Shown here piece after piece: positions 1 through 64,000 of a DNA stretch of 64,000 nucleotides; the first letter of the stretch is position 1, and each line of letters opens with the position of its first letter. The notes under the pieces were generated by a model that had not been told where the DNA came from, made no database searches, and saw only the letters and a list, made by a program, of their open reading frames with translations. The DNA is from Lachnospiraceae bacterium (GTDB taxonomy: Bacteria > Bacillota > Clostridia > Lachnospirales > Bianqueaceae). The stretch is from contig JAAWDX010000014.1 of assembly GCA_022794035.1 (NCBI GenBank), positions 62,001 to 126,000 on the forward strand. The letters run 5' to 3'. Position numbers and translations under genes: made by a program.

Positions 1-28
1 AAATGTTTTAGTTATTCCCTTAAAATAA

Positions 29-104
29 ATCAGATCTCAAGGTCTTGGAGAAAGCGCCTGCCAATGAAATTGGAGATACCCTTCCTCTGTTCTTGAGATC
101 TGAT
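29..104 (-). repeat. Long imperfect hairpin with 13-bp outer arms
   Basis: Positions 29-41 (ATCAGATCTCAAG) are exactly complementary to 92-104. The interior holds a second hairpin (CCAAT/ATTGG, 61-73). Read on the minus strand the structure is followed by a T-rich tail (TTTATTTT), and a TTGACA box lies upstream at 131-136 with a weak TATAAG at 110-115 (15-bp spacer). It could be a small RNA, or the large terminator of a gene transcribed leftward. No protein gene is visible in 1-340. Confidence 0.4.
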
Positions 105-187
105 AACAGCTTATATCTAACCATTTAAAATGTCAAGTAAAAAAGTTTTTATTTGGAGCCGAGGAGGCATCAATAAGATTACAAATA

Positions 188-256
188 AACGGCATTTCCA
201 ATAGCAATATGGATCAGAGCATTACTGCTCACGCCCAATCTACTGGAAATGCCGTT
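188..256 (-). repeat. Second long hairpin with 13-bp outer arms
   Basis: AACGGCATTTCCA at 188-200 pairs perfectly with 244-256, and GAGCA/TGCTC at 217-221/226-230 forms the tip, with further short pairing between. On the minus strand it ends in TTTATTTG, like the hairpin at 29-104. The length (69 nt), arm length and tail are similar although the sequences differ. It may be an RNA element or a small non-autonomous repeat; I cannot tell which. Confidence 0.4.
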
Positions 257-340
257 ATTAAAGAGTATACAGATTGAGGATAGAAAAGTCAATTAAAATT
301 TATTGAGAATGCTTCTTTAGAAGTAACATTCGATCAGAAC

Positions 341-370
341 AACAAAAGAACCGCCCCAACCGGCGGTTCT
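341..370 (-). terminator. Rho-independent terminator of tRNA-Gly
   Basis: AGAACCGCC (347-355) pairs with GGCGGTTCT (362-370) around a 6-nt loop. On the minus strand the stem is followed by TTTTGTT. It lies 10 bp past the 3' end of the tRNA. Confidence 0.85.
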
Positions 371-379
371 CATACAAAA

Positions 380-450
380 AGCAGGGTACGGGAGTCGAAC
401 CCGCCTATCCGGCTTGGGAAGCCGGCGTACTACCGATGTACTAACCCTGC
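380..450 (-). tRNA. tRNA-Gly (anticodon CCC)
   Basis: The minus strand folds into a cloverleaf. The acceptor arm is GCAGGGT/ACCCTGC with a U discriminator, as is usual for bacterial tRNA-Gly. The anticodon stem CCGGC/GCCGG encloses loop TTCCCAA (anticodon CCC, reads GGG), and a GGTTCGACTC T-arm is present. CCA is not encoded. It has its own promoter (466-494) and terminator (341-370). Confidence 0.95.
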
Positions 451-465
451 GTTTGAAACACATCC

Positions 466-494
466 ATTATACATCGTTCACAGATAAAACGCAA
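466..494 (-). promoter_or_regulatory. Promoter of tRNA-Gly
   Basis: On the minus strand TTGCGT (489-494) and TATAAT (466-471) are separated by 17 bp. The -10 box lies 15 bp before the tRNA, as expected for a stable-RNA promoter. Confidence 0.8.
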
Positions 495-520
495 GGCCTA
501 TTTTAAAATCAGACTTTAGG

Positions 521-1858
521 TTACGGGGTCAGCCGATTAGGACCGCGGAAAATAAACATTGCATCCTTAATCGTAAGTCCCAGAAGCAGCATGGTCAGAC
601 GGTCGATACCCAGGCCAAAGCCGCCGTGCGGCGGGCAGCCATATTTAAAAAACTCCAGATAGAATTTCACATCCTTAGCCAGACCCTTTTCCTCCGCCTG
701 TTTTTTGAGAATTTCATAGCGGTGCTCGCGCTGAGCACCTGTTGTGATCTCTACGCCGCGCCAAATCAGATCATATCCCTGTGGTACGCCGTTTTCGTCC
801 CGCATATGATAAAAAGCTCTTTTCTCCGCATCATAATCAGTTACAAACAAAAACTCATGTCCGTAATGCTTTTTTACCCAGTCAAAGCTGAGCCGTTCCG
901 CCTCTGTAGTCAGATCGCCCTTTTCAGCATCGTCAGGGGTATAGCCAAAATCCTGTGCTAGGCCTTCGTACAGCTCTTTCAATGTCACCACAGGGAACGG
1001 CGCATCAGGCACGATCACCTCAGTGCCAAAGGCCTCGCGGATCTGATCGCCGTATTGGCTTTGGACCGCTTTCAAACCAGCAGTCAGGAGCGCCTCCTCC
1101 AGCTTCATAACATCCCGGAAGGAGTTAATATAGCTAAACTCCAGGTCAAATCCCGTAAATTCAGTTGTATGCTTACTGGTATAGGATTTCTCAGCGCGGA
1201 ACACAGGACCCACCTCAAAGATGCGCTCAAATCCCGCCGCCATAGCCATCTGCTTATAGAACTGCGGACTCTGTGCAAGATAAGCGCTGCGGTCAAAGTA
1301 CTTCACTTCAAAAACATCCGAGCCGCTCTCACTGGCTGTGCCGATCAGCTTAGGCGTATGAATCTCAATAAAATGGGCATCCAAAAGATATTGCCGCATG
1401 GCGGCGACCAAGGCCGTCTGTACCTGAAACAGCAGCTGGTTCTCAGAGGTCCGCAGGTCGATCCAGCGATAATCGATGCGCTGGTCAATGCTTGAGCGTT
1501 CCACCGCCTTTTTCTTTTTCGTTGCCGGAATCTCCTGACGGATAATCGGCAGCGCCTCAGCAAGGCTTTCGATATGAACATCGCTCGGAATCATCTCAAT
1601 GCCGCCCATCTTTACATACTCATTCTCTGCTGCTGTGCCCCAGACCGTCAGTACCGAATCATTGGTCACATGCTCCAGACGCTCAGCCAGCGCCGGATTT
1701 TGTTCCTTCTCCAGCGTCACCTGCAGCTTCCCGGTGATATCCTTCAAAACAATAAAAATCATCGACTTGCTGTTGCGGATAGTATCCACAAAGCCTTGTA
1801 GCTTTACTTTACATCCAAGATGATTTTTAATATCCTTTATATATACGCGATCGTCCAT
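521..1858 (-). CDS. aspS: Aspartate--tRNA ligase, short archaeal-type
   Basis: Charges tRNA-Asp, and perhaps also tRNA-Asn, with aspartate in the cytoplasm. The 445 residues comprise an N-terminal OB fold (about 15-100) and a class II catalytic core (about 130-445) with motif 2 FRAE at 220-223 and motif 3 GFGLGIDR near 420. The length matches the archaeal/eukaryal-type enzyme; the common bacterial AspRS is about 590 residues with a GAD insertion that is absent here. Such short enzymes in Clostridia are often non-discriminating and work with GatCAB to make Asn-tRNA. That is family knowledge and cannot be proved here. An AGGAGG-like site (GGAGG, 12 bp upstream) supports the start. Confidence 0.95.
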   Translation of the reverse strand: MDDRVYIKDIKNHLGCKVKLQGFVDTIRNSKSMIFIVLKDITGKLQVTLEKEQNPALAERLEHVTNDSVLTVWGTAAENEYVKMGGIEMIPSDVHIESLAEALPIIRQEIPATKKKKAVERSSIDQRIDYRWIDLRTSENQLLFQVQTALVAAMRQYLLDAHFIEIHTPKLIGTASESGSDVFEVKYFDRSAYLAQSPQFYKQMAMAAGFERIFEVGPVFRAEKSYTSKHTTEFTGFDLEFSYINSFRDVMKLEEALLTAGLKAVQSQYGDQIREAFGTEVIVPDAPFPVVTLKELYEGLAQDFGYTPDDAEKGDLTTEAERLSFDWVKKHYGHEFLFVTDYDAEKRAFYHMRDENGVPQGYDLIWRGVEITTGAQREHRYEILKKQAEEKGLAKDVKFYLEFFKYGCPPHGGFGLGIDRLTMLLLGLTIKDAMFIFRGPNRLTP

Positions 1859-1949
1859 ACCAAACAGCCTCCATTTTTAAATTGTCATTACTGTAGCACG
1901 TTTCAGCGCAAAAATCAATTCACAAATCATGCACCAGCAGAAGAAGACA

Positions 1950-2804
1950 TCAAGGAAGGCGGTCATACTCCACACTATCAACCAAAATACGGTATCCCAC
2001 CTTTTTATAAGTATGATTAGAAATGGGATTTTCCTGATCGACATACAGCCCCAAATATTCGGCGCCACCTGCGAGCAGCTCTTTGGCAATCAGCTGCATC
2101 ATAGAAGCGCAGTAGCCGCGCCCGCGGCAAGAAGGATGCGTGTATACGCCTGACAGGCAGCAGCCGTGACTCAGACGGCGGGCAACATAAGCGGTAGAGG
2201 CAATCTGGCCCTCCGGTGTTTCATATACGTATAAAGAATCGGACGCCAGCAGATCCTTGCGTTTTTCATAAGCCTTTTCCCATTCGTTTTCAGAAACGAC
2301 AAGCCCTACATCCTGATGAAAACCGATCGCATAGTCTGCCAGCAGCTCCAGATCGTGAGCAGAGGCTTTGCGGAAGCGGCCCGGACTAAGCGGAAATTCA
2401 TTGACAGAGCGAAGCTCCATGACATCCATGCGGTGGCCGCGCTGGTATCGGCGGTTTTTGTCACAGGCCAAATAAAGATCACAGATCTGAGCAGAGGCCA
2501 AAATGCCAGAGATTTCAATATGCTGCTCCTCGATATATTGAAACAGCAGATGGACAGCGCCGGCGGCAGAGGGAGAGCTTAAGGCATACATCAGCAGGCG
2601 GTAAGGGGCTACATGCCCAAATAAAAACAGCGGCTGCTGCTGATCATCTAAAACGGCGCCAAAAAAACAGTCCTTATTGGCAGGGCTCTTGGCATTAGCA
2701 TAGGCATTGCCTAAAATAAGCTGATAGACTACCTCATGCTCTGCCATGCGGGGCTCATACCTGTCTAAAAATTCCTGACCATGTGCACAAATGAAAAGTT
2801 CCAT
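1950..2804 (-). CDS. GNAT-family N-acetyltransferase (FR47-like)
   Basis: Predicted acyl-CoA-dependent acetyltransferase of 284 residues, acceptor unknown. The C-terminal half carries the acetyl-CoA motif GVYTHPSCRGRGYC (Q/RxxGxG type) and the GLYVDQENP...YKKVGY ending typical of FR47-like GNATs; the N-terminal half is a divergent GNAT-like domain. The frame is open 63 codons further upstream, but the ATG at 2804 has AAAGGAGG 11 bp before it, and the promoter at 2839-2867 lies inside the longer version, so the shorter start is used. It lies 91 bp upstream of aspS on the same strand and may be cotranscribed with it. Confidence 0.85.
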   Translation of the reverse strand: MELFICAHGQEFLDRYEPRMAEHEVVYQLILGNAYANAKSPANKDCFFGAVLDDQQQPLFLFGHVAPYRLLMYALSSPSAAGAVHLLFQYIEEQHIEISGILASAQICDLYLACDKNRRYQRGHRMDVMELRSVNEFPLSPGRFRKASAHDLELLADYAIGFHQDVGLVVSENEWEKAYEKRKDLLASDSLYVYETPEGQIASTAYVARRLSHGCCLSGVYTHPSCRGRGYCASMMQLIAKELLAGGAEYLGLYVDQENPISNHTYKKVGYRILVDSVEYDRLP

Positions 2805-2838
2805 TGTATTCTTGCCTCCTTTAAATATTTTAGCGATG

Positions 2839-2867
2839 AGTATAGCAAAGTCAGAAAGTAAATGCAA
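2839..2867 (-). promoter_or_regulatory. Promoter of the GNAT gene (and perhaps aspS)
   Basis: Minus strand TTGCAT (2862-2867), 17-bp spacer, TATACT (2839-2844). A start about 35-40 bp before the AAAGGAGG/ATG at 2804 fits. Confidence 0.7.
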
Positions 2868-2993
2868 GAAAAAATTGCGCAGAGTTTGTTTAGCCGGAGC
2901 CGCGTGCCTATAGGCAATATCAACAAATTGCAGCAGCATGGAAGCGAAATGCTTTATCAATCCTAAAAAAATGTATTTTGGCATATTTTGCAC

Positions 2994-3022
2994 TTGACAA
3001 GAAGGAGCTAAACAGCTAGAAT
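2994..3022 (+). promoter_or_regulatory. Promoter of the leu/ilv operon
   Basis: TTGACA (2994-2999), 17-bp spacer, TAGAAT (3017-3022), immediately upstream of the T-box leader. Confidence 0.85.
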
Positions 3023-3028
3023 ACTGCC

Positions 3029-3366
3029 TAAAGGTTATGAAGGATTAAAAATACCGCAGAGGTGTTTCAGAGAGCCGTTGGCTGGTGTGAAACGGTACAC
3101 GGAGCGGGGATAGCTCTTTTCCTGAGCCGCTGACTGAACAGGTCTTACGACAGAAGCCCTTCCATCAAAGCGTTTTTGTTAAAAGATAAGTAGGATCAGA
3201 CGGGATCTCCCGTTACAGAGAATCTGCGTTGATGGACGCGGAGTGAGTGGGTTTCTATCACCAAGAAGAGTGGTACCGCGGAGGATTAGATGATCTTCGT
3301 CTCTTTTGAACAAAACAGATTTCTGCTTTGGGATAAAGAGGCTTTTTTATATATAACGGGCTTGCC
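3029..3366 (+). promoter_or_regulatory. T-box leader controlling leuA and the BCAA operon
   Basis: Transcribed leader that senses uncharged tRNA. The diagnostic T-box GAGTGGTACCGCGG is at 3268-3281. The segment GTCTCTTT (about 3299-3306) can pair either with AAGAG before the T-box (antiterminator) or with AAAGAGGC (about 3346-3353), forming a terminator stem followed by TTTTTTAT. This is the mutually exclusive switch of the class. Stem I with its AGAG/apical hairpin region lies at about 3050-3110. The specifier codon is not certain; a CTC (Leu) triplet at 3114-3116 is a candidate and would fit leuA. Confidence 0.92.
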
Positions 3367-3414
3367 TCCCTGCAGCAGATGCAAAAAAGAAAGAAAAAAG
3401 GAAGGTATGAGGAC

Positions 3415-5085
3415 ATGAAAGGATTTGAAAAATATAGCCGGCAGTTTTTTGAAGCGCCGGATTGTGAAATGAGCTGGACGCAGAAAGCCTATATCGACCA
3501 TGCGCCGGTCTGGTGCAGCGTAGACCTGCGCGACGGCAATCAGGCGCTGATTACGCCGATGAGTCTGGAGGAAAAGCTGGAATTTTTCAAGCTGCTGGTC
3601 AAAGTAGGCTTTAAAGAAATTGAAATCGGATTTCCGGCGGCCTCCGAGACAGAATATGAATTTTGCCGTACCCTGATTGAAAATGATATGATTCCCGATG
3701 ACGTCAGCATTCAGGTGCTCACGCAGTCGCGCGAGCATATCATCGCCAAAACCTTTGAAGCGCTGAAGGGCGCTAAGCATGCGATTGTGCATCTATATAA
3801 TTCTACGTCCGTTGCGCAGCGCGAGCAGGTCTTTAAAAAGAGCAAGCAGGAAATTATCGATATCGCGACCTTCGGCGCAAAGCTTTGCCTGGAATACCGC
3901 GCGAAAACAGAAGGCCATTTTCAGTTTGAATATTCTCCGGAAAGCTTTACCGGCACAGAGCCGGAATTTGCCGCCGAGATCTGCAATGAAGTTATCGATA
4001 TCTGGCAGCCGACGGCAGACGATAAGGTGATTATCAATCTTCCGGTCACGGTTTCTCATTCTATGCCGCATGTTTATGCTAACCAGATTGAATACATGTG
4101 CCGGCATCTGCATAACCGCGAGAATCTGGTGATTTCGCTGCATCCTCACAATGACCGCGGCTGCGCCGTGGCGGACAGCGAAATGGGACTCTTGGCCGGC
4201 GGCGACCGCATTGAAGGCACGCTGTTTGGCAATGGGGAGCGCACAGGTAATGTGGACATCATCACCTTAGCGCTGAATATGTATTCACAGGGTGTGGATC
4301 CGCAGCTTGACTTTACGAATCTGCCAGAGATCACGGAGGTATACGAAAAGGTCACCCGCATGCATGTATATGAGCGGCAGCCCTATAGCGGACGTCTGGT
4401 GTTTGCCGCGTTCAGCGGCTCTCATCAGGATGCGATCGCCAAAGGCATGAAGTGGCGGACAGAACAGCAGCCGGAGCACTGGAACGTGCCGTATCTGCCG
4501 ATCGATCCGGTGGATGTGGGGCGTGTGTATGAGGCCGATGTGATCCGCATCAATTCGCAGTCCGGCAAGGGCGGCATTGGCTATATCATGGAAACTCGGT
4601 TTAATTTTGTGCTTCCGCCGAAGATGCGCGAGGTATTCGGCTATCAGGTCAAGAGCGTTTCCGATCATGCGCACAAGGAGCTGCAGCCAGAGGAAGTATA
4701 TGAAATCTTTAAACAGAGCTATGTCAATATTTTATCGCCGCTGCAGATTCCGGAAACGCATTATAAGCAGCTGCCCGAGGGCATTGAAGCACAGGTGACG
4801 ATAGAAGAGGGCAGAGAGCGCCGCGTGGAGACGGCGGTTGGCAATGGCCGTCTGGATGCGGTGAGCAATGCCATCCGTAAGGCAAGAGGCATTCATTATA
4901 AGCTTGAGAGCTATACCGAGCATTCTTTAGAAGATAAAACAGATTCCAGCGCTGCGTCCTATGTGAGCATTTCCGATGAAAACGGCAAGCCGTACTGGGG
5001 CGTAGGCATCGACAGCGATATTATTGTATCCTCGGTCAAGGCGCTGCTGTCTGCTGTAAATAATATGCTGACCGCAGGCAATTAA
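3415..5085 (+). CDS. leuA: 2-isopropylmalate synthase
   Basis: Condenses acetyl-CoA with 2-oxoisovalerate, the first committed step of leucine synthesis. The 556-residue form is the longer (yeast/Corynebacterium, LeuA2) type. The N-terminal TIM barrel has CSVDLRDGNQ and the metal-binding HPHNDRG, and the C-terminal regulatory LeuA dimer domain is at about 430-556, the usual site of leucine feedback. An upstream in-frame ATG at 3379 would add 12 Lys/Arg-rich residues, but the ATG at 3415 follows a GGAAGGTATGAGG ribosome site and matches the family start (KYSRQFF). It is the first gene after the T-box; ilvB begins 16 bp downstream. Confidence 0.96.
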   Translation: MKGFEKYSRQFFEAPDCEMSWTQKAYIDHAPVWCSVDLRDGNQALITPMSLEEKLEFFKLLVKVGFKEIEIGFPAASETEYEFCRTLIENDMIPDDVSIQVLTQSREHIIAKTFEALKGAKHAIVHLYNSTSVAQREQVFKKSKQEIIDIATFGAKLCLEYRAKTEGHFQFEYSPESFTGTEPEFAAEICNEVIDIWQPTADDKVIINLPVTVSHSMPHVYANQIEYMCRHLHNRENLVISLHPHNDRGCAVADSEMGLLAGGDRIEGTLFGNGERTGNVDIITLALNMYSQGVDPQLDFTNLPEITEVYEKVTRMHVYERQPYSGRLVFAAFSGSHQDAIAKGMKWRTEQQPEHWNVPYLPIDPVDVGRVYEADVIRINSQSGKGGIGYIMETRFNFVLPPKMREVFGYQVKSVSDHAHKELQPEEVYEIFKQSYVNILSPLQIPETHYKQLPEGIEAQVTIEEGRERRVETAVGNGRLDAVSNAIRKARGIHYKLESYTEHSLEDKTDSSAASYVSISDENGKPYWGVGIDSDIIVSSVKALLSAVNNMLTAGN

Positions 5086-5101
5086 AGGAGTAAAGAACCA
5101 G

Positions 5102-6790
5102 ATGAAAATTTCAGGTGCACAGATTTTGATTGAAACCCTGATCGAGCAGGGCGTAACCGATGTCTTCGGCTATCCCGGCGGTCAGGTGCTGAATATATAT
5201 GACGAGCTGTACAAAGCCAGCGACCGCATTCATCATGTGCTGGCGGCGCATGAGCAGGGAGCGGCGCATGCGGCCGATGGCTATTCGAGAGCGACCGGTA
5301 AGGTGGGCGTTGTGATCGCTACCTCCGGCCCCGGTGCGACCAATTTGGTCACCGGGATTGCAACGGCCATGATGGACTCCATTCCCATGGTCGCCATCAC
5401 CGGCAATGTACCGTGTTCTTTAATTGGAAAGGATAGCTTTCAGGAGATCGATATCACGGGCATTACGCTGCCCATTACCAAGCATAATTATTTTGTCAAT
5501 AATGTAGAGGAGCTGGCTGACGTCATTCGTGAGGCCTTCCAGATCGCCAAGTCCGGCCGCCCGGGCCCGGTGCTGGTCGATATCCCAAAGGATGTGCAGA
5601 TCGCGCAGTGCGAATTCAGCAAAAAGTCCGTTATGCCCTTCATTCCGCAGCGGATGGCCAAGCAGGCCGATATCGACGAGGCCGTGCGGCTGATCAACGA
5701 GGCCGAGCGCCCCTACATCTATATCGGGGGCGGCGCGGCCGGGCGCAAGATGGGCAAGCAGATCCTGGCGCTGGCCGATAAAATCGACGGCTACATAGGC
5801 TGCACCTTCATGGGCCTCTCAGCAATTTCCAATTCGTGCGAGCGGTTCCTAGGCATGGAAGGCATGCATGGGCATTATGCCTCATCCATGGCCAACAAAG
5901 ACGCCGATCTTATCATTGGTGTGGGCGTGCGCTTCAGCGACAGAGCCACCGGCAATGTCGCCAAGTACGCCAAGGGCGCCAAAATCATCCAGCTGGATCC
6001 GGACTTTTCCGAGATCAACAAAAACGTCAGAGTCAGCGTAGGCATTGTATGTGATATTGTAGATGCGATTGAGCGGATTCTGATCAGCGTAGACAGTCAA
6101 AAGCATCCTGCATGGCAGGAAACCGTCGAAGGCTTCCTGCAGGAAGAGCAGCGGATTGCCGAGGAGGCAGAGGCAGCCGCTACGGTGCCGATGACGCCCA
6201 GAAAGATGTTTGATATCATTAACGAGCTGAAAACGCCGGAAACCATCATTGCTACCGATGTAGGGCAGCATCAGATGTGGACGGCGCAGTATGTGGATTT
6301 TAAAAAGACCAGACGCTTTGTTTCCAGCGGCGGTCTTGGCACGATGGGCTTTGGACTGGGCGCTGCCATCGGTGCGCAGATTGCTACCGGCGATCCCACG
6401 GTGCTGATCACAGGCGACGGCAGCTTCGGCATGAACTTGAATGAGCTGGCGACGGCTGTATCCTATCAGGTGCCTTTGGTGATCGTGATTGTCAATAACG
6501 GCGTGCTCGGCATGGTGCGACAGTGGCAGACCCTGTTCTTTGAGGAGCGCTATTCTAACACCGTGCTTGCACGACAGACCGATTTTGTTAAGCTCGCGGA
6601 AGCATTTGGCGCCCGCGGCGTGCGCGTTAAAACGCCGGAGGAGTTCAGAGCTGCTTTTGCTGAGGGCATGCAGGCGCAGGGGCCGTTTATTATTGACACG
6701 CTGATTGATCAGGATGAGTTTGTGCTTCCGATGCTGCCTCCGGGTGGATCCATTGAGGATATCATTGTGAAAAAGGAGGCGAAGGCATGA
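5102..6790 (+). CDS. ilvB: Acetolactate synthase, large catalytic subunit
   Basis: ThDP/FAD enzyme making 2-acetolactate or 2-aceto-2-hydroxybutyrate for valine/leucine and isoleucine. The 562 residues show the three ThDP-enzyme domains: the N-terminal pyrimidine-binding part with the catalytic Glu in AAHEQGAAHAADGY (near 48-60), a central FAD/CoA-like domain, and the C-terminal ThDP motif GDGSFGMN...NNG (near 440-470). The ATG follows GGAGTAAAGAACC, and the stop overlaps the ilvN start (ATGA). A partner regulatory subunit next door makes this the biosynthetic (AHAS) rather than the catabolic enzyme. Confidence 0.97.
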   Translation: MKISGAQILIETLIEQGVTDVFGYPGGQVLNIYDELYKASDRIHHVLAAHEQGAAHAADGYSRATGKVGVVIATSGPGATNLVTGIATAMMDSIPMVAITGNVPCSLIGKDSFQEIDITGITLPITKHNYFVNNVEELADVIREAFQIAKSGRPGPVLVDIPKDVQIAQCEFSKKSVMPFIPQRMAKQADIDEAVRLINEAERPYIYIGGGAAGRKMGKQILALADKIDGYIGCTFMGLSAISNSCERFLGMEGMHGHYASSMANKDADLIIGVGVRFSDRATGNVAKYAKGAKIIQLDPDFSEINKNVRVSVGIVCDIVDAIERILISVDSQKHPAWQETVEGFLQEEQRIAEEAEAAATVPMTPRKMFDIINELKTPETIIATDVGQHQMWTAQYVDFKKTRRFVSSGGLGTMGFGLGAAIGAQIATGDPTVLITGDGSFGMNLNELATAVSYQVPLVIVIVNNGVLGMVRQWQTLFFEERYSNTVLARQTDFVKLAEAFGARGVRVKTPEEFRAAFAEGMQAQGPFIIDTLIDQDEFVLPMLPPGGSIEDIIVKKEAKA

Positions 6791-7290
6791 AAAATCAATT
6801 TGTGATTGCGGTGTATGTGGACAATAAGTTTGGCGTGCTGACGCGGGTGACCAGTATGTTTACCCGGCGAGGTTTCAATATTGACGCGCTCACAGTGGGA
6901 GAGACGGAGCGGCCGGAATATTCCCGGATCACGATTTCGCTCAGCGGCGATGGCTATGCCAGAGAGCAGCTGATCAATCAGCTGCGCAAGCTGTACAATG
7001 TGAAAAAAGTGGAAATTTTGGAGGATGAGGGCGCGGTAAAGCGTGAGCTTTCGCTGATCAAGCTGAAGAATGCGGCGGAGCACCGCGCAGATATCATGAC
7101 GGCGGTGCAGGTGTACCGGGCCAAGATCATTGATTATGGCATAGAGAGCATGTGCATTGAGATTACGGGTGAATCCTCCAAGATCGATGCATTCATTCAA
7201 ACGGTGATGCCGTACGGGATCATTGAGATGTGCCGGACCGGCGTGGTGGCGCTGGAGCGCGGCAGCAGCAGTATTTTAGAAAAAGAGTAG
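6787..7290 (+). CDS. ilvN: Acetolactate synthase, small regulatory subunit
   Basis: Activates IlvB and confers valine feedback inhibition. The 167-residue length is typical. It has an N-terminal ACT domain (residues about 4-75, with the fold-diagnostic DNKFGVLTRVTSMF) and a C-terminal ALS_ss domain (about 85-160). The 4-bp overlap with ilvB suggests translational coupling and fixed stoichiometry. A 67-bp gap separates it from ilvC. Confidence 0.96.
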   Translation: MKNQFVIAVYVDNKFGVLTRVTSMFTRRGFNIDALTVGETERPEYSRITISLSGDGYAREQLINQLRKLYNVKKVEILEDEGAVKRELSLIKLKNAAEHRADIMTAVQVYRAKIIDYGIESMCIEITGESSKIDAFIQTVMPYGIIEMCRTGVVALERGSSSILEKE

Positions 7291-7342
7291 CAAGTGTTTA
7301 TTCACATCGTTTACAGGTGTTGAACAATATATTTTATCCTAA

Positions 7343-8374
<1,032 letters not shown>

Positions 8375-8389
8375 TTAAAATGGGAAACA

Positions 8390-8429
8390 GGGCTGTCGCT
8401 GCCTCGCGAGTACGCGGCATCGGCAGCCC
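8390..8429 (+). terminator. Strong intergenic hairpin between ilvC and ilvD
   Basis: GGGCTGTCGCTGCC (8390-8403) pairs with 8416-8429 over 14 positions with one G-U and one mismatch. The following CTTCTGATTCTATTTG is not a good U-tract, so this is more likely a partial terminator or an mRNA-stabilising/processing element that lowers expression past ilvC. Confidence 0.55.
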
Positions 8430-8459
8430 CTTCTGATTCTATTTGGAATGGAGAATACG

Positions 8460-10124
8460 ATGATTAAAGATACCATTGTGGACGGATTTCAAAATGCGCC
8501 GCATCGTTCGCTGTACCATGCGCTGGGACTGACCAAGGAGGAGCAGGCGCGTCCGCTGATCGGCGTGGTGTGCTCCTATAATGAAATCGTGCCCGGTCAT
8601 ATGAATCTGGATAAGATTGCGCAGGCGGTGAAGCTGGGCGTAGCCATGGCCGGCGGCACGCCGATCATGTTCCCAGCGATTGCGGTGTGCGACGGCATTG
8701 CCATGGGGCATACCGGCATGAAATATTCGCTGATTACACGGGATATGATTGCAGATTCTACCGAGGCGATGGCGATGGCGCATGGGTTTGACGGCTTGGT
8801 CATGATCCCTAATTGTGATAAGAATGTGCCGGGCCTTCTGATGGCCGCGGCGCGCCTGAATATCCCTACGATTTTTGTGAGCGGCGGCCCGATGCTAGCC
8901 GGCCGCGTAGGTGGTAAAAAGACGAGCCTGTCCAGCATGTTTGAGGCGGTGGGTGCGTATACGGCCGGAAAAATTGACGAGGCAAAGCTGACGGAGTTTG
9001 AGGAAAAGACCTGTGCGTCCTGCGGCTCATGCTCGGGTATGTATACGGCAAACTCCATGAACTGTTTGACCGAGGTGCTGGGCATGGGGCTTTCCGGCAA
9101 TGGAACGATCCCGGCAGTGTATTCGGCCAGAATTGAGCTGGCTAAGCATGCCGGTATGCAGATTATGGAGCTTGTAAAGCAGAATATCCGCCCGCGCGAT
9201 ATCATGACAGAGGCGGCCATCCGCAATGCAGTGACGGCTGATATGGCGCTGGGCTGCTCGACCAATAGCATGCTGCATCTGCCGGCGATTGCCAATGAAT
9301 GCGGCGTCACCTTTAATCTGGATATGGCCAATGAGATCAGCGAAAAAACGCCGAATCTCTGTCATCTGGCGCCGGCAGGTCCGACCTACATGGAGGATCT
9401 GAACGAGGCCGGCGGCGTGTATGCTGTGCTGAAGGAGCTGAGCAAGCTGGGGCTGCTGGATGAAAGTGTGATGACCTGTACCGGTCATACGCTGGGTGAA
9501 AATATTGTACATGCGCAAAACCGGGATGAAAGCGTGATCCGCACGCCGGAAAATCCATACAGCAAAACGGGCGGCATTGCCGTACTGCGCGGCAATCTGG
9601 CGCCGGATGGCTGCGTTGTTAAGCGCAGCGCGGTAGCGCCGGAAATGCTGAAGCATGAAGGCCCTGCCAAGGTGTTTAACAGCGAGGAGGAGGCCATTGC
9701 CGCGATCTATGCCGGCAAGATTGTGAAGGGCGACGTGGTGGTGATCCGCTACGAGGGTCCGGCCGGAGGTCCAGGCATGCGGGAAATGCTCTCTCCCACA
9801 TCGGCGATTGCCGGCATGGGGCTTGACAAGGACGTGGCGCTGATTACTGACGGACGGTTTTCCGGAGCCACCCGCGGAGCCGCCATCGGACATATTTCAC
9901 CGGAGGCAGTACGCGGCGGTCTGATTGCCTATGTCAAGGACGGCGATATCATTTCGATTGATATTCCGTCTTATCAGATTGAGCTGCATGTTTCAGAGGA
10001 AGAAATTGAAAAACGCAAAAAAGAAATGCCGATTCAAAAGAAAGAAGGCATTAAGGGCGCCCTGGCGCGCTATGCTAGCATGGTGAGCTCCGCGGATAAG
10101 GGTGCGATCATCAATCAGTTTTAA
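8460..10124 (+). CDS. ilvD: Dihydroxy-acid dehydratase
   Basis: Fe-S enzyme that dehydrates 2,3-dihydroxy acids to the keto acid precursors of valine and isoleucine. It has 554 residues. Cluster-binding cysteines lie in NCDKNVPG (about 118) and [12 protein letters not shown] (about 185-196); GRFSGATRG, typical of IlvD/Edd, is in the C-terminal half. An in-frame ATG 12 bp earlier (8448) lacks a ribosome site. The ATG at 8460 has GGAG six bases upstream and the family N-terminus (IKDTIVDG), so it is preferred. leuC follows after 32 bp. Confidence 0.96.
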
Positions 10125-10156
10125 GTGCCGGAGCACTGGCAGAAAGGAAAAGCAAT

Positions 10157-11428
10157 ATGTCAATGACAATGACACAAAAAATATTAGCAGCACATGCCGG
10201 TCTGGAAAAGGTCGAGGCCGGGCAGCTGGTATTGGTGAATCTGGATAGGGTGCTGGGCAATGACATCACCTCTCCGGTTGCCATCTGTGAATTTGAAAAG
10301 CTGGGCTGCGACAAGGTGTATGACAAAGACCGCGTGACCATGGTGATGGATCACTTTGCACCCAATAAGGATATCAAGGCGGCCGAACAGTGCAAAATGT
10401 GCCGTGATTTCTGTGATCACTATGAAGTGACGCATTTTTATGACGTGGGCGATATGGGCATCGAGCATGCGCTGCTGCCCGAAAAGGGACTTGTGATCGC
10501 CGGCGACGCCGTGATCGGCGCCGACTCGCATACCTGTACCTATGGCGCGCTGGGTGCTTTTTCCACCGGCGTAGGCTCCACCGATATGGCCTGCGGCATG
10601 GCCACCGGCAAGGCCTGGTTCAAGGTGCCTTCCGCCATTCAATTCCGCCTGCACGGCAGGCTAAACCGATTTGTTTCCGGCAAGGATGTGATCCTTCACA
10701 TCATTGGTAAAATCGGGGTAGACGGAGCGCTTTACAAGTCTATGGAATTCTGCGGCGAGGGCCTAGCCTCGCTGACCATCTATGACCGCCTGACCATTTC
10801 CAATATGGCGATTGAGGCAGGCGCCAAAAACGGTATTTTTGCAGTGGATGAGCAGACGCTGGCCTATATCAGAGAGCGCAGCGACAGAGAGCCGGTGATC
10901 TATCAGGCGGATGAGGATGCAGTCTATGATGCGGTTTATGATATTGATCTTTCAGAGATTAAGTCCACGGTTTCTTTCCCGCATCTTCCGGAAAATACCC
11001 GCACCATTGATGAAGTGGGAGAAGTTGCCATCGATCAGGTGGTGATTGGTTCCTGCACCAACGGACAGTATAAGGATCTGGCAGAGGCGGCCGAGATTCT
11101 CAAGGGCCGCAGGGTGGCAAAGCGCGTGCGCGCCATTGTGATCCCGGCTACGCAGGCTGTTTATATGCAGGCCATGGAGACGGGGCTGATCAAGACCTTT
11201 ATTGAAGCAGGCTGCGCCGTTTCTACGCCGACCTGCGGACCGTGCCTGGGCGGCTACATGGGCGTTCTGGCAGCAGGCGAGCGGGCTGTGGCAACCACAA
11301 ACCGTAACTTTGTAGGCCGTATGGGCCATGTAGACTCAGAGGTATATCTGGCGAGCCCGGCGGTGGCTGCCGCGAGCGCCGTGGCAGGCAAAATTGCAGA
11401 TCCGGCAGAGATGATGAAGGAGGCGTAA
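10157..11428 (+). CDS. leuC: 3-isopropylmalate dehydratase, large subunit
   Basis: Aconitase-family subunit that carries the [4Fe-4S] cluster and isomerises 2- to 3-isopropylmalate with LeuD. The 423 residues match the short archaeal/clostridial LeuC (about 420 residues) rather than the 465-residue enterobacterial form. Cluster ligands are in GSCTNGQ (near 299) and TCGPCLGG (near 358-361); [13 protein letters not shown] is the substrate-binding segment. Related short enzymes include homoaconitases, but the leu/ilv context decides the name. The stop is 3 bp before leuD. Confidence 0.94.
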
Positions 11429-11431
11429 ACC

Positions 11432-11926
11432 ATGAAATTTATTGGAAACGTAATTAAATACGGCGATAATGTGGATACCGATGTAATCATTCCGGCCCGT
11501 TATCTGAATACCAGTGATAAAAAAGAATTGGCCTCCCATTGCATGGAAGATATCGACAAGGACTTTGCGGCTAAGATCAAGCCCGGCGACATCATGGCAG
11601 CCGGCTACAACTTCGGCTGCGGCTCCTCCAGAGAGCATGCGCCGATCGCGATTAAGGAAAGCGGCATCTCGGTTGTCATCGCCAAGAGCTTTGCTAGAAT
11701 TTTTTATCGCAATGCGATCAATATTGGTCTGGCCATTGTGGAATGCCCAGAGGCGGCAGAGCGCATTCAAAACGGCGATCAGGTGGAGGCCGATCTGGAT
11801 GAGGGCATGATCTACGACCGGACAACGGGAGAGAGCTTCCGCACGGAGCCGTTTCCGGAGTTTATTCAAAAGATCATCGAAAACGGCGGCTTGGTGGAGT
11901 CCATCCGCAAAGGAGATATTCGGTAA
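11432..11926 (+). CDS. leuD: 3-isopropylmalate dehydratase, small subunit
   Basis: The swivelling domain that completes the LeuCD active site. It is 164 residues long, the usual size for the short LeuD type. It contains [16 protein letters not shown] at the N-terminus and the substrate-recognition loop [10 protein letters not shown] (about 64-73). Only 3 bp separate it from leuC and 6 bp from the next ORF. The expected next gene, leuB, is not present. Confidence 0.95.
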
Positions 11927-11932
11927 CGGTCT

Positions 11933-13114
11933 ATGACAGAACAAGAGCTAAAAGAGTATGCCTGCCGGCTTTCCTCGCTGAGCGTATTCAGGAGAATTTT
12001 AGAGGATGAGGCCATCGGCAGCCTGCTGGCATATCTGAAAAACGAAGGCAGTCTGCCGGAGCGGCTGGCGCTGTACAGCGCATTTGTGCACAGGCTGCAG
12101 GAGGGCGATATCAGCCTTTCGACAGCGCTGAGCCGGCTCGTCTGCGAGGATGAAAACAGCTACATCAAGCGCGTTTCCCGCCGGGAGAGAGTGCCGGCCT
12201 CTATGGAGGCCAATGCACAGGAGGAGCTGACGCTTCTCACAGAGCTGACCCGGCTGACGCCGCAAAGCCTGACGGAGTCTCTGCCGTATGGGGGATATGT
12301 GCCCGCGTTCGAAAATGAGACGCTGGATCTAAAGGCGATCTATGCAGAGCGCCTGCGCCATATTGAGCGCTATGGATACGGCATTTTTGCCGGCAGCGGT
12401 ATGTTTCGGGTGGAGGAGGATGCCATCTGCCCGGTGCCGGCGGCTGATCCGATTTCTTTGGAAATGCTGATTGGCTATGAAGAGGAGCATCAAAAGGTTA
12501 TTGAAAATACAAGGGCGCTGGTGGAAGGCCGTCCGGCAGCGAATGTGCTGCTGTGCGGAGATGCCGGCACGGGGAAATCTTCCACAGTGAAAGCCGTGTC
12601 CAACCTGTTTTTTGCGCAGGGCGTGCGTCTGATCGAGCTGCGCAAGGATCAGCTGACCAAGCTGCCGATGGTGATGGGGCATATTGCCGATCATCCGCTG
12701 AAGTTTATTATTTTCATTGATGATCTTTCCTTTAATAAAAATGATGACAGCTTCAGTATGCTCAAGGCAGCGCTGGAAGGGTCGGCCTCGGCGAAGGCGC
12801 CGAATGCCGTGATCTATGCGACGAGCAACCGCCGCCATATTGTGAAGGAGACCTTCTCTGACCGGACGGGCGATGATGTGCACCGCGCCGATACGATGCA
12901 GGAGCTGATCTCGCTTTCAGATCGGTTTGGGCTGACTGTCTATTTTGAAAAGCCATCCAAATCGCTGTATCTGCAGATCGTGCATGAACTGGCGCAGCGC
13001 AGCGGCATAGACCTTGCGGGCGCCGAGCTGGATCAAAGAGCAGAGGCCTTTGCCCTGGGAAAGGGGAACCGTTCGCCTAGGGCGGCGGAGCAGTTTGTAC
13101 AAAGCTTATTATAG
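11933..13114 (+). CDS. DUF815-family AAA+ ATPase
   Basis: Predicted cytoplasmic P-loop ATPase of 393 residues with unknown role. Walker A GDAGTGKSS is near 208, Walker B IIFIDDLSF near 259, followed by a sensor-1-like ATSNRRH and an arginine-rich segment. The first 180 residues are helical with no recognised domain. This layout matches the DUF815 family of bacterial AAA+ proteins. It begins 6 bp after leuD and ends 18 bp before ilvA, so it is embedded in the amino-acid operon at the place where leuB might be expected. It is not a dehydrogenase and cannot replace LeuB. Confidence 0.88.
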   Translation: MTEQELKEYACRLSSLSVFRRILEDEAIGSLLAYLKNEGSLPERLALYSAFVHRLQEGDISLSTALSRLVCEDENSYIKRVSRRERVPASMEANAQEELTLLTELTRLTPQSLTESLPYGGYVPAFENETLDLKAIYAERLRHIERYGYGIFAGSGMFRVEEDAICPVPAADPISLEMLIGYEEEHQKVIENTRALVEGRPAANVLLCGDAGTGKSSTVKAVSNLFFAQGVRLIELRKDQLTKLPMVMGHIADHPLKFIIFIDDLSFNKNDDSFSMLKAALEGSASAKAPNAVIYATSNRRHIVKETFSDRTGDDVHRADTMQELISLSDRFGLTVYFEKPSKSLYLQIVHELAQRSGIDLAGAELDQRAEAFALGKGNRSPRAAEQFVQSLL

Positions 13115-13132
13115 AAAGAAGGAATCCTGTCC

Positions 13133-14329
13133 ATGCTTACACTGGATAATGTATACCGGGCCAGCTATACGCTGAAAAATGTGGCGCGCCGCACCGATGT
13201 GATCTATGCGCCGAAGCTAAGCCCCGGTACGGAGCTTTATTTAAAAACAGAAAACCTGCAGCTGACCGGATCGTTTAAGCTGCGGGGCGCTTATTATAAA
13301 ATGTCACAGCTCAGCCCCGAAGAGCGGGCAAAGGGAGTGATTGCCTGCTCGGCAGGCAACCATGCGCAGGGCGTAGCCTTGGCGGCGCAGCGAAACGGGA
13401 TTAAGGCGGTGATCTGCCTGCCGGATAATGCGCCGATTTCCAAGGTGGAGGCGACCAAGAGCTATGGCGCTGAGGTATGCCTGGTGGAGGGCGTTTATGA
13501 TGATGCCTACCGCAGGGCGCTGGAGCTGCGCGATGAGAAGGGGTATACCTTTATCCATCCGTTTAATGATCCGGATGTGATCGCGGGGCAGGGGACGATT
13601 GCGCTGGAGCTGGCGGAGCAGATCTCGGATCTGGATGCGGTGCTGGTGCCGGTGGGCGGCGGCGGTCTGATTTCCGGCGTGGCCTATACGATTAAGTCGC
13701 TGAATCCGAATATTCGGGTGTATGGCGTGCAGGCGGCAGGAGCGCCTAGCATGCTGCGCTCGATGACGGCGGGCAAGATCGAGTGCCTGCAAGGCGTGTC
13801 GACGATTGCAGATGGGATCGCGGTGAAGGAGCCGGGAGATCTGACCTATGAGATTTGCAGTCAATATGTGGACGGCATTGTGACGGTGACGGACGATGAG
13901 ATTTCGGCGGCCATTCTGGCGCTTATGGAGCAGCATAAGCTGGTGACCGAGGGCGCGGGCGCGGTGGCGGTGGCGGCCGCGATGTTTGGCAAGGTGGATC
14001 TGGCCGGCAAGCGGGCGGTCTGCATTTTGTCGGGCGGCAATATTGATGTGACGATCCTTTCGAGAGTGATTACCCGCGGCCTGATTATGTCGGGACGCAG
14101 CTGTCAGTTTAAAATTGAGCTGGTGGATAAGCCGGGTCAGCTGCGCGATGTGTCGAAGCTGATTGCGGATCTGGGCGGCAATGTGATTGCGGTGCACCAT
14201 GAGCGGGCGGATCAGGGCTCGGATGTGAATGGCTGCTATCTGCAGCTGATGTTGGAGACGCGCAATGCGGAGCATATTGAGGAGATCAGAAGAGCGCTCC
14301 GGCAGCAGGGCTTTAAAATTTTATCATAA
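13133..14329 (+). CDS. ilvA: Threonine ammonia-lyase
   Basis: PLP enzyme converting threonine to 2-oxobutanoate and ammonia, the entry to isoleucine. The 398 residues show the PLP lysine in GSFKLRGA (Lys49), the phosphate cup VGGGGLISG (about 177-185), and one C-terminal ACT domain (about 325-398). The short single-ACT form resembles TdcB-type catabolic enzymes and clostridial IlvA; the operon argues for biosynthesis. The ridA gene directly downstream handles its reactive product. Confidence 0.93.
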   Translation: MLTLDNVYRASYTLKNVARRTDVIYAPKLSPGTELYLKTENLQLTGSFKLRGAYYKMSQLSPEERAKGVIACSAGNHAQGVALAAQRNGIKAVICLPDNAPISKVEATKSYGAEVCLVEGVYDDAYRRALELRDEKGYTFIHPFNDPDVIAGQGTIALELAEQISDLDAVLVPVGGGGLISGVAYTIKSLNPNIRVYGVQAAGAPSMLRSMTAGKIECLQGVSTIADGIAVKEPGDLTYEICSQYVDGIVTVTDDEISAAILALMEQHKLVTEGAGAVAVAAAMFGKVDLAGKRAVCILSGGNIDVTILSRVITRGLIMSGRSCQFKIELVDKPGQLRDVSKLIADLGGNVIAVHHERADQGSDVNGCYLQLMLETRNAEHIEEIRRALRQQGFKILS

Positions 14330-14344
14330 TAGGAGGAGCAAACG

Positions 14345-14722
14345 ATGAATAAGATTGCAACAGATAAGGCGCCGGCGGCGATTGGGCCGTATTCTCAGGC
14401 GATGCAGGTGGGAAATATGGTATTTACCTCCGGACAGATTCCGCTGGATCCGGCAACCGGGGAGATTGTGGGTGCGACGATCAGCGAGCAGGCGGAGCGT
14501 GTGATGCAGAATCTGGCGGCTGTTTTGGAAGCAGCCGGCGCGAGCTTTGAAAGCGCTGTCAAAACGACCTGCTTTTTGGCGGACATGGCGGATTTTGCAG
14601 CTTTTAACGAGGTGTATGGACGTTACTTTACCTCTAAGCCTGCGCGCAGCTGTGTAGCGGTGAAAACGCTGCCGAAGAATGTGCTGGTTGAGGTGGAAGT
14701 GATTGCGGTAACGGCGGAGTAA
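14345..14722 (+). CDS. ridA: RidA family 2-iminobutanoate/2-iminopropanoate deaminase
   Basis: Hydrolyses the enamine/imine intermediates released by PLP dehydratases such as IlvA, protecting other PLP enzymes. It is a 125-residue trimer-forming YjgF/YER057c/UK114 protein. It has the family start ([11 protein letters not shown]), the GQIPLDP segment, and the active-site arginine in the conserved [12 protein letters not shown] near 100. It sits 15 bp after ilvA, preceded by AGGAGG, a common functional pairing. Confidence 0.94.
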
Positions 14723-14728
14723 TCCTGC

Positions 14729-15685
14729 ATGCGGATTACGGTGGTTGGCCCCGGACGATGGGGGTCGTTTATTGCGTGGTATTTAGATCGGGCTGGTCAT
14801 GAGGTGAGCTTATATGGCCGGCCTGGTTCTGCGTCTATGCGGCAGCTGAAGCAGTCACGGCACAATGCGTGCCTGACGCTGCCGGATTCGGTGCAGCTTA
14901 GCGAGTCGCTGCAGAGCGTAGCAGAGGCTGAGGTCGTGGTGATTGCCATGCCGTCGCAGGCTCTGCGGGGATTTTTAGCGAGTCTTTCGGAGCAGCGCCT
15001 GCAGGATAAGATTTTTGTTTTGTGCATGAAGGGCTTGGAAATCGGCAGCGGCAAGCGCCTGTCGGTGGTGGCCTCGGAGATGCTGGATGCGTCTAACCGC
15101 ATTGCGGTGTGGATCGGCCCCGGTCATGTGCAGGAATTCTATGCCGGCATCCCTAACTGTATGGTGATTGACAGCGAGGAGCAGGCGGTAAAGCAGCTGT
15201 TGGTGGAGGCTTTTTCTACCGATCTGATCCGTTTTTATTATGGCAGTGATTTGATCGGAAATGAGATAGGAGCTGCCTCTAAAAATGTGATCGGCATTGC
15301 GGCCGGCATGCTGGATGGTTTTGGACTGGCGACGCTGAAGGGGCCGCTTATGTCGCGCGGTACGCGCGAGATTGCCCGTTTGATTAAGGCGATGGGCGGC
15401 AGCGAGCTTTCGGCGTATGGCCTCTGTCATCTGGGAGATTATGAAGCCACAGTATTTTCAGAATTTAGCCATAACCGCCAGTTTGGCGAGTCTTTTGTGA
15501 AGGGCGAGGCCTTTGAAAAGCTGGCAGAGGGATATTACACGGTGCAGGCTTTGATGGAGCTCGCAGATGCGCATCAGGTGGAGCTGCCGATCTGCCGCTG
15601 TGTGTATGAAATTCTCTATCATCAGGCAGATCCAAGGCAGGAGCTGAATACACTGTTTACGCGAAGCCTGAAAAATGAATTTTAG
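14729..15685 (+). CDS. gpsA: Glycerol-3-phosphate dehydrogenase [NAD(P)+]-like
   Basis: GpsA-family oxidoreductase (318 residues), expected to reduce dihydroxyacetone phosphate to sn-glycerol-3-phosphate for lipid synthesis. The Rossmann motif GPGRWGS is at 7-13, the catalytic lysine in the family segment AASKNVIGIAAG is Lys185, and MSRGTREIARL follows. It is somewhat divergent: the usual GPSFAxE motif reads GPGHVQE. It starts 6 bp after ridA and is the last gene of the operon, with a strong terminator 12 bp after its stop. A related reductase acting on another phosphate substrate cannot be excluded. Confidence 0.8.
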   Translation: MRITVVGPGRWGSFIAWYLDRAGHEVSLYGRPGSASMRQLKQSRHNACLTLPDSVQLSESLQSVAEAEVVVIAMPSQALRGFLASLSEQRLQDKIFVLCMKGLEIGSGKRLSVVASEMLDASNRIAVWIGPGHVQEFYAGIPNCMVIDSEEQAVKQLLVEAFSTDLIRFYYGSDLIGNEIGAASKNVIGIAAGMLDGFGLATLKGPLMSRGTREIARLIKAMGGSELSAYGLCHLGDYEATVFSEFSHNRQFGESFVKGEAFEKLAEGYYTVQALMELADAHQVELPICRCVYEILYHQADPRQELNTLFTRSLKNEF

Positions 15686-15696
15686 GTATATGGTTG

Positions 15697-15730
15697 AAAC
15701 CGCCAGAGCCTTTTGGCTCTGGCGGTTTTT
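15697..15730 (+). terminator. Terminator of the leu/ilv operon
   Basis: A perfect 14-bp stem AAACCGCCAGAGCC / GGCTCTGGCGGTTT with a TTTT loop and trailing T's; it can work in both directions. Confidence 0.93.
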
Positions 15731-15737
15731 AAATTGA

Positions 15738-16067
15738 AGGCAGTCGCCTGCATGTTGGTAATATCCTCAATTTTGGCTTGTACCGACATGCAACAGTGCT
15801 GCCTGCATGTTGGTGTCATCTCAACCTCTGGCTTAGACCGACATGCAAAAGCACTACTTGCATGCTGGTGCCATCTCAACCTCTGGCTCGTACCAGCATG
15901 CAACAGCGACATCTGCATGCTGGTAATATCATCAATTTTGGCTTGTACCGACATGCAACAGTATCGTCTGCATGTTGGTGGCATACTTCATTCCAGCTCA
16001 GAGCGACATGCAAAAGTACTGCCTGCATGCTGGTGACACCTCAATCTCTGGCTCGTACCAGCATGCA
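15738..16067. repeat. Six tandem 55-bp units, each an 11-bp linker plus a 44-bp palindromic element
   Basis: Palindromic elements occupy 15749-15792, 15804-15847, 15859-15902, 15914-15957, 15969-16012 and 16024-16067, exactly 55 bp apart. Each has a left arm TGCATG(T/C)TGGT, a 22-bp interior and a right arm ACC(G/A)(A/G)CATGCA. Elements 3 and 6 changed both arms (T-A to C-G), keeping the pairing. The interiors are of two related kinds (elements 1 and 4 versus 2, 3 and 6), and the 11-bp linkers vary. They are not CRISPR spacers because the interiors are similar to one another. ORFs through this region only read the repeat. Confidence 0.9.
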
Positions 16068-16087
16068 AAAATGCATACTGGATTTTT

Positions 16088-16116
16088 TTGCATACGGATC
16101 ACGTCTATTTTAATAA
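16088..16116 (+). promoter_or_regulatory. Possible promoter of the DapB-fold dehydrogenase gene
   Basis: TTGCAT (16088-16093), 17-bp spacer, TAATAA (16111-16116). The -10 is weak; position about 70 bp upstream of the start is reasonable. Confidence 0.35.
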
Positions 16117-16184
16117 ATTCCGCGCATACTAGTAATAAACCGTCGTTATGCTAACGGCATATTTGAGAAAAGAGGATAATCAGT

Positions 16185-17210
16185 ATGACAAAAATCAAAG
16201 CGATTCAGTATGGATGCGGCAAAATGAGCAAATACACCTTGCGTTATATGTATGAGCATGGTGTTCAGATTGTCGGCGCCATTGATATCAATCCGGAAGT
16301 AGTAGGAAAGGATATCGGCGATTTTGCAGAGCTTGGGGTGAAAACGGGTGTGATCATTAGCAGCAATGCCGATGAGGTTTTAGATAATACCGATGCCGAT
16401 ATCGCAGTGGTTACGCTTTTTAGTCTGGTGAGTGACTGCTATGAGCAATACGTTAAATGCCTAAGCCGAGGCATCAATGTCATCACAACCTGCGAAGAGG
16501 CTACTTACTGCTGGACGACTGATCCCGTGCGCGCCAATGCGCTTGATGTGATCGCCAAAGAGCATGGCTGCACCTTAGTTGGCAGTGGTATGGAGGACAC
16601 TTTCTGGATCAACATGGTTGGCATGGTTGCAGGAAGCTGCCATACGATTCAAAAAATCGAGGGAGCCGTCAGCTATAATGTCGAGGATTACGGACTGGCA
16701 TTAGCAAAGGCACATGGCGTAGGACTCAGTGCAGAGGAATTTGAAAAGCAAATTGCACATCCCGAAACCATAGAGCCCTGCTATGTCTGGAACTCCAATG
16801 AAAGTCTTGCTGCCAAGCTGGGGCTGACTATCAAAAGCCAGACGCAGAAATGCATTCCTTATTTTAAAGAGGAGGATGTCTATTCTTCCACCTTGCAGCG
16901 CACGATTCCCAAGGGAGAATGCATCGGCATGGCAGCGGTGGTAGAAACCCAGACATTTCAGGGACCGGTCATTGAAACCAGATGCATCGGCAAGGTATAC
17001 GGCCCGGACGACGGCGATATGTGCGACTGGAAAATCATCGGAGAGCCCAATACGGAATTTCATGTTGTCAAGCCGGCGACCGTTGAGCATACCTGCGCTA
17101 CCATCGTCAACCGCATTCCTAGCGTCTTAAATGCGCCGGCAGGACTGATTACGGTGGATGAGCTAGATGAAATTGCTTATTTAGCTTATCCGATGGAATT
17201 TTATTGTTAA
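16185..17210 (+). CDS. DapB-fold NAD(P)H dehydrogenase, 2,4-diaminopentanoate dehydrogenase-like
   Basis: Predicted cytoplasmic oxidoreductase of 341 residues. The N-terminal Rossmann fold (about 4-130) has the nucleotide-binding stretch [13 protein letters not shown] and the following [14 protein letters not shown], which resembles the 2,4-diaminopentanoate dehydrogenase (Ord) of clostridial ornithine fermentation and dihydrodipicolinate reductase-like proteins. The remaining half is the alpha/beta substrate domain. None of the other ornithine-pathway genes (ortAB, oraSE, orr) is in the window, so the substrate is uncertain. A GAGAAAAGAGG site precedes the ATG; its likely original terminator is split by the patch at 17213-18049. 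Confidence 0.6.
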
Positions 17211-17212
17211 TT

Positions 17213-17232
17213 AAGAAAACCGCTGAAGCATC
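17213..17232. repeat. 20-bp direct repeat, left copy
   Basis: AAGAAAACCGCTGAAGCATC is repeated exactly at 18030-18049. The right copy is the 5' half of an intact terminator, while this left copy has lost its pairing half. The two copies bound the recombinase remnant and the GNAT gene. Confidence 0.8.
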
Positions 17233-17269
17233 AAGGCATGCGGCGATAAGGAAGTAATTTCAGATTAGG

Positions 17270-17306
17270 CGGTATAGCCCCATTACAAGGGCTGTACCGT
17301 TTTTTC
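17270..17306 (+). terminator. Rho-independent terminator
   Basis: CGGTATAGCCC (17270-17280) pairs with GGGCTGTACCG (17289-17299), one G-U, followed by TTTTTT. It now ends transcription from the 16185 gene but lies inside the repeat-bounded patch. Confidence 0.85.
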
Positions 17307-17337
17307 TGCGTTCAGCGAACGCTTGCGCTCAGCGAGC

Positions 17338-17459
17338 GAAATTTCCAAATTTCCTTGATAATAACCGTTGCCACGTTTCCGGCTTCAATTTCCGCAATCA
17401 TGCGGTTAAAATTTGCTCTGTCAAACGTCATGCCCGATACATCATCTTCAATGAGGGTT
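17338..17459 (-). pseudogene. Remnant of a serine site-specific recombinase
   Basis: Translating the minus strand from about 17459 leftward gives roughly 39 codons, including EDDVSGMTFDRANFNRMI and AEIEAGNVATVIIKE. This matches the catalytic-domain segment of resolvase/TnpX-type recombinases (usually G(Y/V)SGxxFxRPxFxxMIxDIExGxxxxVIVKDxSRLGR). It lacks both the upstream catalytic-serine region and everything after VIIKE, so it is a dead fragment. Confidence 0.75.
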
Positions 17460-17523
17460 GAATGTCATTGGGATTGGTAGTATACTTTATTCGGAAAATT
17501 TGCACGTTGGGAAGGAATTTATA

Positions 17524-17997
17524 ATGGAATGTAAAAGGATTGATGGCCAAAATAGAAATCTTATCAATTTATTTATCGAACAGCATTGGTACACAACAAC
17601 AATGATCATTCGCGGAAAAATAATTGATATGACTAAAACAGAGGGGTTTTATTTTAGTGAAGGAGACAACATCATTGGCCTGATTACATACATAGTTTAT
17701 GACAATGTGTTAGAGATAACGTCTCTTGATAGTTTACAGGAAAACCAAGGAATTGGTAGTAAACTTGTAGAAGCAGTCGTGCACGAGGCTAAGAAAAGAC
17801 AATGTCAAAAGATTGTCCTTATAACCACCAATGATAATATTAATGCCATTAAGTTTTGGCAAAAAAGAGGATTTGATATGGCACATCTGTTTCGAAATGC
17901 ATTAGATATCTCAAGAAGGTTAAAGCCAGAAATCCCTAAAATTGGAGAAAATTCCATACCTTTACGTCATGAAATTGAATTTGAACTCACTATATGA
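17524..17997 (+). CDS. GNAT-family N-acetyltransferase, probably acquired
   Basis: Small acetyltransferase (157 residues), substrate unknown. The acetyl-CoA loop is QENQGIGSKLVEAV (about 80-93), followed by the ITTNDNINAIKFWQKRGF motif of single-domain GNATs. The ATG at 17524 has GGAAGG upstream; an earlier in-frame ATG (17458) overlaps the recombinase remnant and is not used here. The gene is distinctly more AT-rich than its neighbours and is enclosed, with the recombinase fragment, by a 20-bp direct repeat, so horizontal arrival is likely. Confidence 0.85.
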   Translation: MECKRIDGQNRNLINLFIEQHWYTTTMIIRGKIIDMTKTEGFYFSEGDNIIGLITYIVYDNVLEITSLDSLQENQGIGSKLVEAVVHEAKKRQCQKIVLITTNDNINAIKFWQKRGFDMAHLFRNALDISRRLKPEIPKIGENSIPLRHEIEFELTI

Positions 17998-18029
17998 AAT
18001 TTCATCATTTGGGTGAAATCTTTCTTGAC

Positions 18030-18049
18030 AAGAAAACCGCTGAAGCATC
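18030..18049. repeat. 20-bp direct repeat, right copy
   Basis: Exact second copy of the repeat at 17213-17232. Here it forms the 5' half of the hairpin at 18033-18066. Confidence 0.8.
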
Positions 18050-18066
18050 CTAGCTCCAGCGGTTTT
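18033..18066. terminator. Bidirectional terminator
   Basis: AAAACCGCTG (18033-18042) pairs with CAGCGGTTTT (18057-18066), with an inner AGC/GCT. It separates the converging GNAT gene (plus) and the NimA-like/lysA pair (minus). Confidence 0.9.
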
Positions 18067-18078
18067 TAACTGCTTTTA

Positions 18079-18552
18079 TTATTTTCTTCTTGCCTTCACC
18101 GTAAAACAGGAAGCCGTTACCTGAAACACAGTAACGCTCTTCGTCATGGCGGGAGAAAATGAAAAATCCTTTCCCGTTTGATGGTGCATCAGCACAGCCA
18201 GAGCATGCTGCTTCTCCGCATCAGACTCCAAAAAGCTAGCCTGACCGCTGCCAATCATGCTTTCATACAAACAGCCATAGCCGCACGGCGTCTGCGCCGG
18301 AATCTGCGCCAGCTCCTGGTCCATCTCAAAAGCAACCAAAGGGCAGGACCGCAGCGCCCGTACGCGCCGTCCGTCTGCCGCACAATGAAAATACAGCGTC
18401 AAATCACCGTTCTCCGGCCACTCATAACCAAAATTCATCGGCACAATATAGAGCCCGTCCTCATCCTGCATCGCCAGACGGCAAACATGCGCCCGGTCCA
18501 GCACAGCCAAAATTTCCTGCCGATCCGTAATCTCCCTATCAGAGCGCCTCAT
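18079..18552 (-). CDS. Pyridoxamine 5'-phosphate oxidase-like / NimA-type flavoprotein
   Basis: A 157-residue split-barrel protein of the PNPOx-like family related to 5-nitroimidazole-resistance proteins (NimA). It opens with MRRSDREITD and contains LAMQDEDGLYIVPMNFGYE and LYFHCAADGRRVRALR, which form the FMN- or heme-contacting strand and loop in the family. It probably binds FMN and acts as a reductase or flavin carrier; the substrate is unknown. It overlaps the lysA stop by 4 bp (ATGA) and so is translationally coupled to it. Confidence 0.82.
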   Translation of the reverse strand: MRRSDREITDRQEILAVLDRAHVCRLAMQDEDGLYIVPMNFGYEWPENGDLTLYFHCAADGRRVRALRSCPLVAFEMDQELAQIPAQTPCGYGCLYESMIGSGQASFLESDAEKQHALAVLMHHQTGKDFSFSPAMTKSVTVFQVTASCFTVKARRK

Positions 18553-19781
18553 ATTTCAAATGCCCTGATTAAATCTTCAAATGTATCGCGGCGCCGGATC
18601 AGCTTGGCCTCGCCGGACTGCGTAATCAGCACCTCCGCCGGACGCAGTCGGTTGTTATAATTGGACGCCATACTGTATCCGTATGCGCCCGCGTCGTGGA
18701 TGCATACTAGGTCATTTTCCCGCATGGCGGGAAGCAGACGGTCTTTAGCTAGAATATCTCCGGTCTCACAGATGTTGCCCACCACCGTGTAGGGGGCGCG
18801 GTCCAGCGAAGGAGCGTCTGACAGGATCTCGATTTCATGATAGGCATCGTAGAGCATTGGGCGGGCCAGCACGTTGAAGCCTATATCGGTGCCGCAGTAA
18901 AGGTGGCCATAGTTTTCCTTAACGGCATGAACAGTGCCCAGCAGCACGCCGCATTCAGCGGCCAGATAGCGGCCGGGCTCGATTTTGAATAGAATTTCGC
19001 GGCCATAGGAACGGGCAAAATCATAAAGCAGCGCGTCCAGCTTGGCACCGAGGGCGGCCAGATCGAGCCGGGACTGGCCGGGCTCATAGGGCATGCCGAA
19101 ACCGCCGCCGAGATCAATGAAAGAGAGCCCGGGGAATTGATGCGCGATGGCAAGCAGAGAGCGCACACCCTCCAAATAAACCTCTTCCTCTAAAAAGAAG
19201 GAACCAATGTGCTGGTTGAGGCCAACCAGATGCAGATCGTATTTTTGCAGAATTTCCTCCATCTGAGGAAAGAGCGCGGGATAGATGGCAAATTTGGTTT
19301 TTTTGCCGCCGGTGATCACCTTGTCGCTGTGTCCGGCGCCAATGCCGGAGTTGACGCGCACGCATACCTTGTGGCCGGGGAAAAGCTGGCCGAAACGCTC
19401 CAGCTGAGAGAGCGAGTCGATGCTGACAATGATGTTCTGTTCTACAGCATAGGTAAGCTCCTCTGCGGAAACATTGTTGCTGATATAGAAGATATCCTCG
19501 GGGGCAAAGCCGGCAAGGCGCTCTGCGTAGATTTCGCCGGGCGACATGGCGTCAGCGCACAGGCCTTCTTCGCGGGCAATTTTTAGAAGGCTGAGATTGC
19601 TGTTGGCCTTGACGCTGTAGTTGACTTTAAAATGGGGATATGTAACAAGCTGCGCCATCTCGCGGCAGCGGGTGCGAAACACCCGTTCATTATAAACATA
19701 AAGAGGGCTGCCGTACTTTTCGACAAGCGCCTTGGGGCAAAGCCCTTCAAAAAAATGCTGATCTTTCACGGTATTCTCCAT
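18549..19781 (-). CDS. lysA: Diaminopimelate decarboxylase
   Basis: PLP enzyme making L-lysine from meso-diaminopimelate. The 410 residues form a fold-III barrel plus a C-terminal beta domain. The PLP lysine is Lys58 in VNYSVKAN, with HIGSFF, GGGFG, EPGR, CETGD and the C-terminal YGYSMASNYNNR following in order. EPGR and CETGD distinguish DAPDC-like enzymes from arginine/ornithine decarboxylases; carboxynorspermidine decarboxylase is a weaker alternative. The leader carries a hairpin near its 5' end (19804-19828), but no lysine riboswitch is present. Confidence 0.9.
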   Translation of the reverse strand: MENTVKDQHFFEGLCPKALVEKYGSPLYVYNERVFRTRCREMAQLVTYPHFKVNYSVKANSNLSLLKIAREEGLCADAMSPGEIYAERLAGFAPEDIFYISNNVSAEELTYAVEQNIIVSIDSLSQLERFGQLFPGHKVCVRVNSGIGAGHSDKVITGGKKTKFAIYPALFPQMEEILQKYDLHLVGLNQHIGSFFLEEEVYLEGVRSLLAIAHQFPGLSFIDLGGGFGMPYEPGQSRLDLAALGAKLDALLYDFARSYGREILFKIEPGRYLAAECGVLLGTVHAVKENYGHLYCGTDIGFNVLARPMLYDAYHEIEILSDAPSLDRAPYTVVGNICETGDILAKDRLLPAMRENDLVCIHDAGAYGYSMASNYNNRLRPAEVLITQSGEAKLIRRRDTFEDLIRAFEI

Positions 19782-19803
19782 TTCATTTGATAATTAGACA
19801 AAG

Positions 19804-19828
19804 CGCCGCTTATATAGAATAAGCGGCG
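19804..19828 (-). other. Hairpin near the 5' end of the lysA leader
   Basis: A 10-bp perfect stem CGCCGCTTAT/ATAAGCGGCG with a 5-nt loop lies about 10 nt after the predicted lysA start site. It could stabilise the mRNA or act as an attenuator; no U-tract follows. Confidence 0.6.
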
Positions 19829-19845
19829 TCATTGCCATGCAATAA

Positions 19846-19874
19846 ATTATACAGGCATATCCGGCAAAAGTAAA
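19846..19874 (-). promoter_or_regulatory. Promoter of lysA
   Basis: Minus strand TTTACT (19869-19874), 17 bp, TATAAT (19846-19851). Confidence 0.7.
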
Positions 19875-19972
19875 GCCTTAATTCGTCTAAAAAAGGAAGT
19901 TATGAAACGAAAATGGGAGAGACGTAACGGTTCTGGCAAATTTTTAAGATTTTGTAAAGTTCAAAGGAGCGC

Positions 19973-20001
19973 GTGACAGAGAAAAGGAAGTATAGTATAC
20001 T
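19973..20001 (+). promoter_or_regulatory. Promoter of rarA
   Basis: GTGACA (19973-19978), 17 bp, TATACT (19996-20001), ending 33 bp before the rarA ATG. Confidence 0.7.
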
Positions 20002-20034
20002 GAGTATATGTTAATAAAGAAATGAGATGAGAAG

Positions 20035-21366
20035 ATGAAAGATACGATGGATCTTTTTGAATATAACGCGCAGGCGCAGCTAAAAAAGGGGAGTCCGCTG
20101 GCCTATCGCATGCGTCCTCAGACACTGGAAGAATTTGTCGGACAGCAGCATATCATCGGACCGGGAACGCTGCTGCGCCGGGCAATTCAGGCCGATCAGC
20201 TGGGGTCGGTGATCTTTTACGGACCTCCCGGAACAGGAAAGACCACGCTGGCACGCATCATTGCCGGCACGACCAAAGCACATTTCAGTCAGCTCAATGC
20301 AGTGACCGCGGGGAAAAAAGATATTGAAGCGGTAATCACGCAGGCGCGCAGCAGCATGGGCATGGACGGTTCGCGTACGATTTTATTTATCGATGAGATC
20401 CACCGCTTCAACAAAGCCCAGCAGGATGCGCTTCTGCCGGCCGTCGAGGAGGGCGTGGTAACGCTGATTGGAGCCACCACTGAAAACCCGTATTTTGAAG
20501 TCAATCAGGCTCTGTTATCCCGCTCCCGCATTTTTCAGCTCAATCCGCTTAGCAAGGAGGACATCGAGCAGCTGATTTACCGGGCGGTACAGGATGAGGA
20601 GAAGGGCATGGGCGCGATGCAGGCCAGCGTCACTCCGGAGGCAGTTAGTTTTCTGGCCGAGGTTTCCGGCGGCGATGCCAGAGCAGCGCTCAGCGCGGTG
20701 GAGCTGGGGCTTTTGACCACACCGCCGTCAGCAGACGGAAAGCTAGTACTGGATCTGGTGGCTGCTGAGCAGTGCATTCAAAAAAAGGCCTTTCGCTACG
20801 ATAAGGACGGCGATGCGCATTATGATGTGCTCAGCGCCTTTCAAAAATCGATTCGGGGCAGCGATCCCGATGCAGCGATCCATTATTTGGCACGCCTCTT
20901 AGAAGGCGGAGACCTTAAATCCATTTGCCGGCGGCTTTTGGTCATCGCCTCCGAGGATATCGGACTGGCTTACCCAAGCGCTATTACAATTGTAAAAAGC
21001 TGCACGGATGCCGCGCTGCAGGTGGGGCTTCCGGAAGCGCAGATCAATCTGGCGCAGGCCGTTTTGGTACTGGCCACGGCGCCCAAATCCAATTCAGCTG
21101 CCGCAGCCATCGGAGCGGCCATGCAGGAGCTGCACGCCAAGGATATCGGCACGGTGCCGCCCCACCTGCGGGATTCCCATTATGTCGGCAGCCAGAAGCT
21201 GGGGCACGGCGTATCCTACCTATATCCGCATGATTATCCCAATCACTATGTAAAACAGCAGTATTTGCCGGATGCCCTGCAGGGCGCTCATTACTATGAG
21301 CCGGCCGACAATAAAAACGAACGGGCCATCCGAGATTATTTAGGAAAGCTAAAGAATGAAATATAA
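20035..21366 (+). CDS. rarA: Replication-associated recombination protein A (RarA/MgsA)
   Basis: AAA+ ATPase that acts at stalled replication forks and ssDNA ends. The 443 residues show the family N-terminus ([17 protein letters not shown]), Walker [10 protein letters not shown] at 63-71, Walker [11 protein letters not shown] near 120, [11 protein letters not shown], and the C-terminal tetramerisation domain ending in the DY PxHYVxQQYLP segment. An alternative ATG four codons in is possible. The 3' end overlaps the next gene by 11 bp. Confidence 0.95.
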
Positions 21367-24300
21367 AACCTTTTGGAAAGATATCAGAAAAAGCATCCGT
21401 CATTCAATGGGGCGTTTTTTAGCCATCATGGGCATTGTAGCGCTGGGAGCTGGTTTTTTGGCCGGTCTCAGCGCCGCTGAGCCTGTCATGAAGCTGACGG
21501 CCGATCAGTATTATCAGGATACACATTACATGGACATCAAAATTCAGTCCACGCTGGGCCTTACGCAGGAGGACATCGACGCCATTGCCGGCACGCGGGG
21601 AGTCTTGCAGGTTATGCCCGCTTACGAGATGGATCTGACGGCAAGGATTGGCGATGCGGACAGCGAGAGCGTGGTCCGTTTTGCCGGCCTGCCGGAAACA
21701 ATGAACGAGCTCGTACTGCTAAGCGGCCGTATGCCGGAGTCGGAGGGAGAATGCGTCGTGAACGCGGGCAAGGCGGTGGGCGGCGGCATCTCGCTGGGCG
21801 ATGAGCTGACGGTGCTGGAGGAGGGTCTAAAGCGAGAAAGCTATACGGTGGTAGGGCTGGTTAACAGCGCGCAGCACCTGAGTATGACGCTGGGCTCTAC
21901 GGCGAAGGGGAGCGGCCGGCTGGCGCTGATTGCCTATGTGCAGGAGGGACAGTTTGAGCAGGAGGTTTATACGGCTGCTTATGTGCGCGCAGAAGGTGCT
22001 GAGAGACTGAGTGCGTATTCAAGTGAATATGAGATGATGACGGATGCGCTGGTAGAGCGGCTGGAGGAGACAGGGACGGAGCGCACGCAGCTGCGCTATG
22101 AGGAGATGCTGGATCAGGCGAGGGAAAAGCTTGCTCAGGCACAAACGGAGTACCAGCAGGAAAAGGATAAGGTGCAGACGGAGTTAAAGGAAGCAGATGA
22201 TGAGCTCAGTACCCATGAAAAGGAGCTGCAGGAAGGGCAGCAGCAGATGGAGGCGGGCACGCAGCAGTATGAAACGGGTGTGGCCGGTTTGGAGGCTGCC
22301 TGGGGTTCTTATGAAGCAGGGAAGGCTGAGTTTGAGGAGCACAAAAAGAGCGCAGAGGAAAATTTGGAAAAAAGCCGTCAGCAGCTGACAGAAAAGTCGC
22401 AGCAGCTTGCTGCGGCCAAGACGGAATGGGAAGCTCAGGCACCAGCACTGGCAGAGGCGGAAAAGCAGCTGCAGCAGGGAGAGGAGGCATTGCTGCAGGC
22501 AAAGCAGGAGCTGGACGGGCAGGCGGCGGTGCTGGATGAACAAAGGCAGCGGCTTGACGAGGCCTATGCGGCCCTGCAGGCTCAGAAGGATGAGCTTTCG
22601 GAGGAGGCTTATCAGGAAAAGCTGGCCGAGTGGGAGGCGCAGAGTCAGGACTTTTTTGAAAAGCAGACAGAGCTGGCCGGCGCTATGCTGATCTGGCAGG
22701 GAAAGCAGGAGGCGCTGGAGCAGCAGAAGGCTCAGCAGCAGGCTGCGAAAAGTGCGTATGAGGCAGCAGGAGCAGAGCTGAAGGAGCAAGAGGCGGCGCT
22801 TGCAAAGGCTGAGGAGGCATTTGCTCAAACCGAACAGAAGGTGCGCGGACAGCTGCAGGAAGCACAGCAGGGGCTGGAGGAAATACGCGGCCGGCTGCTG
22901 GAAAAGGAAGCGGAGCTGAGAGCAGCGCAAAAGGAGCTTACGCAAAGCCAGACAGATCTGAAAAATGCTTCTATGCAGATTGCAGACGGACAGAGGGAGC
23001 TTTCGCGGGCGAAAAAGGAAGCGGAGAAATCATTTGCAGAGGCCTGGGAGGAGATTGAGCAGGGCCGCGATCAGCTAAGTGAAATTCCAAAGGCAGAATG
23101 GTATGTGCTGGACCGGGATATGGATGAGAGCTTTGTTAGCTTTGAAAATGATGCGGAGCGCATGGGCAAAATTGCGATTGTATTTCCGTGGATGTTTTTC
23201 ATTGTGGCGGCGCTGGTATCGCTGACGACGATGACGCGCATGGTAGAAGAGGAGCGTTTGCTCATCGGCACCTATAAGGCGCTGGGGTTTAGCAGCGGCC
23301 GGATTTTGATGAAGTATCTGACATATGCAGCTTTAGCCAGCGCAGTAGGAGCAGTTTCTGGTATTGCGCTGGGCTTTGAGGTGCTGCCAAGGGTGGTTTG
23401 TAAGGCATATGGAACGATGTATATGCTGCCGGAAACGCAGATAAAATTTTACTGGGGCAAAGCGCTGATTGCAGGAGGGACAGCTCTGGCATGCACGCTG
23501 GGAGCGACGGTGATGGCCTGCCTGCGCTGCCTAAAGGAGAAACCGGCTATGCTGATGCAGCCTGCCGCGCCTAAAGCAGGAAAACGTATTTTGCTTGAGC
23601 GTTTTACGCTGCTTTGGCGGCATATGAAGTTTACGCAAAAGGTGACAGCGCGGAATTTGTTTCGCTATAAAAAGCGGTTATTTATGACGATTATCGGCAT
23701 TGCCGGCTGTACGGCGCTTCTGCTGACAGGCTTTGGCCTCAAGGATTCCGTGATGGATATTGTGGAAAATCAGTACCACAAGATATACGCATATGATGGC
23801 ATTCTGGGAATTCAGGATGAAGCAGACAGCCGGCGTTTGGTAGAAGAAAATAAGGAGCTGGGCAGGTATCTGTATGTATCTGCTAAGCTTGCGGATATCA
23901 AAACAAGTGAAGCTGTGATGAGTGCGTATGTATATGTGCCGGAAAATGAGGAGGAGCTTACTACGCTGATTGCCTTTCAGTCGCGTCAAACCGGAAAGCC
24001 CGTTGTATTTGACGAGAGCCATATTGTCATTACAGAAAAGCTTGCGGATAAGCTGGGGGTCAAGGAAGGAGATATGATTTCTCTGAAGGACCGGGACGGA
24101 CTTGATACGGCACTTACCGTGGGCGGCATTACGGAGAATTATCTGTATCATTATGTATATTTGCCGCGCTGCGTCTATGAGGATACGCTAGGCTTTGAGC
24201 TGAGCTTTAACCAGATTTTATTTAAAAGCGAAACGCCGGAGCTTGTGAGGGATCAGTTTACGGGCGCCGAGGGAATCTCTACTGTACAACTGCTGGAGGA

Positions 24301-24736
24301 TATTATTGACCCTGTCAGGAAAATGCTGGCGAGCCTGAATTTAGTCGTAGTGGTGCTGATTATTTCTGCCGGCCTTTTGGCCTTTATCGTGCTTTATAAT
24401 TTGACCAATATCAATATTACAGAGCGGCAGAGGGAGCTGGCAACGATTAAAGTACTGGGCTTTAGGCCTATGGAAGTGGGGGCCTATATTTTCAGAGAAA
24501 CGACTTTGTTAACGCTGCTTGGTTGTATGGCAGGCCTTTTAGGCGGCATTGGCATGCATCGTTTTGTCGTCACTACGGCAGAGGTGGATATGGTGATGTT
24601 TGGGCGGGGCCTGCATGGAATCCATTTTTTGTGGGCAGTTGCCGCTACGCTGCTTTTCTCTGCCTTTGTAGATTTTGTTATGTATTTTAAATTAAAGAAG
24701 ATCAGCATGGTAGAATCTTTGAAGTCAGTAGATTAA
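21356..24736 (+). CDS. FtsX-type ABC transporter permease with large extracytoplasmic coiled coil
   Basis: Integral membrane protein of 1126 residues with two FtsX-like permease halves. TM1 is at about 18-36. A MacB-like extracytoplasmic domain is interrupted by a long coiled coil rich in Gln, Glu and Ala (about 240-575). TM2-4 are at about 615-745, a second permease unit starts at about 780, and the last three helices are at about 1000-1110. The family (YhgE/FtsX hybrids of Bacillota) normally works with an ABC ATPase in peptide or lipid export or envelope signalling, but no ATPase is adjacent. The overlap with rarA indicates cotranscription. Confidence 0.88.
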   Translation: MKYKTFWKDIRKSIRHSMGRFLAIMGIVALGAGFLAGLSAAEPVMKLTADQYYQDTHYMDIKIQSTLGLTQEDIDAIAGTRGVLQVMPAYEMDLTARIGDADSESVVRFAGLPETMNELVLLSGRMPESEGECVVNAGKAVGGGISLGDELTVLEEGLKRESYTVVGLVNSAQHLSMTLGSTAKGSGRLALIAYVQEGQFEQEVYTAAYVRAEGAERLSAYSSEYEMMTDALVERLEETGTERTQLRYEEMLDQAREKLAQAQTEYQQEKDKVQTELKEADDELSTHEKELQEGQQQMEAGTQQYETGVAGLEAAWGSYEAGKAEFEEHKKSAEENLEKSRQQLTEKSQQLAAAKTEWEAQAPALAEAEKQLQQGEEALLQAKQELDGQAAVLDEQRQRLDEAYAALQAQKDELSEEAYQEKLAEWEAQSQDFFEKQTELAGAMLIWQGKQEALEQQKAQQQAAKSAYEAAGAELKEQEAALAKAEEAFAQTEQKVRGQLQEAQQGLEEIRGRLLEKEAELRAAQKELTQSQTDLKNASMQIADGQRELSRAKKEAEKSFAEAWEEIEQGRDQLSEIPKAEWYVLDRDMDESFVSFENDAERMGKIAIVFPWMFFIVAALVSLTTMTRMVEEERLLIGTYKALGFSSGRILMKYLTYAALASAVGAVSGIALGFEVLPRVVCKAYGTMYMLPETQIKFYWGKALIAGGTALACTLGATVMACLRCLKEKPAMLMQPAAPKAGKRILLERFTLLWRHMKFTQKVTARNLFRYKKRLFMTIIGIAGCTALLLTGFGLKDSVMDIVENQYHKIYAYDGILGIQDEADSRRLVEENKELGRYLYVSAKLADIKTSEAVMSAYVYVPENEEELTTLIAFQSRQTGKPVVFDESHIVITEKLADKLGVKEGDMISLKDRDGLDTALTVGGITENYLYHYVYLPRCVYEDTLGFELSFNQILFKSETPELVRDQFTGAEGISTVQLLEDIIDPVRKMLASLNLVVVVLIISAGLLAFIVLYNLTNINITERQRELATIKVLGFRPMEVGAYIFRETTLLTLLGCMAGLLGGIGMHRFVVTTAEVDMVMFGRGLHGIHFLWAVAATLLFSAFVDFVMYFKLKKISMVESLKSVD

Positions 24737-24788
24737 ATTTGTCAAGTAGTTTGGCCGAATTTTTTGGCGAAAATTTCTGCGAAAAGGG

Positions 24789-24817
24789 TTGCGCTTGGCG
24801 GATGAAATGACTATAAT
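24789..24817 (+). promoter_or_regulatory. Promoter of 6S RNA
   Basis: TTGCGC (24789-24794), 17 bp, TATAAT (24812-24817), directly before the RNA. Confidence 0.75.
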
Positions 24818-24823
24818 AAATGC

Positions 24824-25000
24824 AGAAGATCTGCCTGGAGTGTTCGATACCCTGTTATTTTGAACCTACACCTTTGAAACGGGAGTTCTATCATGTCATT
24901 ATGGGATGTCAGGCCTCATTTTTCCTCCTATATGTTTATAGGACGACAGAGGAAGGCTGAACATAAACTGCGAACACCCACCTAGCATTTTGCTAGGGAT
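24824..25000 (+). ncRNA. ssrS: 6S RNA
   Basis: RNA-polymerase-binding regulatory RNA of about 180 nt. GTGTTCG (24840-24846) pairs with CGAACAC (24971-24977) to close a long irregular hairpin. The conserved-looking 5' stretch TTCGATACCCTGTTATTTTG, the GGGATGTCAGGCCTC/GAGGAAGGCT arms and an apical hairpin (TCCTATA/TATAGGA) match my memory of Bacillota 6S RNAs. A small hairpin CCTAGCA/TGCTAGG closes the 3' end. The exact ends are inferred from the promoter and the last hairpin. Confidence 0.72.
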
Positions 25001-25042
25001 CAAAAGATCAGGACCGGCATTCTGGGGGATTTTTCCGCATGG

Positions 25043-25115
25043 GGGCCCGTGGCTCAGTTGGGAGAGCGTTCGGTTCGCATCCGAGAGGTCGAGGGTTCGA
25101 ATCCCTTCGGGTCCA
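25043..25115 (+). tRNA. tRNA-Ala (anticodon CGC)
   Basis: A 73-nt cloverleaf: acceptor GGGCCCG/CGGGTCC with discriminator A, D-arm GGCTCAGTTGGGAGAGC, anticodon stem TTCGG/CCGAG around loop TTCGCAT (anticodon CGC, reads GCG), and T-arm GAGGGTTCGAATCCCTT. CCA is not encoded. It lies about 40 bp after 6S RNA and may be on the same transcript. Confidence 0.95.
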
Positions 25116-25136
25116 TATAGTTTTAAATTGTATACA

Positions 25137-25171
25137 AAAAGAACTCCCTTTGGTTTTAGGGAGTTCTTTTG
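25137..25171. terminator. Terminator after tRNA-Ala
   Basis: AAAAGAACTCCCT pairs with AGGGAGTTCTTTT around an 8-nt loop. The A- and T-rich flanks allow it to work on both strands. Confidence 0.9.
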
Positions 25172-25242
25172 TATCAAGAAAGAGATTGAATAACGCGAGA
25201 TTTTATCCTGTTCTTGATGGTAGGTTACAGTTTCATGTAAAT

Positions 25243-25800
25243 TTACGCATTGGGAAGAATTTGGTCACCAATCTTGAAGAAGGTACCGCCGCCCCAGCCG
25301 ACCACTGACTTGAGTTCGTTGACAGGCATTGGTCCTTTGTCTTCTATGGCTTTTTCTGCGAACTGCTCTTCGACCAATGTATTTCTGATTTTACAGATAT
25401 AAATTTCGCTGTCGTCAAGCGGGATTGTCTGCTTGACTTCCAGCTCGAAGACCCACGGACTTTTTTCCAGAATGGGGACATCCAGGACACGTCCTTTGGA
25501 GATCGTGGCGTCCACTTTCATTTTATCGGCATCATAACCTGACTTATTTCCAAAATAGTTGGCAAGAGAAAGGAGCTCCTCTGTGACTAGGTTAGCTGAA
25601 AAACGGCCTGTGGAGTGAATGCGGTCTTTGGTTAGTTTTTCGCCTCCGATACAGGCCATAACGCTCAGTTCTCCGTCCCAGCAAAAGCCAAACCAGCAGA
25701 ACAGGCCGAAATTTGGAGATCCGTCTTCCTTATAGGTTCCATAGGTATAAAATGTCTGGGGACAGCAGGCATTTGAGGGATGTGGTAAGGATACTTTCAT
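25243..25800 (-). CDS. Flavin reductase-like FMN-binding protein
   Basis: Predicted cytoplasmic flavoprotein (185 residues) of the flavin reductase/RutF-like split-barrel family. It binds FMN and passes electrons from NAD(P)H or a redox partner. The N-terminus (PHPSNACCPQTFYTYGTY) and central SVMACIGGEKLTKDRI...GRFSANLV correspond to the FMN-contacting segments. An 18-bp palindrome (25862-25879) lies upstream and may be its operator. The ATG has AGGAGGAAAAC before it. The cellular substrate is unknown. Confidence 0.85.
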   Translation of the reverse strand: MKVSLPHPSNACCPQTFYTYGTYKEDGSPNFGLFCWFGFCWDGELSVMACIGGEKLTKDRIHSTGRFSANLVTEELLSLANYFGNKSGYDADKMKVDATISKGRVLDVPILEKSPWVFELEVKQTIPLDDSEIYICKIRNTLVEEQFAEKAIEDKGPMPVNELKSVVGWGGGTFFKIGDQILPNA

Positions 25801-25861
25801 GTTGTTTTCCTCCTAATTATTAATTCTCTCTGTATTTTCACACAGATCCTTCTATATAAAA

Positions 25862-25879
25862 TAATACTATATAGTATTA
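25862..25879. promoter_or_regulatory. Perfect 18-bp palindrome, possible operator
   Basis: TAATACTATATAGTATTA is its own reverse complement and lies 62 bp upstream of the flavin reductase start, on the promoter side. It resembles a dimeric winged-helix operator; the regulator is not in the window. Confidence 0.45.
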
Positions 25880-25933
25880 AATATGTCAAGAACAATTTTA
25901 CATGGTCTGCTGCAAAGCAAACGCTTAGTATTG

Positions 25934-25963
25934 TTGACAAAGGGGGTTAAAAAGGGGTATAAT
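25934..25963 (+). promoter_or_regulatory. Promoter of the HipA-like kinase gene
   Basis: TTGACA (25934-25939), 18 bp, TATAAT (25958-25963). Confidence 0.75.
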
Positions 25964-26045
25964 GGCCTGCAAAAATCTATTATTACCTTTGTGTTCTGAA
26001 GGCAAAATCAACAGGAAAGAATAAAAGCGAAATGAGGTAAACAAT

Positions 26046-27280
26046 TTGAAATGCATCTTGATGCACAAACGAATCAAAGTAGCAGAAGTTGAACTGGACG
26101 ATGCGACCGGGCTCATACAGAAAGTCGGCACGGTGTATGCAGCGGATCATTTGCCAGTGGGCGTTTTAGTGCGAAAAGGGATTACTGACCGGGCAGCGCT
26201 GAATGAGTGGTGGACCGATCGGTCTATTCCTGCAAGCCGATCTGGCGTGCGCGAAGCACTGGAAAAGATGGAGATTGCCAACACCAAAATGTTGTTGACG
26301 CGCTGTTACGGACTGAGTTTGTCGGATCAGTATTGGATTTATCCTAAAGGCTCTAAGCTGGTTTGGGACAGTATCAACTTCTTTGAAAATGATTTTTCCG
26401 ATGATATCGGTGATGTTCTGTTCGGAGCGGATAAAACGGCAGACGGTTTGGATTTTTCTTCACCGGATAACACCTCAGATGGTAACTTGAAAAAGCGGTG
26501 GAAAATTATAACGGTAAGCGGTGCCTTGTTAAGGGCGGCAGCAATCCGTTTCGTCAGCAGCCTTTTAATGAGGTCATCGCTGCTGGGATCATGGAACGAC
26601 TCAGCATTCCTCATGTGCCGTATACGGTCACATGGAATAAAGGAGCGCCCTACAGTGTATGTGAGGATTTTGTTACGGAAGATACAGAGCTAATTCCCGC
26701 TTGGCGCATTCTGAAAACGCAGAAAAAGAACAACGATACTTCGCTCTACCGGCATTTTATAAACTGCTGTGAAGCATTAGGCATCAAAGGCGCAGTACCT
26801 TTTCTGGATCGGATGATTGTGCTGGACTATATCATTGCCAATGAAGACCGGCATCTTAACAATTTTGGTGTGCTTCGGGATGCCGAGACGCTTCAATGGA
26901 TCGGCTTCGCCCCTATCTACGACAGTGGCTCTTCCCTTGGCTACGACAAGATTCCCAGACAGATTCGTTCGGAAAAAGAGATCGTCTGTAAGCCTTTTAA
27001 AAACCACCATGCGGAGCAATTAAAGCTGGTATCCGATCTTAGCTGGATTGACTTTGACAGGCTTAAGGATGTAAATAAATTGATGGAAAGAGTGCTGACC
27101 GCAGACGGCGCCGAAGAATACATGGATGAAATCCGCCGTCGGGCAATTATCATAGCGGCGCAGCAGCGAATTGAATGGCTTTCGCAGCTCGCGATGAGCC
27201 AAACGCCGCTGGAGAATTTTTCTACTGAGGATGATGTGGAAGAAAATATTGCCGAGGATTACACGTCGAAAAGGAAATGA
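26046..27280 (+). pseudogene. HipA-like Ser/Thr kinase, interrupted by a frameshift
   Basis: Two frames together encode one HipA-domain kinase of about 411 residues. The first part (26046 to about 26510, TTG start with GAGG seven bases before) ends in SPDNTSDGNLKKRWKI. The second (from about 26498, frame -1) continues NGKRCLVKGGS...NEVIAAGIMERL and has the catalytic NEDRHLNNFG and the metal-binding YDSGSSLG. Restoring one A near 26509-26512 joins them. No AAAAAAG-type slippery site is present, so a real deletion or a read error is more likely than programmed frameshifting. No hipB antitoxin gene is adjacent; the family includes stand-alone kinases. Confidence 0.8.
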
Positions 27281-27337
27281 TAGAGCTCAATTGGGCAGAA
27301 TGGATCCCCTTCTTTATTATTTTAGAGGAAGAAAGAA

Positions 27338-27859
27338 ATGTATATGGAAACAAAGCGGCTGATGATCCGCCCGTTTGTAAAAACAGACCTAGAAGCATTT
27401 AAGAAGCTGTTGGAGATTAAAGAGCTGCCTGGATGGGGTCAGCAAAGGGAGCGAGCAGAGAGCTTTCTGGAGTGGCATATTGCCAATTATCAAAAAATGG
27501 ATGTAGTCACAGGAACGGTCTGTTTCGGTATTTTTGATAAAGAGACAGGCAAAATTTTAGGAGCGGCTGGCGTAGGAGAGCATGATGATCTGCATGAAAC
27601 AGAGATTTTTTATCATCTGCTGGAGGAGGCCAGAGGAAAGGGATATGCGGTAGAGGCGGCCAAGGCCATCACAGAGTGGGTGATAACAGAATACCAGCTT
27701 CCTTATATAATCGGAACTGCTGCTATCGATAATATAGCCTCACAAAGGGTGCTGGAACGGTGTGGATACCGATTGATCGATGAACAGACATTGCTCGTGC
27801 ATATAGAAAATAAAAAGTATCGGTTTAAATATTATCGGTTTTATTCTGAAAATAGCTAA
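27338..27859 (+). CDS. GNAT acetyltransferase, RimJ/RimL type
   Basis: Acetyltransferase of 173 residues, probable acceptor a protein N-terminus or small amine. It opens METKRLMIRPFVKTDLEAF, typical of the RimL subgroup. The acetyl-CoA site is LLEEARGKGYAVEAAKAI (about 93-110), and the C-terminal IDNIASQRVLERCGY is canonical. AGAGGAAGAAAG precedes the ATG. It lies 57 bp after the kinase pseudogene and 21 bp before the SulP transporter. Confidence 0.88.
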   Translation: MYMETKRLMIRPFVKTDLEAFKKLLEIKELPGWGQQRERAESFLEWHIANYQKMDVVTGTVCFGIFDKETGKILGAAGVGEHDDLHETEIFYHLLEEARGKGYAVEAAKAITEWVITEYQLPYIIGTAAIDNIASQRVLERCGYRLIDEQTLLVHIENKKYRFKYYRFYSENS

Positions 27860-27880
27860 TATAACTAGGAGGGGATTTCA

Positions 27881-29497
27881 TTGGGAAAATATTGGAAGGA
27901 CCTTAAGAAGGAGTTTGCGGGGTATAATGGCAGCAAACTAATGAAGGATATCATGGCAGGGCTTACGGTGGCAGCGGTAGCGCTTCCTTTAGCGCTGGCA
28001 TTTGGTGTAAGCAGTGGAGCTACAGCGGCGGCTGGACTAATCACGGCGATTGTCGGCGGATTTGTGATTAGTCTTTTTGGCGGGGCCTTTTATCAAATTT
28101 CCGGTCCTACCGGCGCAATGGCTGCTATTTTAATTTCGATTATTGCGCGGTATGGAATGTCGGGAGTTTTTATAGCGACGATGATGGCCGGTATTTTGCT
28201 TGTTTTGGCCGGCGTTTTACATCTCGGGAAGCTGACTGCGTATATCCCCATGCCGGTAATTGCAGGCTTTACATCAGGAATTTCCGTTATTATTGCGCTC
28301 GGGCAGCTAGATAACTTCTTTGGCGTTACTTCGACAGGAGGCTCTGCTGTAGAAAAATTGCTTAGCTATTTTTCCGGCGGATTTTCACCGAACTGGGTGG
28401 CAGCAGTGATTGGACTGCTTGTGATTTTATTTCTTGTATTTTATCCTAAAAAGTGGAATGCAGCGGTTCCGGCATCGCTGGTGGCAATTATCTTGTCTAC
28501 GGCAGCTGCCATGCTGTTTAAGCTAGAGGTTGGATGTGTGGGGGAGATCCCTTCATCATTAATCCTCAGTGATCATCTTTCTTTTTCAGCATTTAGTTTT
28601 TCCAGTGTGCAGGGGCTGTTTGCTCCGGCGGTCAGCATTGCAGCGCTGGGAATGGTGGAGAGCCTGCTGTGTGGTGCGAGTGCCGGGCGGATGACAGGCG
28701 TGCGTTTGAATAATAACCGTGAGCTCATTGCGCAGGGCATCGGCAATATCGTATCGCCTATGCTTGGCGGAATTCCTGCGACAGCCGCGATTGCGCGGAC
28801 AAGCGTCGCCATTAAATCAGGAGCGCAGACAAGGCTTACCGGTATGTTTCATTCTGTATTTCTGCTGATATCCATGCTGGCTTTGGGTCCGGTTATGTCC
28901 CGCATTCCCTTATCGGCACTAGCCGGCGTTTTGATCGTAACAGCCTGGCGCATGAATGAATGGCATACAATACAATATATCTTTTCCAAGAAATTCAAGG
29001 GTGCCATTTTGAAGTTTTTGGCGACTATGCTGGCAACGATCTTTTTTGATTTGACGGTAGCGATTGTGATCGGAGTAGTGATTGCATTGCTTCTGCTGGC
29101 AGTCAGGTTGTCCAAGCTGGAAATCAACTATGATCAGGTAGATCCGGGACGCTTGAATAGCCGGGTTACTCCTTTGTCTGCCGTTTATGAGCATGCGGAG
29201 GTAGTATACATAACAGGAGCGCTTATCTTTGCCAATACGCAGATGATCACCGATATGACAGAGCGTTTGAGTCAAAAGTCCGTTGTTCTCTTTTCCATGA
29301 GGGGCACCTCTTATATGGACATATCAGGAGCACAGGCCTTTTTGGAGCTTGTGCAGGCGCTACAAGAAAAAGAGATTCCGGTTTATATCTGCGGTGTGCC
29401 GGAAGGTGTGAAGCGGATGATGGAGCGCAGCGGAATTGCAGAGTATGTTGGTCAGGAAAATTTTTATTGGAGCGTGGAGCGCGCGCTTAGCCGGTAA
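27881..29497 (+). CDS. SulP-family anion transporter with STAS domain
   Basis: Inner-membrane permease (538 residues) for sulfate, bicarbonate or another inorganic or carboxylate anion. It has 10-14 helices between about 25 and 420, including the family segment FYQISGPTGAMAA (about 72-84), and a cytoplasmic STAS domain at about 425-538 with the MRGTSYMDISGAQAF loop. The start is TTG, set by an AGGAGGGG site 8 bp upstream. The stop is 9 bp from the convergent hydrolase gene with no terminator between. Confidence 0.92.
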   Translation: MGKYWKDLKKEFAGYNGSKLMKDIMAGLTVAAVALPLALAFGVSSGATAAAGLITAIVGGFVISLFGGAFYQISGPTGAMAAILISIIARYGMSGVFIATMMAGILLVLAGVLHLGKLTAYIPMPVIAGFTSGISVIIALGQLDNFFGVTSTGGSAVEKLLSYFSGGFSPNWVAAVIGLLVILFLVFYPKKWNAAVPASLVAIILSTAAAMLFKLEVGCVGEIPSSLILSDHLSFSAFSFSSVQGLFAPAVSIAALGMVESLLCGASAGRMTGVRLNNNRELIAQGIGNIVSPMLGGIPATAAIARTSVAIKSGAQTRLTGMFHSVFLLISMLALGPVMSRIPLSALAGVLIVTAWRMNEWHTIQYIFSKKFKGAILKFLATMLATIFFDLTVAIVIGVVIALLLLAVRLSKLEINYDQVDPGRLNSRVTPLSAVYEHAEVVYITGALIFANTQMITDMTERLSQKSVVLFSMRGTSYMDISGAQAFLELVQALQEKEIPVYICGVPEGVKRMMERSGIAEYVGQENFYWSVERALSR

Positions 29498-29506
29498 GCG
29501 CAAAGG

Positions 29507-30196
29507 TTAATACAAGAAACTGGCAGCGCTGCAGGTATATTTTTTGCAGGGCATGGGTCTGGGAGGCTCCTGCTGCGGCAGCTTACCGGCCAGCATGTCC
29601 TGAGAGCCCTGCAGAATGCCGGGAATAATATCGGGAGTTACGGGGTAGGTGCCATGAGAGGGCCAGATCGAATCAAAGGCGCCAGATAGGTTCAGTATTT
29701 TGCGAAGGCTGTGCTGAAAGGCTTGTATATTGCGGCCGGCGCCAAACATGAAAATATTGCCGTCTTGAATGGTATCACCTGAAATGAGCATACGCTTTTT
29801 CCGTTCTAAGAGCATGATGCTTCCGGGGGTATGTCCGGGGGTCAAAAGCACCTCGAATTGCCAGTGTCCTAAATCAATAATATCTCCCTCCCAAAGAGGA
29901 GCGATATCTGGCAGATGGCAGCCCTGGGGCAAGGTGCTTTGATAGCGCTCCATTTCGGAAGGATGCATATACAGAGAGCTAAAATCTTGATTACAGCCGG
30001 TATGGTCTTTATCGGCATGGGTGTTCACTAAAAATACGGGCAGATCCGTTAGTTCTTTGACCATACTGCGCAGGGGCAGAGTGCCAAATCCGCTATCAAC
30101 GAGCATGGCAGAGGCTTCTCCCTCAAATAAAAAAGAACGGACGCCGTTTTCTTCGAAGATCCAGAAATGATCAGAAATTTTAATTGTGTGGTTCAT
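29507..30196 (-). CDS. Metallo-beta-lactamase-fold hydrolase
   Basis: Predicted cytoplasmic metallohydrolase (229 residues), substrate unknown. The metal motif reads NTHADKDHTG, so the second His of the usual HxHxDH is Asp, a variant seen in parts of the superfamily. The other ligands appear in TPGHTPGS and ISGDTI, and a C-terminal WPSHG supplies the last His. The start at 30196 has TGGAGG upstream; the frame is open 16 codons further but without a ribosome site. Confidence 0.88.
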   Translation of the reverse strand: MNHTIKISDHFWIFEENGVRSFLFEGEASAMLVDSGFGTLPLRSMVKELTDLPVFLVNTHADKDHTGCNQDFSSLYMHPSEMERYQSTLPQGCHLPDIAPLWEGDIIDLGHWQFEVLLTPGHTPGSIMLLERKKRMLISGDTIQDGNIFMFGAGRNIQAFQHSLRKILNLSGAFDSIWPSHGTYPVTPDIIPGILQGSQDMLAGKLPQQEPPRPMPCKKYTCSAASFLY

Positions 30197-30311
30197 TGGT
30201 TGCCTCCAGAAAATTTGATTGCTTTCATTATAAATCGGAAGCATAGATTTTTCAACTCAGGCATGCATGCAGAATCGGAAAATGATGGAAAGGAAAATCT
30301 CAGAAAAGTGC

Positions 30312-30340
30312 TTGACAACTCACTATAAGCAGACTATAAT
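30312..30340 (+). promoter_or_regulatory. Promoter of rplM-rpsI
   Basis: Consensus TTGACA (30312-30317), 17 bp, TATAAT (30335-30340). Confidence 0.9.
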
Positions 30341-30345
30341 ATCAA

Positions 30346-30440
30346 AGTGCGACTAAAAGAGTCGTTAGTGCTGTAGTGGAATTTAATCCACTAGCCCCGG
30401 ATTCCAATTTCAGACTACGGCAAATAGACAAGGAGTGTAA
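30346..30440 (+). promoter_or_regulatory. Structured rplM leader, possible L13 autoregulatory element
   Basis: The roughly 100-nt leader forms at least two hairpins: CGACT/AGTCG (30350-30364) and TAGTGGA/TCCACTA (30374-30393). Leaders of rplM-rpsI operons often bind their own protein product. I cannot match the exact consensus from memory. Confidence 0.4.
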
Positions 30441-30446
30441 AGTTTC

Positions 30447-30881
30447 ATGAAGACTTATATGCCGAGCGGTAAGAATATCGAGAGAAAATGGTATGTAGTT
30501 GATGCAGAAGGACAGACCCTTGGTCGTCTTGCTTCTCAGATTGCCGCAATTCTTAGAGGAAAAAACAAACCAGAATTTACTCCCTTCTTGGATATGGGAG
30601 ATTATGTCATTGTTGTGAATGCCGAGAAAATTCATTTAACCGGTAAGAAATTGGAAAACAAGATTTACAGCACCCATACAGGACAGCCTGGTGGTTTGCG
30701 TGAAATGAGCTATAAGCAGCTGCTGCAGAGCAAGCCTGAGCTTGCGGTTAAAACAGCTGTCAAAGGTATGTTACCCAAGAATTCATTAGGCCGTGATATG
30801 ATTAAGAAGCTGAAGGTTTACAGTGGTCCTGAGCATGGTCATCAGGCGCAGCAACCCGAAGTACTCAACATTCAGGCATAA
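30447..30881 (+). CDS. rplM: 50S ribosomal protein L13
   Basis: Large-subunit protein needed early in 50S assembly. The 144-residue length is typical. It has [30 protein letters not shown], the [12 protein letters not shown] turn and the [15 protein letters not shown] motif near 108-122. It is the first gene of the conserved rplM-rpsI pair, preceded by AAGGAGTG and a structured leader. Confidence 0.98.
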
Positions 30882-30903
30882 GGAAAGAAAGGAGACATAA
30901 ATC

Positions 30904-31296
30904 ATGGCTGTTACACAGTATTATGGTACTGGCAGAAGAAAATCCAGCGTTGCACGTGTATACCTGAGACCCGGTACCGGTAAAATTACCGTTAATAAAA
31001 GAGATTTAGATCAGTATTTCGGCCTTGAGACCTTGAAGACAATCGTTCGTCAGCCTCTGACCCTTACTGAGAATGTAGATAAGTTTGATGTATATGTAAA
31101 TGTAGCCGGCGGCGGACTGACAGGTCAGGCCGGTGCCATTAAACATGGCATTGCTCGCGCCCTTTTGAATGTGGATCCGGAGCTTCGTGCCGCTTTAAAG
31201 AAAGCTGGTTATTTGACTCGTGACCCCAGAATGAAAGAAAGAAAGAAATATGGTTTGAAGGCTGCTCGTCGTGCACCGCAGTTCTCCAAACGATAA
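30904..31296 (+). CDS. rpsI: 30S ribosomal protein S9
   Basis: Small-subunit protein whose C-terminal tail reaches the P-site tRNA. It has 130 residues, beginning [18 protein letters not shown] and ending in the invariant APQFSKR tail. It contains [19 protein letters not shown]. It lies 22 bp after rplM and is followed by a strong terminator. Confidence 0.98.
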
Positions 31297-31315
31297 TCGT
31301 AGAGTGCAATGTATT

Positions 31316-31352
31316 AAACCCCCCGAAAGCCTTGAGTTTTCGGGGGTTTTTG
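31316..31352 (+). terminator. Terminator of rplM-rpsI
   Basis: CCCCCGAAA pairs with TTTTCGGGGG, followed by TTTTTG. Confidence 0.92.
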
Positions 31353-31416
31353 ATTGTTATGATGAGAAAAGAAGTGTGATTTTAGAAGGATAAAAGCTGT
31401 ACGGAATCGTTGTAAC

Positions 31417-31454
31417 AAAAAAGCTGCGAGGAGTTGAAGTTCGCAGCTTTTTTT
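31417..31454. terminator. Second, bidirectional terminator hairpin
   Basis: AAAAAAGCTGCGA pairs with TCGCAGCTTTTTTT. No gene lies between this and the rpsI terminator, so it may be a backup or the end of a lost gene. Confidence 0.8.
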
Positions 31455-31639
31455 CCGTGATCAGTGCTGATATTAGCAGTAGAATAGGTTTGTAAACAGG
31501 GAAGACAAATGAAAAGACGCATACAGCAAATTTTAATAAGAAGATTCCCCCTTTCCAATTGAAGGGATACTTATAGGCCAAGAGGCCGCGTCTTGTGTGA
31601 GAAATAAAGATGCGAACAGCAATTTCTATCACTGCTATT

Positions 31640-31752
31640 GCCCATTAAGGGGCGACTGCCGATAGGCAGCATATGGCCCGGTGAGATTCCGAGCTAGCAA
31701 GAAAAGCATCTTGGCTCACATCCCTGTTTCAAGTGACGCTTTGTTTTTAATC
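31640..31752 (+). ncRNA. Structured RNA region upstream of the DUF2828 gene
   Basis: GGGC (31650-31653) can pair with GCCC at 31640-31643 or at 31676-31679, the latter enclosing CTGCC-GATA-GGCAG. Next, GTGAG-ATT-CCGAG (31681-31693) pairs with CTTGG-CTCAC (31710-31719). Alternatively TCAC (31716-31719) pairs with GTGA (31733-31736), just before CTTTGTTTTT. The competing pairings and the T-tract look like a regulatory switch or a small RNA with its terminator. I do not recognise a known riboswitch class. Confidence 0.45.
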
Positions 31753-31773
31753 TATTTAGAAAAGGAGAAAATT

Positions 31774-33261
31774 ATGCTGAATTACATTAAAGCGGAAAGC
31801 AATAGGACTACGACTGAAAATGGTGCCGCCGCATATGCAACAAGCGGCTCTGAATGTCTGGATCTGTTTGCCACCATTGGTGCGCTCAGACATGAGAGCG
31901 AGAAAAAAATCGTAGTTCGTTTTGTGCGTGCATATGCTGAAAATGCTGATATGGCAATGAAGATCCTTTTCTTTGCGCGGGATATTAGAGGAGGGCTTGG
32001 TGAGAGACGCGTGTTTCGTACGATTTTTGCCTGGCTTGCTCAAAACGAGTCTGCTGTCGTTAGGAAAAATATGGAATACGTGGCAGAGTTTGGGCGTTTT
32101 GATGATTTGCTTGCGCTTATGGATACGCCTTGCGAGAAAGAAATGCTTGAATTTCTAAAAAAGCAGTTTGTGCAGGATATGATATGTCTTGAGCGGGGGG
32201 AAACTGTTTCTTTGCTTGGTAAGTGGCTTCCCTCTGTCAATGCGTCAAATCAGCAAACGGTGCAGCAGGCAAAAAGAATTGCAAAAGCATTTAACATGAA
32301 GCAGGCGGCCTATAGAAAAGCCGTGGTAGCTCTTCGAGCTCAGATTCAGATCATTGAAAATCATCTTCGGAAAAGGGAGTATTCTTTCGAATATGAAAAA
32401 CAGCCCTCTAGAGCGCTTTACAAGTATAGAAAGGCATTTATGAGAAACGATAAAGAAAGATACAGTGCGTTTCTTTCTCAAACTATCTCAGGAAATGTTA
32501 AATTGCATGCAGATCACGTGTGTCCTTACGAATTGGTAGAGCCCTATTTGACGCCTGAGTGGTGGAGGCAGAAATCTTTTATGAAAGATATCTCTTCAGA
32601 TGAAAAAGCGGCGCTCAATGTAACATGGGAGGCGATTCCTGATTTTGCAGGAGATGAAAACGCGATTGCAGTCATTGATACCTCTGGTTCTATGTACTGC
32701 GATGCAAAACCGATTCCGGCAGCAGTTGCGCTCTCTCTTGGGCTGTATTTTGCAGACCATAACAAAGGGGTGTTTAAAAATCATTTCATTCAATTCTCAA
32801 AGAGACCACAGCTGATTGAGATTAAAGGGGAAACTTTTGTTGACCGTCTTCGGTACATAACAACCTTTAATGAAATTGCGAATACAAATTTGGAGGCAGT
32901 GTTTGATTTGCTTTTAAAAGCAGCGGTCGACCATCATGTAAGACAAAACGAGATGCCGGCAAAGCTGATTATCATTTCGGATATGGAGTTTGATTCCTGT
33001 GTTTGCAATGTTTCTGAGACGAATTTGAATCAGGCAAAGCAGCAGTATCAAGCCCATGGCTATCAGCTTCCGGAGATTGTTTTCTGGAATGTTGCCAGCA
33101 GAAATCGTCAGCAGCCGGTTACGATGAATGAACAGGGCGTTGCATTGGTTTCCGGAGCAACACCGAGAATTTTTTCTATGGTCGTTGGTGGCAAATTATC
33201 TCCTTACGCATTTATGCTGGAGGTACTGGAAGGGGAGCGCTATGCGAAAATAGCCGCATAG
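31774..33261 (+). CDS. DUF2828-family protein with C-terminal vWA-like domain
   Basis: Predicted cytoplasmic protein of 495 residues, function unknown. The N-terminal helical-repeat region (about 1-280) has the family segments SGSECLDLFATIGALR, FFARDIRGGLGERR and EFGRFDDLL. The C-terminal vWA-type domain has a MIDAS motif AVIDTSGSMY near 300. Helical repeats plus a DxSGS MIDAS resemble the architecture of Ro60/TROVE RNA-binding proteins, which motivates the RNA search upstream. The ATG at 31774 follows AAAAGGAG; a longer frame from 31681 only reads the RNA region. It appears to form an operon with the next gene (33-bp gap). Confidence 0.82.
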   Translation: MLNYIKAESNRTTTENGAAAYATSGSECLDLFATIGALRHESEKKIVVRFVRAYAENADMAMKILFFARDIRGGLGERRVFRTIFAWLAQNESAVVRKNMEYVAEFGRFDDLLALMDTPCEKEMLEFLKKQFVQDMICLERGETVSLLGKWLPSVNASNQQTVQQAKRIAKAFNMKQAAYRKAVVALRAQIQIIENHLRKREYSFEYEKQPSRALYKYRKAFMRNDKERYSAFLSQTISGNVKLHADHVCPYELVEPYLTPEWWRQKSFMKDISSDEKAALNVTWEAIPDFAGDENAIAVIDTSGSMYCDAKPIPAAVALSLGLYFADHNKGVFKNHFIQFSKRPQLIEIKGETFVDRLRYITTFNEIANTNLEAVFDLLLKAAVDHHVRQNEMPAKLIIISDMEFDSCVCNVSETNLNQAKQQYQAHGYQLPEIVFWNVASRNRQQPVTMNEQGVALVSGATPRIFSMVVGGKLSPYAFMLEVLEGERYAKIAA

Positions 33262-33294
33262 CGCCGGTGTGAATATTTCTGAGGAGACAGAGAG

Positions 33295-34149
33295 ATGAGG
33301 TATAGATTGTTTTTGTACAGCTCTGTCGAGATGACAGGAGATCCGCTGGCCGCTGAAGCGATTGATTGGCTGCAGGATTTTGATATAGAAGAAGTCAGGA
33401 GACAGATAGAATCAATTCTTAAGGATAGATGCAGGGTCAATATATGGGAAATTCCTGCGAGGAAAAGCCAGAGGAGGATTTTGGCAATCGCAACTTCGTA
33501 TTTGCGCATTCATGAAGTTTTACCATGGCTGTATGCAATTACTATGGAGAATGGACTTGTATTATATGATGCGGAGATAAAAAAGTCTTATCTAAAAGAG
33601 CTGGTAGATTATGAATTTATTTCTTTTAAGCGAAGAGAACAAGAAATGAAAAATATTATTCTTAAAGAAGTCAGAGCGCTCTGGAAGATTAAAAAAATTT
33701 TTACAGCTGAAAGTGCACAAGATAAGAGCAGTGCTTTTGTGGTAACGCTGAAAAAAGAGGCAAAGGTCTCTTTTGCAGAAAGAACAAAGCAGTTTTATGA
33801 ATGTTTGAAAGGTCACTTATTAGCTGACGAAAATCTGAGCTATGAAAATAACTGCTTTGTTATTGCAAAGGGGGCGTATTCTATTATCTATTGCTTAGAA
33901 GGTTATAAAAAGCATGCGAATCAAAGAGGATATGTAAGAGATGGCCGTATCTGTACCTCCCTGCTGCATAGAATGGGCACGGAAGAGGCCTTTAAATGGT
34001 TAAAAGGGTGTTCAGAGACGGAGATAAAGGAGATCAATCAATATATGCATTTTCAAGAAATGAAGGAGGACTATCCTGATCCATCTGATCGCTTTGCAGC
34101 TAGTATTCGTACTGCTAAAAAAAAGAAGAAAAATGTTAAGAGACTTTAG
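33295..34149 (+). CDS. Uncharacterised protein paired with the DUF2828 gene
   Basis: A 284-residue protein that I do not recognise. It opens with RYRLFLYSSVEM, has mixed alpha/beta content, no signal peptide or membrane helix, a central Lys/Glu-rich helical part and a very basic C-terminus (KKKKKNVKRL) that could contact nucleic acid. It begins 33 bp after the DUF2828 stop with GAGGAGACAGAGAG before the ATG, so the two are very likely cotranscribed. It is more AT-rich than the core genes on either side. Confidence 0.75.
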   Translation: MRYRLFLYSSVEMTGDPLAAEAIDWLQDFDIEEVRRQIESILKDRCRVNIWEIPARKSQRRILAIATSYLRIHEVLPWLYAITMENGLVLYDAEIKKSYLKELVDYEFISFKRREQEMKNIILKEVRALWKIKKIFTAESAQDKSSAFVVTLKKEAKVSFAERTKQFYECLKGHLLADENLSYENNCFVIAKGAYSIIYCLEGYKKHANQRGYVRDGRICTSLLHRMGTEEAFKWLKGCSETEIKEINQYMHFQEMKEDYPDPSDRFAASIRTAKKKKKNVKRL

Positions 34150-34282
34150 GCTTAATAAAGAAATTTAAGTTTCCCTGCTTTTCATATGATAAAAACTAGG
34201 CAAGCTCCTTCAAAGCGCTGCATAAACTAGAAAGAATAAAAAAGAAATACAGCGCTATGGTGTATTTCCGAAGGGAGAAGCT

Positions 34283-35566
34283 ATGATCATTCATATCGTA
34301 GAGCAAGGCGAGACAATCTGGAGTATCGCTGCCAGATATCAGATATCACCACAGCGAATTATCAGTGATAATGGACTAGAAAATACACGCAATCTGGTCA
34401 TCGGGCAGGCACTGGTTATCTTGCAGCCGGAAGTCATACATACCGTGCAAAGGGGAGAAACCCTTACATCTATTGCGCAAATGTACGGCACAACCGAGAT
34501 GGAGCTGATTCAGAATAATCCAGTGCTTGTCAGCAGTCCTTATCTGCGGGCCGGAGAGCAGCTGGTCATTCGGTTCCAGGGCGAAAAGGGCCGTGAGCTA
34601 ACGGTCAATGGATATGCCTATCCGCATATCAATCGCAGCGTGCTGTATAGGGCGCTGCCATATCTAACCTATCTGACCATTTTTGGATATGGATTTACTA
34701 TGGAGGGAATTTTAATCCCTACGCCTGATGAAGAGCTGATTCAGATTGCCAGACAATTTCAGGTCGGCCCAGTCATGCTCATTTCTTCAATCACCGAGGA
34801 TGGCAATTTCAGCAGCGAAAGAGCCAGTCAGCTTTTTCAAAACGCAGAGCTGCAAAACAGGGTGCTCGATGCGGTCATAGAGACCATGCAGCAGAAGGGG
34901 TATATCGGACTAGATATTGATTTTGAATTTATTGAAGCCGAGGATGAAGAGGCCTATTTGGCCTTTTTAGAGAACGCGGCGGCCAGACTGCATGCGGAAG
35001 GCTATTTTATGAATGCAGATCTTGCACCGAAAACTTCATCTTCGCAGGCAGGCTTGTTATATGAAGCCCATAATTATGCGGCAGTAGGAGCAATTGCCGA
35101 CACGGTTCTGGTGATGACATATGAGTGGGGATACACCTATGGGCCGCCAATGGCAGTCGCACCCTTAAACAAAGTCCGAGAGGTATTAAACTATGCGGTG
35201 ACCGAAATTCCGCCTGAAAAGATCCTGATGGGAATTCCCAATTATGGATACGACTGGCCGCTTCCGTTTGAAAAAGGAACAACGCGAGCGGAAACGATCG
35301 GCAATCAGCAGGCCATCGAAATTGCAGCGCGCTACGGCAGTACAATTCAGTATGATACGCTTTCGGCCTCCCCTCATTTTGAATATTATGCCCCAACGGG
35401 GATCAAGCATGTGGTATGGTTTGAGGATGCCCGCAGCATTCAGGCAAAGCTGCAGCTTTTAGAAGAACTGCAGCTCCTTGGCGCTGGCTATTGGAACGTG
35501 ATGCGGCCCTTTGCGCAAAACTGGGCCGTGCTAAACGCCATGCACAGAATTCGCAAAATCACTTAA
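34283..35566 (+). CDS. LysM/GH18 peptidoglycan hydrolase (SleL/YaaH-like)
   Basis: Spore-cortex-type N-acetylglucosaminidase/epimerase-like enzyme of 427 residues. Two LysM peptidoglycan-binding modules (about 2-47 and 51-97) precede a glycoside hydrolase 18 barrel (about 105-427) with the catalytic motif GLDIDFEF (near 212-219). It has no signal peptide, as usual for cortex-lytic SleL proteins made in the mother cell. AAGGGAGAAG precedes the ATG. A CATATGAT element at 34186-34193 could be a sporulation-sigma -10, but this is weak. It supports a spore-forming host. Confidence 0.9.
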   Translation: MIIHIVEQGETIWSIAARYQISPQRIISDNGLENTRNLVIGQALVILQPEVIHTVQRGETLTSIAQMYGTTEMELIQNNPVLVSSPYLRAGEQLVIRFQGEKGRELTVNGYAYPHINRSVLYRALPYLTYLTIFGYGFTMEGILIPTPDEELIQIARQFQVGPVMLISSITEDGNFSSERASQLFQNAELQNRVLDAVIETMQQKGYIGLDIDFEFIEAEDEEAYLAFLENAAARLHAEGYFMNADLAPKTSSSQAGLLYEAHNYAAVGAIADTVLVMTYEWGYTYGPPMAVAPLNKVREVLNYAVTEIPPEKILMGIPNYGYDWPLPFEKGTTRAETIGNQQAIEIAARYGSTIQYDTLSASPHFEYYAPTGIKHVVWFEDARSIQAKLQLLEELQLLGAGYWNVMRPFAQNWAVLNAMHRIRKIT

Positions 35567-36590
35567 CCAGAGCAGCAATCAGGCAGTCCACATCCTCCTC
35601 GGCAGTAGCCCAGCTGGTACAAAAGCGGACAGCGCTATGCGCATCATCCATTCGCTGCTGATATTCAAAAGCAAAATTCGGGGCCAGAGCCTCTAATACG
35701 GTATCCGGCAGAATCACAAATTGCTGATTCGTCGGGCTGTCAATCAAAAACTCATATCCAGCCCGTTCACAGGCCGATTTCAGCTTCATTGCCAGCGAAA
35801 CAGCATGGCGCCCCAGTTCAAAATAAAGGCCATCCCGCAGCAGCTCCTCAAATTGCAGCCCAAGAAGCCGGCCCTTAGCCAGCATTCCGCCCCGCTGCTT
35901 GATCAGATAGCGAAAATCTGACTGCAGAGCCGGATGCAGAATCACGGCGGCCTCGCCAAACAGGGCACCCACTTTGGTGCCGCCAATATAAAATACATCA
36001 CACAGAGAGGCCAGATCCGGCAGCGTCAGATCATTAGAGGCAGCGGCAAAGCCGTAAGCAAGGCGCGCGCCATCCATAAACAGATATAATCCATGGGCAG
36101 AACAAACCTCGTGCAGCGCGGTGAGTTCTGCCTTTTGATAAATGGTGCCAAGTTCAGTGGGATTAGAGATATAGACCATTTTAGGTTGCACCGTATGTTC
36201 AAAGGCAGAGCTGGCATAATGCGCATTCACAGCGGCCTCAACGGCAGCTGCAGAAATTTTTCCATTTTCAGAGGGAAGGGCCAGCACCTTATGTCCGCAG
36301 GCTTCAATAGAGCCCGTTTCATGCACATGGATATGGCCGGTATCTGCGCACAGCACCCCTTGATGCGGCCGCAGCGCGGCTGCTATTACGGTAAGGTTGG
36401 TCTGCGTGCCGCCCACCAGAAAATGCACGGCAGCCTCCGGGGCATGGCAGAGACCGCGAATGGTTTCCGCCGCTTGGCGGCAATACGGATCCTCACCATA
36501 GCCAGGCGTTTGCTCCATGTTGGTAGACACTAATTTGGCGAGCAGCCGCGGATGGGCGCCCTCGCAGTAATCGCTGTTGAATCGAATCAT
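35559..36590 (-). CDS. ltaE: Low-specificity threonine aldolase (beta-eliminating lyase family)
   Basis: PLP enzyme cleaving L-threonine or allo-threonine to glycine and acetaldehyde. The 343 residues show the fold-I pattern: GGTQTNLTVIAAAL (about 60-73), HVHETGSIE, the aspartate in LFMDGARLAYG (about 173-183), and the PLP lysine in YIGGTKVGAL (about 206-215). It overlaps the convergent sleL-like gene by 8 bp and starts 12 bp after hydF, forming an operon with it. Confidence 0.88.
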   Translation of the reverse strand: MIRFNSDYCEGAHPRLLAKLVSTNMEQTPGYGEDPYCRQAAETIRGLCHAPEAAVHFLVGGTQTNLTVIAAALRPHQGVLCADTGHIHVHETGSIEACGHKVLALPSENGKISAAAVEAAVNAHYASSAFEHTVQPKMVYISNPTELGTIYQKAELTALHEVCSAHGLYLFMDGARLAYGFAAASNDLTLPDLASLCDVFYIGGTKVGALFGEAAVILHPALQSDFRYLIKQRGGMLAKGRLLGLQFEELLRDGLYFELGRHAVSLAMKLKSACERAGYEFLIDSPTNQQFVILPDTVLEALAPNFAFEYQQRMDDAHSAVRFCTSWATAEEDVDCLIAALVK

Positions 36591-36602
36591 AACGGCCTCC
36601 GT

Positions 36603-37790
36603 TTAATATACGATTTTGTCAAGAATACCGCTCAGACAGGCGATGGCGATCCCATAGTTGCACATGGGAACCTGCTGCGCAGCGGCCTGTTCTAGGCGGT
36701 TTAATACATAGCGGCGGTTGAACATACAGGCGCCGCAGTGAATGATGAGGTCATAGGAAGAAAGATCGGCAGGGAAATCGGTGCCGCGGACAAAGTCGAT
36801 GGCAAGGGCTTCGCCAATGCGCTGGCGCAGGAGCTTGGGGATTTTGACCCGGCCGATGTCCTCGGTGAGAGGCGCATGCGTACAGGCTTCTGCAATGAGT
36901 ACGCGTGAATTTGGCGTGAGCTGCTCAATCGCGGCAGCGCCGGCAACAAATTGCTGGATATCGCCCTTATAACGGGCGAAGAGGACGGAAAAAGAGGTAA
37001 GCAGGCTTGCGGCAGGCTTATGGGCGTATACAAAAGCGAAGGCCTGCGAATCGGTGATGATGAGCTTGGGAGGCTCTGCTAATGAGGCAAGCGCCTGCTC
37101 CATGGTGGCGGTGGTGCAGCTGATGATGATGCAGTCATGATCCAGCAGATCGCGCGTGGTCTGCACCTGCGGCAGGATGAGGCGGCCCTTGGGCGCCTGC
37201 AGATCCTGCGGCATCACAAGCAGGACCGTATCGCCGGGCTGCACCAGATGAGCCGTGATGGATTCAGCCTGATAATCCTCTGGCAGCAGGCGCAGCAGCC
37301 GTTCCTTTAAGGCGGCAAGGCCGTCGCCCGTGGAGGCGCTGACCAATACAGGTTTCTCGTGGCAAAGCGTCTCAATCTGCGCGCTGAGCGAAGCACAGTC
37401 GGAGCGGACATCTGACTTATTGATGACAGGGATCACCGGGATTTTTTTGGCCTTCAGCTGCTCCAGCCAGCTCAGCTCCTGGGCTGACGCCTCAGAAAAA
37501 AGAAGCAGTGCAATATCGGTACGCTGCAGTGCCTCCTGCGTTTTTTGTACGCGCATAGCGCCAAGCGCGCCCTCATCATCAAATCCGGCCGTATCGATCC
37601 AGACCACAGGGCCAACGCCGTGCAGTTCCATAGATTTATAGACGGGGTCGGTCGTCGTGCCCGCTATGTCAGACACAACGGCAAAGGCTTGACCGGTAAG
37701 TGCATTTAAAAGAGAAGATTTTCCGCTGTTTCGAGGGCCGAAAATGCCGATATGCAGGCGGTTGGCCCGCGGTGTATTTTGTAAGCTCAT
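36603..37790 (-). CDS. hydF: [FeFe]-hydrogenase H-cluster maturation GTPase
   Basis: Scaffold and carrier that receives the diiron subcluster from HydE/HydG and delivers it to HydA. The 395 residues have a TrmE-like GTPase domain with G1 GPRNSGKSS (18-26), the G2/G3 stretch AGTTTDP...DTAGFDDEG and NKSD, followed by dimerisation and cluster-binding domains. The Fe-S ligands follow the HydF pattern: CTHAP, then 47 residues after the Cys, HCGAC. hydE, hydG and hydA are not in this window. It is the first gene of a two-gene unit with ltaE. Confidence 0.95.
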   Translation of the reverse strand: MSLQNTPRANRLHIGIFGPRNSGKSSLLNALTGQAFAVVSDIAGTTTDPVYKSMELHGVGPVVWIDTAGFDDEGALGAMRVQKTQEALQRTDIALLLFSEASAQELSWLEQLKAKKIPVIPVINKSDVRSDCASLSAQIETLCHEKPVLVSASTGDGLAALKERLLRLLPEDYQAESITAHLVQPGDTVLLVMPQDLQAPKGRLILPQVQTTRDLLDHDCIIISCTTATMEQALASLAEPPKLIITDSQAFAFVYAHKPAASLLTSFSVLFARYKGDIQQFVAGAAAIEQLTPNSRVLIAEACTHAPLTEDIGRVKIPKLLRQRIGEALAIDFVRGTDFPADLSSYDLIIHCGACMFNRRYVLNRLEQAAAQQVPMCNYGIAIACLSGILDKIVY

Positions 37791-38047
37791 AGTATTCCTC
37801 CATTCCGAAGCGCTTTAGCGCATGACAAAAGTCATAAAACCTTTATCATTGTAACGCAATTTCGGCGCAGAGTCTAGCAATAAATTTGTTGAAAGTTGCC
37901 GCTATGGGCTGTACTTTCAGGCTGTTTATGTGATACAATGGACAGAAGACGGAAAAGTGAGGAGGAATCCTAAGTGCTCAGGGGATTGGGCAGAAAAGGG
38001 TGATGTCTTGAAATACGGCACCCAATTTTCTGACGGGAAAAAGAAAT

Positions 38048-39025
38048 ATGAAAATTGCAATCATCAGTTTTTGGCATGTACACGCCCGCAGCTATGTACA
38101 GGAAGCGCTTACGATACCAGGCGTGGAGATCGCGGCCGTGTGGGATGAGGATCCGCAAAGGGGACGGAAATGGGCGCAGGAGCTGGCGTGTCCATACGAA
38201 AAGGATTATGCTGCTATTTTAGAAAATGAAGAAATCGAAGGGGTCCTGCTGTGTGCGCCTACGGCCATGCATGCAGAGCTGTTGCTGCAGGCAGCGCAGG
38301 CCGGCAAGCATATCTTTACTGAAAAGGTGCTCACCCTCACGCTGGCGCAGGCACAGGCAGTGCAGCGCGCTGTGAGGGAAAATCAAGTTCGTTTTGCCAT
38401 TTCCTTTCCGCATAAAACGCGGCGGGATCTGCTATTTGTAAAAAAACTAGTTGAGGACGGAGCGCTTGGCCGGCTTACCTATGCCAGAGTGCATAACTGT
38501 CATAATGGCAGCAGCGCCGACTGGCTCCCGGCCTCCTTTTATGATCCGGCGCAGAGCGGCGGCGGCGCCATGATCGATCTGGGCGCGCATGGGCTTTATC
38601 TGCTGCCCTGGTTTTTAGGCGAGGCGCAGACGGTGCAGTCCACTTTTACACAGGCAGAAAGCCGCGGCGTGGAGGACAATGCGGTCAGCGTATTCACGTT
38701 TGCGCAGGGCGCGATCGGCGTGGCCGAAACGGGATTTGTCCAGCGCTATGACCCCATGACAGTGGAGGTGGTGGGGACAGAAGGCGCTGTATTCGTCCGT
38801 GCGGGCGAAGCTGTCCGGCTCTGCAATGCTGCCACTGACGGCAAATGGTGCAGCATAGAGGAGGATCAGCTGCCGAAGGGGCTTCCCAGCGCATTGCAGC
38901 AATGGGTCAATGCAGTTGAGCTGCATATGGGGACTCTTTGCGATATTGAGGAGGCAGTCTCGCTCACACGGCTGATGGAGGCAGCGTATCGCTCCGCGCA
39001 GCTGGGGCAGGCTGTGAAGCTATAA
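38048..39025 (+). CDS. Gfo/Idh/MocA-family oxidoreductase
   Basis: NAD(P)-dependent sugar or sugar-derivative dehydrogenase (325 residues), substrate unknown. The Rossmann part (about 2-120) begins KIAIISFWHVHARSY, where the usual GxGxxG is replaced by a His-containing loop, and has the typical EKVLTLTLAQAQA helix (EKP region). The C-terminal GFO domain contains GGGAMIDLGAHGLYLLPW (about 179-196) with the catalytic His. It starts 40-50 bp after a small GTG frame with a strong ribosome site (37974). It heads a run with a MATE transporter 14 bp downstream. Confidence 0.87.
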   Translation: MKIAIISFWHVHARSYVQEALTIPGVEIAAVWDEDPQRGRKWAQELACPYEKDYAAILENEEIEGVLLCAPTAMHAELLLQAAQAGKHIFTEKVLTLTLAQAQAVQRAVRENQVRFAISFPHKTRRDLLFVKKLVEDGALGRLTYARVHNCHNGSSADWLPASFYDPAQSGGGAMIDLGAHGLYLLPWFLGEAQTVQSTFTQAESRGVEDNAVSVFTFAQGAIGVAETGFVQRYDPMTVEVVGTEGAVFVRAGEAVRLCNAATDGKWCSIEEDQLPKGLPSALQQWVNAVELHMGTLCDIEEAVSLTRLMEAAYRSAQLGQAVKL

Positions 39026-39039
39026 GAAAGGATGTATAT

Positions 39040-40437
39040 ATGAGAAAGTTAATCGGTGATAAAGCATTTTATAAGATGGTACTGCTGGTAGCCATCCCTA
39101 TTATGGTGCAAAATGGAATTACCAATTTTGTCAGTCTGCTGGATAATATCATGGTAGGGCGCGTGGGCACGGCACAGATGTCAGGTGTGGCCATTGCCAA
39201 TCAGCTGCTGTTTGTTTTTAATCTGGCAATTTTTGGCGCCATTTCAGGAGCCGGCATCTTTGCGGCGCAGTTTTTTGGCTCGGGCGATCATGAAGGCGTT
39301 CGTTTTACAATGCGCTATAAGCTGATTATCTGCGTTATTTTGCTGGCTATATGCTATGTGCTGATCTGGTTTAAGGGAGAGGAGCTGATTGCGCTCTTTT
39401 TAAATGATGCGGATGCTGGCGATGACATTGCGCTTACGCTGCGAGAGGGGAAAAAATATATGCATACCATGCTGGTTGGCCTGGTTCCCTTTATCTTCTC
39501 CCAGTGCTATGCTTCAACGCTAAGAGAGACAGGGGAGACCGTACTGCCGATGAAGGCTGGCATCACAGCGGTGTTTGTGAATTTGGCACTGAATTATGTG
39601 CTGATTTTTGGCCATTTCGGCATGCCGGCCATGGGCGTGCAGGGAGCGGCTGTGGCTACCGTCATTTCCCGGTTTGTGGAGACGGCAATGATCATGCTGG
39701 TTGTGCACAGAAATCAGGATCAATATCGGTTTGCCGAGGGGCTGTACCGCTCGCTTCGTATTCCTAAAACACTGGTAAAGGCGATCACCATCAAAGGAAC
39801 GCCGCTGATGCTCAATGAGCTGCTTTGGTCAATGGGAATGTCGGTCATCATGCAGAGCTACTCGCTGCGCGGGCTGAGCGCCATTGCTTCGCTTAATATC
39901 AATAGTACCGTATTTAATCTATTCAGCACGGTATATTTTGCAATGGGTTCGGCTATCTCTATTATTATAGGGCAGCAGCTGGGAGCCGGCGAGACGGAAA
40001 AGGCCAGAGATACGGATGCCAAGCTTATTTTCTTTGCGGTGGCGCTGAGTGCAGCGGTGGGAGTGATTGCCATTGCGGCTGCGCCTCTGATTCCCCAGAT
40101 CTATAACACCACAGAAGAAGTGAGAGATCTGGCCACACAGCTGATTCAGGTATCGGCGCTTTGTATGCCGCTGGGCTGCTTTGTGCAGACGAGCTATTTC
40201 ACGCTCCGCTCAGGCGGAAAAACAGTTGTCACCTTCTTGTTTGACTGTGTCTATGTGTGGGTGATTACCATTCCGACCGCCTTCATTTTGGCAAGATTCA
40301 CAGCGCTGCCCATTGTGCCGCTTTATCTGGTGGTGCAGCTCATGGACATCATCAAGGCCGTAGTTGGGTTTATACTGGTGAAAAAGGGCGTCTGGGTGCA
40401 CAATATTGTAGCAGCGGCGAAGGAGGAGGCTGTATAA
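39040..40437 (+). CDS. MATE-family efflux transporter
   Basis: Membrane cation/drug antiporter of 465 residues with about 12 helices in two homologous six-helix halves. Family landmarks are PIMVQNGITNFVSLLDNIMVG (about 15-35) and the second-half MLNELLWSMG and NSTVFNLFSTVYF. Substrates of such clostridial MATEs are unknown. Its TAA stop shares an A with the ATG of the YggS gene, so the two are translationally coupled. Confidence 0.92.
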   Translation: MRKLIGDKAFYKMVLLVAIPIMVQNGITNFVSLLDNIMVGRVGTAQMSGVAIANQLLFVFNLAIFGAISGAGIFAAQFFGSGDHEGVRFTMRYKLIICVILLAICYVLIWFKGEELIALFLNDADAGDDIALTLREGKKYMHTMLVGLVPFIFSQCYASTLRETGETVLPMKAGITAVFVNLALNYVLIFGHFGMPAMGVQGAAVATVISRFVETAMIMLVVHRNQDQYRFAEGLYRSLRIPKTLVKAITIKGTPLMLNELLWSMGMSVIMQSYSLRGLSAIASLNINSTVFNLFSTVYFAMGSAISIIIGQQLGAGETEKARDTDAKLIFFAVALSAAVGVIAIAAAPLIPQIYNTTEEVRDLATQLIQVSALCMPLGCFVQTSYFTLRSGGKTVVTFLFDCVYVWVITIPTAFILARFTALPIVPLYLVVQLMDIIKAVVGFILVKKGVWVHNIVAAAKEEAV

Positions 40438-41132
40438 TGCTTTGGCAAAGATATCAGGAAATTGAGCAGAGCGTGCAGCGCGCTGCGCAAAAAACAGGCA
40501 GAGCCAATGAGAAGATCAAGCTGATTGCGGTCAGCAAAACGAAACCGCTTTCTATGGTCCGGGAGCTGGCAGAGCATGGTGTGCCTATTTTTGGAGAGAA
40601 TAAGGTGCAGGAGCTGTGTGAAAAGGCAGCTGCCTGCCCTGATCTGGAGTGGCATTTTATCGGGCATTTGCAGCGCAATAAGGTGAGGCAGCTCTTAAAG
40701 CAGAGACCAGCGCTGATTCATTCCTTAGATTCACAGCGGCTGGCTGCCGAGATTGAAAAAGAAGCGGAGAAGCAGGGGGTGGAGGTTCCGGTTCTGGTTG
40801 AAATCAATATCGGAAAGGAAGCCTCTAAGAGCGGTTTTTTCCCGGAAGAGGCGGCTGCGCAGATTAAGCAGATAGCGCAGCTGTGTCCGCATGTTAAAAT
40901 CCAGGGGCTGATGTGCGTAGCGCCGGCGGTGGACAAGCCAGAGGAGGCGCGTCCTTATTTTCAGAGGATGGCTCAGCTGCGCCAAGAAATCATGGAGCGG
41001 CAGATTCCCGGGGTCAAGATGGACGAGCTTTCAATGGGCATGACAGGTGATTTTGAAGTGGCGATTGAAGAAGGGGCGACAATGGTTCGCGTGGGCACGG
41101 CAATTTTCGGAGAACGGGAGTATGACGTATAG
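40437..41132 (+). CDS. YggS/PROSC-family PLP homeostasis protein
   Basis: Non-enzymatic PLP-binding protein (231 residues) that buffers free pyridoxal phosphate. It is a single alanine-racemase-like barrel with the PLP lysine in LIAVSKTKP (near 36), followed by FGENKVQEL, WHFIGHLQRNK, and the phosphate-binding SMGMTGDFEVAI. The ATG at 40437 overlaps the MATE stop (TAATG); GGAGGAGG lies 8-15 bases upstream. A longer frame from 40257 has no support. Confidence 0.93.
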   Translation: MLWQRYQEIEQSVQRAAQKTGRANEKIKLIAVSKTKPLSMVRELAEHGVPIFGENKVQELCEKAAACPDLEWHFIGHLQRNKVRQLLKQRPALIHSLDSQRLAAEIEKEAEKQGVEVPVLVEINIGKEASKSGFFPEEAAAQIKQIAQLCPHVKIQGLMCVAPAVDKPEEARPYFQRMAQLRQEIMERQIPGVKMDELSMGMTGDFEVAIEEGATMVRVGTAIFGEREYDV

Positions 41133-41151
41133 GCGCGGCAGGGAGGATGAA

Positions 41152-41472
41152 ATGGCTGAGAAAGAAAATAATGCGGTGCAGAAAGCGATGCAGCAGGAGG
41201 AGCTCCTGTATGACCTGGCAGATCTCTTTAAGGTGCTGGGGGATTCTACACGCATTCGCATTTTATGTGTATTATATAATGGAGAAATGTGTGTGAATGA
41301 TATTGCGGAGGTGCTGGGGATGACGACCAGTGCCATTTCACATCAGCTTAGAACATTAAAGCAGAGCCGTTTGGTTAAGTTCAGACGAGAAGGGAAAACG
41401 ATTTTTTATGATCTGGATGATGATCATGTTTTCTCCATTTTGCGGCAGGGAATGGAGCATATTCAGGAATAA
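41152..41472 (+). CDS. ArsR/SmtB-family metal-sensing repressor
   Basis: Winged-helix dimeric repressor of 106 residues. The HTH recognition helix is TTSAISHQLRTLKQSRLV (about 60-77), the wing is FRREGKTIFYDL, and the last helix has DDDHVFSIL and MEH. These are the positions of the alpha-5 zinc site of CzrA-type sensors (Asp, His...His), though the final His is not obvious. GGGAGG precedes the ATG at 41152. It is 19 bp after the YggS gene. A matching 12-2-12-type operator stands in front of the metal P-type ATPase at 45351, about 4 kb away; that link is inferred. Confidence 0.88.
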   Translation: MAEKENNAVQKAMQQEELLYDLADLFKVLGDSTRIRILCVLYNGEMCVNDIAEVLGMTTSAISHQLRTLKQSRLVKFRREGKTIFYDLDDDHVFSILRQGMEHIQE

Positions 41473-41540
41473 CTGGCAATATGCATAAAAACAAGGGGGG
41501 ATACCCCTGTAATTTTGCCCCAAAACAGCCAAATAAAGGC

Positions 41541-41569
41541 TTGCGCCAGTTGTGGAAAAATGCTATAAT
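41541..41569 (+). promoter_or_regulatory. Promoter of the murT-like operon
   Basis: TTGCGC (41541-41546), 17 bp, TATAAT (41564-41569). Confidence 0.8.
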
Positions 41570-41616
41570 ACGTTCGCATGTTAAAAATGTAGATTATTTG
41601 AGAAAAGGATTGTTGG

Positions 41617-42987
41617 ATGAAAAAAAATCTGCGGTTTCGCATCGCTATGCTGGCAGGAAAAGCGGCGATGGCGGCTCAAAAGCTGCTCGGCATGAATGCC
41701 ACGTATTTTCCCGGGAAGCTGGCAATTCGGCTTTGCCCGGATTTTCTCGGGCGTATTGATAAGCCGGAGACAGTGCTGGGAGTCACGGGGACCAATGGAA
41801 AGACGACCTGCTGCAATTTGCTGTTAAATATTTTAACGGATCAGGGATATGATGTGATCAGCAATAAGCTGGGGTCTAATATCAATGCAGGCATTGCCAG
41901 TACGTTGATCGGCGGCAGCAGCATGAGCGGAAGGGCCAAGCATAAGATGGCGCTTTTAGAAATTGATGAGCGCAGCTCTCAGAAAGTCTATCCATATATC
42001 AAACCGGACTATGTGCTCTGCACCAATCTTTTTCGTGATACGGTGACCAGGGAAGCACATCCGGAGTTTGTCTTTCATTTAATTTCAGATTCTCTGCCAG
42101 AGAAAAGCAAACTGATTTTAAATGGGGATGATCTGCTCAGCAGCCGTTTGGCGCCGAATAATCCAAGAATATATTATTCGATTGGGCGTATGCCGTCAGA
42201 CAGCCCCGTCTGTGAGAATATCGTGAACGATATGAGGATTTGTCCACAGTGCCACGAATTGCTGCAGTATGAATATGTACGCCATCATCATATTGGCCGC
42301 GCTGCGTGCCCTAATTGCGGCTTTAGCTCTCCAAAGGCTAAGTATGAAGCGAAGCTGGAAGCAGAGGCGCTGGTGCTGGAGGGGACAAGCTACCGTCTGA
42401 TGGGGGACAGTCTTTTTAATGCTTATAATTTATTAGGCGTGATTGCTCTTTTAAGAGAGCTTGGCATGGAACGCGAAAAGATAGAAGCTTCGCTGCAGAA
42501 GCTGAAGATTGTGGAGTCGCGGTATTCCAGTGAGAAGATCGGCGAAATAACCGTTGTGACGCATATGGCGAAGGGGAAAAATGCGGTTGCCTGTTCCTGT
42601 GTATTTGACTATGTCCGCAAGGAGCCGGGGACAAAAGAGGTTATTTTGGCGCTCGATGATTATTTTGACCGTAAAGGTTCTTCTGAAAATATATGTTGGT
42701 ATTATGATACGGATTTTGAGTTTTTGAATGACGCTTCGATTAAAAGGATTATTGTGGGCGGCGTGCGTGCGCAGGATATCAAGCTGCGGCTTTTGATTGC
42801 CGGCGTGCCGGAGGAGAAAATTGTCTGCAGTCATTCGGAGATGGATACGCCCGGGCTTTTGCAGCTGGATGCGGATGCAGTCTATATTTTGCACGAGCTG
42901 TATTTGACGGCTGCCGCGATGACGATTCGGGAGCAGGTCAAAGCAAGGCTGCACGAAAAAGAAGGGAGTCAGAGCCATGCAAATTGA
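41617..42987 (+). CDS. MurT-like Mur ligase (lipid II amidation family)
   Basis: Mur-ligase-fold protein of 456 residues. MurT works with GatD to convert lipid II D-glutamate to D-isoglutamine. The ATP loop GVTGTNGKTT is at about 54-63. A MurT-type zinc ribbon CPQC...CPNC is inserted at about 209-235, and the C-terminal DUF1727 domain runs from about 310. The 3' end overlaps the GatD-like gene by 11 bp. Because that partner has lost its glutaminase residues, classical glutamine-dependent amidation is doubtful; it could use free ammonia or another amine, or another acceptor. Confidence 0.85.
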   Translation: MKKNLRFRIAMLAGKAAMAAQKLLGMNATYFPGKLAIRLCPDFLGRIDKPETVLGVTGTNGKTTCCNLLLNILTDQGYDVISNKLGSNINAGIASTLIGGSSMSGRAKHKMALLEIDERSSQKVYPYIKPDYVLCTNLFRDTVTREAHPEFVFHLISDSLPEKSKLILNGDDLLSSRLAPNNPRIYYSIGRMPSDSPVCENIVNDMRICPQCHELLQYEYVRHHHIGRAACPNCGFSSPKAKYEAKLEAEALVLEGTSYRLMGDSLFNAYNLLGVIALLRELGMEREKIEASLQKLKIVESRYSSEKIGEITVVTHMAKGKNAVACSCVFDYVRKEPGTKEVILALDDYFDRKGSSENICWYYDTDFEFLNDASIKRIIVGGVRAQDIKLRLLIAGVPEEKIVCSHSEMDTPGLLQLDADAVYILHELYLTAAAMTIREQVKARLHEKEGSQSHAN

Positions 42988-43684
42988 AATTTTATACCCT
43001 TCTTTTGCCAATCTGTACGGAGAAGCAACGGCGGTGCGCTATTTAACGCAGTGCCTTCCAGAAGCGGAAATCATTCGTACAGAGCTGGGGCAAATACCGG
43101 CTTTTGTCAAGGAAAAAGTGGATATGGTGTATATGGGTGGCATGACGGAGGATCAGCAGGAGCTGGTGATTCGGGAGCTACAGCCCTATAAAGCTCGCAT
43201 AGAAGAGCTGATTGAGCAGAATACGGTATTTCTGATGGTGAGCAATGCGCTGGAAATCTTTGGCCGTTATATTCAAAAAGAGGATGGTACAGAGATAGAA
43301 GCACTGGGATTGTTTGAAACGTATGCGAAAAGAAATATGACCATGCGTTATAACTCGCTGGTGCTGGGCCAGATGGAAGGCTTTAAGCTGCTTGGCTATA
43401 AATCGCAGTTTTCTCATTCCTACGGCGATAATACAAATGAGTTTTTGTTTGAAACAGAGCGCGGAGCGGGAATCAATCCGGAATCCAAGCTGGAGGGACT
43501 GCGGCGCCGTAATTTTATGGCTACCTATCTGCTGGGGCCGCTGCTGGTGTTAAATCCAGCGTTCATGAGGTATCTATTGGGGCTTTTAGGCATAAAGGAG
43601 TGCCGCCTGCCTTATGAGGATACTATGCAAGAAGCGTTCAATAGGCGGCTGGCCGAATTTGAAGACCAGAACACCCGCTATTGA
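42977..43684 (+). CDS. GatD-like protein lacking glutaminase residues
   Basis: The 235-residue partner of the MurT-like ligase has the overall GatD pattern (YPSFANLYGEA start, IFGRYIQKEDG, LGLF, GINPESKLEGL). At the nucleophile elbow, where GatD has ICGGYQLLG, it reads VSNALEIFG, so Cys is Ser and Gln is Glu. Where GatD has YLHGPLL it reads YLLGPLL, so the catalytic His is Leu. It is therefore unlikely to hydrolyse glutamine. The gene overlaps murT by 11 bp and lies 22 bp before an EctB-like transaminase. It may be a structural subunit only. Confidence 0.8.
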   Translation: MQIEILYPSFANLYGEATAVRYLTQCLPEAEIIRTELGQIPAFVKEKVDMVYMGGMTEDQQELVIRELQPYKARIEELIEQNTVFLMVSNALEIFGRYIQKEDGTEIEALGLFETYAKRNMTMRYNSLVLGQMEGFKLLGYKSQFSHSYGDNTNEFLFETERGAGINPESKLEGLRRRNFMATYLLGPLLVLNPAFMRYLLGLLGIKECRLPYEDTMQEAFNRRLAEFEDQNTRY

Positions 43685-43706
43685 TATAAAAAGGAGGTTA
43701 TTTATT

Positions 43707-44954
43707 ATGAAACAAAAAGAAATCTTCGAGACTTATGAATCCGAAGTACGTTCTTATTGTCGTAATTTCCCTGCCGTTTTTGCTACGGCCAAGGGTTCCG
43801 TTATTACAGATTGCGACGGGAATAGCTATATCGACTTTTTCAATGGCGCGGGTGCTCTGAATTATGGTCATAATAACGACTATATTAAAGGCAAGGTAGT
43901 GGATTATCTGATGAGCGACGGGATCATGCATGCGCTTGACATGATGACCTCGGCAAAGGGTGAGCTGATTCAGTTCATGGAAGAAAAGATCTTGCAGCCG
44001 CGTGGCTTGGACTATAAGATTATGTTTCCTGGTCCGACTGGTACTAATGCGATTGAAATGGCGCTGAAGCTGGCGCGCAAATATACTGGACGCCGTACCA
44101 TTTGGGCGCTCATGGGAGCGTTTCATGGGATGACGCTGGGAGCTTTGGCGTTAACCAGCGATCAAAACAGCCGCAAGGGCGGCGGGATTCCGCTGGAGAA
44201 TACCGTGCATATGCCGGCTCCGTATATGTTTCCTGAGCTTGATACGGTTCAGTATATGGAGGCTGTTTTGCAGGATGATCATTCCGGAATCGAAAAACCG
44301 GCAGCGATCATTGTGGAGACCACACAGGCTGAGGGCGGCATTCAGGTACTTCCTACGGACTATTTACAAAAACTGCGTGCATTTTGTGATAAGCATGAAA
44401 TTTTGCTGATTGTGGATGATATTCAGGTGGGCTGTGCGCGGACTGGTACCTTCTTCTCCTTCCAGCGTGCCGGCATCGTTCCTGATATTGTCTGTCTTTC
44501 AAAATCCATCGGTGGTTATGGCTTCCCCTTTGCGCTGACGCTAATCAAACCGGAGATCGACTGCTTCAACCCCGGTGAACATAACGGAACTTTTCGCGGC
44601 AATCAGCTTGCTATGGTGGCTTCTAAAGCCGGCATGGAATTTATGCTGGAGGCAAAGGTAGAAGAAGGCGTTCAGGAGAGAGAAGAAATTATTCGTTCTT
44701 TCTTAGAGGAAAAGATTGCTGGGCCCGGCCGTGAGATCCGCGGTATCGGATGCATCTGGGGAATTGACGTAGGCACAGGAGAACGCTCTAAAGCCGTGAT
44801 CCGCGAATGCTTCAAAAACGGCCTTATTTTGGAAAGAGCAGGACGTGATGACAGCGTAGTTAAGGTAATGCCCTCGCTTGTTATTGAAAAGGAACTGCTG
44901 GTAAAGGGTCTTGAAATTCTGAAGCAGAGCATGGATACCGTATTAAATGATTAA
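43707..44954 (+). CDS. ectB: EctB-like diaminobutyrate--2-oxoglutarate aminotransferase
   Basis: Class III PLP transaminase of 415 residues, expected to interconvert L-aspartate semialdehyde and L-2,4-diaminobutyrate. It carries EctB hallmarks: FETYESEVRSYCRNFP, GALNYGHNN, FPGPTGTNAIEMALKLAR and DDIQVGCARTG, and the PLP lysine in CLSKSIGGYG (about 268). No ectA or ectC is present, so ectoine is not the product here. AAGGAGG lies 10 bp before the ATG. The 22-bp gap to the GatD-like gene and the terminator downstream make it the third gene of that operon. Confidence 0.85.
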   Translation: MKQKEIFETYESEVRSYCRNFPAVFATAKGSVITDCDGNSYIDFFNGAGALNYGHNNDYIKGKVVDYLMSDGIMHALDMMTSAKGELIQFMEEKILQPRGLDYKIMFPGPTGTNAIEMALKLARKYTGRRTIWALMGAFHGMTLGALALTSDQNSRKGGGIPLENTVHMPAPYMFPELDTVQYMEAVLQDDHSGIEKPAAIIVETTQAEGGIQVLPTDYLQKLRAFCDKHEILLIVDDIQVGCARTGTFFSFQRAGIVPDIVCLSKSIGGYGFPFALTLIKPEIDCFNPGEHNGTFRGNQLAMVASKAGMEFMLEAKVEEGVQEREEIIRSFLEEKIAGPGREIRGIGCIWGIDVGTGERSKAVIRECFKNGLILERAGRDDSVVKVMPSLVIEKELLVKGLEILKQSMDTVLND

Positions 44955-44963
44955 AGCAAGAGA

Positions 44964-45003
44964 GAACCTTTCTGAGGATAAATCAGAAGGGTTCCTTTTT
45001 TAT
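44964..45003 (+). terminator. Terminator of the murT-gatD-ectB-like operon
   Basis: GAACCTTTCTGA pairs with TCAGAAGGGTTC (one G-U), followed by CTTTTTTAT. Confidence 0.9.
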
Positions 45004-45054
45004 TTGCGAAAGCGAAAGACTCAACTCCGGGAGGTCCGTCCCTATATGCGCATA

Positions 45055-45275
45055 CCCCGTTATGAATTTTCTGATTTTAAGTTTTAACGTGCCTTTGCCT
45101 GATTTTGCACGTTATACCCTCGCTCTGTTTTTTATTTCAACTGAGCAAAAAATGAGTTTTCCCCGTTGAATTTGATAAATCTTCATGTGCTTAACGGAGA
45201 AAATCCCGCTAATGCCCCGTTATATTCTGTTTTAGAGTCCCCAGCTAACGTGCTTAACTCTTTCAATGCACGTTA
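45055..45275. repeat. Two (perhaps three) related repeat units upstream of the metal ATPase
   Basis: CCCCGTTAT at 45055 and 45215 is each followed about 30 bp later by an inverted repeat TAACGTGC-N14-GCACGTTA (45085-45114 and 45246-45275). A degenerate middle copy starts at 45161 with CCCCGTT and includes GTGCTTAACGG. The units are about 60 bp long and 160 bp apart. No gene was found in 45004-45412. Confidence 0.7.
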
Positions 45276-45323
45276 AAATGACATGATATGTAAATTGGTA
45301 ACGCCAAAAATCACAAATTCCCA

Positions 45324-45352
45324 TTGACAAATCAAAAAGAAAGGTTTAAACT
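45324..45352 (+). promoter_or_regulatory. Promoter of the metal P-type ATPase
   Basis: TTGACA (45324-45329), 17 bp, TAAACT (45347-45352). The -10 overlaps the palindromic operator. Confidence 0.75.
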
Positions 45353-45380
45353 AACAATTGAACAGATGTTCAATTGTTAG
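45351..45380. promoter_or_regulatory. ArsR/SmtB-type operator (perfect palindrome, 2-bp spacer)
   Basis: CTAACAATTGAACA at 45351-45364, GA, then its exact complement at 45367-45380. The core TTGAACAnnTGTTCAA is the 12-2-12 style of site bound by ArsR/SmtB metal sensors. It covers the -10 box and start site, which fits repression relieved by metal. Confidence 0.8.
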
Positions 45381-45412
45381 TGTTTTCAATTGTCTAAGAA
45401 AGGGAAAGCAAA

Positions 45413-47707
45413 ATGATTACGAAAAAGTATCGTATGGAAAATTTGGGCTGTGCCAATTGTGCGGCAAAGATGGAAAATAAAATCAATGCGCTTCCGCAGG
45501 TGCAGGAGGCGACTCTTGCCTTTGCAACGAAACAGCTGCGCGTGACAGCCGAGGATCCGGATTCTTTATTAGAAGAGATGCAGGCCATTGCAGCATCAAT
45601 AGAATCAGCGGTTGTCATTCGTCCGTGGAGCAGGGGAAAGGGTCATGATCATGAGCATGCAGAATGCGGCTGCGGCCACCACCATGATCATGAGCATGCA
45701 GAATGCGGCTGCGGCCATCACCACGATCATGAGCATGCGGAGTGCGGCTGCGGTCACCACCATGATCATGAACATGAGCACCACCACGAACACGACCATC
45801 ATCATGACCATAGCCATAGCCAAACGCATGACCATGGCCACGATCACGAGGAAATAGATGTCAAATGGGTGATTATCGGTGCTGTGCTTTTTGTGATAAG
45901 CCTGATTCTGGAGTGGTGTACAGGCATAGAGGCTGGCAGCAGCCTGGAGTGGGGTTCCATCTGCATAGCACTGCTGATGATAGCGGCCTATATCATCTTA
46001 GGCAAAGAAATTATCTGGGCGGCTGTCAAGGGCATTGGGCACGGACAGATTTTTGATGAAAACTTTTTAATGAGTATTGCCACACTGGGAGCAATCGGCA
46101 TCGGGGAGTATGCCGAGGCAGTGGGCGTTATGCTTTTCTTTAGAGTGGGAGAATACTTTGAACATAGAGCAGTAGAAAAGAGCCGCAGTGCAATTATGGA
46201 AGCAGTCGACATGCGGCCTGAAATGGTGCAGCGTGTAAAAGGCGAAGAAAGTGAGCTAATCCCAGCAGAAGAAGCACAGAAAGGGGATATTGTGATGGTT
46301 CGCCCCGGCGATAGGATTCCGCTGGACGGTACGATAGTCGAAGGAGAGACGCAGATCGATACGTCGCCCGTTACCGGAGAGCCAGTACCGATGAGCGCCA
46401 AAATCGGCGATGCAATCCTTTCCGGCTGCATCAACAACACAGGGCTGATTCAGATCCAGGTAGAAAAGGTCCTAGAAGAATCCATGGTAACTCGCATTTT
46501 AGAATCCGTAGAAAATGCGGCCGCCAGCAAACCGCAGATGGAACGGTTCATCACGCGTTTTGCCAAGATCTACACCCCCATCGTGGTGGCAATTGCCCTG
46601 CTAACAGCCATCATTCCGTCTCTTATAAGCGGCAACTGGGGCTACTGGGTCTATACAGCGCTCACCTTCCTAGTCATCAGCTGCCCCTGCGCAATGGTGC
46701 TTAGCGTACCGCTGGCCTTCTTCTCCGGCATCGGCAGCGGCTCACGCAAAGGGATCCTTTTCAAAGGAGGAACCGCGCTGGAGGCCCTGACAAAGATCAA
46801 AGCAGTTGTCATGGATAAAACAGGCACCATCACACAAGGAAATTTCGTAGTACAGAGCATTCATTCCTTTGGGGCATGGGATACCAAGCAGATACTGGAA
46901 GCCGCCGCCGTTTGTGAAGGTGCGTCCACGCATCCCATTGCCCGCAGCATCTTAAAAGAGGCAGAGCAGCAGCTGGAGATGCTTCCGGCCGCGCCGGAAA
47001 GTATTGAAGAGATCGCCGGAAAGGGAATCAAAGCCCAGTATGACGGCAAGGAACTGCTGTGCGGCAATGACAAACTGATGCAGGCCTATGGCATCGGGCT
47101 TCCCAGTGAGCAAGGTGCCTACGGCACCCATGTGTATGTAGCGGTAGACGGTGATCTGGCAGGAGAAATTTTGATTGCGGATACGATCAAAAAAGAGGCG
47201 GCATCAGCGATTCATAAGCTGCGTGAGAAGCATAAGCTGACGGCTATGCTGACGGGGGATGCGAAGCAGAGTGCGCAGGCTGTGGCGGATACCGTGGGTG
47301 TGCAGCAGGTGCGGGCTGAGCTTTTGCCGCAGGATAAGCTGACGGCGCTGCGCGAGATTCGCGAGCAGGAGGGCGGCGTGATGTTTGTAGGGGATGGCAT
47401 TAACGATGCGCCGGTGCTGGCAGGAGCCGATGTGGGCGCGGCGATGGGCAGCGGTTCTGATGCAGCGATTGAGGCGGCGGATGTTGTGTTTATGACATCG
47501 AGCGTGGAGGCCATTCCTCAGGCGATTGATATTGCAGAAAATGCGATGCGGGTGGCTAAGCAGAATGTGATCTTTGCGCTGCTGGTGAAGGTGGCCGTGA
47601 TGGCGCTGGGCCTCGCCGGGATTGCTAATATGTGGCTGGCAGTATTTGCTGATAGCGGCGTTGCACTGCTATGTGTGCTTAATTCGATTCGGATTTTGAG
47701 AAAATAA
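45413..47707 (+). CDS. Heavy-metal P1B-type ATPase (Zn/Cd/Pb-like) with His-rich repeats
   Basis: ATP-driven metal exporter of 764 residues. It has an N-terminal HMA domain with metal motif GCANC (about 11-15), then a very His/Cys-rich segment (about 77-145) containing three 13-residue repeats HDHEHAECGCGHH (39-bp DNA repeats from 45644). The membrane region has the CPC motif SCPCAMVLSVPL, followed by phosphorylation DKTGT, TGD and GDGINDAP. CPC, together with the HMA/His-rich N-terminus, suits Zn2+/Cd2+/Pb2+ export. The upstream operator suggests control by an ArsR-family sensor. Confidence 0.92.
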   Translation: MITKKYRMENLGCANCAAKMENKINALPQVQEATLAFATKQLRVTAEDPDSLLEEMQAIAASIESAVVIRPWSRGKGHDHEHAECGCGHHHDHEHAECGCGHHHDHEHAECGCGHHHDHEHEHHHEHDHHHDHSHSQTHDHGHDHEEIDVKWVIIGAVLFVISLILEWCTGIEAGSSLEWGSICIALLMIAAYIILGKEIIWAAVKGIGHGQIFDENFLMSIATLGAIGIGEYAEAVGVMLFFRVGEYFEHRAVEKSRSAIMEAVDMRPEMVQRVKGEESELIPAEEAQKGDIVMVRPGDRIPLDGTIVEGETQIDTSPVTGEPVPMSAKIGDAILSGCINNTGLIQIQVEKVLEESMVTRILESVENAAASKPQMERFITRFAKIYTPIVVAIALLTAIIPSLISGNWGYWVYTALTFLVISCPCAMVLSVPLAFFSGIGSGSRKGILFKGGTALEALTKIKAVVMDKTGTITQGNFVVQSIHSFGAWDTKQILEAAAVCEGASTHPIARSILKEAEQQLEMLPAAPESIEEIAGKGIKAQYDGKELLCGNDKLMQAYGIGLPSEQGAYGTHVYVAVDGDLAGEILIADTIKKEAASAIHKLREKHKLTAMLTGDAKQSAQAVADTVGVQQVRAELLPQDKLTALREIREQEGGVMFVGDGINDAPVLAGADVGAAMGSGSDAAIEAADVVFMTSSVEAIPQAIDIAENAMRVAKQNVIFALLVKVAVMALGLAGIANMWLAVFADSGVALLCVLNSIRILRK

Positions 47708-47723
47708 GAATTTCAAATGAATG

Positions 47724-47771
47724 ACAGGGCTTTCTGCACTTAGATTTTCTAGGAGCGGAGAGCCCTGTTTT
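47724..47771 (+). terminator. Terminator after the P-type ATPase
   Basis: ACAGGGCT (47724-47731) pairs with AGCCCTGT (47761-47768) with additional inner pairing, followed by TTTTG. Confidence 0.75.
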
Positions 47772-47836
47772 GATGTTGTCAAGAAAGGGGAAATCTCTTA
47801 TAATGATAGAAAAAGTAAAATGAGGAGGTAGTGAAT

Positions 47837-48304
47837 ATGAAAACAATCTGCGGGCTGGACTGCCATGAATGCGGAGGATTAGAAAATGGCTGTAAGGGCT
47901 GTGCAGAGACAAACGGGTGTCCGTTTGGAGGGACCTGCATGATTGCAGAGTGCTGTCGGCGCAAGGAGTGTGAGAATTTTGGACAGGCCTTTGCGGCTTC
48001 GTGCAAGCTTAAAGAACAGCTAATGGATGAGTTTAATGCGCTTGGCATTGAGGATATGGAAAAGGTTACGAGCCTAAACGCACTGTCAGGGGCGTATATC
48101 AATCTGCAGTATACGCTGCCAAGCGGGCAAAAGATTCGGTTTTGGGATGATGACAGGATCTATCTTGGCAATCAGATTGACAAGAAAAACAGCAGCCGGT
48201 GCTATGAACTGACGGCTGATGAGAATTATCTGCTGGTATGCGAATATGGAGAGGGTGGATCAGACGCGGAGATTATCGTGTACCGCAAACGGGCAAGCCG
48301 CTGA
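47837..48304 (+). CDS. DUF3795-like cysteine-rich protein
   Basis: A 155-residue cytoplasmic protein, function unknown. The first 60 residues hold about ten cysteines in closely spaced pairs (ICGLDCHECGG, GCKGC, CMIAECCRRKEC), typical of DUF3795-type proteins and probably binding zinc or an Fe-S centre. The rest is a small beta-rich domain. The ATG at 47837 is 8 bp after GAGGAGG; a GTG two codons earlier is too close to it. Confidence 0.7.
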   Translation: MKTICGLDCHECGGLENGCKGCAETNGCPFGGTCMIAECCRRKECENFGQAFAASCKLKEQLMDEFNALGIEDMEKVTSLNALSGAYINLQYTLPSGQKIRFWDDDRIYLGNQIDKKNSSRCYELTADENYLLVCEYGEGGSDAEIIVYRKRASR

Positions 48305-48416
48305 TTTGTGCTATGAGGCATTTGTCAAGATTCTAAATGAAGGATATGTATGATCCTATATACATCAATATATACCTGCGATATGCATTATACATGCTTC
48401 AATTTTCAGAAAAAAA

Positions 48417-48445
48417 TTGCGAATTAAAAGGCAAAATGATATAAT
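48417..48445 (+). promoter_or_regulatory. Promoter of the mdh-fum-hdr-flx-frd operon
   Basis: TTGCGA (48417-48422), 17 bp, TATAAT (48440-48445). The leader downstream has an inverted TGTGAC...GTCACA pair of unclear meaning. Confidence 0.8.
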
Positions 48446-48532
48446 ACAGTTGTCTAAGTGTGACATATATTTAACAGATGCATGACGCGGTCACAATGAA
48501 TATCATCCTATTAGATGGAAAAGGAGAACAGC

Positions 48533-49483
48533 ATGAGTAAAGTAACAATTATTGGAGCCGGTGCGGTCGGCTCAACCATTGCCTATACGATGGTCGTCAA
48601 CGGAATCGCTTCCGAGATCGTCATGATTGACGTAAAGGAAGAAAAAGCGCTGGGCGAAGCCATGGATATCCGGCAGGGGACACCCTTCTGCGCCCCCGTT
48701 TCAATCTATGCAGGCAGCTACCGCGATGCGGTAGGGTCGGACATTGTCATCATTACCTCCGGCGTAGCCAGAAAGCCGGGTCAGACCCGCATCGATCTGG
48801 CGCAGACAAACGTAGGCATCATCAAACAGATTGCGCCGGAAATTACGAAGTATGCCCCCAATGCTATTTACATTTTGGTCGCCAATCCGGTGGATATTTT
48901 AACATATGTGTTTACCAAGGTCAGCGGACTGCCTGAACGTCAGGTGATCGGCTCTGGTACGATTCTGGATACGGCCCGTCTGCGTTCTCGTCTGGCAGAG
49001 TATCTCTGCATCAGCCAGAAAAACGTCCATGCGTACGTGTTCGGCGAGCACGGCGATACATCGTTTATTCCCTGGTCCTTGGCCTCTGTTTCCAGTATTC
49101 GTTTGGATGATTACAGAAAAAGCATCATGGGCAATGAAGATGTGGGCATGGCGCCGGTATTTGACCGCGCTGAAATTGAAAAATACATGAGAACCTCCGG
49201 CGGCAAGATCATTCGCCGCAAAGGGGCTACCTTCTATGCGGTTTCCGTCTCCACCTGCCATATTGTCAAGAGCGTTTTAAGCAACAGCGATACGCTGATG
49301 ACCGTTTCTTCCATGCTGCACGGCGAGTTTGGAATTGAAGATGTCTGTCTGAGCCTTCTGTCTATTGTAGATCGCACGGGTATCAAAGCTAAAATCACGC
49401 CAGGTCTTACTCCCGATGAGATTGAGCAGCTGCATCACAGTGCAGACAGCTTAAAGAGCGTCATTCAGCAGTTAGATATTTAA
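48533..49483 (+). CDS. mdh: LDH/MDH-family dehydrogenase, probably malate dehydrogenase
   Basis: NAD-dependent 2-hydroxyacid dehydrogenase of 316 residues. GAGAVGS is at 8-14, the catalytic His in GEHGDTS near 172, and the GTILDTARLR helix follows the LDH-like pattern. In the mobile specificity loop it reads GVARKPGQTR: Arg80 sits where lactate dehydrogenases have Gln (NQKPGETR) and malate dehydrogenases have Arg (ARKPGM). With fumarase directly downstream, oxaloacetate/malate is the likelier substrate than pyruvate/lactate. AAAAGGAG precedes the ATG at 48533; a longer frame from 48515 lacks one. Confidence 0.85.
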   Translation: MSKVTIIGAGAVGSTIAYTMVVNGIASEIVMIDVKEEKALGEAMDIRQGTPFCAPVSIYAGSYRDAVGSDIVIITSGVARKPGQTRIDLAQTNVGIIKQIAPEITKYAPNAIYILVANPVDILTYVFTKVSGLPERQVIGSGTILDTARLRSRLAEYLCISQKNVHAYVFGEHGDTSFIPWSLASVSSIRLDDYRKSIMGNEDVGMAPVFDRAEIEKYMRTSGGKIIRRKGATFYAVSVSTCHIVKSVLSNSDTLMTVSSMLHGEFGIEDVCLSLLSIVDRTGIKAKITPGLTPDEIEQLHHSADSLKSVIQQLDI

Positions 49484-49508
49484 TACATAAATTTAGGAGG
49501 AAAGTCCA

Positions 49509-50873
49509 ATGGAATATCGGATTGAGCGAGATTCGATGGGCGAGATGCAGGTGCCGGCCGACCGGTACTGGGCTGCACAGACCCAAAGAAGCTTTCAGAA
49601 TTTCAAAATTGGCGGAGAGCTGATGCCAAGAGAGATCACGCATGCTTTTGGGATCCTCAAAAAAGCAGCTGCCAGAGCCAACTATCAGCTCGGCAAGCTG
49701 GACGAAGAGAAGAAACAGGCAATTGAAAAGGCATGTGACGAAGTGATCTCCGGAAGCCTGAACGATCACTTCCCGCTGGTGGTGTGGCAGACAGGAAGCG
49801 GTACACAGTCCAATATGAATGCCAACGAGGTCATTGCCAACCGCGGCAATGAGATTGCCGGCAAAAAGCTGCTGCATCCTAACGATCATATCAACATGTC
49901 CCAAAGCTCAAATGACACCTTCCCCACCGCAATGCATATCGCAGCCGTGATCAGTATCGAAGATAAGCTGTTTCCGGTGATGGATCAGTTCGTTGCTACG
50001 CTGCGCCGCTTGGAGCAGGAAAATGACGATATCGTCAAGAGCGGTCGCACGCATCTGCAGGATGCAACGCCGATCAAATTTTCACAGGAAATCAGCGGCT
50101 GGCGCAACATGATCGAAAAAACAAAGGAGATGCTCGAAAAGGCTCTGCCCGGGCTCAAAGAGCTGGCGCTCGGCGGTACGGCGGTCGGCACCGGACTCAA
50201 CACGCCGAAGGGCTTTGCCGAGGAGGTTGCCAAGCAGGTGAGCGAGCTTACGGGCAAAGCATTTGTCACAGCGGCCAATAAGTTCCATGCGCTGACCTCG
50301 AAGGATGATTTGGTATTCGCGCACGGCGCGCTCAAGGCGCTGGCTGCGAATCTGATGAAGATTGCCAACGACGTACGATGGCTCGCCAGCGGGCCGCGCT
50401 GTGGACTAGGCGAAATTCATATTCCCGAGAATGAGCCGGGCAGTTCGATTATGCCGGGCAAGGTAAATCCGACGCAGTGCGAATCCATGACGATGGTTGC
50501 CGTGCAGGTGATCGCCAATGATGTGGCTGTTGGTATGGCAGCTTCTCAGGGCAATTTTGAGCTTAACGTATTTATGCCGGTTCTGATTTATAATTTCCTG
50601 CAGTCGGCAAGACTTTTAGCAGAAGGGATGAGATCCTTCCATGATAATTGCGTGGTGGGCATTACGGCAAACAGAGAGAAAATGAAGCATAACCTTCATA
50701 ATTCGCTGATGCTGGTAACAGCTCTGAATCCCTATATTGGCTATGACAACGCGGCTAAAACTGCTAAAAAAGCGTATAAAGAAAATATATCTCTCAAAGA
50801 AGCATGCATTCAGCTGGGCTTTTTGACAGAGGAAAAATTCGATGAAGTATTTCATCCGGAGGAAATGGTATGA
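49509..50873 (+). CDS. fumC: Fumarate hydratase, class II
   Basis: Iron-independent fumarase interconverting malate and fumarate. It has 454 residues. The signature [13 protein letters not shown] (about 316-328), [15 protein letters not shown] (about 96-110) and the SxxH of [10 protein letters not shown] are present. AGGAGGAAAG lies before the ATG, 25 bp after mdh. The stop overlaps the hdrB start by 4 bp (ATGA), tying fumarate formation to the Hdr genes. Confidence 0.96.
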
Positions 50874-51652
50874 TTTTTAGTTATTACCCGGGATGTACCC
50901 TGAAAACAAAGGCAAAGGAACTGGATCTATATGCCAGAAAATCTGCTGAGGCTTTGGGTGTAACCATGGAAGAAATTCCGGATTGGCAGTGCTGCGGCGC
51001 TGTATATCCCATGGCCAGCGATGAAATTGCGACCAAGCTTTCGGCAGTGAGAGCGCTGCAAAGCGCTAAAGATAAAGGACAGGATCTGCTCACACTCTGT
51101 TCAGCCTGTCATCATGTGATCAAGAGAGTTAATCATGATCTGCAGACCAGAGACGATCTTCAGACTAAGATTGCCAATTATCTGGAGCTTGAGGAGCCCT
51201 ATACCGGCGAGACCCATGTGCTGCATTATCTGGAGATGCTGCGCGATACGGTTGGCTTTGACAAGATTAAAGAGAAGGTTGTCAATCCTTTAAAAGGCAG
51301 GAAAATTGCCGCCTATTACGGCTGTCTGCTGCTGCGCCCCAGCGGCGTGATGCAGTTTGACAATCCGGAAAATCCGACGATCATGGAGGATTTTATCCGC
51401 AGTATCGGTGCTACGCCGGTGGAAACGCCTTACCGCAATGAATGCTGCGGCGGATATGTGAGTATGGAAAATAAAAAGCTGGCAGAGAAAAAGGTGGATG
51501 CGATTATCGGCTCCGCTATGGAAAAAGGCGCCGAGATGATCATCACGGCCTGCCCGCTTTGTATGTATAATTTAGATGCAAATGCAACCGAGCATAAGCT
51601 GCCGATTGTTTACTTTACAGAGCTTTTGGCAGAAGCGCTGGGCGTTAAATAA
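50870..51652 (+). CDS. hdrB: Heterodisulfide reductase subunit B-like
   Basis: CCG-domain protein of 260 residues. Two cysteine-rich motifs (YPGCTLK...DWQCCGA...CSACH and AYYGCLLLR...NECCGG...CPLCMYNL) would bind the non-cubane [4Fe-4S] clusters that reduce disulfides in methanogen HdrB. It has no membrane segment. Outside methanogens HdrABC usually joins FlxABCD in NADH-linked electron transfer. It overlaps fumC by 4 bp and is 6 bp before hdrC. Confidence 0.92.
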
Positions 51653-51658
51653 GGAGGA

Positions 51659-52048
51659 TTGGATATGGAAAAGTATACGCAAGAGCAAATCCTCAGAATG
51701 AGCGGCGTGAATACCAGAAAATGTATGAAATGTGGCAAATGCTCCGGCACCTGTCCGGCCTATGATGAGATGGAATATCATCCGCATCAGTTTGTGGCCA
51801 TGGTGGAAAACGGCGATATTGACGCGCTCATGCAGTCAAAGTCGATTTGGAACTGTCTTTCCTGCTTCGCCTGCGTGGAGCGGTGCCCAAGAAGCGTAGA
51901 GCCGGCCAATCTGATTGAAGCAGTACGGCTTGCTGTGATCCGCCGCCAGGGAGAGAATCACCTGAAGGCGGAGGAAGTTCCGGCTAAGCTGGAAGAGAAG
52001 CTTCCGCAGCAGGCCATTGTAAGTGCATTTCGTAAATACAGTAAATAA
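51659..52048 (+). CDS. hdrC: Heterodisulfide reductase subunit C-like
   Basis: Small ferredoxin-like subunit (129 residues) with two [4Fe-4S] motifs, CMKCGKCSGTCP (about 21-32) and CLSCFACVERCP (about 64-75), passing electrons from HdrA to HdrB. AAGGAGG precedes the ATG. The gene is between hdrB and hdrA, in the usual B-C-A neighbourhood. Confidence 0.92.
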   Translation: MDMEKYTQEQILRMSGVNTRKCMKCGKCSGTCPAYDEMEYHPHQFVAMVENGDIDALMQSKSIWNCLSCFACVERCPRSVEPANLIEAVRLAVIRRQGENHLKAEEVPAKLEEKLPQQAIVSAFRKYSK

Positions 52049-52070
52049 CTGAGAAGGGTGGAAGTCATAA

Positions 52071-54056
52071 GTGCAGAAGATAGGCGTTTTTATTTGTCAT
52101 TGTGGAACTAATATTGCGGCAACCGTTGACGTTGAGGCTGTCACCGAAGCGGTGAAAAGCGAGCCCGGCGTTGTTTACGCGGTGAACTATCAATATATGT
52201 GTTCCGAAAATGGTCAGGCGCTCATTAAAAAGGCAATTGCTGATTATGCTCTGACCGGCGTGGTTGTGTGCTCCTGTTCTCCCAGAATGCACGAAGCAAC
52301 CTTCCGAAAGGCAGCAGAGTCCGCCGGCATCAATCCTTATATGGTTGAGATTGCCAACATTCGCGAACATTGCTCCTGGATTCATAAAGATAAAGTCGAG
52401 GCGACAGAAAAGGCCATTATTTTGGCCAGAGCCGCGATTGCAAAAGTACATTTGAATGCTCCGCTGATCGCAGGGCAGAGCGACGTAACCAAAAGGGCGC
52501 TGGTGATTGGCGGCGGAATCGCCGGAATCCAGACGGCGCTGGATATTGCAGAGGCCGGCTATGAGGTAGATATCGTAGAGAAATCTCCGACCATCGGCGG
52601 CAAGATGGCGCAGCTCGATAAAACCTTCCCCACCTTGGACTGTGCGGCATGTATTTTAACGCCTAAAATGGTGGATGCAAAGGCCAACGACAAGATCACG
52701 CTCTATACCTACAGCGAGGTAGAGTCGGTTAAAGGCTTTGTGGGTAATTTTGAGGTTGCCATCCGCAAAAAGGCACGCTATATCAACACAGATCTGTGTA
52801 CGGGCTGCGGCGAGTGTACGACCAAATGTCCTTCCCGTAAGGCTAAAAGTGAATTTAATATGGGCCTGACCAACCGCGGCGCGATCTATATTCCGTTTGC
52901 ACAGGCCATTCCGAATGTAGCGACCATTGACCCAGAGTATTGTATCCATATGAAGACCGGCAAATGCGGTCTGTGTGAAAAGGTTTGCTCTGCGCATGCT
53001 ATTGATTTTAAGCAGCAGGATCAAATTGTGGAGCAGCGCTATGGCGCTATTGTGATGGCAACAGGCTTTAATCTGATCAATCTGGACAAATTCGATGAGT
53101 TTGGCTATTCTAAATATCCGGATGTTGTGACATCGCTCGAGTTTGAACGGCTGATGAATGCAGCCGGTCCTACGGAGGGCACGCTTTTGCGCCCGTCCAA
53201 TCATGAGCATCCTAAAACACTTGTGTTTGTGCAGTGCGTAGGCTCTCGCGATACCTCCGGCTGCGGCAAGCCCTACTGCTCTAAGATCTGTTGTATGTAT
53301 ACCGCCAAACATGCCATGCTCGTCCGTGACAAATACCCGGATACCGAGGTATATGTCTTCTACATTGATGTGCGTACGCCGGGTAAAAACTTTGATGAGT
53401 TTTACCGCCGTGCGGTGGAGCAGTATGGCGTACATTATATCAAGGGTATGGTTGGTAAGGTAACCGATAAGGATGGCAAGCTGATTGTGCAGGGCTCGGA
53501 TCTATTGAATAACAAGCAGCTGAAGATCGAGGCGGATCTGGTGGTGCTGGCAGCGGCGACGGAGCCGGATGCTTCGGCCAGAAATGTTGCCTCGATGCTG
53601 ACCGCCAGCATTGATACCAATGATTTCATGACGGAAGCGCATGCGAAGCTGAAGCCGGTGGAAAGCCCGACGGCCGGTATTTTCCTGTCAGGTATGGCGC
53701 AGGGGCCGAAGGATATTCCGGAGACGGTTTCTCAGGCGAGTGCCTGTGCGGCTAAGGTGATTGGACTTCTGGCGAAGGATCATCTGGTGAATAATCCGTG
53801 TACGGCGCATTCAAATGAGCTGAAGTGTAACGGCTGCTCGAACTGCGAGAAGGTATGTCCGTATGGTGCGATTTCGTACATTGAAAAAGAGGTGAATGAT
53901 CATGGCGTGCGTCAGGTGCGGCGGATTGCGCAGGTGAATGAAGCGATCTGTCAGGGCTGCGGCGCTTGTACCGTGACCTGCCCGTCTGGTGCGATGGATC
54001 TGAAGGGCTTTTCTACAAATCAAATTATGGCGGAGGTAGACGCGATATGTCGTTAA
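52071..54056 (+). CDS. hdrA: Heterodisulfide reductase subunit A-like flavoprotein
   Basis: Core FAD subunit of 661 residues and, in methanogens, the site of flavin-based electron bifurcation. Order: the N-terminal domain with VFICHCGTNIA and CSCSPRMHEATF; FAD-binding VIGGGIAGIQTALD (about 145-158) and GGKMAQLDKTFPTLDCAACI; Fe-S motifs CTGCGECTTKCP and CGLCEKVC; then two C-terminal ferredoxin motifs CNGCSNCEKVCP and CQGCGACTVTCP. The start is GTG, with GAGAAGGGTGG about 10 bp upstream. The 3' end overlaps flxD by 10 bp. Confidence 0.93.
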   Translation: MQKIGVFICHCGTNIAATVDVEAVTEAVKSEPGVVYAVNYQYMCSENGQALIKKAIADYALTGVVVCSCSPRMHEATFRKAAESAGINPYMVEIANIREHCSWIHKDKVEATEKAIILARAAIAKVHLNAPLIAGQSDVTKRALVIGGGIAGIQTALDIAEAGYEVDIVEKSPTIGGKMAQLDKTFPTLDCAACILTPKMVDAKANDKITLYTYSEVESVKGFVGNFEVAIRKKARYINTDLCTGCGECTTKCPSRKAKSEFNMGLTNRGAIYIPFAQAIPNVATIDPEYCIHMKTGKCGLCEKVCSAHAIDFKQQDQIVEQRYGAIVMATGFNLINLDKFDEFGYSKYPDVVTSLEFERLMNAAGPTEGTLLRPSNHEHPKTLVFVQCVGSRDTSGCGKPYCSKICCMYTAKHAMLVRDKYPDTEVYVFYIDVRTPGKNFDEFYRRAVEQYGVHYIKGMVGKVTDKDGKLIVQGSDLLNNKQLKIEADLVVLAAATEPDASARNVASMLTASIDTNDFMTEAHAKLKPVESPTAGIFLSGMAQGPKDIPETVSQASACAAKVIGLLAKDHLVNNPCTAHSNELKCNGCSNCEKVCPYGAISYIEKEVNDHGVRQVRRIAQVNEAICQGCGACTVTCPSGAMDLKGFSTNQIMAEVDAICR

Positions 54057-54496
54057 GCGAGAATAAACAAGAGTATAAGCCGCTCATTGTTGCGTTTTGC
54101 TGCAACTGGTGCAGCTATGCGGGAGCGGATTTGGCTGGCTCAAGCCGTCTGTCCTATCCGGCAGAGGTGAAGGTCATCCGGGTGCCCTGTTCCTGCCGTG
54201 TGAATCCGCTGTTTATCTTAAGAGCGTTTCAGCGGGGAGCTGATGGCGTAATCATCGCAGGATGTCATCCGGGAGATTGCCATTATACATCCGGCAATTA
54301 TTTTGCAAGACGCCGGATGACGCTGCTGTTTAGCATGCTGGATTATTTGGGCATCGAGCGGGAGAGAACCAGAGTGGAATGGATTTCGGCGGCAGAAGGC
54401 GTGAAATTCTCTACGACCATGAATGAATTTGCAAAGACGATTCACGATCTGGGTGAAAATAAGAAATTAAGGGATCTGAGGTGCAAGAATGACTGA
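54047..54496 (+). CDS. flxD: MvhD/FlxD-like iron-sulfur subunit
   Basis: Electron-transfer subunit (149 residues) of the MvhD/FrhD family that docks Flx or a hydrogenase to HdrA. The family begins with an FCCNWCSYAGAD motif, seen here at about 17-28. CSCRVNP (about 50) and AGCHPGDCHY (about 73-82) complete the [2Fe-2S] ligands. The ATG at 54047 overlaps hdrA by 10 bp; GGCGGAGG lies upstream. The 3' end overlaps the next gene by 8 bp. Confidence 0.9.
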   Translation: MSLSENKQEYKPLIVAFCCNWCSYAGADLAGSSRLSYPAEVKVIRVPCSCRVNPLFILRAFQRGADGVIIAGCHPGDCHYTSGNYFARRRMTLLFSMLDYLGIERERTRVEWISAAEGVKFSTTMNEFAKTIHDLGENKKLRDLRCKND

Positions 54497-55487
54497 TTTG
54501 ATAAAACAGAAAGTCAGCGAGCTTTTGGAAGGCCAGAAGGCTGACCGGGTCCTGGGCTGGAAAAAGGGCGAGTTCTTCTATGATGAAACGCCGGCTGTGT
54601 TTACAGCGGAGCAGGGCCTGGAGGAATTGGTGTATGATGGCTTTTCGGCTCCTAATTTGAGCAAATATCTGATTCAGGAAAGCAAAAAGGAAGGCAAGGT
54701 TGCGGCGCTGCTGAAGCCCTGTGATACATATAGCTTTAATCAGCTGATCATGGAGCACCGCATCAACCGGGAGAATGTATATGTGGTCGGCGTGCCGTGC
54801 CGCGGCAAGCTGGATATCGATAAGATTCGCGCGCTGGGGATTAAAGGAATTCAGACCATCCGTGAGGAAGGCGATCAGCTGATCATCGATACGCTGTACG
54901 GTCAAAAGACGATTGCACGCAAGGATGCGGTCCTGGATCGCTGCTTCTGCTGCAAGGGCAGTCAGCATATGGTAGCCGATGAGGTGATCGAGTCAGACGC
55001 ACCGGCATGGGAGCCGGAGGCTAACCGCTTTGAAATGGTGGAAAAGCTGGAAGCGATGACGCCGGACGAGCGCTTTGCTTTCTGGCGCGGAGAGCTTTCT
55101 AAGTGTATTCGCTGCAATGCTTGCCGCAATGTATGTCCGGCATGCTCATGCATTCAGTGTGTGTTTGATAATCCTGCTTCCGGCGTGGCCGCTAAAGCCA
55201 ATGCCGATGAATTTGAAGAGAACCTGTTCCATATCATCCGCGCGTTTCATGTAGCGGGGCGCTGCACAGACTGCGGCGAGTGCTCACGGGTTTGTCCGCA
55301 GGGCATACCGCTGCATCTGCTGAACCGTAAATTTATCAAGGATATTGATGAGCTGTACGGAGAGTACCAGGCCGGAGCAGATCTGGAAGCGAAGGGACCG
55401 CTCACAGAGTATACAAAAACCGATGTCGAGCCCGGCATTGTGAGCGATACAGAGGCTCGCGCAGCATTAAAGAGAGGCGGTAAGTAA
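54489..55487 (+). CDS. flxC: FlxC-like 4Fe-4S protein
   Basis: A 332-residue iron-sulfur protein related to F420-hydrogenase beta-type/FlxC subunits. The N-terminal half has KPCDTYSFNQL and VGVPCRGKL, the middle CFCCKGSQH. The C-terminal half carries two clusters, CIRCNACRNVCPAC (about 203) and CTDCGECSRVCP (about 258). It has no transmembrane helix. It overlaps flxD by 8 bp and lies 3 bp before the next gene. The subunit letter is assigned from gene order and motif content, so the protein type is surer than the letter. Confidence 0.75.
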   Translation: MTDLIKQKVSELLEGQKADRVLGWKKGEFFYDETPAVFTAEQGLEELVYDGFSAPNLSKYLIQESKKEGKVAALLKPCDTYSFNQLIMEHRINRENVYVVGVPCRGKLDIDKIRALGIKGIQTIREEGDQLIIDTLYGQKTIARKDAVLDRCFCCKGSQHMVADEVIESDAPAWEPEANRFEMVEKLEAMTPDERFAFWRGELSKCIRCNACRNVCPACSCIQCVFDNPASGVAAKANADEFEENLFHIIRAFHVAGRCTDCGECSRVCPQGIPLHLLNRKFIKDIDELYGEYQAGADLEAKGPLTEYTKTDVEPGIVSDTEARAALKRGGK

Positions 55488-55490
55488 GCG

Positions 55491-56528
55491 ATGATGAAAA
55501 TAACGATAGATCGTTTGCCAAAGCTGTTTGCTGCCATGGCAGAAAAACGGGCGCTGTATATGCCGATTGAGAAGAATGATCAGGTTGAGTTTCATCGCTG
55601 GCATGAAGAGGCTCTCGTACGGCTTGACAAGCTGAATACCTTAAAATCGGCTAAGGATCTGTTCTTTCCGCAAACAGAAAATATGATGAAATTTAAAATG
55701 GAAGGGAAAGCGATTTCGGTAGAGGATAATCGCGACCCGGCTGAGCCCTTTGCCGTGTTTGGCGTTCGCGCCTGCGATGCAAAGAGTCTGGAAGTGCTGG
55801 ATAAGGTGTTTTTGGCAGATCCGGTGGATACCTTCTATGAGGGACGCCGCGAAAATGGTCTGGTCATCACGATGGCCTGCCGTGAACCGGAGGAAACCTG
55901 CTTCTGTAGTGCCTTTGGCATCGATGCCGTGAATCCGGCGGGCGATATCAGCTGCTGGATGACGGATGAGCTGCTGTGCTGGCAGGCTAATACGGAAAAA
56001 GGAGTTTCCTTTACGGAAGAGCTGAAGGAGCTGTTTGAAGAAACGACCGCAGAGAATGAGGCTGCTGTGGAGACGCAGAAGCAGCAGGTTAAAGAAATTA
56101 TGGAGCGGTTGCCGCTGCATGACCTGAATCTGGAAGGGTTCGACGGAGAGCATCTGCTTGAGAAGTTTGAATCTCCCAAGTGGGCCGAGCTTTCAGAGGC
56201 ATGCCTAGGCTGCGGCACCTGTACCTTTGTGTGCCCTACCTGCCAGTGCTATGATATCCGTGATTATGATAACGGACATGGAATTCAGCGCTACCGCTGC
56301 TGGGATTCCTGCATGTATAGTGATTTTACGATGATGGCGCATGGTACGCCGCGTAAAACACAGCTGGAGAAGTTCCGTCAGCGCTTTATGCATAAGCTGG
56401 TGTATTTCCCGTCTAACAACGACGGCATGTACTCCTGCGTAGGCTGCGGCCGCTGTCTGGCAAAGTGTCCTATTTCGATGAATATTGTAAAAGTAATTAA
56501 AGCATTAGGAGGAGAGAGTCATGAGTGA
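55491..56528 (+). CDS. flxB: FlxB-like 4Fe-4S dicluster protein
   Basis: A 345-residue protein with a C-terminal two-cluster domain (CLGCGTCTFVCPTCQC near 242 and CVGCGRCLAKCP near 318), resembling the A subunit of anaerobic sulfite reductase and FlxB. The N-terminal part has FGVRACDAKSLEVLDKVF, typical of this group. It would relay electrons between the FAD/NAD subunit FlxA and FlxC/FlxD. Its stop overlaps the flxA start by 8 bp. Confidence 0.8.
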   Translation: MMKITIDRLPKLFAAMAEKRALYMPIEKNDQVEFHRWHEEALVRLDKLNTLKSAKDLFFPQTENMMKFKMEGKAISVEDNRDPAEPFAVFGVRACDAKSLEVLDKVFLADPVDTFYEGRRENGLVITMACREPEETCFCSAFGIDAVNPAGDISCWMTDELLCWQANTEKGVSFTEELKELFEETTAENEAAVETQKQQVKEIMERLPLHDLNLEGFDGEHLLEKFESPKWAELSEACLGCGTCTFVCPTCQCYDIRDYDNGHGIQRYRCWDSCMYSDFTMMAHGTPRKTQLEKFRQRFMHKLVYFPSNNDGMYSCVGCGRCLAKCPISMNIVKVIKALGGESHE

Positions 56529-57354
56529 TAAGTTTGAGACCTTGATTCCTACGATTGGCGTGGTTACCGATGTGAGGATTGACACGCCGGATGTGAAGAC
56601 GTTTCGGGTCAATACGCTTGACGGCGGCATTCCCTTTGACCATAAGCCGGGGCAGTGTGCTATGCTTTCGATTCCCGGCGTGGGAGAGGCCATGTTTTCC
56701 ATTACGTCTTCCCCGACCAATACCGAATACAAAGAGTTTAGCATCAAAAAATGCGGCTGCCTGACGGACTGGCTTCATCAGATGGAGGTGGGGCAGCAGA
56801 TTACGATTCGCGGCCCCTATGGAAATCCGTTTCCGGTGGATACTGAGTTTGTTGGAAAAGACCTGCTTTTTATCGCCGGCGGCATCGGCCTCGCGCCGCT
56901 GCGCTCGGTGATCAATTACTGCCGCCATTATCGGGACCGCTATGGCAAGATTGATATTGTATACGGTTCCCGGTCTAAGGATGATCTGGTAGATTATCAG
57001 GAGATCATCGAGGAATGGTGCCAGGAAGAAGGAGTCAACGTACATCTGACCATAGACAGAGAGCAGGAGGGCTGGGACGGCCATGTCGGATTCGTACCCA
57101 ACTATGTTAAAGAGCTTGGCTTTGACACCAATAAAACGGCTATCATCTGCGGACCTCCGATTATGATTAAATTTACGCTGGCAGGGCTCGTGGAGCTTGG
57201 CTTTAAGAAAACGCAGGTCTATACGACCATGGAGCTTAGAATGAAATGCGGTATCGGCAAATGCGGACGCTGCAATATCGGCGATAAGTATGTCTGCAAG
57301 GATGGCCCTGTATTTCGCTGCGACCAGTTAGATGAACTTCCTAACGAATATTAA
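56521..57354 (+). CDS. flxA: FlxA-like FAD/NAD(P)H-binding oxidoreductase
   Basis: Ferredoxin-reductase-type flavoprotein (277 residues), the predicted NADH entry point. It has an FAD-binding barrel (about 8-100) with MFSITSSPTN; an NAD domain with FIAGGIGLAPLRSVI (about 117-131) and VYGSRSKDD; and a C-terminal [2Fe-2S] motif CGIGKCGRCNIG...C (about 243-263), as in dihydroorotate dehydrogenase K and AsrB-like subunits. It overlaps flxB by 8 bp and lies just before frdB. Confidence 0.88.
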   Translation: MSDKFETLIPTIGVVTDVRIDTPDVKTFRVNTLDGGIPFDHKPGQCAMLSIPGVGEAMFSITSSPTNTEYKEFSIKKCGCLTDWLHQMEVGQQITIRGPYGNPFPVDTEFVGKDLLFIAGGIGLAPLRSVINYCRHYRDRYGKIDIVYGSRSKDDLVDYQEIIEEWCQEEGVNVHLTIDREQEGWDGHVGFVPNYVKELGFDTNKTAIICGPPIMIKFTLAGLVELGFKKTQVYTTMELRMKCGIGKCGRCNIGDKYVCKDGPVFRCDQLDELPNEY

Positions 57355-57373
57355 TATGGAGGAAAAGAAAAGA

Positions 57374-58048
57374 ATGGAAGAAATGGTAAATGTATTTTTA
57401 TTCGGTAAGAAATATTCCGTGCCTGCCAATCTGACAATCATGGGAGCGATGGAATATGCCGGTTATCAGCTGGTGCGCGGCTGCGGCTGCCGCAACGGGT
57501 TCTGCGGTGCATGCGCCACAATTTACCGTATCAAGGATGACCGTGATCTGCATGCATGCCTAGCTTGCCAGACAAAGGTAGAAAACAATATGTATGTGGC
57601 AACGCTGCCCTACTTCCCTCTGGTAAAGGAAGTGTATGATATTCAAAAGGTAACGCCCAACGAGCAGATTATGATGCAGCTTTATCCGGAAATCTATAGT
57701 TGTATTGGCTGTAACGCCTGCACCAAGAGCTGTACACAGAGTCTTAACGTGATGCAGTATATCGCTTACGCGCAGCGCGGCGAATTTGAAAAGTGTGCAG
57801 AGGAATCCTTTGACTGTATCATGTGCGGCGTATGTTCTTCTCGCTGTCCGGCTAAAATTTCCCATCCGCAGGTTGCCATTTTGGCAAGACGCCTGACCGG
57901 TAAGTATTTAATGCCGGAAGCAGCGCATCTGACGAATCGCGTAAAGGAAATTGAAAACGGCGATTTTAATCAGATGCTCGAAGATTTGATGCAGAAGCCG
58001 ATCGAAGAGATCAAAGAGCTTTACAATACCAGAGAGATTGAACAATAA
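57374..58048 (+). CDS. frdB: Fumarate reductase iron-sulfur subunit-like
   Basis: Electron-transfer partner of FrdA (224 residues). The N-terminal plant-ferredoxin domain has CGCRNGFCGAC...CLAC, ligands for a [2Fe-2S] centre. The C-terminal part has CIGCNACTKSCTQ and CIMCGVCSSRCP for two cubanes. It is short and has no CCG domain, unlike the thiol:fumarate reductase TfrB. Starts are possible at 57332, 57356, 57374 and 57383; 57374 is chosen because GGAGG lies 11 bp upstream. No membrane-anchor gene accompanies it. Confidence 0.85.
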   Translation: MEEMVNVFLFGKKYSVPANLTIMGAMEYAGYQLVRGCGCRNGFCGACATIYRIKDDRDLHACLACQTKVENNMYVATLPYFPLVKEVYDIQKVTPNEQIMMQLYPEIYSCIGCNACTKSCTQSLNVMQYIAYAQRGEFEKCAEESFDCIMCGVCSSRCPAKISHPQVAILARRLTGKYLMPEAAHLTNRVKEIENGDFNQMLEDLMQKPIEEIKELYNTREIEQ

Positions 58049-58060
58049 GGAGGGAAAGCC

Positions 58061-59665
58061 GTGTATACATCAGATACCATGCTGGAATCGATCAAAAAGG
58101 TAGAAGCAACTCGGCCTAGCCGCCTCGGCGTATTGCCGGAGCGTATGACGGCCGATGAAAAGGAGGCGCTGCTGAGTCAGTATCATCCGGACTATAAAGA
58201 AGATGGATTTTCTGTTTTACAGGTAGGCCCTAATAAAGGAGAAAAAGTACCTTCTGAGCTGGCAGCACTGCTGCAGGCCAATAGCCGTGTCAAGGATTTA
58301 GAGATTGATCTTGCAAAGCCTGATTATGACGTGGATGTTTTGATTATTGGCGGAGGCGGAGCGGGTGCTTCTGCTGCGATTGAAGCCAATGAGAATGGCG
58401 CTAATGTCATGATTGTCACCAAGCTGCGGATTGGGGACGCAAATACAATGATGGCAGAGGGCGGGATTCAGGCTGCTGATAAAGAAAATGATTCTCCTGC
58501 GATTCATTATTTGGATGCGCTGGGCGGCGGACATTATGCGAATAAACCTGAGCTTTTGAAGAAGCTGGTTACGGAAGGCCCCGGCGCTGTTAAATGGCTC
58601 AATGAGCTGGGTGTAATGTTTGATAAAGCACCCGACGGAACCATGATCACAACACATGGCGGCGGTACGTCTCGCAAAAGAATGCATGCGGCAAAGGATT
58701 ATTCCGGAGCAGAAATCATGCGCACACTGCGCGATGAGGTATTAAACCGCGGCATTCCGGTGGTTGATTTTACGGCGGCCATCGAATTGATTAAGGATAA
58801 GGAAGGCAAAGCGGCCGGCGCTGTGCTGCTCAACATGGAAACCGGAGATATTCTGGTGGCAAAGGCAAAGACAGTTGTCATCGCGACAGGAGGAGCAGGA
58901 CGTCTTCATTATCAGGGCTTCCCCACCTCCAATCACTATGGAGCGACAGCCGACGGACTCATTTTGGGATACCGCGCAGGCGCGAAGCTGCTGTATGCAG
59001 ATACACTGCAGTATCATCCGACAGGCGCTGCGTATCCGTCTCAGATTTTGGGCGCATTGGTTACAGAAAAGGTACGCTCTCTAGGTGCACAAGTGCTGAA
59101 TAAAGATGGAATTGCTTTTGTTCATCCGCTGGAGACGCGTGACGTAGAGGCATCGGCCATCATCCGTGAGTGCCAGGAAAATGACGGCGGTCTGGAAACC
59201 GGCGAAGGCCTGGCCGTATGGCTGGATACACCGCTGATCGAAGAGATCCACGGCGAAGGCACGATTGAAAAACGGATCCCGGCTATGATGAGAATGTTCG
59301 GCAAATATGGAATTGACATCCGCAAGGAGCCCATTTTAATTTATCCGACGCTTCATTATCAGAACGGCGGTCTGGAGATCAGTGCAGATGGACAGACCAA
59401 TATAGAAAACCTGTATGTAGCAGGCGAGGCGGTGGGCGGTATTCACGGCCGTAACCGTCTGATGGGCAACTCACTGCTGGATATTATCGTATTTGGCCGC
59501 AATGCCGGACAGCAGGCAAGTGCAAAAGCAAAGCAGACCACAGTGGGCGAGCTGACGCTGGAGCATGTGCAGAAGTTTGCAGAAGAGATGCAAGAGGCTG
59601 GGATTGACAGCAATATTGTTTCTCCCAAATTACTTCCAAATTATACGCATCAAAAAGATATCTAA
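58061..59665 (+). CDS. frdA: Fumarate reductase/succinate dehydrogenase flavoprotein subunit
   Basis: Catalytic FAD subunit reducing fumarate to succinate (534 residues). Unusually it begins with an 85-residue extension before the FAD motif VLIIGGGGAGASAA (about 92-105). Then come MAEGGIQAA, HGGGTSRKR, VIATGGAG, YHPTGA with the substrate His, and RLMGNSLLDIIVFGR near the C-terminus. The GTG start is set by AAGGAGGG. With frdB and no cytochrome b or anchor gene, a soluble enzyme is indicated. The N-terminal extension may dock the Hdr/Flx partners (inference). Confidence 0.92.
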   Translation: MYTSDTMLESIKKVEATRPSRLGVLPERMTADEKEALLSQYHPDYKEDGFSVLQVGPNKGEKVPSELAALLQANSRVKDLEIDLAKPDYDVDVLIIGGGGAGASAAIEANENGANVMIVTKLRIGDANTMMAEGGIQAADKENDSPAIHYLDALGGGHYANKPELLKKLVTEGPGAVKWLNELGVMFDKAPDGTMITTHGGGTSRKRMHAAKDYSGAEIMRTLRDEVLNRGIPVVDFTAAIELIKDKEGKAAGAVLLNMETGDILVAKAKTVVIATGGAGRLHYQGFPTSNHYGATADGLILGYRAGAKLLYADTLQYHPTGAAYPSQILGALVTEKVRSLGAQVLNKDGIAFVHPLETRDVEASAIIRECQENDGGLETGEGLAVWLDTPLIEEIHGEGTIEKRIPAMMRMFGKYGIDIRKEPILIYPTLHYQNGGLEISADGQTNIENLYVAGEAVGGIHGRNRLMGNSLLDIIVFGRNAGQQASAKAKQTTVGELTLEHVQKFAEEMQEAGIDSNIVSPKLLPNYTHQKDI

Positions 59666-59672
59666 TATCAAT

Positions 59673-59715
59673 AAAACCGCCTCACAGCGAAATCCACTAG
59701 GCGTGAGGCGGTTTT
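59673..59715 (+). terminator. Terminator-like hairpin after frdA
   Basis: AAAACCGCCTCAC (59673-59685) pairs with GTGAGGCGGTTTT (59703-59715). A second perfect hairpin GCACTGCC/GGCAGTGC follows at 59716-59738. With few trailing T's, partial read-through into the carrier gene is possible. Confidence 0.8.
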
Positions 59716-59782
59716 GCACTGCCTTTAATGGGCAGTGCCGCAATATAGGATAAATACGAAACTATCATGGGAGAAAACGAAA

Positions 59783-60907
59783 ATGAGTTCATTGTTAGCA
59801 ATATTTTTGATCATAGCAACCGGCTATCTATTGGGGCGGATCAGAATTAAAGGTCTGGATCTGGGGTCTGCCGGCGTGCTGTTGATGGCGCTGGTGTTTG
59901 GCCATTTTGGCGTAGAGGTTCCCAAGATCATTCAGGATTTTGGACTAGTCTGCTTTGTAACCTCTGTCGGCTTTATTGCCGGCCCTAAGTTTTTCCGCAA
60001 TTTCAAAGCGAATGCAACTTCCTATGTGCTGCTAGGACTGGCCATCATCCTTTCCGGCGCCATTGCCTGCGCAGTGATTATTAAGCTTTGCGGCGTACCC
60101 GCGCCGCTGGCCACCGGCCTGATGACGGGCTCTCTGACGAGCACGCCCGGATTGGCGGCGGCTATAGAAGCAGCTGGTGAAGCTAAGGATATGGCTTCCA
60201 TTGGCTATGGCATTGCCTATCCCTTTGGCGTAATTAGTGTGGTATTTTTCGTGCAGCTGATGCCCCGTTTCTTGAAGGCCAATATGGATGAGGAGAGAAA
60301 AAAGATGGAAGCAGCCTCCACTGTGACGATCAAGCCCTATACCGGACGCCTTTTCGATATCGAGCCGGATGGCTTTTTTGCCTTTGCCGCTGCAGTTGTA
60401 GTAGGCTTATTGCTTGCTAAAATTACGATTCCGCTGCCCGGGGGCGCTTCGTTCTCTTTGGGAACGTCGGGCGGCCCATTGATTGCCGGTCTGATCTTCG
60501 GCCATTTTGCCCATATTGGTCCTGTGAATATTTCAGTGAATAAAAAGCTGCTTGAAAATCTGCGAGAGCTCGGCCTCATTTTATTCCTGCTGGGAGCAGG
60601 TGTGAGTGCAGGAGCCGGTTTTGTAGAGATTCTGAAAGAGTACGGCGCTGTGCTGTTCCTGGAGGGCGCTGTGATGGCGCTTGTGCCCATGATCGTCGGC
60701 TTCTTTATAGCCAGAAAGCTGCTGAAACTGTGTTTATTTAATTCTCTGGGATCTATCTGCGGCGGTATGACCAGCACGCCGGCGCTGGGAACGCTGATCC
60801 GCGTTACCAAGAGCGATGATGTAGCTTCAGCATATGCGGCGACCTATCCGGTGGCATTAGTAGCGGTTGTATTAGCATCCCAGTTTATCGTTATTTTATT
60901 TGGATGA
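59783..60907 (+). CDS. AspT/YidE/YbjL-family carrier, possible succinate exporter
   Basis: Integral membrane protein of 374 residues with about ten helices in two inverted halves. Each half has the AAE-family signature around MTGSLTSTPGLAAA (about 118) and GGMTSTPALGTL (about 335). The family includes the aspartate:alanine antiporter AspT and the succinate exporter SucE of Corynebacterium; the central TrkA-C domains of the long members are missing. Its place right after frdA suggests export of succinate or exchange of C4-dicarboxylates (inference). The ATG at 59783 has GGGAG upstream. Confidence 0.8.
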   Translation: MSSLLAIFLIIATGYLLGRIRIKGLDLGSAGVLLMALVFGHFGVEVPKIIQDFGLVCFVTSVGFIAGPKFFRNFKANATSYVLLGLAIILSGAIACAVIIKLCGVPAPLATGLMTGSLTSTPGLAAAIEAAGEAKDMASIGYGIAYPFGVISVVFFVQLMPRFLKANMDEERKKMEAASTVTIKPYTGRLFDIEPDGFFAFAAAVVVGLLLAKITIPLPGGASFSLGTSGGPLIAGLIFGHFAHIGPVNISVNKKLLENLRELGLILFLLGAGVSAGAGFVEILKEYGAVLFLEGAVMALVPMIVGFFIARKLLKLCLFNSLGSICGGMTSTPALGTLIRVTKSDDVASAYAATYPVALVAVVLASQFIVILFG

Positions 60908-60930
60908 TATGAAGGGTGAGTAAAAGCTTT

Positions 60931-60971
60931 GATCCAGTACCTGTCTTATTGATAGGTACTGGATTTTGTTT
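60931..60971 (+). terminator. Terminator after the AspT-like carrier
   Basis: ATCCAGTACCT pairs perfectly with AGGTACTGGAT around a 10-nt loop, followed by TTTGTTTT. Confidence 0.92.
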
Positions 60972-61078
60972 TGCATGCTGGTATTGATTCAAACATGAAG
61001 TCGATCAGCCTGCAGGCATGTCAATATCAATCTAAACACGGTTTTGACCGGTCTACAGGCCGCTCTCTGTTTACATAT

Positions 61079-61663
61079 TTAAAAGGCTGCGTTCCATGCC
61101 TCCGAGAAAGAAAAGCGCTGCGGATGCAGGAAGGTCTTGATATGGCGGAAATCATCGATATAAGGAGGGGTGGGGCAGCCATTTGTAAAATTTTGCGGCG
61201 CCTTCTGAGCGCTTAAAGAGATGAACTCACAGGGATACGCATGTGTAAGCTCACGAAGCGCTTGATTGAGAGGAGAATCCTCTGATTCGCCGTATACGCT
61301 GAGTACATAAATCTGGCAATGCGGCAGGTGGAGCCTCAGCTCAGAAAGCAGCTTTTGATACGAGGCAATAAATGCAGAACACGAAAAATCAAGTGCGGAG
61401 CGCTCGTCATCTCCAAAGCTGAGAAAGAGCTTGGTAGGTGCTAATGGGTATACGCAGGTGGACAGGCAGGAAATCGCATCCTCGATGTGAAGTCCTGGCA
61501 GGCTGCGTTTAAATAAAGTCTGTGACACGCCATAATCTTCTTTTAGCTCATAGAGCGGAAATTGATCCAGATAGGAAGATCCAAAGAACAAAATTTGACC
61601 GGGAGAAGCAAACTGATTCAAATAATTATATCGTTCCAGAATGGGAGTAAATGAAGCATTCAT
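61079..61663 (-). CDS. SGNH/GDSL-like protein
   Basis: A 194-residue cytoplasmic protein with an SGNH-hydrolase-like layout: a block I-like GSSYLDQFP (Ser nucleophile position, about 29-37) and a block III-like LSFGDDER (about 82-89). The usual terminal DxxH is not clear. It may be an esterase or acylhydrolase of unknown substrate, or a degenerate relative. Its start overlaps the stop of the upstream PQ-loop gene by 4 bp (ATGA), so both are translated together. Confidence 0.6.
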   Translation of the reverse strand: MNASFTPILERYNYLNQFASPGQILFFGSSYLDQFPLYELKEDYGVSQTLFKRSLPGLHIEDAISCLSTCVYPLAPTKLFLSFGDDERSALDFSCSAFIASYQKLLSELRLHLPHCQIYVLSVYGESEDSPLNQALRELTHAYPCEFISLSAQKAPQNFTNGCPTPPYIDDFRHIKTFLHPQRFSFSEAWNAAF

Positions 61664-61962
61664 GCAATCGCCTCCTTAGCTTTAGCTTGCTTCGCCCGCT
61701 GCAGATCCAGCGCATGGTTGCGGAAATATAGGATCAGATCACAGCTGACAACCAACAGGTTAAAGAAATAGATAATCAGCACATAATTGATATTGCCGGC
61801 TAAGAGCTTTCCACCGATACCGCAGATGTAGCCAATCCAGATGGCCAGCAGAAAGACTAAGCTTTTTCCATTAGTGGTACGAGCCTTGAAGGATTTGTAT
61901 ACCGAGATAGGCCAGGAAAGGCCAAAGCAAATAATCATCATTGTTTCTAAAATTTGACTCAT
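61660..61962 (-). CDS. Small PQ-loop/SemiSWEET-like membrane protein
   Basis: A 100-residue protein with three predicted helices (about 6-22, 35-55 and 62-80) and a charged C-terminus. The segment WPISVYKSFKARTTNGKS resembles the PQ-loop motif of SemiSWEET-type three-helix transporters, which dimerise to move sugars or other small solutes. It is the first gene of a two-gene unit with the SGNH-like protein, starting from a promoter that overlaps the LysR promoter. AAGGAGGG precedes the ATG. Confidence 0.65.
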   Translation of the reverse strand: MSQILETMMIICFGLSWPISVYKSFKARTTNGKSLVFLLAIWIGYICGIGGKLLAGNINYVLIIYFFNLLVVSCDLILYFRNHALDLQRAKQAKAKEAIA

Positions 61963-61997
61963 GGTAGGAGCCCTCCTTGTGTTTGTTTTATGCTGTC

Positions 61998-62027
61998 AGT
62001 ATACGCTTGACAATGAATCACGTCCAA
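61998..62027 (-). promoter_or_regulatory. Promoter of the PQ-loop/SGNH operon
   Basis: Minus strand TTGGAC (62022-62027), 18 bp, TATACT (61998-62003). It is interleaved with the plus-strand LysR promoter. Confidence 0.65.
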
Positions 62028-62035
62028 TATATAAT
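62007..62035 (+). promoter_or_regulatory. Promoter of the LysR gene
   Basis: TTGACA (62007-62012), 17 bp, TATAAT (62030-62035). Confidence 0.75.
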
Positions 62036-62057
62036 GACTATATTTATCAAAAAGGAT

Positions 62058-62075
62058 AATTATAGATCTATAATT
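62058..62075. promoter_or_regulatory. Perfect 18-bp palindrome, candidate LysR binding site
   Basis: AATTATAGATCTATAATT is its own reverse complement. A second, near-palindrome ATTGATA-T-TATCAAT follows at about 62082-62096. They lie between the divergent promoters and the LysR start. Confidence 0.5.
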
Positions 62076-62115
62076 CATAACATTGATATTATCAATAAAA
62101 AGAGGGCAGAAGAAA

Positions 62116-62991
62116 ATGGAACTTTCACAGCTTCGATATTTTTACGTTGCCGCGCAGCACGAGCATATTACAAAAGCGGCACAGGAGCTTCACATTGCCC
62201 AGCCGGCGCTCACGCAGGCGATTCAGCGGCTGGAGAGAGAGCTGGGCGTTCCGCTTTTTGAACGAAAGGGAAGAGGGATCACTCTCAACGCGTATGGCAC
62301 GCTATTAAAAAAGCGTCTGACAGAAGTATTTCTGATTTTAGACCAGCTGCCGCATGAAATGAAAGAAATCAGCCAGCAGCGGGAAAAAAATATCCGCTTC
62401 AATGTGCAGGCAGCCTCTACGCTGATGGTAGAGCTGCTGATTGCCTATAAAAAGCTGCATCCCGAGGTTAATTTTCAGCTAGTGCAAAACACGGGCGAGG
62501 ATCATAGCTGCGATCTCTGTGTCACTACGGTGCCCAGCGGCCTAGAGGATGCACAAGAAGAGGGACTGATCCTGACGGAGCAAATCTGTCTGGCTGTTCC
62601 AGTGAGCTGCGCATATGCAAAACGCAGCAGCCTGCATTTAGAAGAAGTGATGAATGAAAGCTTTATCAGCTTAAGCCATGAAAAGCCGCTCCGGTCCATC
62701 TGCGACAGGATCTGTATGTCAATCGGCTTTCTGCCGCGGATTATCTTTGAAACAGAAAACCCAACGGTCTTTCGCGATATGATTGGCGCGGGATTGGGCG
62801 TGGGATTCTGGCCGGTGCATTCATGGGGGACACTAGCCAGCAAGGAGGTTACGCTGGTGCCTCTGGACAATCCATTCTGCAAACGCGATATCATTGTGCA
62901 GCGGTTAAAGCCGGAAGCCGAGCTGGGATGGTACGCTAATGATTTTTATCAGTTTATTTTTCATCATTTTCAGTCTTTGCACGAATCATGA
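62116..62991 (+). CDS. LysR-family transcriptional regulator
   Basis: DNA-binding regulator of 291 residues. The winged HTH (about 1-60) has the family start MELSQLRYFYVAA and the recognition segment AQPALTQAIQRLERELG. The co-inducer domain (about 90-290) is periplasmic-binding-like, with GAGLGVGFWP near its hinge. It is transcribed away from the PQ-loop/SGNH pair, the classical arrangement for a LysR regulator and its target, and is followed 15 bp later by the rhamnosidase gene. The ATG at 62116 gives the canonical N-terminus. Confidence 0.92.
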   Translation: MELSQLRYFYVAAQHEHITKAAQELHIAQPALTQAIQRLERELGVPLFERKGRGITLNAYGTLLKKRLTEVFLILDQLPHEMKEISQQREKNIRFNVQAASTLMVELLIAYKKLHPEVNFQLVQNTGEDHSCDLCVTTVPSGLEDAQEEGLILTEQICLAVPVSCAYAKRSSLHLEEVMNESFISLSHEKPLRSICDRICMSIGFLPRIIFETENPTVFRDMIGAGLGVGFWPVHSWGTLASKEVTLVPLDNPFCKRDIIVQRLKPEAELGWYANDFYQFIFHHFQSLHES

Positions 62992-63006
62992 AGGGAGCCA
63001 TATCTT

Positions 63007-64000
63007 ATGCGCATCACAAACTGCAAGACCAATCATCTGACCAATCCGCTTGGCTTTGATTTATCCAATCTGCGCGTATCCTGGATCGTCACGGAAACGC
63101 ATTCTCAAAAACAGGCATGGGCCCGTATACGCGTAGCGCTTACGCCGGATATGGAGCCGCTTCTGTATGATTCAGGAGAAGCCTGCGAAGCCTCCTCACT
63201 GGCCTTTCCGATTGATTTGAGTCTGCAGCCCCGCACGCGGTATTACTGGACCGTGCAGGTAATGGCTGAAGGAGGAGAAACAGCGGTCAGCGATGTAAAC
63301 TGGTTTGAAACAGCCAAGCAGGAAGAGGCGTGGCAGGCGTCATGGATCACAGCACCGGAGCTGTCAACCGAGAATCCCGTTTTTACCCGCAGCTTTACGC
63401 TGCCGGCCGATACCGTCAGCGCCCGCATCTATGCTACGGGGCTCGGCGAGTATCAGCTCTATCTTGACGGGCAGAAGGTCGGCCGCGAATATCTAACGCC
63501 CGGCTGCAACCATTATGATGCCTGGATACAATATCAAACCTATGAGGTTCAGCTCGCGGCAGGAGAGCACCAGCTCGCCATTGCACTAGGAAATGGCTGG
63601 TATAAAAGCCCGATGGTATCGCCAACGACGGACTGCATATACGGCGATACATTAAAGGCGCTGCTCGAGATGCACGCACAGCTGGAGGATGGCAGTACAT
63701 GGGTGCTTGGCACCGATGAAAGCTGGAGCGCGCAGGCCGGTCCCATCACTTTTAATACGATTTATGACGGCGAGGTTTTAGAGCCGTCCGCCGCAGGCGG
63801 CAAACAGACCGCGGCTGCCGTTTTGCCGGAGGATTTTCAGAAACTGACGGCGCGGTGGTCGCTGCCGGTGGTGGTCAAGCAAGAGCTGACGCCAAAGGAA
63901 ATCCTGCATACGCCGGCAGGAGAAACCGTATTGGATATGGGACAGAACTTTTCCGGCTTTATTCGGTTTCGCTGTAAAGAGCCTAAAGGAACAAGGATTC
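63007..64000 (+). CDS. Alpha-L-rhamnosidase (GH78), 5' part
   Basis: The first 331 codons of a large glycosidase that runs off the window. The beginning resembles GH78 enzymes: a fibronectin-like N-terminal module (about 1-105: ARIRVALTPD, PRTRYYWTVQV), then the rhamnosidase N-domain with ASWITAP, FTRSFTLPA, IYATGLGEYQLYLDG and ALGNGWYK, and the following concanavalin-like domain with DMGQNFSGFIRF. The catalytic (alpha/alpha)6 barrel lies beyond the edge. There is no signal peptide, so it would act on imported rhamnosides. GGGAG lies about 10 bp before the ATG. Confidence 0.88.
   Translation, partial: MRITNCKTNHLTNPLGFDLSNLRVSWIVTETHSQKQAWARIRVALTPDMEPLLYDSGEACEASSLAFPIDLSLQPRTRYYWTVQVMAEGGETAVSDVNWFETAKQEEAWQASWITAPELSTENPVFTRSFTLPADTVSARIYATGLGEYQLYLDGQKVGREYLTPGCNHYDAWIQYQTYEVQLAAGEHQLAIALGNGWYKSPMVSPTTDCIYGDTLKALLEMHAQLEDGSTWVLGTDESWSAQAGPITFNTIYDGEVLEPSAAGGKQTAAAVLPEDFQKLTARWSLPVVVKQELTPKEILHTPAGETVLDMGQNFSGFIRFRCKEPKGTRI

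Follow-up and report, generated by a model that had tools for sequence, protein, structure and literature searches.

A clostridial MurT/GatD pair without glutaminase residues and its possible role as an amine ligase at D-Glu2

In the 64,000-nucleotide stretch of Lachnospiraceae DNA analysed here (the window), a MurT-like Mur ligase gene overlaps the gene of a GatD homologue which lacks the catalytic Cys and His of the glutaminase, as the first-pass annotation had proposed, and the third residue of the triad, Asp349 of MurT, is lost as well (Asn358), a point absent from that annotation. The residues of the predicted active site show the ligase part of such a dead pair to be intact. We tentatively favour the reading, held with somewhat less than even confidence, that MurT and the pseudo-GatD form a neofunctionalised isoglutaminyl synthase that would ligate an amine other than ammonia to the alpha-carboxylate of D-Glu2; both the ligation to D-Glu2 and the use of an amine not derived from glutamine are what we infer from these residues.

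In Gram-positive bacteria, cross-linking, resistance to beta-lactams and sensing by NOD receptors are all under the control of D-Glu2 amidation. The observations point to a clostridial group, gut and rumen species included, whose D-Glu2 enzyme would be unable to use glutamine, so that annotation as isoglutaminyl synthase would be wrong for these clostridia. As it lacks the features that define the glutaminase, a dead pair should not carry that name; it resembles a Mur ligase whose partner is a pseudo-glutaminase. The dead pairs are in effect natural combinations of the C94G/C94S and D349N changes in a well-studied enzyme, which makes the question of the amine directly testable. If an amino acid or a diamine is used, a type of ligase for substitution of the D-Glu alpha-carboxyl will have been identified, for which no gene is known to us.

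The locus and the fold of its proteins

The operon-like run comprises in order the genes for a MATE transporter (39040), a YggS-like protein (to 41132), an ArsR-type regulator (41047-41472), the MurT-like and GatD-like proteins and a diaminobutyrate aminotransferase, with the following features:

39040..41132, plus strand: MATE transporter and YggS-like genes, 5' of murT
41617..42987, plus strand: MurT-like Mur ligase of 456 aa with Mur_ligase_M and MurT_C domains (Pfam MurT_C 7e-25, Mur_ligase_M 1e-7; S. aureus MurT 7q8e 2e-51)
41785..41808, plus strand: ATP-binding P-loop TGTNGKTT of MurT, residues 57-64 (TGTxGK without variation across the aligned dead-pair MurTs)
42034..42060, plus strand: channel/active-site loop RDTVTREAH of MurT, residues 140-148, with the new His148 (alignment)
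42241..42318, plus strand: Cys4 zinc ribbon of MurT, C209, C212, C231 and C234 (4/4 Cys invariant)
42685..42690, plus strand: Glu357-Asn358 of MurT, with Asn358 in place of triad Asp349 and Glu357 new (alignment)
42977..43684, plus strand: pseudo-GatD of 235 aa with the fold of a glutaminase and none of its catalytic residues (Pfam, NCBIfam, PDB sequence match, AlphaFold)
43238..43264, plus strand: dead nucleophile elbow VSNALEIFG of GatD, Ser89 for Cys94 and Asn90 for Gly95 (alignment)
43346..43348, plus strand: Arg124 of GatD, equivalent of the glutamine-capture Arg128, retained (alignment)
43526..43546, plus strand: YLLGPLL of GatD, Leu186 for catalytic His189 (alignment)
43707..44954, plus strand: diaminobutyrate-2-oxoglutarate aminotransferase, EctB/Dat family (TIGR02407, 557 bits, cut-off 552)

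The gatD frame is open from 42977 to 43684 and shares 11 bp with the 3' end of the MurT-like frame, which, together with the MurT_C match of the latter, bears out the operon link to a MurT-like ligase noted earlier. The aminotransferase gene starts 22 bp 3' of gatD and has its own Shine-Dalgarno-like site. Elsewhere in the window, a heavy-metal P-type ATPase (45413-47707) carries a His-/Cys-rich repeated stretch (HDHEHAECGCGHHH) after its N-terminal metal domain, and a 6S RNA (24829-25032; Rfam, 63.8 bits) is followed by a tRNA at 25043-25115.

That the product of 42977-43684 is a GatD homologue is beyond doubt, with matches to Pfam GATase_3 (3e-12), NCBIfam GatD (7.5e-18) and S. aureus GatD in the PDB (~6e-17). 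Its AlphaFold model (pLDDT 94) has its best fold match in S. aureus GatD from the GatD/MurT complex (6h5e_A; Z 27.1, 2.4 A, 228 residues), in agreement with the earlier claim that the fold-specific segments are kept. The model places S89 at the strand-to-helix elbow (E84-88, H89-95) and has an extra C-terminal helix (214-229), the MurT-binding helix feature of the GatD type. The NCBIfam equivalog cut-offs are missed by both proteins (GatD 64.8 of 400 bits, MurT 195.7 of 800 bits). In the model of the window MurT, the channel loop and the Asp349 region are of low confidence; the corresponding loop is unresolved in the S. pneumoniae crystal (PMC6085368).

Residues lost, retained and newly fixed

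In the alignment with the S. aureus proteins, the GatD elbow MVSNALEIFG stands opposite TICGGYQFLG, with Ser89 for C94, and YLLGPLL opposite YLHGPIL, with Leu186 for H189, while in MurT SENICW stands opposite GRDTSW, with Asn358 at the triad position that is occupied by Asp in 49/49 canonical MurTs. Dead pairs also lack the oxyanion Gly and the ENH motif, and most dead GatDs have Gly in place of Cys94. None of the 15 sampled family members that carry the gene, and none of 65 pairs altogether, has either the Cys or the His, a loss of both residues that is far beyond chance. The sole Cys and His residues of the window GatD are C26, C209 or C210 (KECRL) and H147. A displaced Cys/His pair, for which the first-pass annotation had recommended an alignment, is rejected, since across 43 aligned type I relatives Cys fills at most 21 rows of any one column and His at most 30%, neither residue thus being conserved in the dead GatDs.

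In S. aureus, amidation from glutamine is lost in each of the mutants C94S, C94G and MurT-D349N, as is glutaminase activity in C94A, H189A and R128A (PMC6113224; PMC5871853). Replacement of the triad Asp in S. pneumoniae lowers activity without suppressing it (PMC6085368), so that the losses of Cys and His weigh most. Judged by the residues lost and the published mutants, the glutaminase should not be able to work, and glutamine hydrolysis by the window GatD is not credible.

The P-loop, the Mg-binding acidic residues, the acceptor Asn and the Cys4 set are invariant in the dead-pair MurT alignment, the roles of the acidic residues and the Asn having been described (PMC6085368). A changed acceptor is made less likely by this retention of the residues that bind ATP, Mg and the acceptor carboxylate. 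Of the functions suggested in the first-pass annotation, a different carboxylate is thereby disfavoured, while another amine is favoured and free ammonia stands as a strong rival. The glutamine-capture Arg of GatD, R128 (PMC5871853), is present in 56/59 type I and II dead GatDs.

Other positions have become fixed in a new form. The elbow of dead GatDs almost always reads TGN[AS], with Asn90 after the dead nucleophile in 58/59; N90 and E58 are new near-invariant residues, to which type I adds Ile99 and Asn126. The canonical MurT loop RDQxDRxGE, which in S. pneumoniae borders the ammonia path and is without the Mg-coordinating His of other Mur ligases (PMC6085368), reads R-D-S/Q-x-x-R-N-x-H in dead pairs, its last residue being E in 48/49 canonical pairs and H in 57/59 type I and II dead pairs. 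By alignment, this new His lies in the same loop as the His of other Mur ligases, at a different position; the window loop RDTVTREAH has Glu in place of the Asn of RNxH. Residue 357, beside the old Asp349, is Glu in 42/43 type I dead-pair MurTs, and the muropeptide-binding DNAAD region is rewritten in dead pairs.

Distribution, phylogeny and constraint

Altogether 116 MurT+GatD pairs were aligned (49 canonical, 65 dead, 2 mixed), of which 103 entered a tree with the trait columns masked. As had been proposed earlier, the dead GatDs were aligned to see whether they group, and a single branch (SH-aLRT 98) has all 57 dead pairs of the tree on the same side, which may not be a clade as the root was not inferred. 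The trait needs one change on this tree compared with ~34 for shuffled labels, and one change in each of the separate trees of MurT (SH-aLRT 14) and GatD (86); many independent losses are therefore rejected. Two isolated GatDs with canonical MurT partners have lost the Cys only (L201:1974-2699) or the His only (L197:1980-2717), and these mixed pairs are placed among the canonical pairs, apart from the main dead group. A third divergent dead type (L088, L092, L097, L102, L296, L297) has the elbow NGSSG or GTSI, the MurT loop KDQVQRNGEP and no Cys/His. A canonical MurT-GatD occurs as a natural single-chain fusion in one open frame of 697 codons (L206:3-2093, G472).

A draw of 391 genomes from the class gave 207 with a GatD-type match; part of these were read, and at least 32, from 15 family codes, proved dead, so that dead pairs are spread over 15 or more family-level groups. 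Comparison of close relatives gives dN/dS values of 0.05-0.10 (dead gatD) and 0.03-0.12 (the partner murT), and these low values together with the breadth of occurrence lead to rejection of decay to a pseudogene. Because dN/dS lies at 0.03-0.12, the dead pairs form one group of 57 and new residues are near-invariant, we propose that the dead pair has a constrained new function.

Dead pairs replace canonical pairs: a canonical MurT was found in none of 45 dead-pair genomes tested. The search of the source genome for a second, canonical MurT/GatD pair, advised in the first-pass annotation, came back empty, with MurT_C found once only, so that compensation by such a pair is rejected; another GATase_3 match in this genome is partial and lies elsewhere (C4). 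Two or three divergent dead pairs per genome are present in G016, G013, G015, G005, G301, G611 and G694, the second MurT_C copies of G611 and G694 being dead pairs too. In G301, a tandem second dead pair directly follows the first (L074:5709-7561), with a MurT of 383 aa without zinc ribbon and without the RDSxxRNxH loop. A literature search found no description of a GatD/MurT pseudoenzyme, an absence that is weakly tested.

Candidate amines, alternatives and known systems

In the reading that we favour, MurT would phosphorylate the D-Glu2 alpha-carboxylate of the peptidoglycan precursor with ATP, as its retained residues suggest, and the acyl phosphate would be attacked not by glutamine-derived ammonia but by an amino acid or a diamine that is itself ligated, in the manner of other Mur ligases, in this genus perhaps 2,4-diaminobutyrate provided by the adjacent aminotransferase. 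The pseudo-GatD would be an obligatory structural partner, the old glutamine pocket of which, with its capture Arg, may position the amine beside the site where MurT receives its incoming substrate; D-Glu2 of the resulting stem peptide would bear a substituent and not a plain amide. Four features speak for an amine that is not ammonia: the capture Arg is kept, the amine side is rewritten and conserved, paralogues exist and an aminotransferase is the neighbour; moreover, several amines would explain two or three divergent pairs per genome more easily than one ammonia reaction. The wider proposal that a large clostridial lineage has made an amino-acid or diamine ligase acting at D-Glu2 out of a glutamine amidotransferase, with the dead pocket holding the amine and diaminobutyrate used in some species, we consider possible but less likely than not. 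We know of no description in clostridia of D-Glu2 substitution by an amino acid or diamine, diaminobutyrate included.

The aminotransferase lies 3' of gatD in both species of the genus, and another genus of the family (G005) has MatE, Ala_racemase_N (yggS), a decayed MurT and DAT (L294) in the same MATE-yggS-murT-DAT order, which shows that the link is older. The MurT remnant in this genome (L294:4435-5424), located between yggS and the aminotransferase, has 330 aa and neither P-loop nor C-terminal domain. In families f99 and f77 the aminotransferase is found directly 3' of a second MurE (L288:5610-7127, L289:4500-5978, L307:4470-5957) with EDPG or EDPS for DNPR, possibly a diaminobutyrate-adding MurE subfamily. 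Its position beside a decayed MurT and a second MurE links diaminobutyrate to Mur ligases.

The aminotransferase is present in 14/46 dead-pair genomes versus 0/29 canonical or mixed ones (Fisher p 0.0005, kinship ignored); an exclusive link is weakened by the class-wide draw, where 6/10 carriers are without a verified dead pair, two of these having the gene beside very long ORFs. As it is absent from 32/46 dead-pair genomes, diaminobutyrate cannot be the general amine. Diaminobutyrate is found in Clavibacter walls at position 3 and in the D-Glu to D-Ala bridge (PMC9603630). In the source genome (G000), MurE has the DNPR motif of meso-DAP ligases, so that a diaminobutyrate-containing type B (2-4 cross-linked) wall is not expected and is unlikely in this species, and decarboxylation of diaminobutyrate to 1,3-diaminopropane is rejected, as no PF00282 enzyme is found in the genome. 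Other MurE loci of dead-pair genomes, the window's family included, show EDSG, EDPG, EDPN and EDPR (L271, L273, L270, L272, L258, L268), a variety of motifs which suggests that residue 3 of the stem peptide may vary.

A close rival is an ammonia-dependent lipid II amidase, which would form D-isoglutamine from free ammonia with a structural, CPS1-like pseudo-GatD and which we consider possible but less likely than not. Cys to Gly in most dead GatDs is exactly the change of C94G, and the mutual exclusion of dead and canonical pairs in genomes is as expected for one shared product. The matches listed include named relatives known as MAGs from gut or rumen, where ammonia is plentiful. At pH 8.5, NH3 or NH4Cl allows the S. 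aureus MurT/GatD-C94G complex to amidate lipid II, with glutamine useless, and GatD is needed in that reaction as either protein alone is inactive; the wild-type complex, however, does not use ammonia at pH 7.5 (PMC3266927). Human CPS1, with Ser for the catalytic Cys, likewise uses free ammonia and has kept the glutaminase-like domain (PMC4655335). On the other hand, S. aureus MurT replaces MurE in vitro and adds L-Lys to UDP-MurNAc-dipeptide, data not shown there (PMC3266927), so that free ammonia and an amino acid are both chemically open. What the ammonia reaction does not predict is the capture Arg, the new invariant residues at the elbow and beside Asp349, and two to three divergent pairs per genome.

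An acceptor carboxylate other than lipid II D-Glu2, for example on another polymer or a cofactor, is improbable. The rewritten DNAAD region, the lack of a conserved cell-wall gene neighbourhood across the window's family and the MurT of one lineage (L074) without loop and zinc ribbon would fit it, but such an acceptor is at odds with the invariance of the Asn that binds the acceptor and of the acidic pair that binds Mg, with the replacement of canonical pairs by dead ones and with the location of the aminotransferase next to Mur ligases. That the complex only regulates or serves as a scaffold, without ligation, is very improbable: all three glutaminase residues are gone and one genome has a truncated MurT without P-loop beside the aminotransferase (L294), yet the ATP and Mg residues are invariant in intact pairs and both genes are under strong purifying selection. 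In Selenomonas, a diamine is attached to the D-Glu alpha-carboxyl of a lipid intermediate by a transferase to which, to our knowledge, no gene has been assigned; that the window pair is the clostridial form of this Selenomonas/Veillonella lipid intermediate:diamine transferase (cadaverine or putrescine on D-Glu) is hardly conceivable in spite of the same bond on a lipid intermediate, and the Negativicutes transferase is rejected as a relative, as MurT_C occurs in 0/150 genomes from the class to which a Selenomonadaceae MAG belongs.

With respect to known systems, the window pair shares with MurT/GatD of S. aureus and S. pneumoniae the two folds, the overlapping gene order, the ATP, Mg, acceptor and zinc residues of MurT and the capture Arg and C-terminal helix of GatD. 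Unlike these, it lacks Cys94, His189, MurT Asp349, the oxyanion Gly and ENH, and its channel loop and Asp349 region are rewritten in a form that is conserved among dead pairs. As in human CPS1, a class I glutaminase domain naturally without the catalytic Cys (Ser) is kept in an apparently working synthetase; in contrast, CPS1 makes carbamoyl phosphate, is no Mur ligase, carries the dead domain fused and uses free ammonia, which for the window pair is a candidate only. With MurE and the other amino-acid-adding Mur ligases the pair would have in common Mur chemistry with attack of an amine on an acyl phosphate, a reaction type within reach of S. aureus MurT in vitro, given its addition of L-Lys. 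The MurT-like proteins of pseudomurein archaea are likewise MurT relatives that have to work without a glutaminase, but there GatD is altogether absent, whereas the window pair has kept a conserved dead GatD (PMC11915815).
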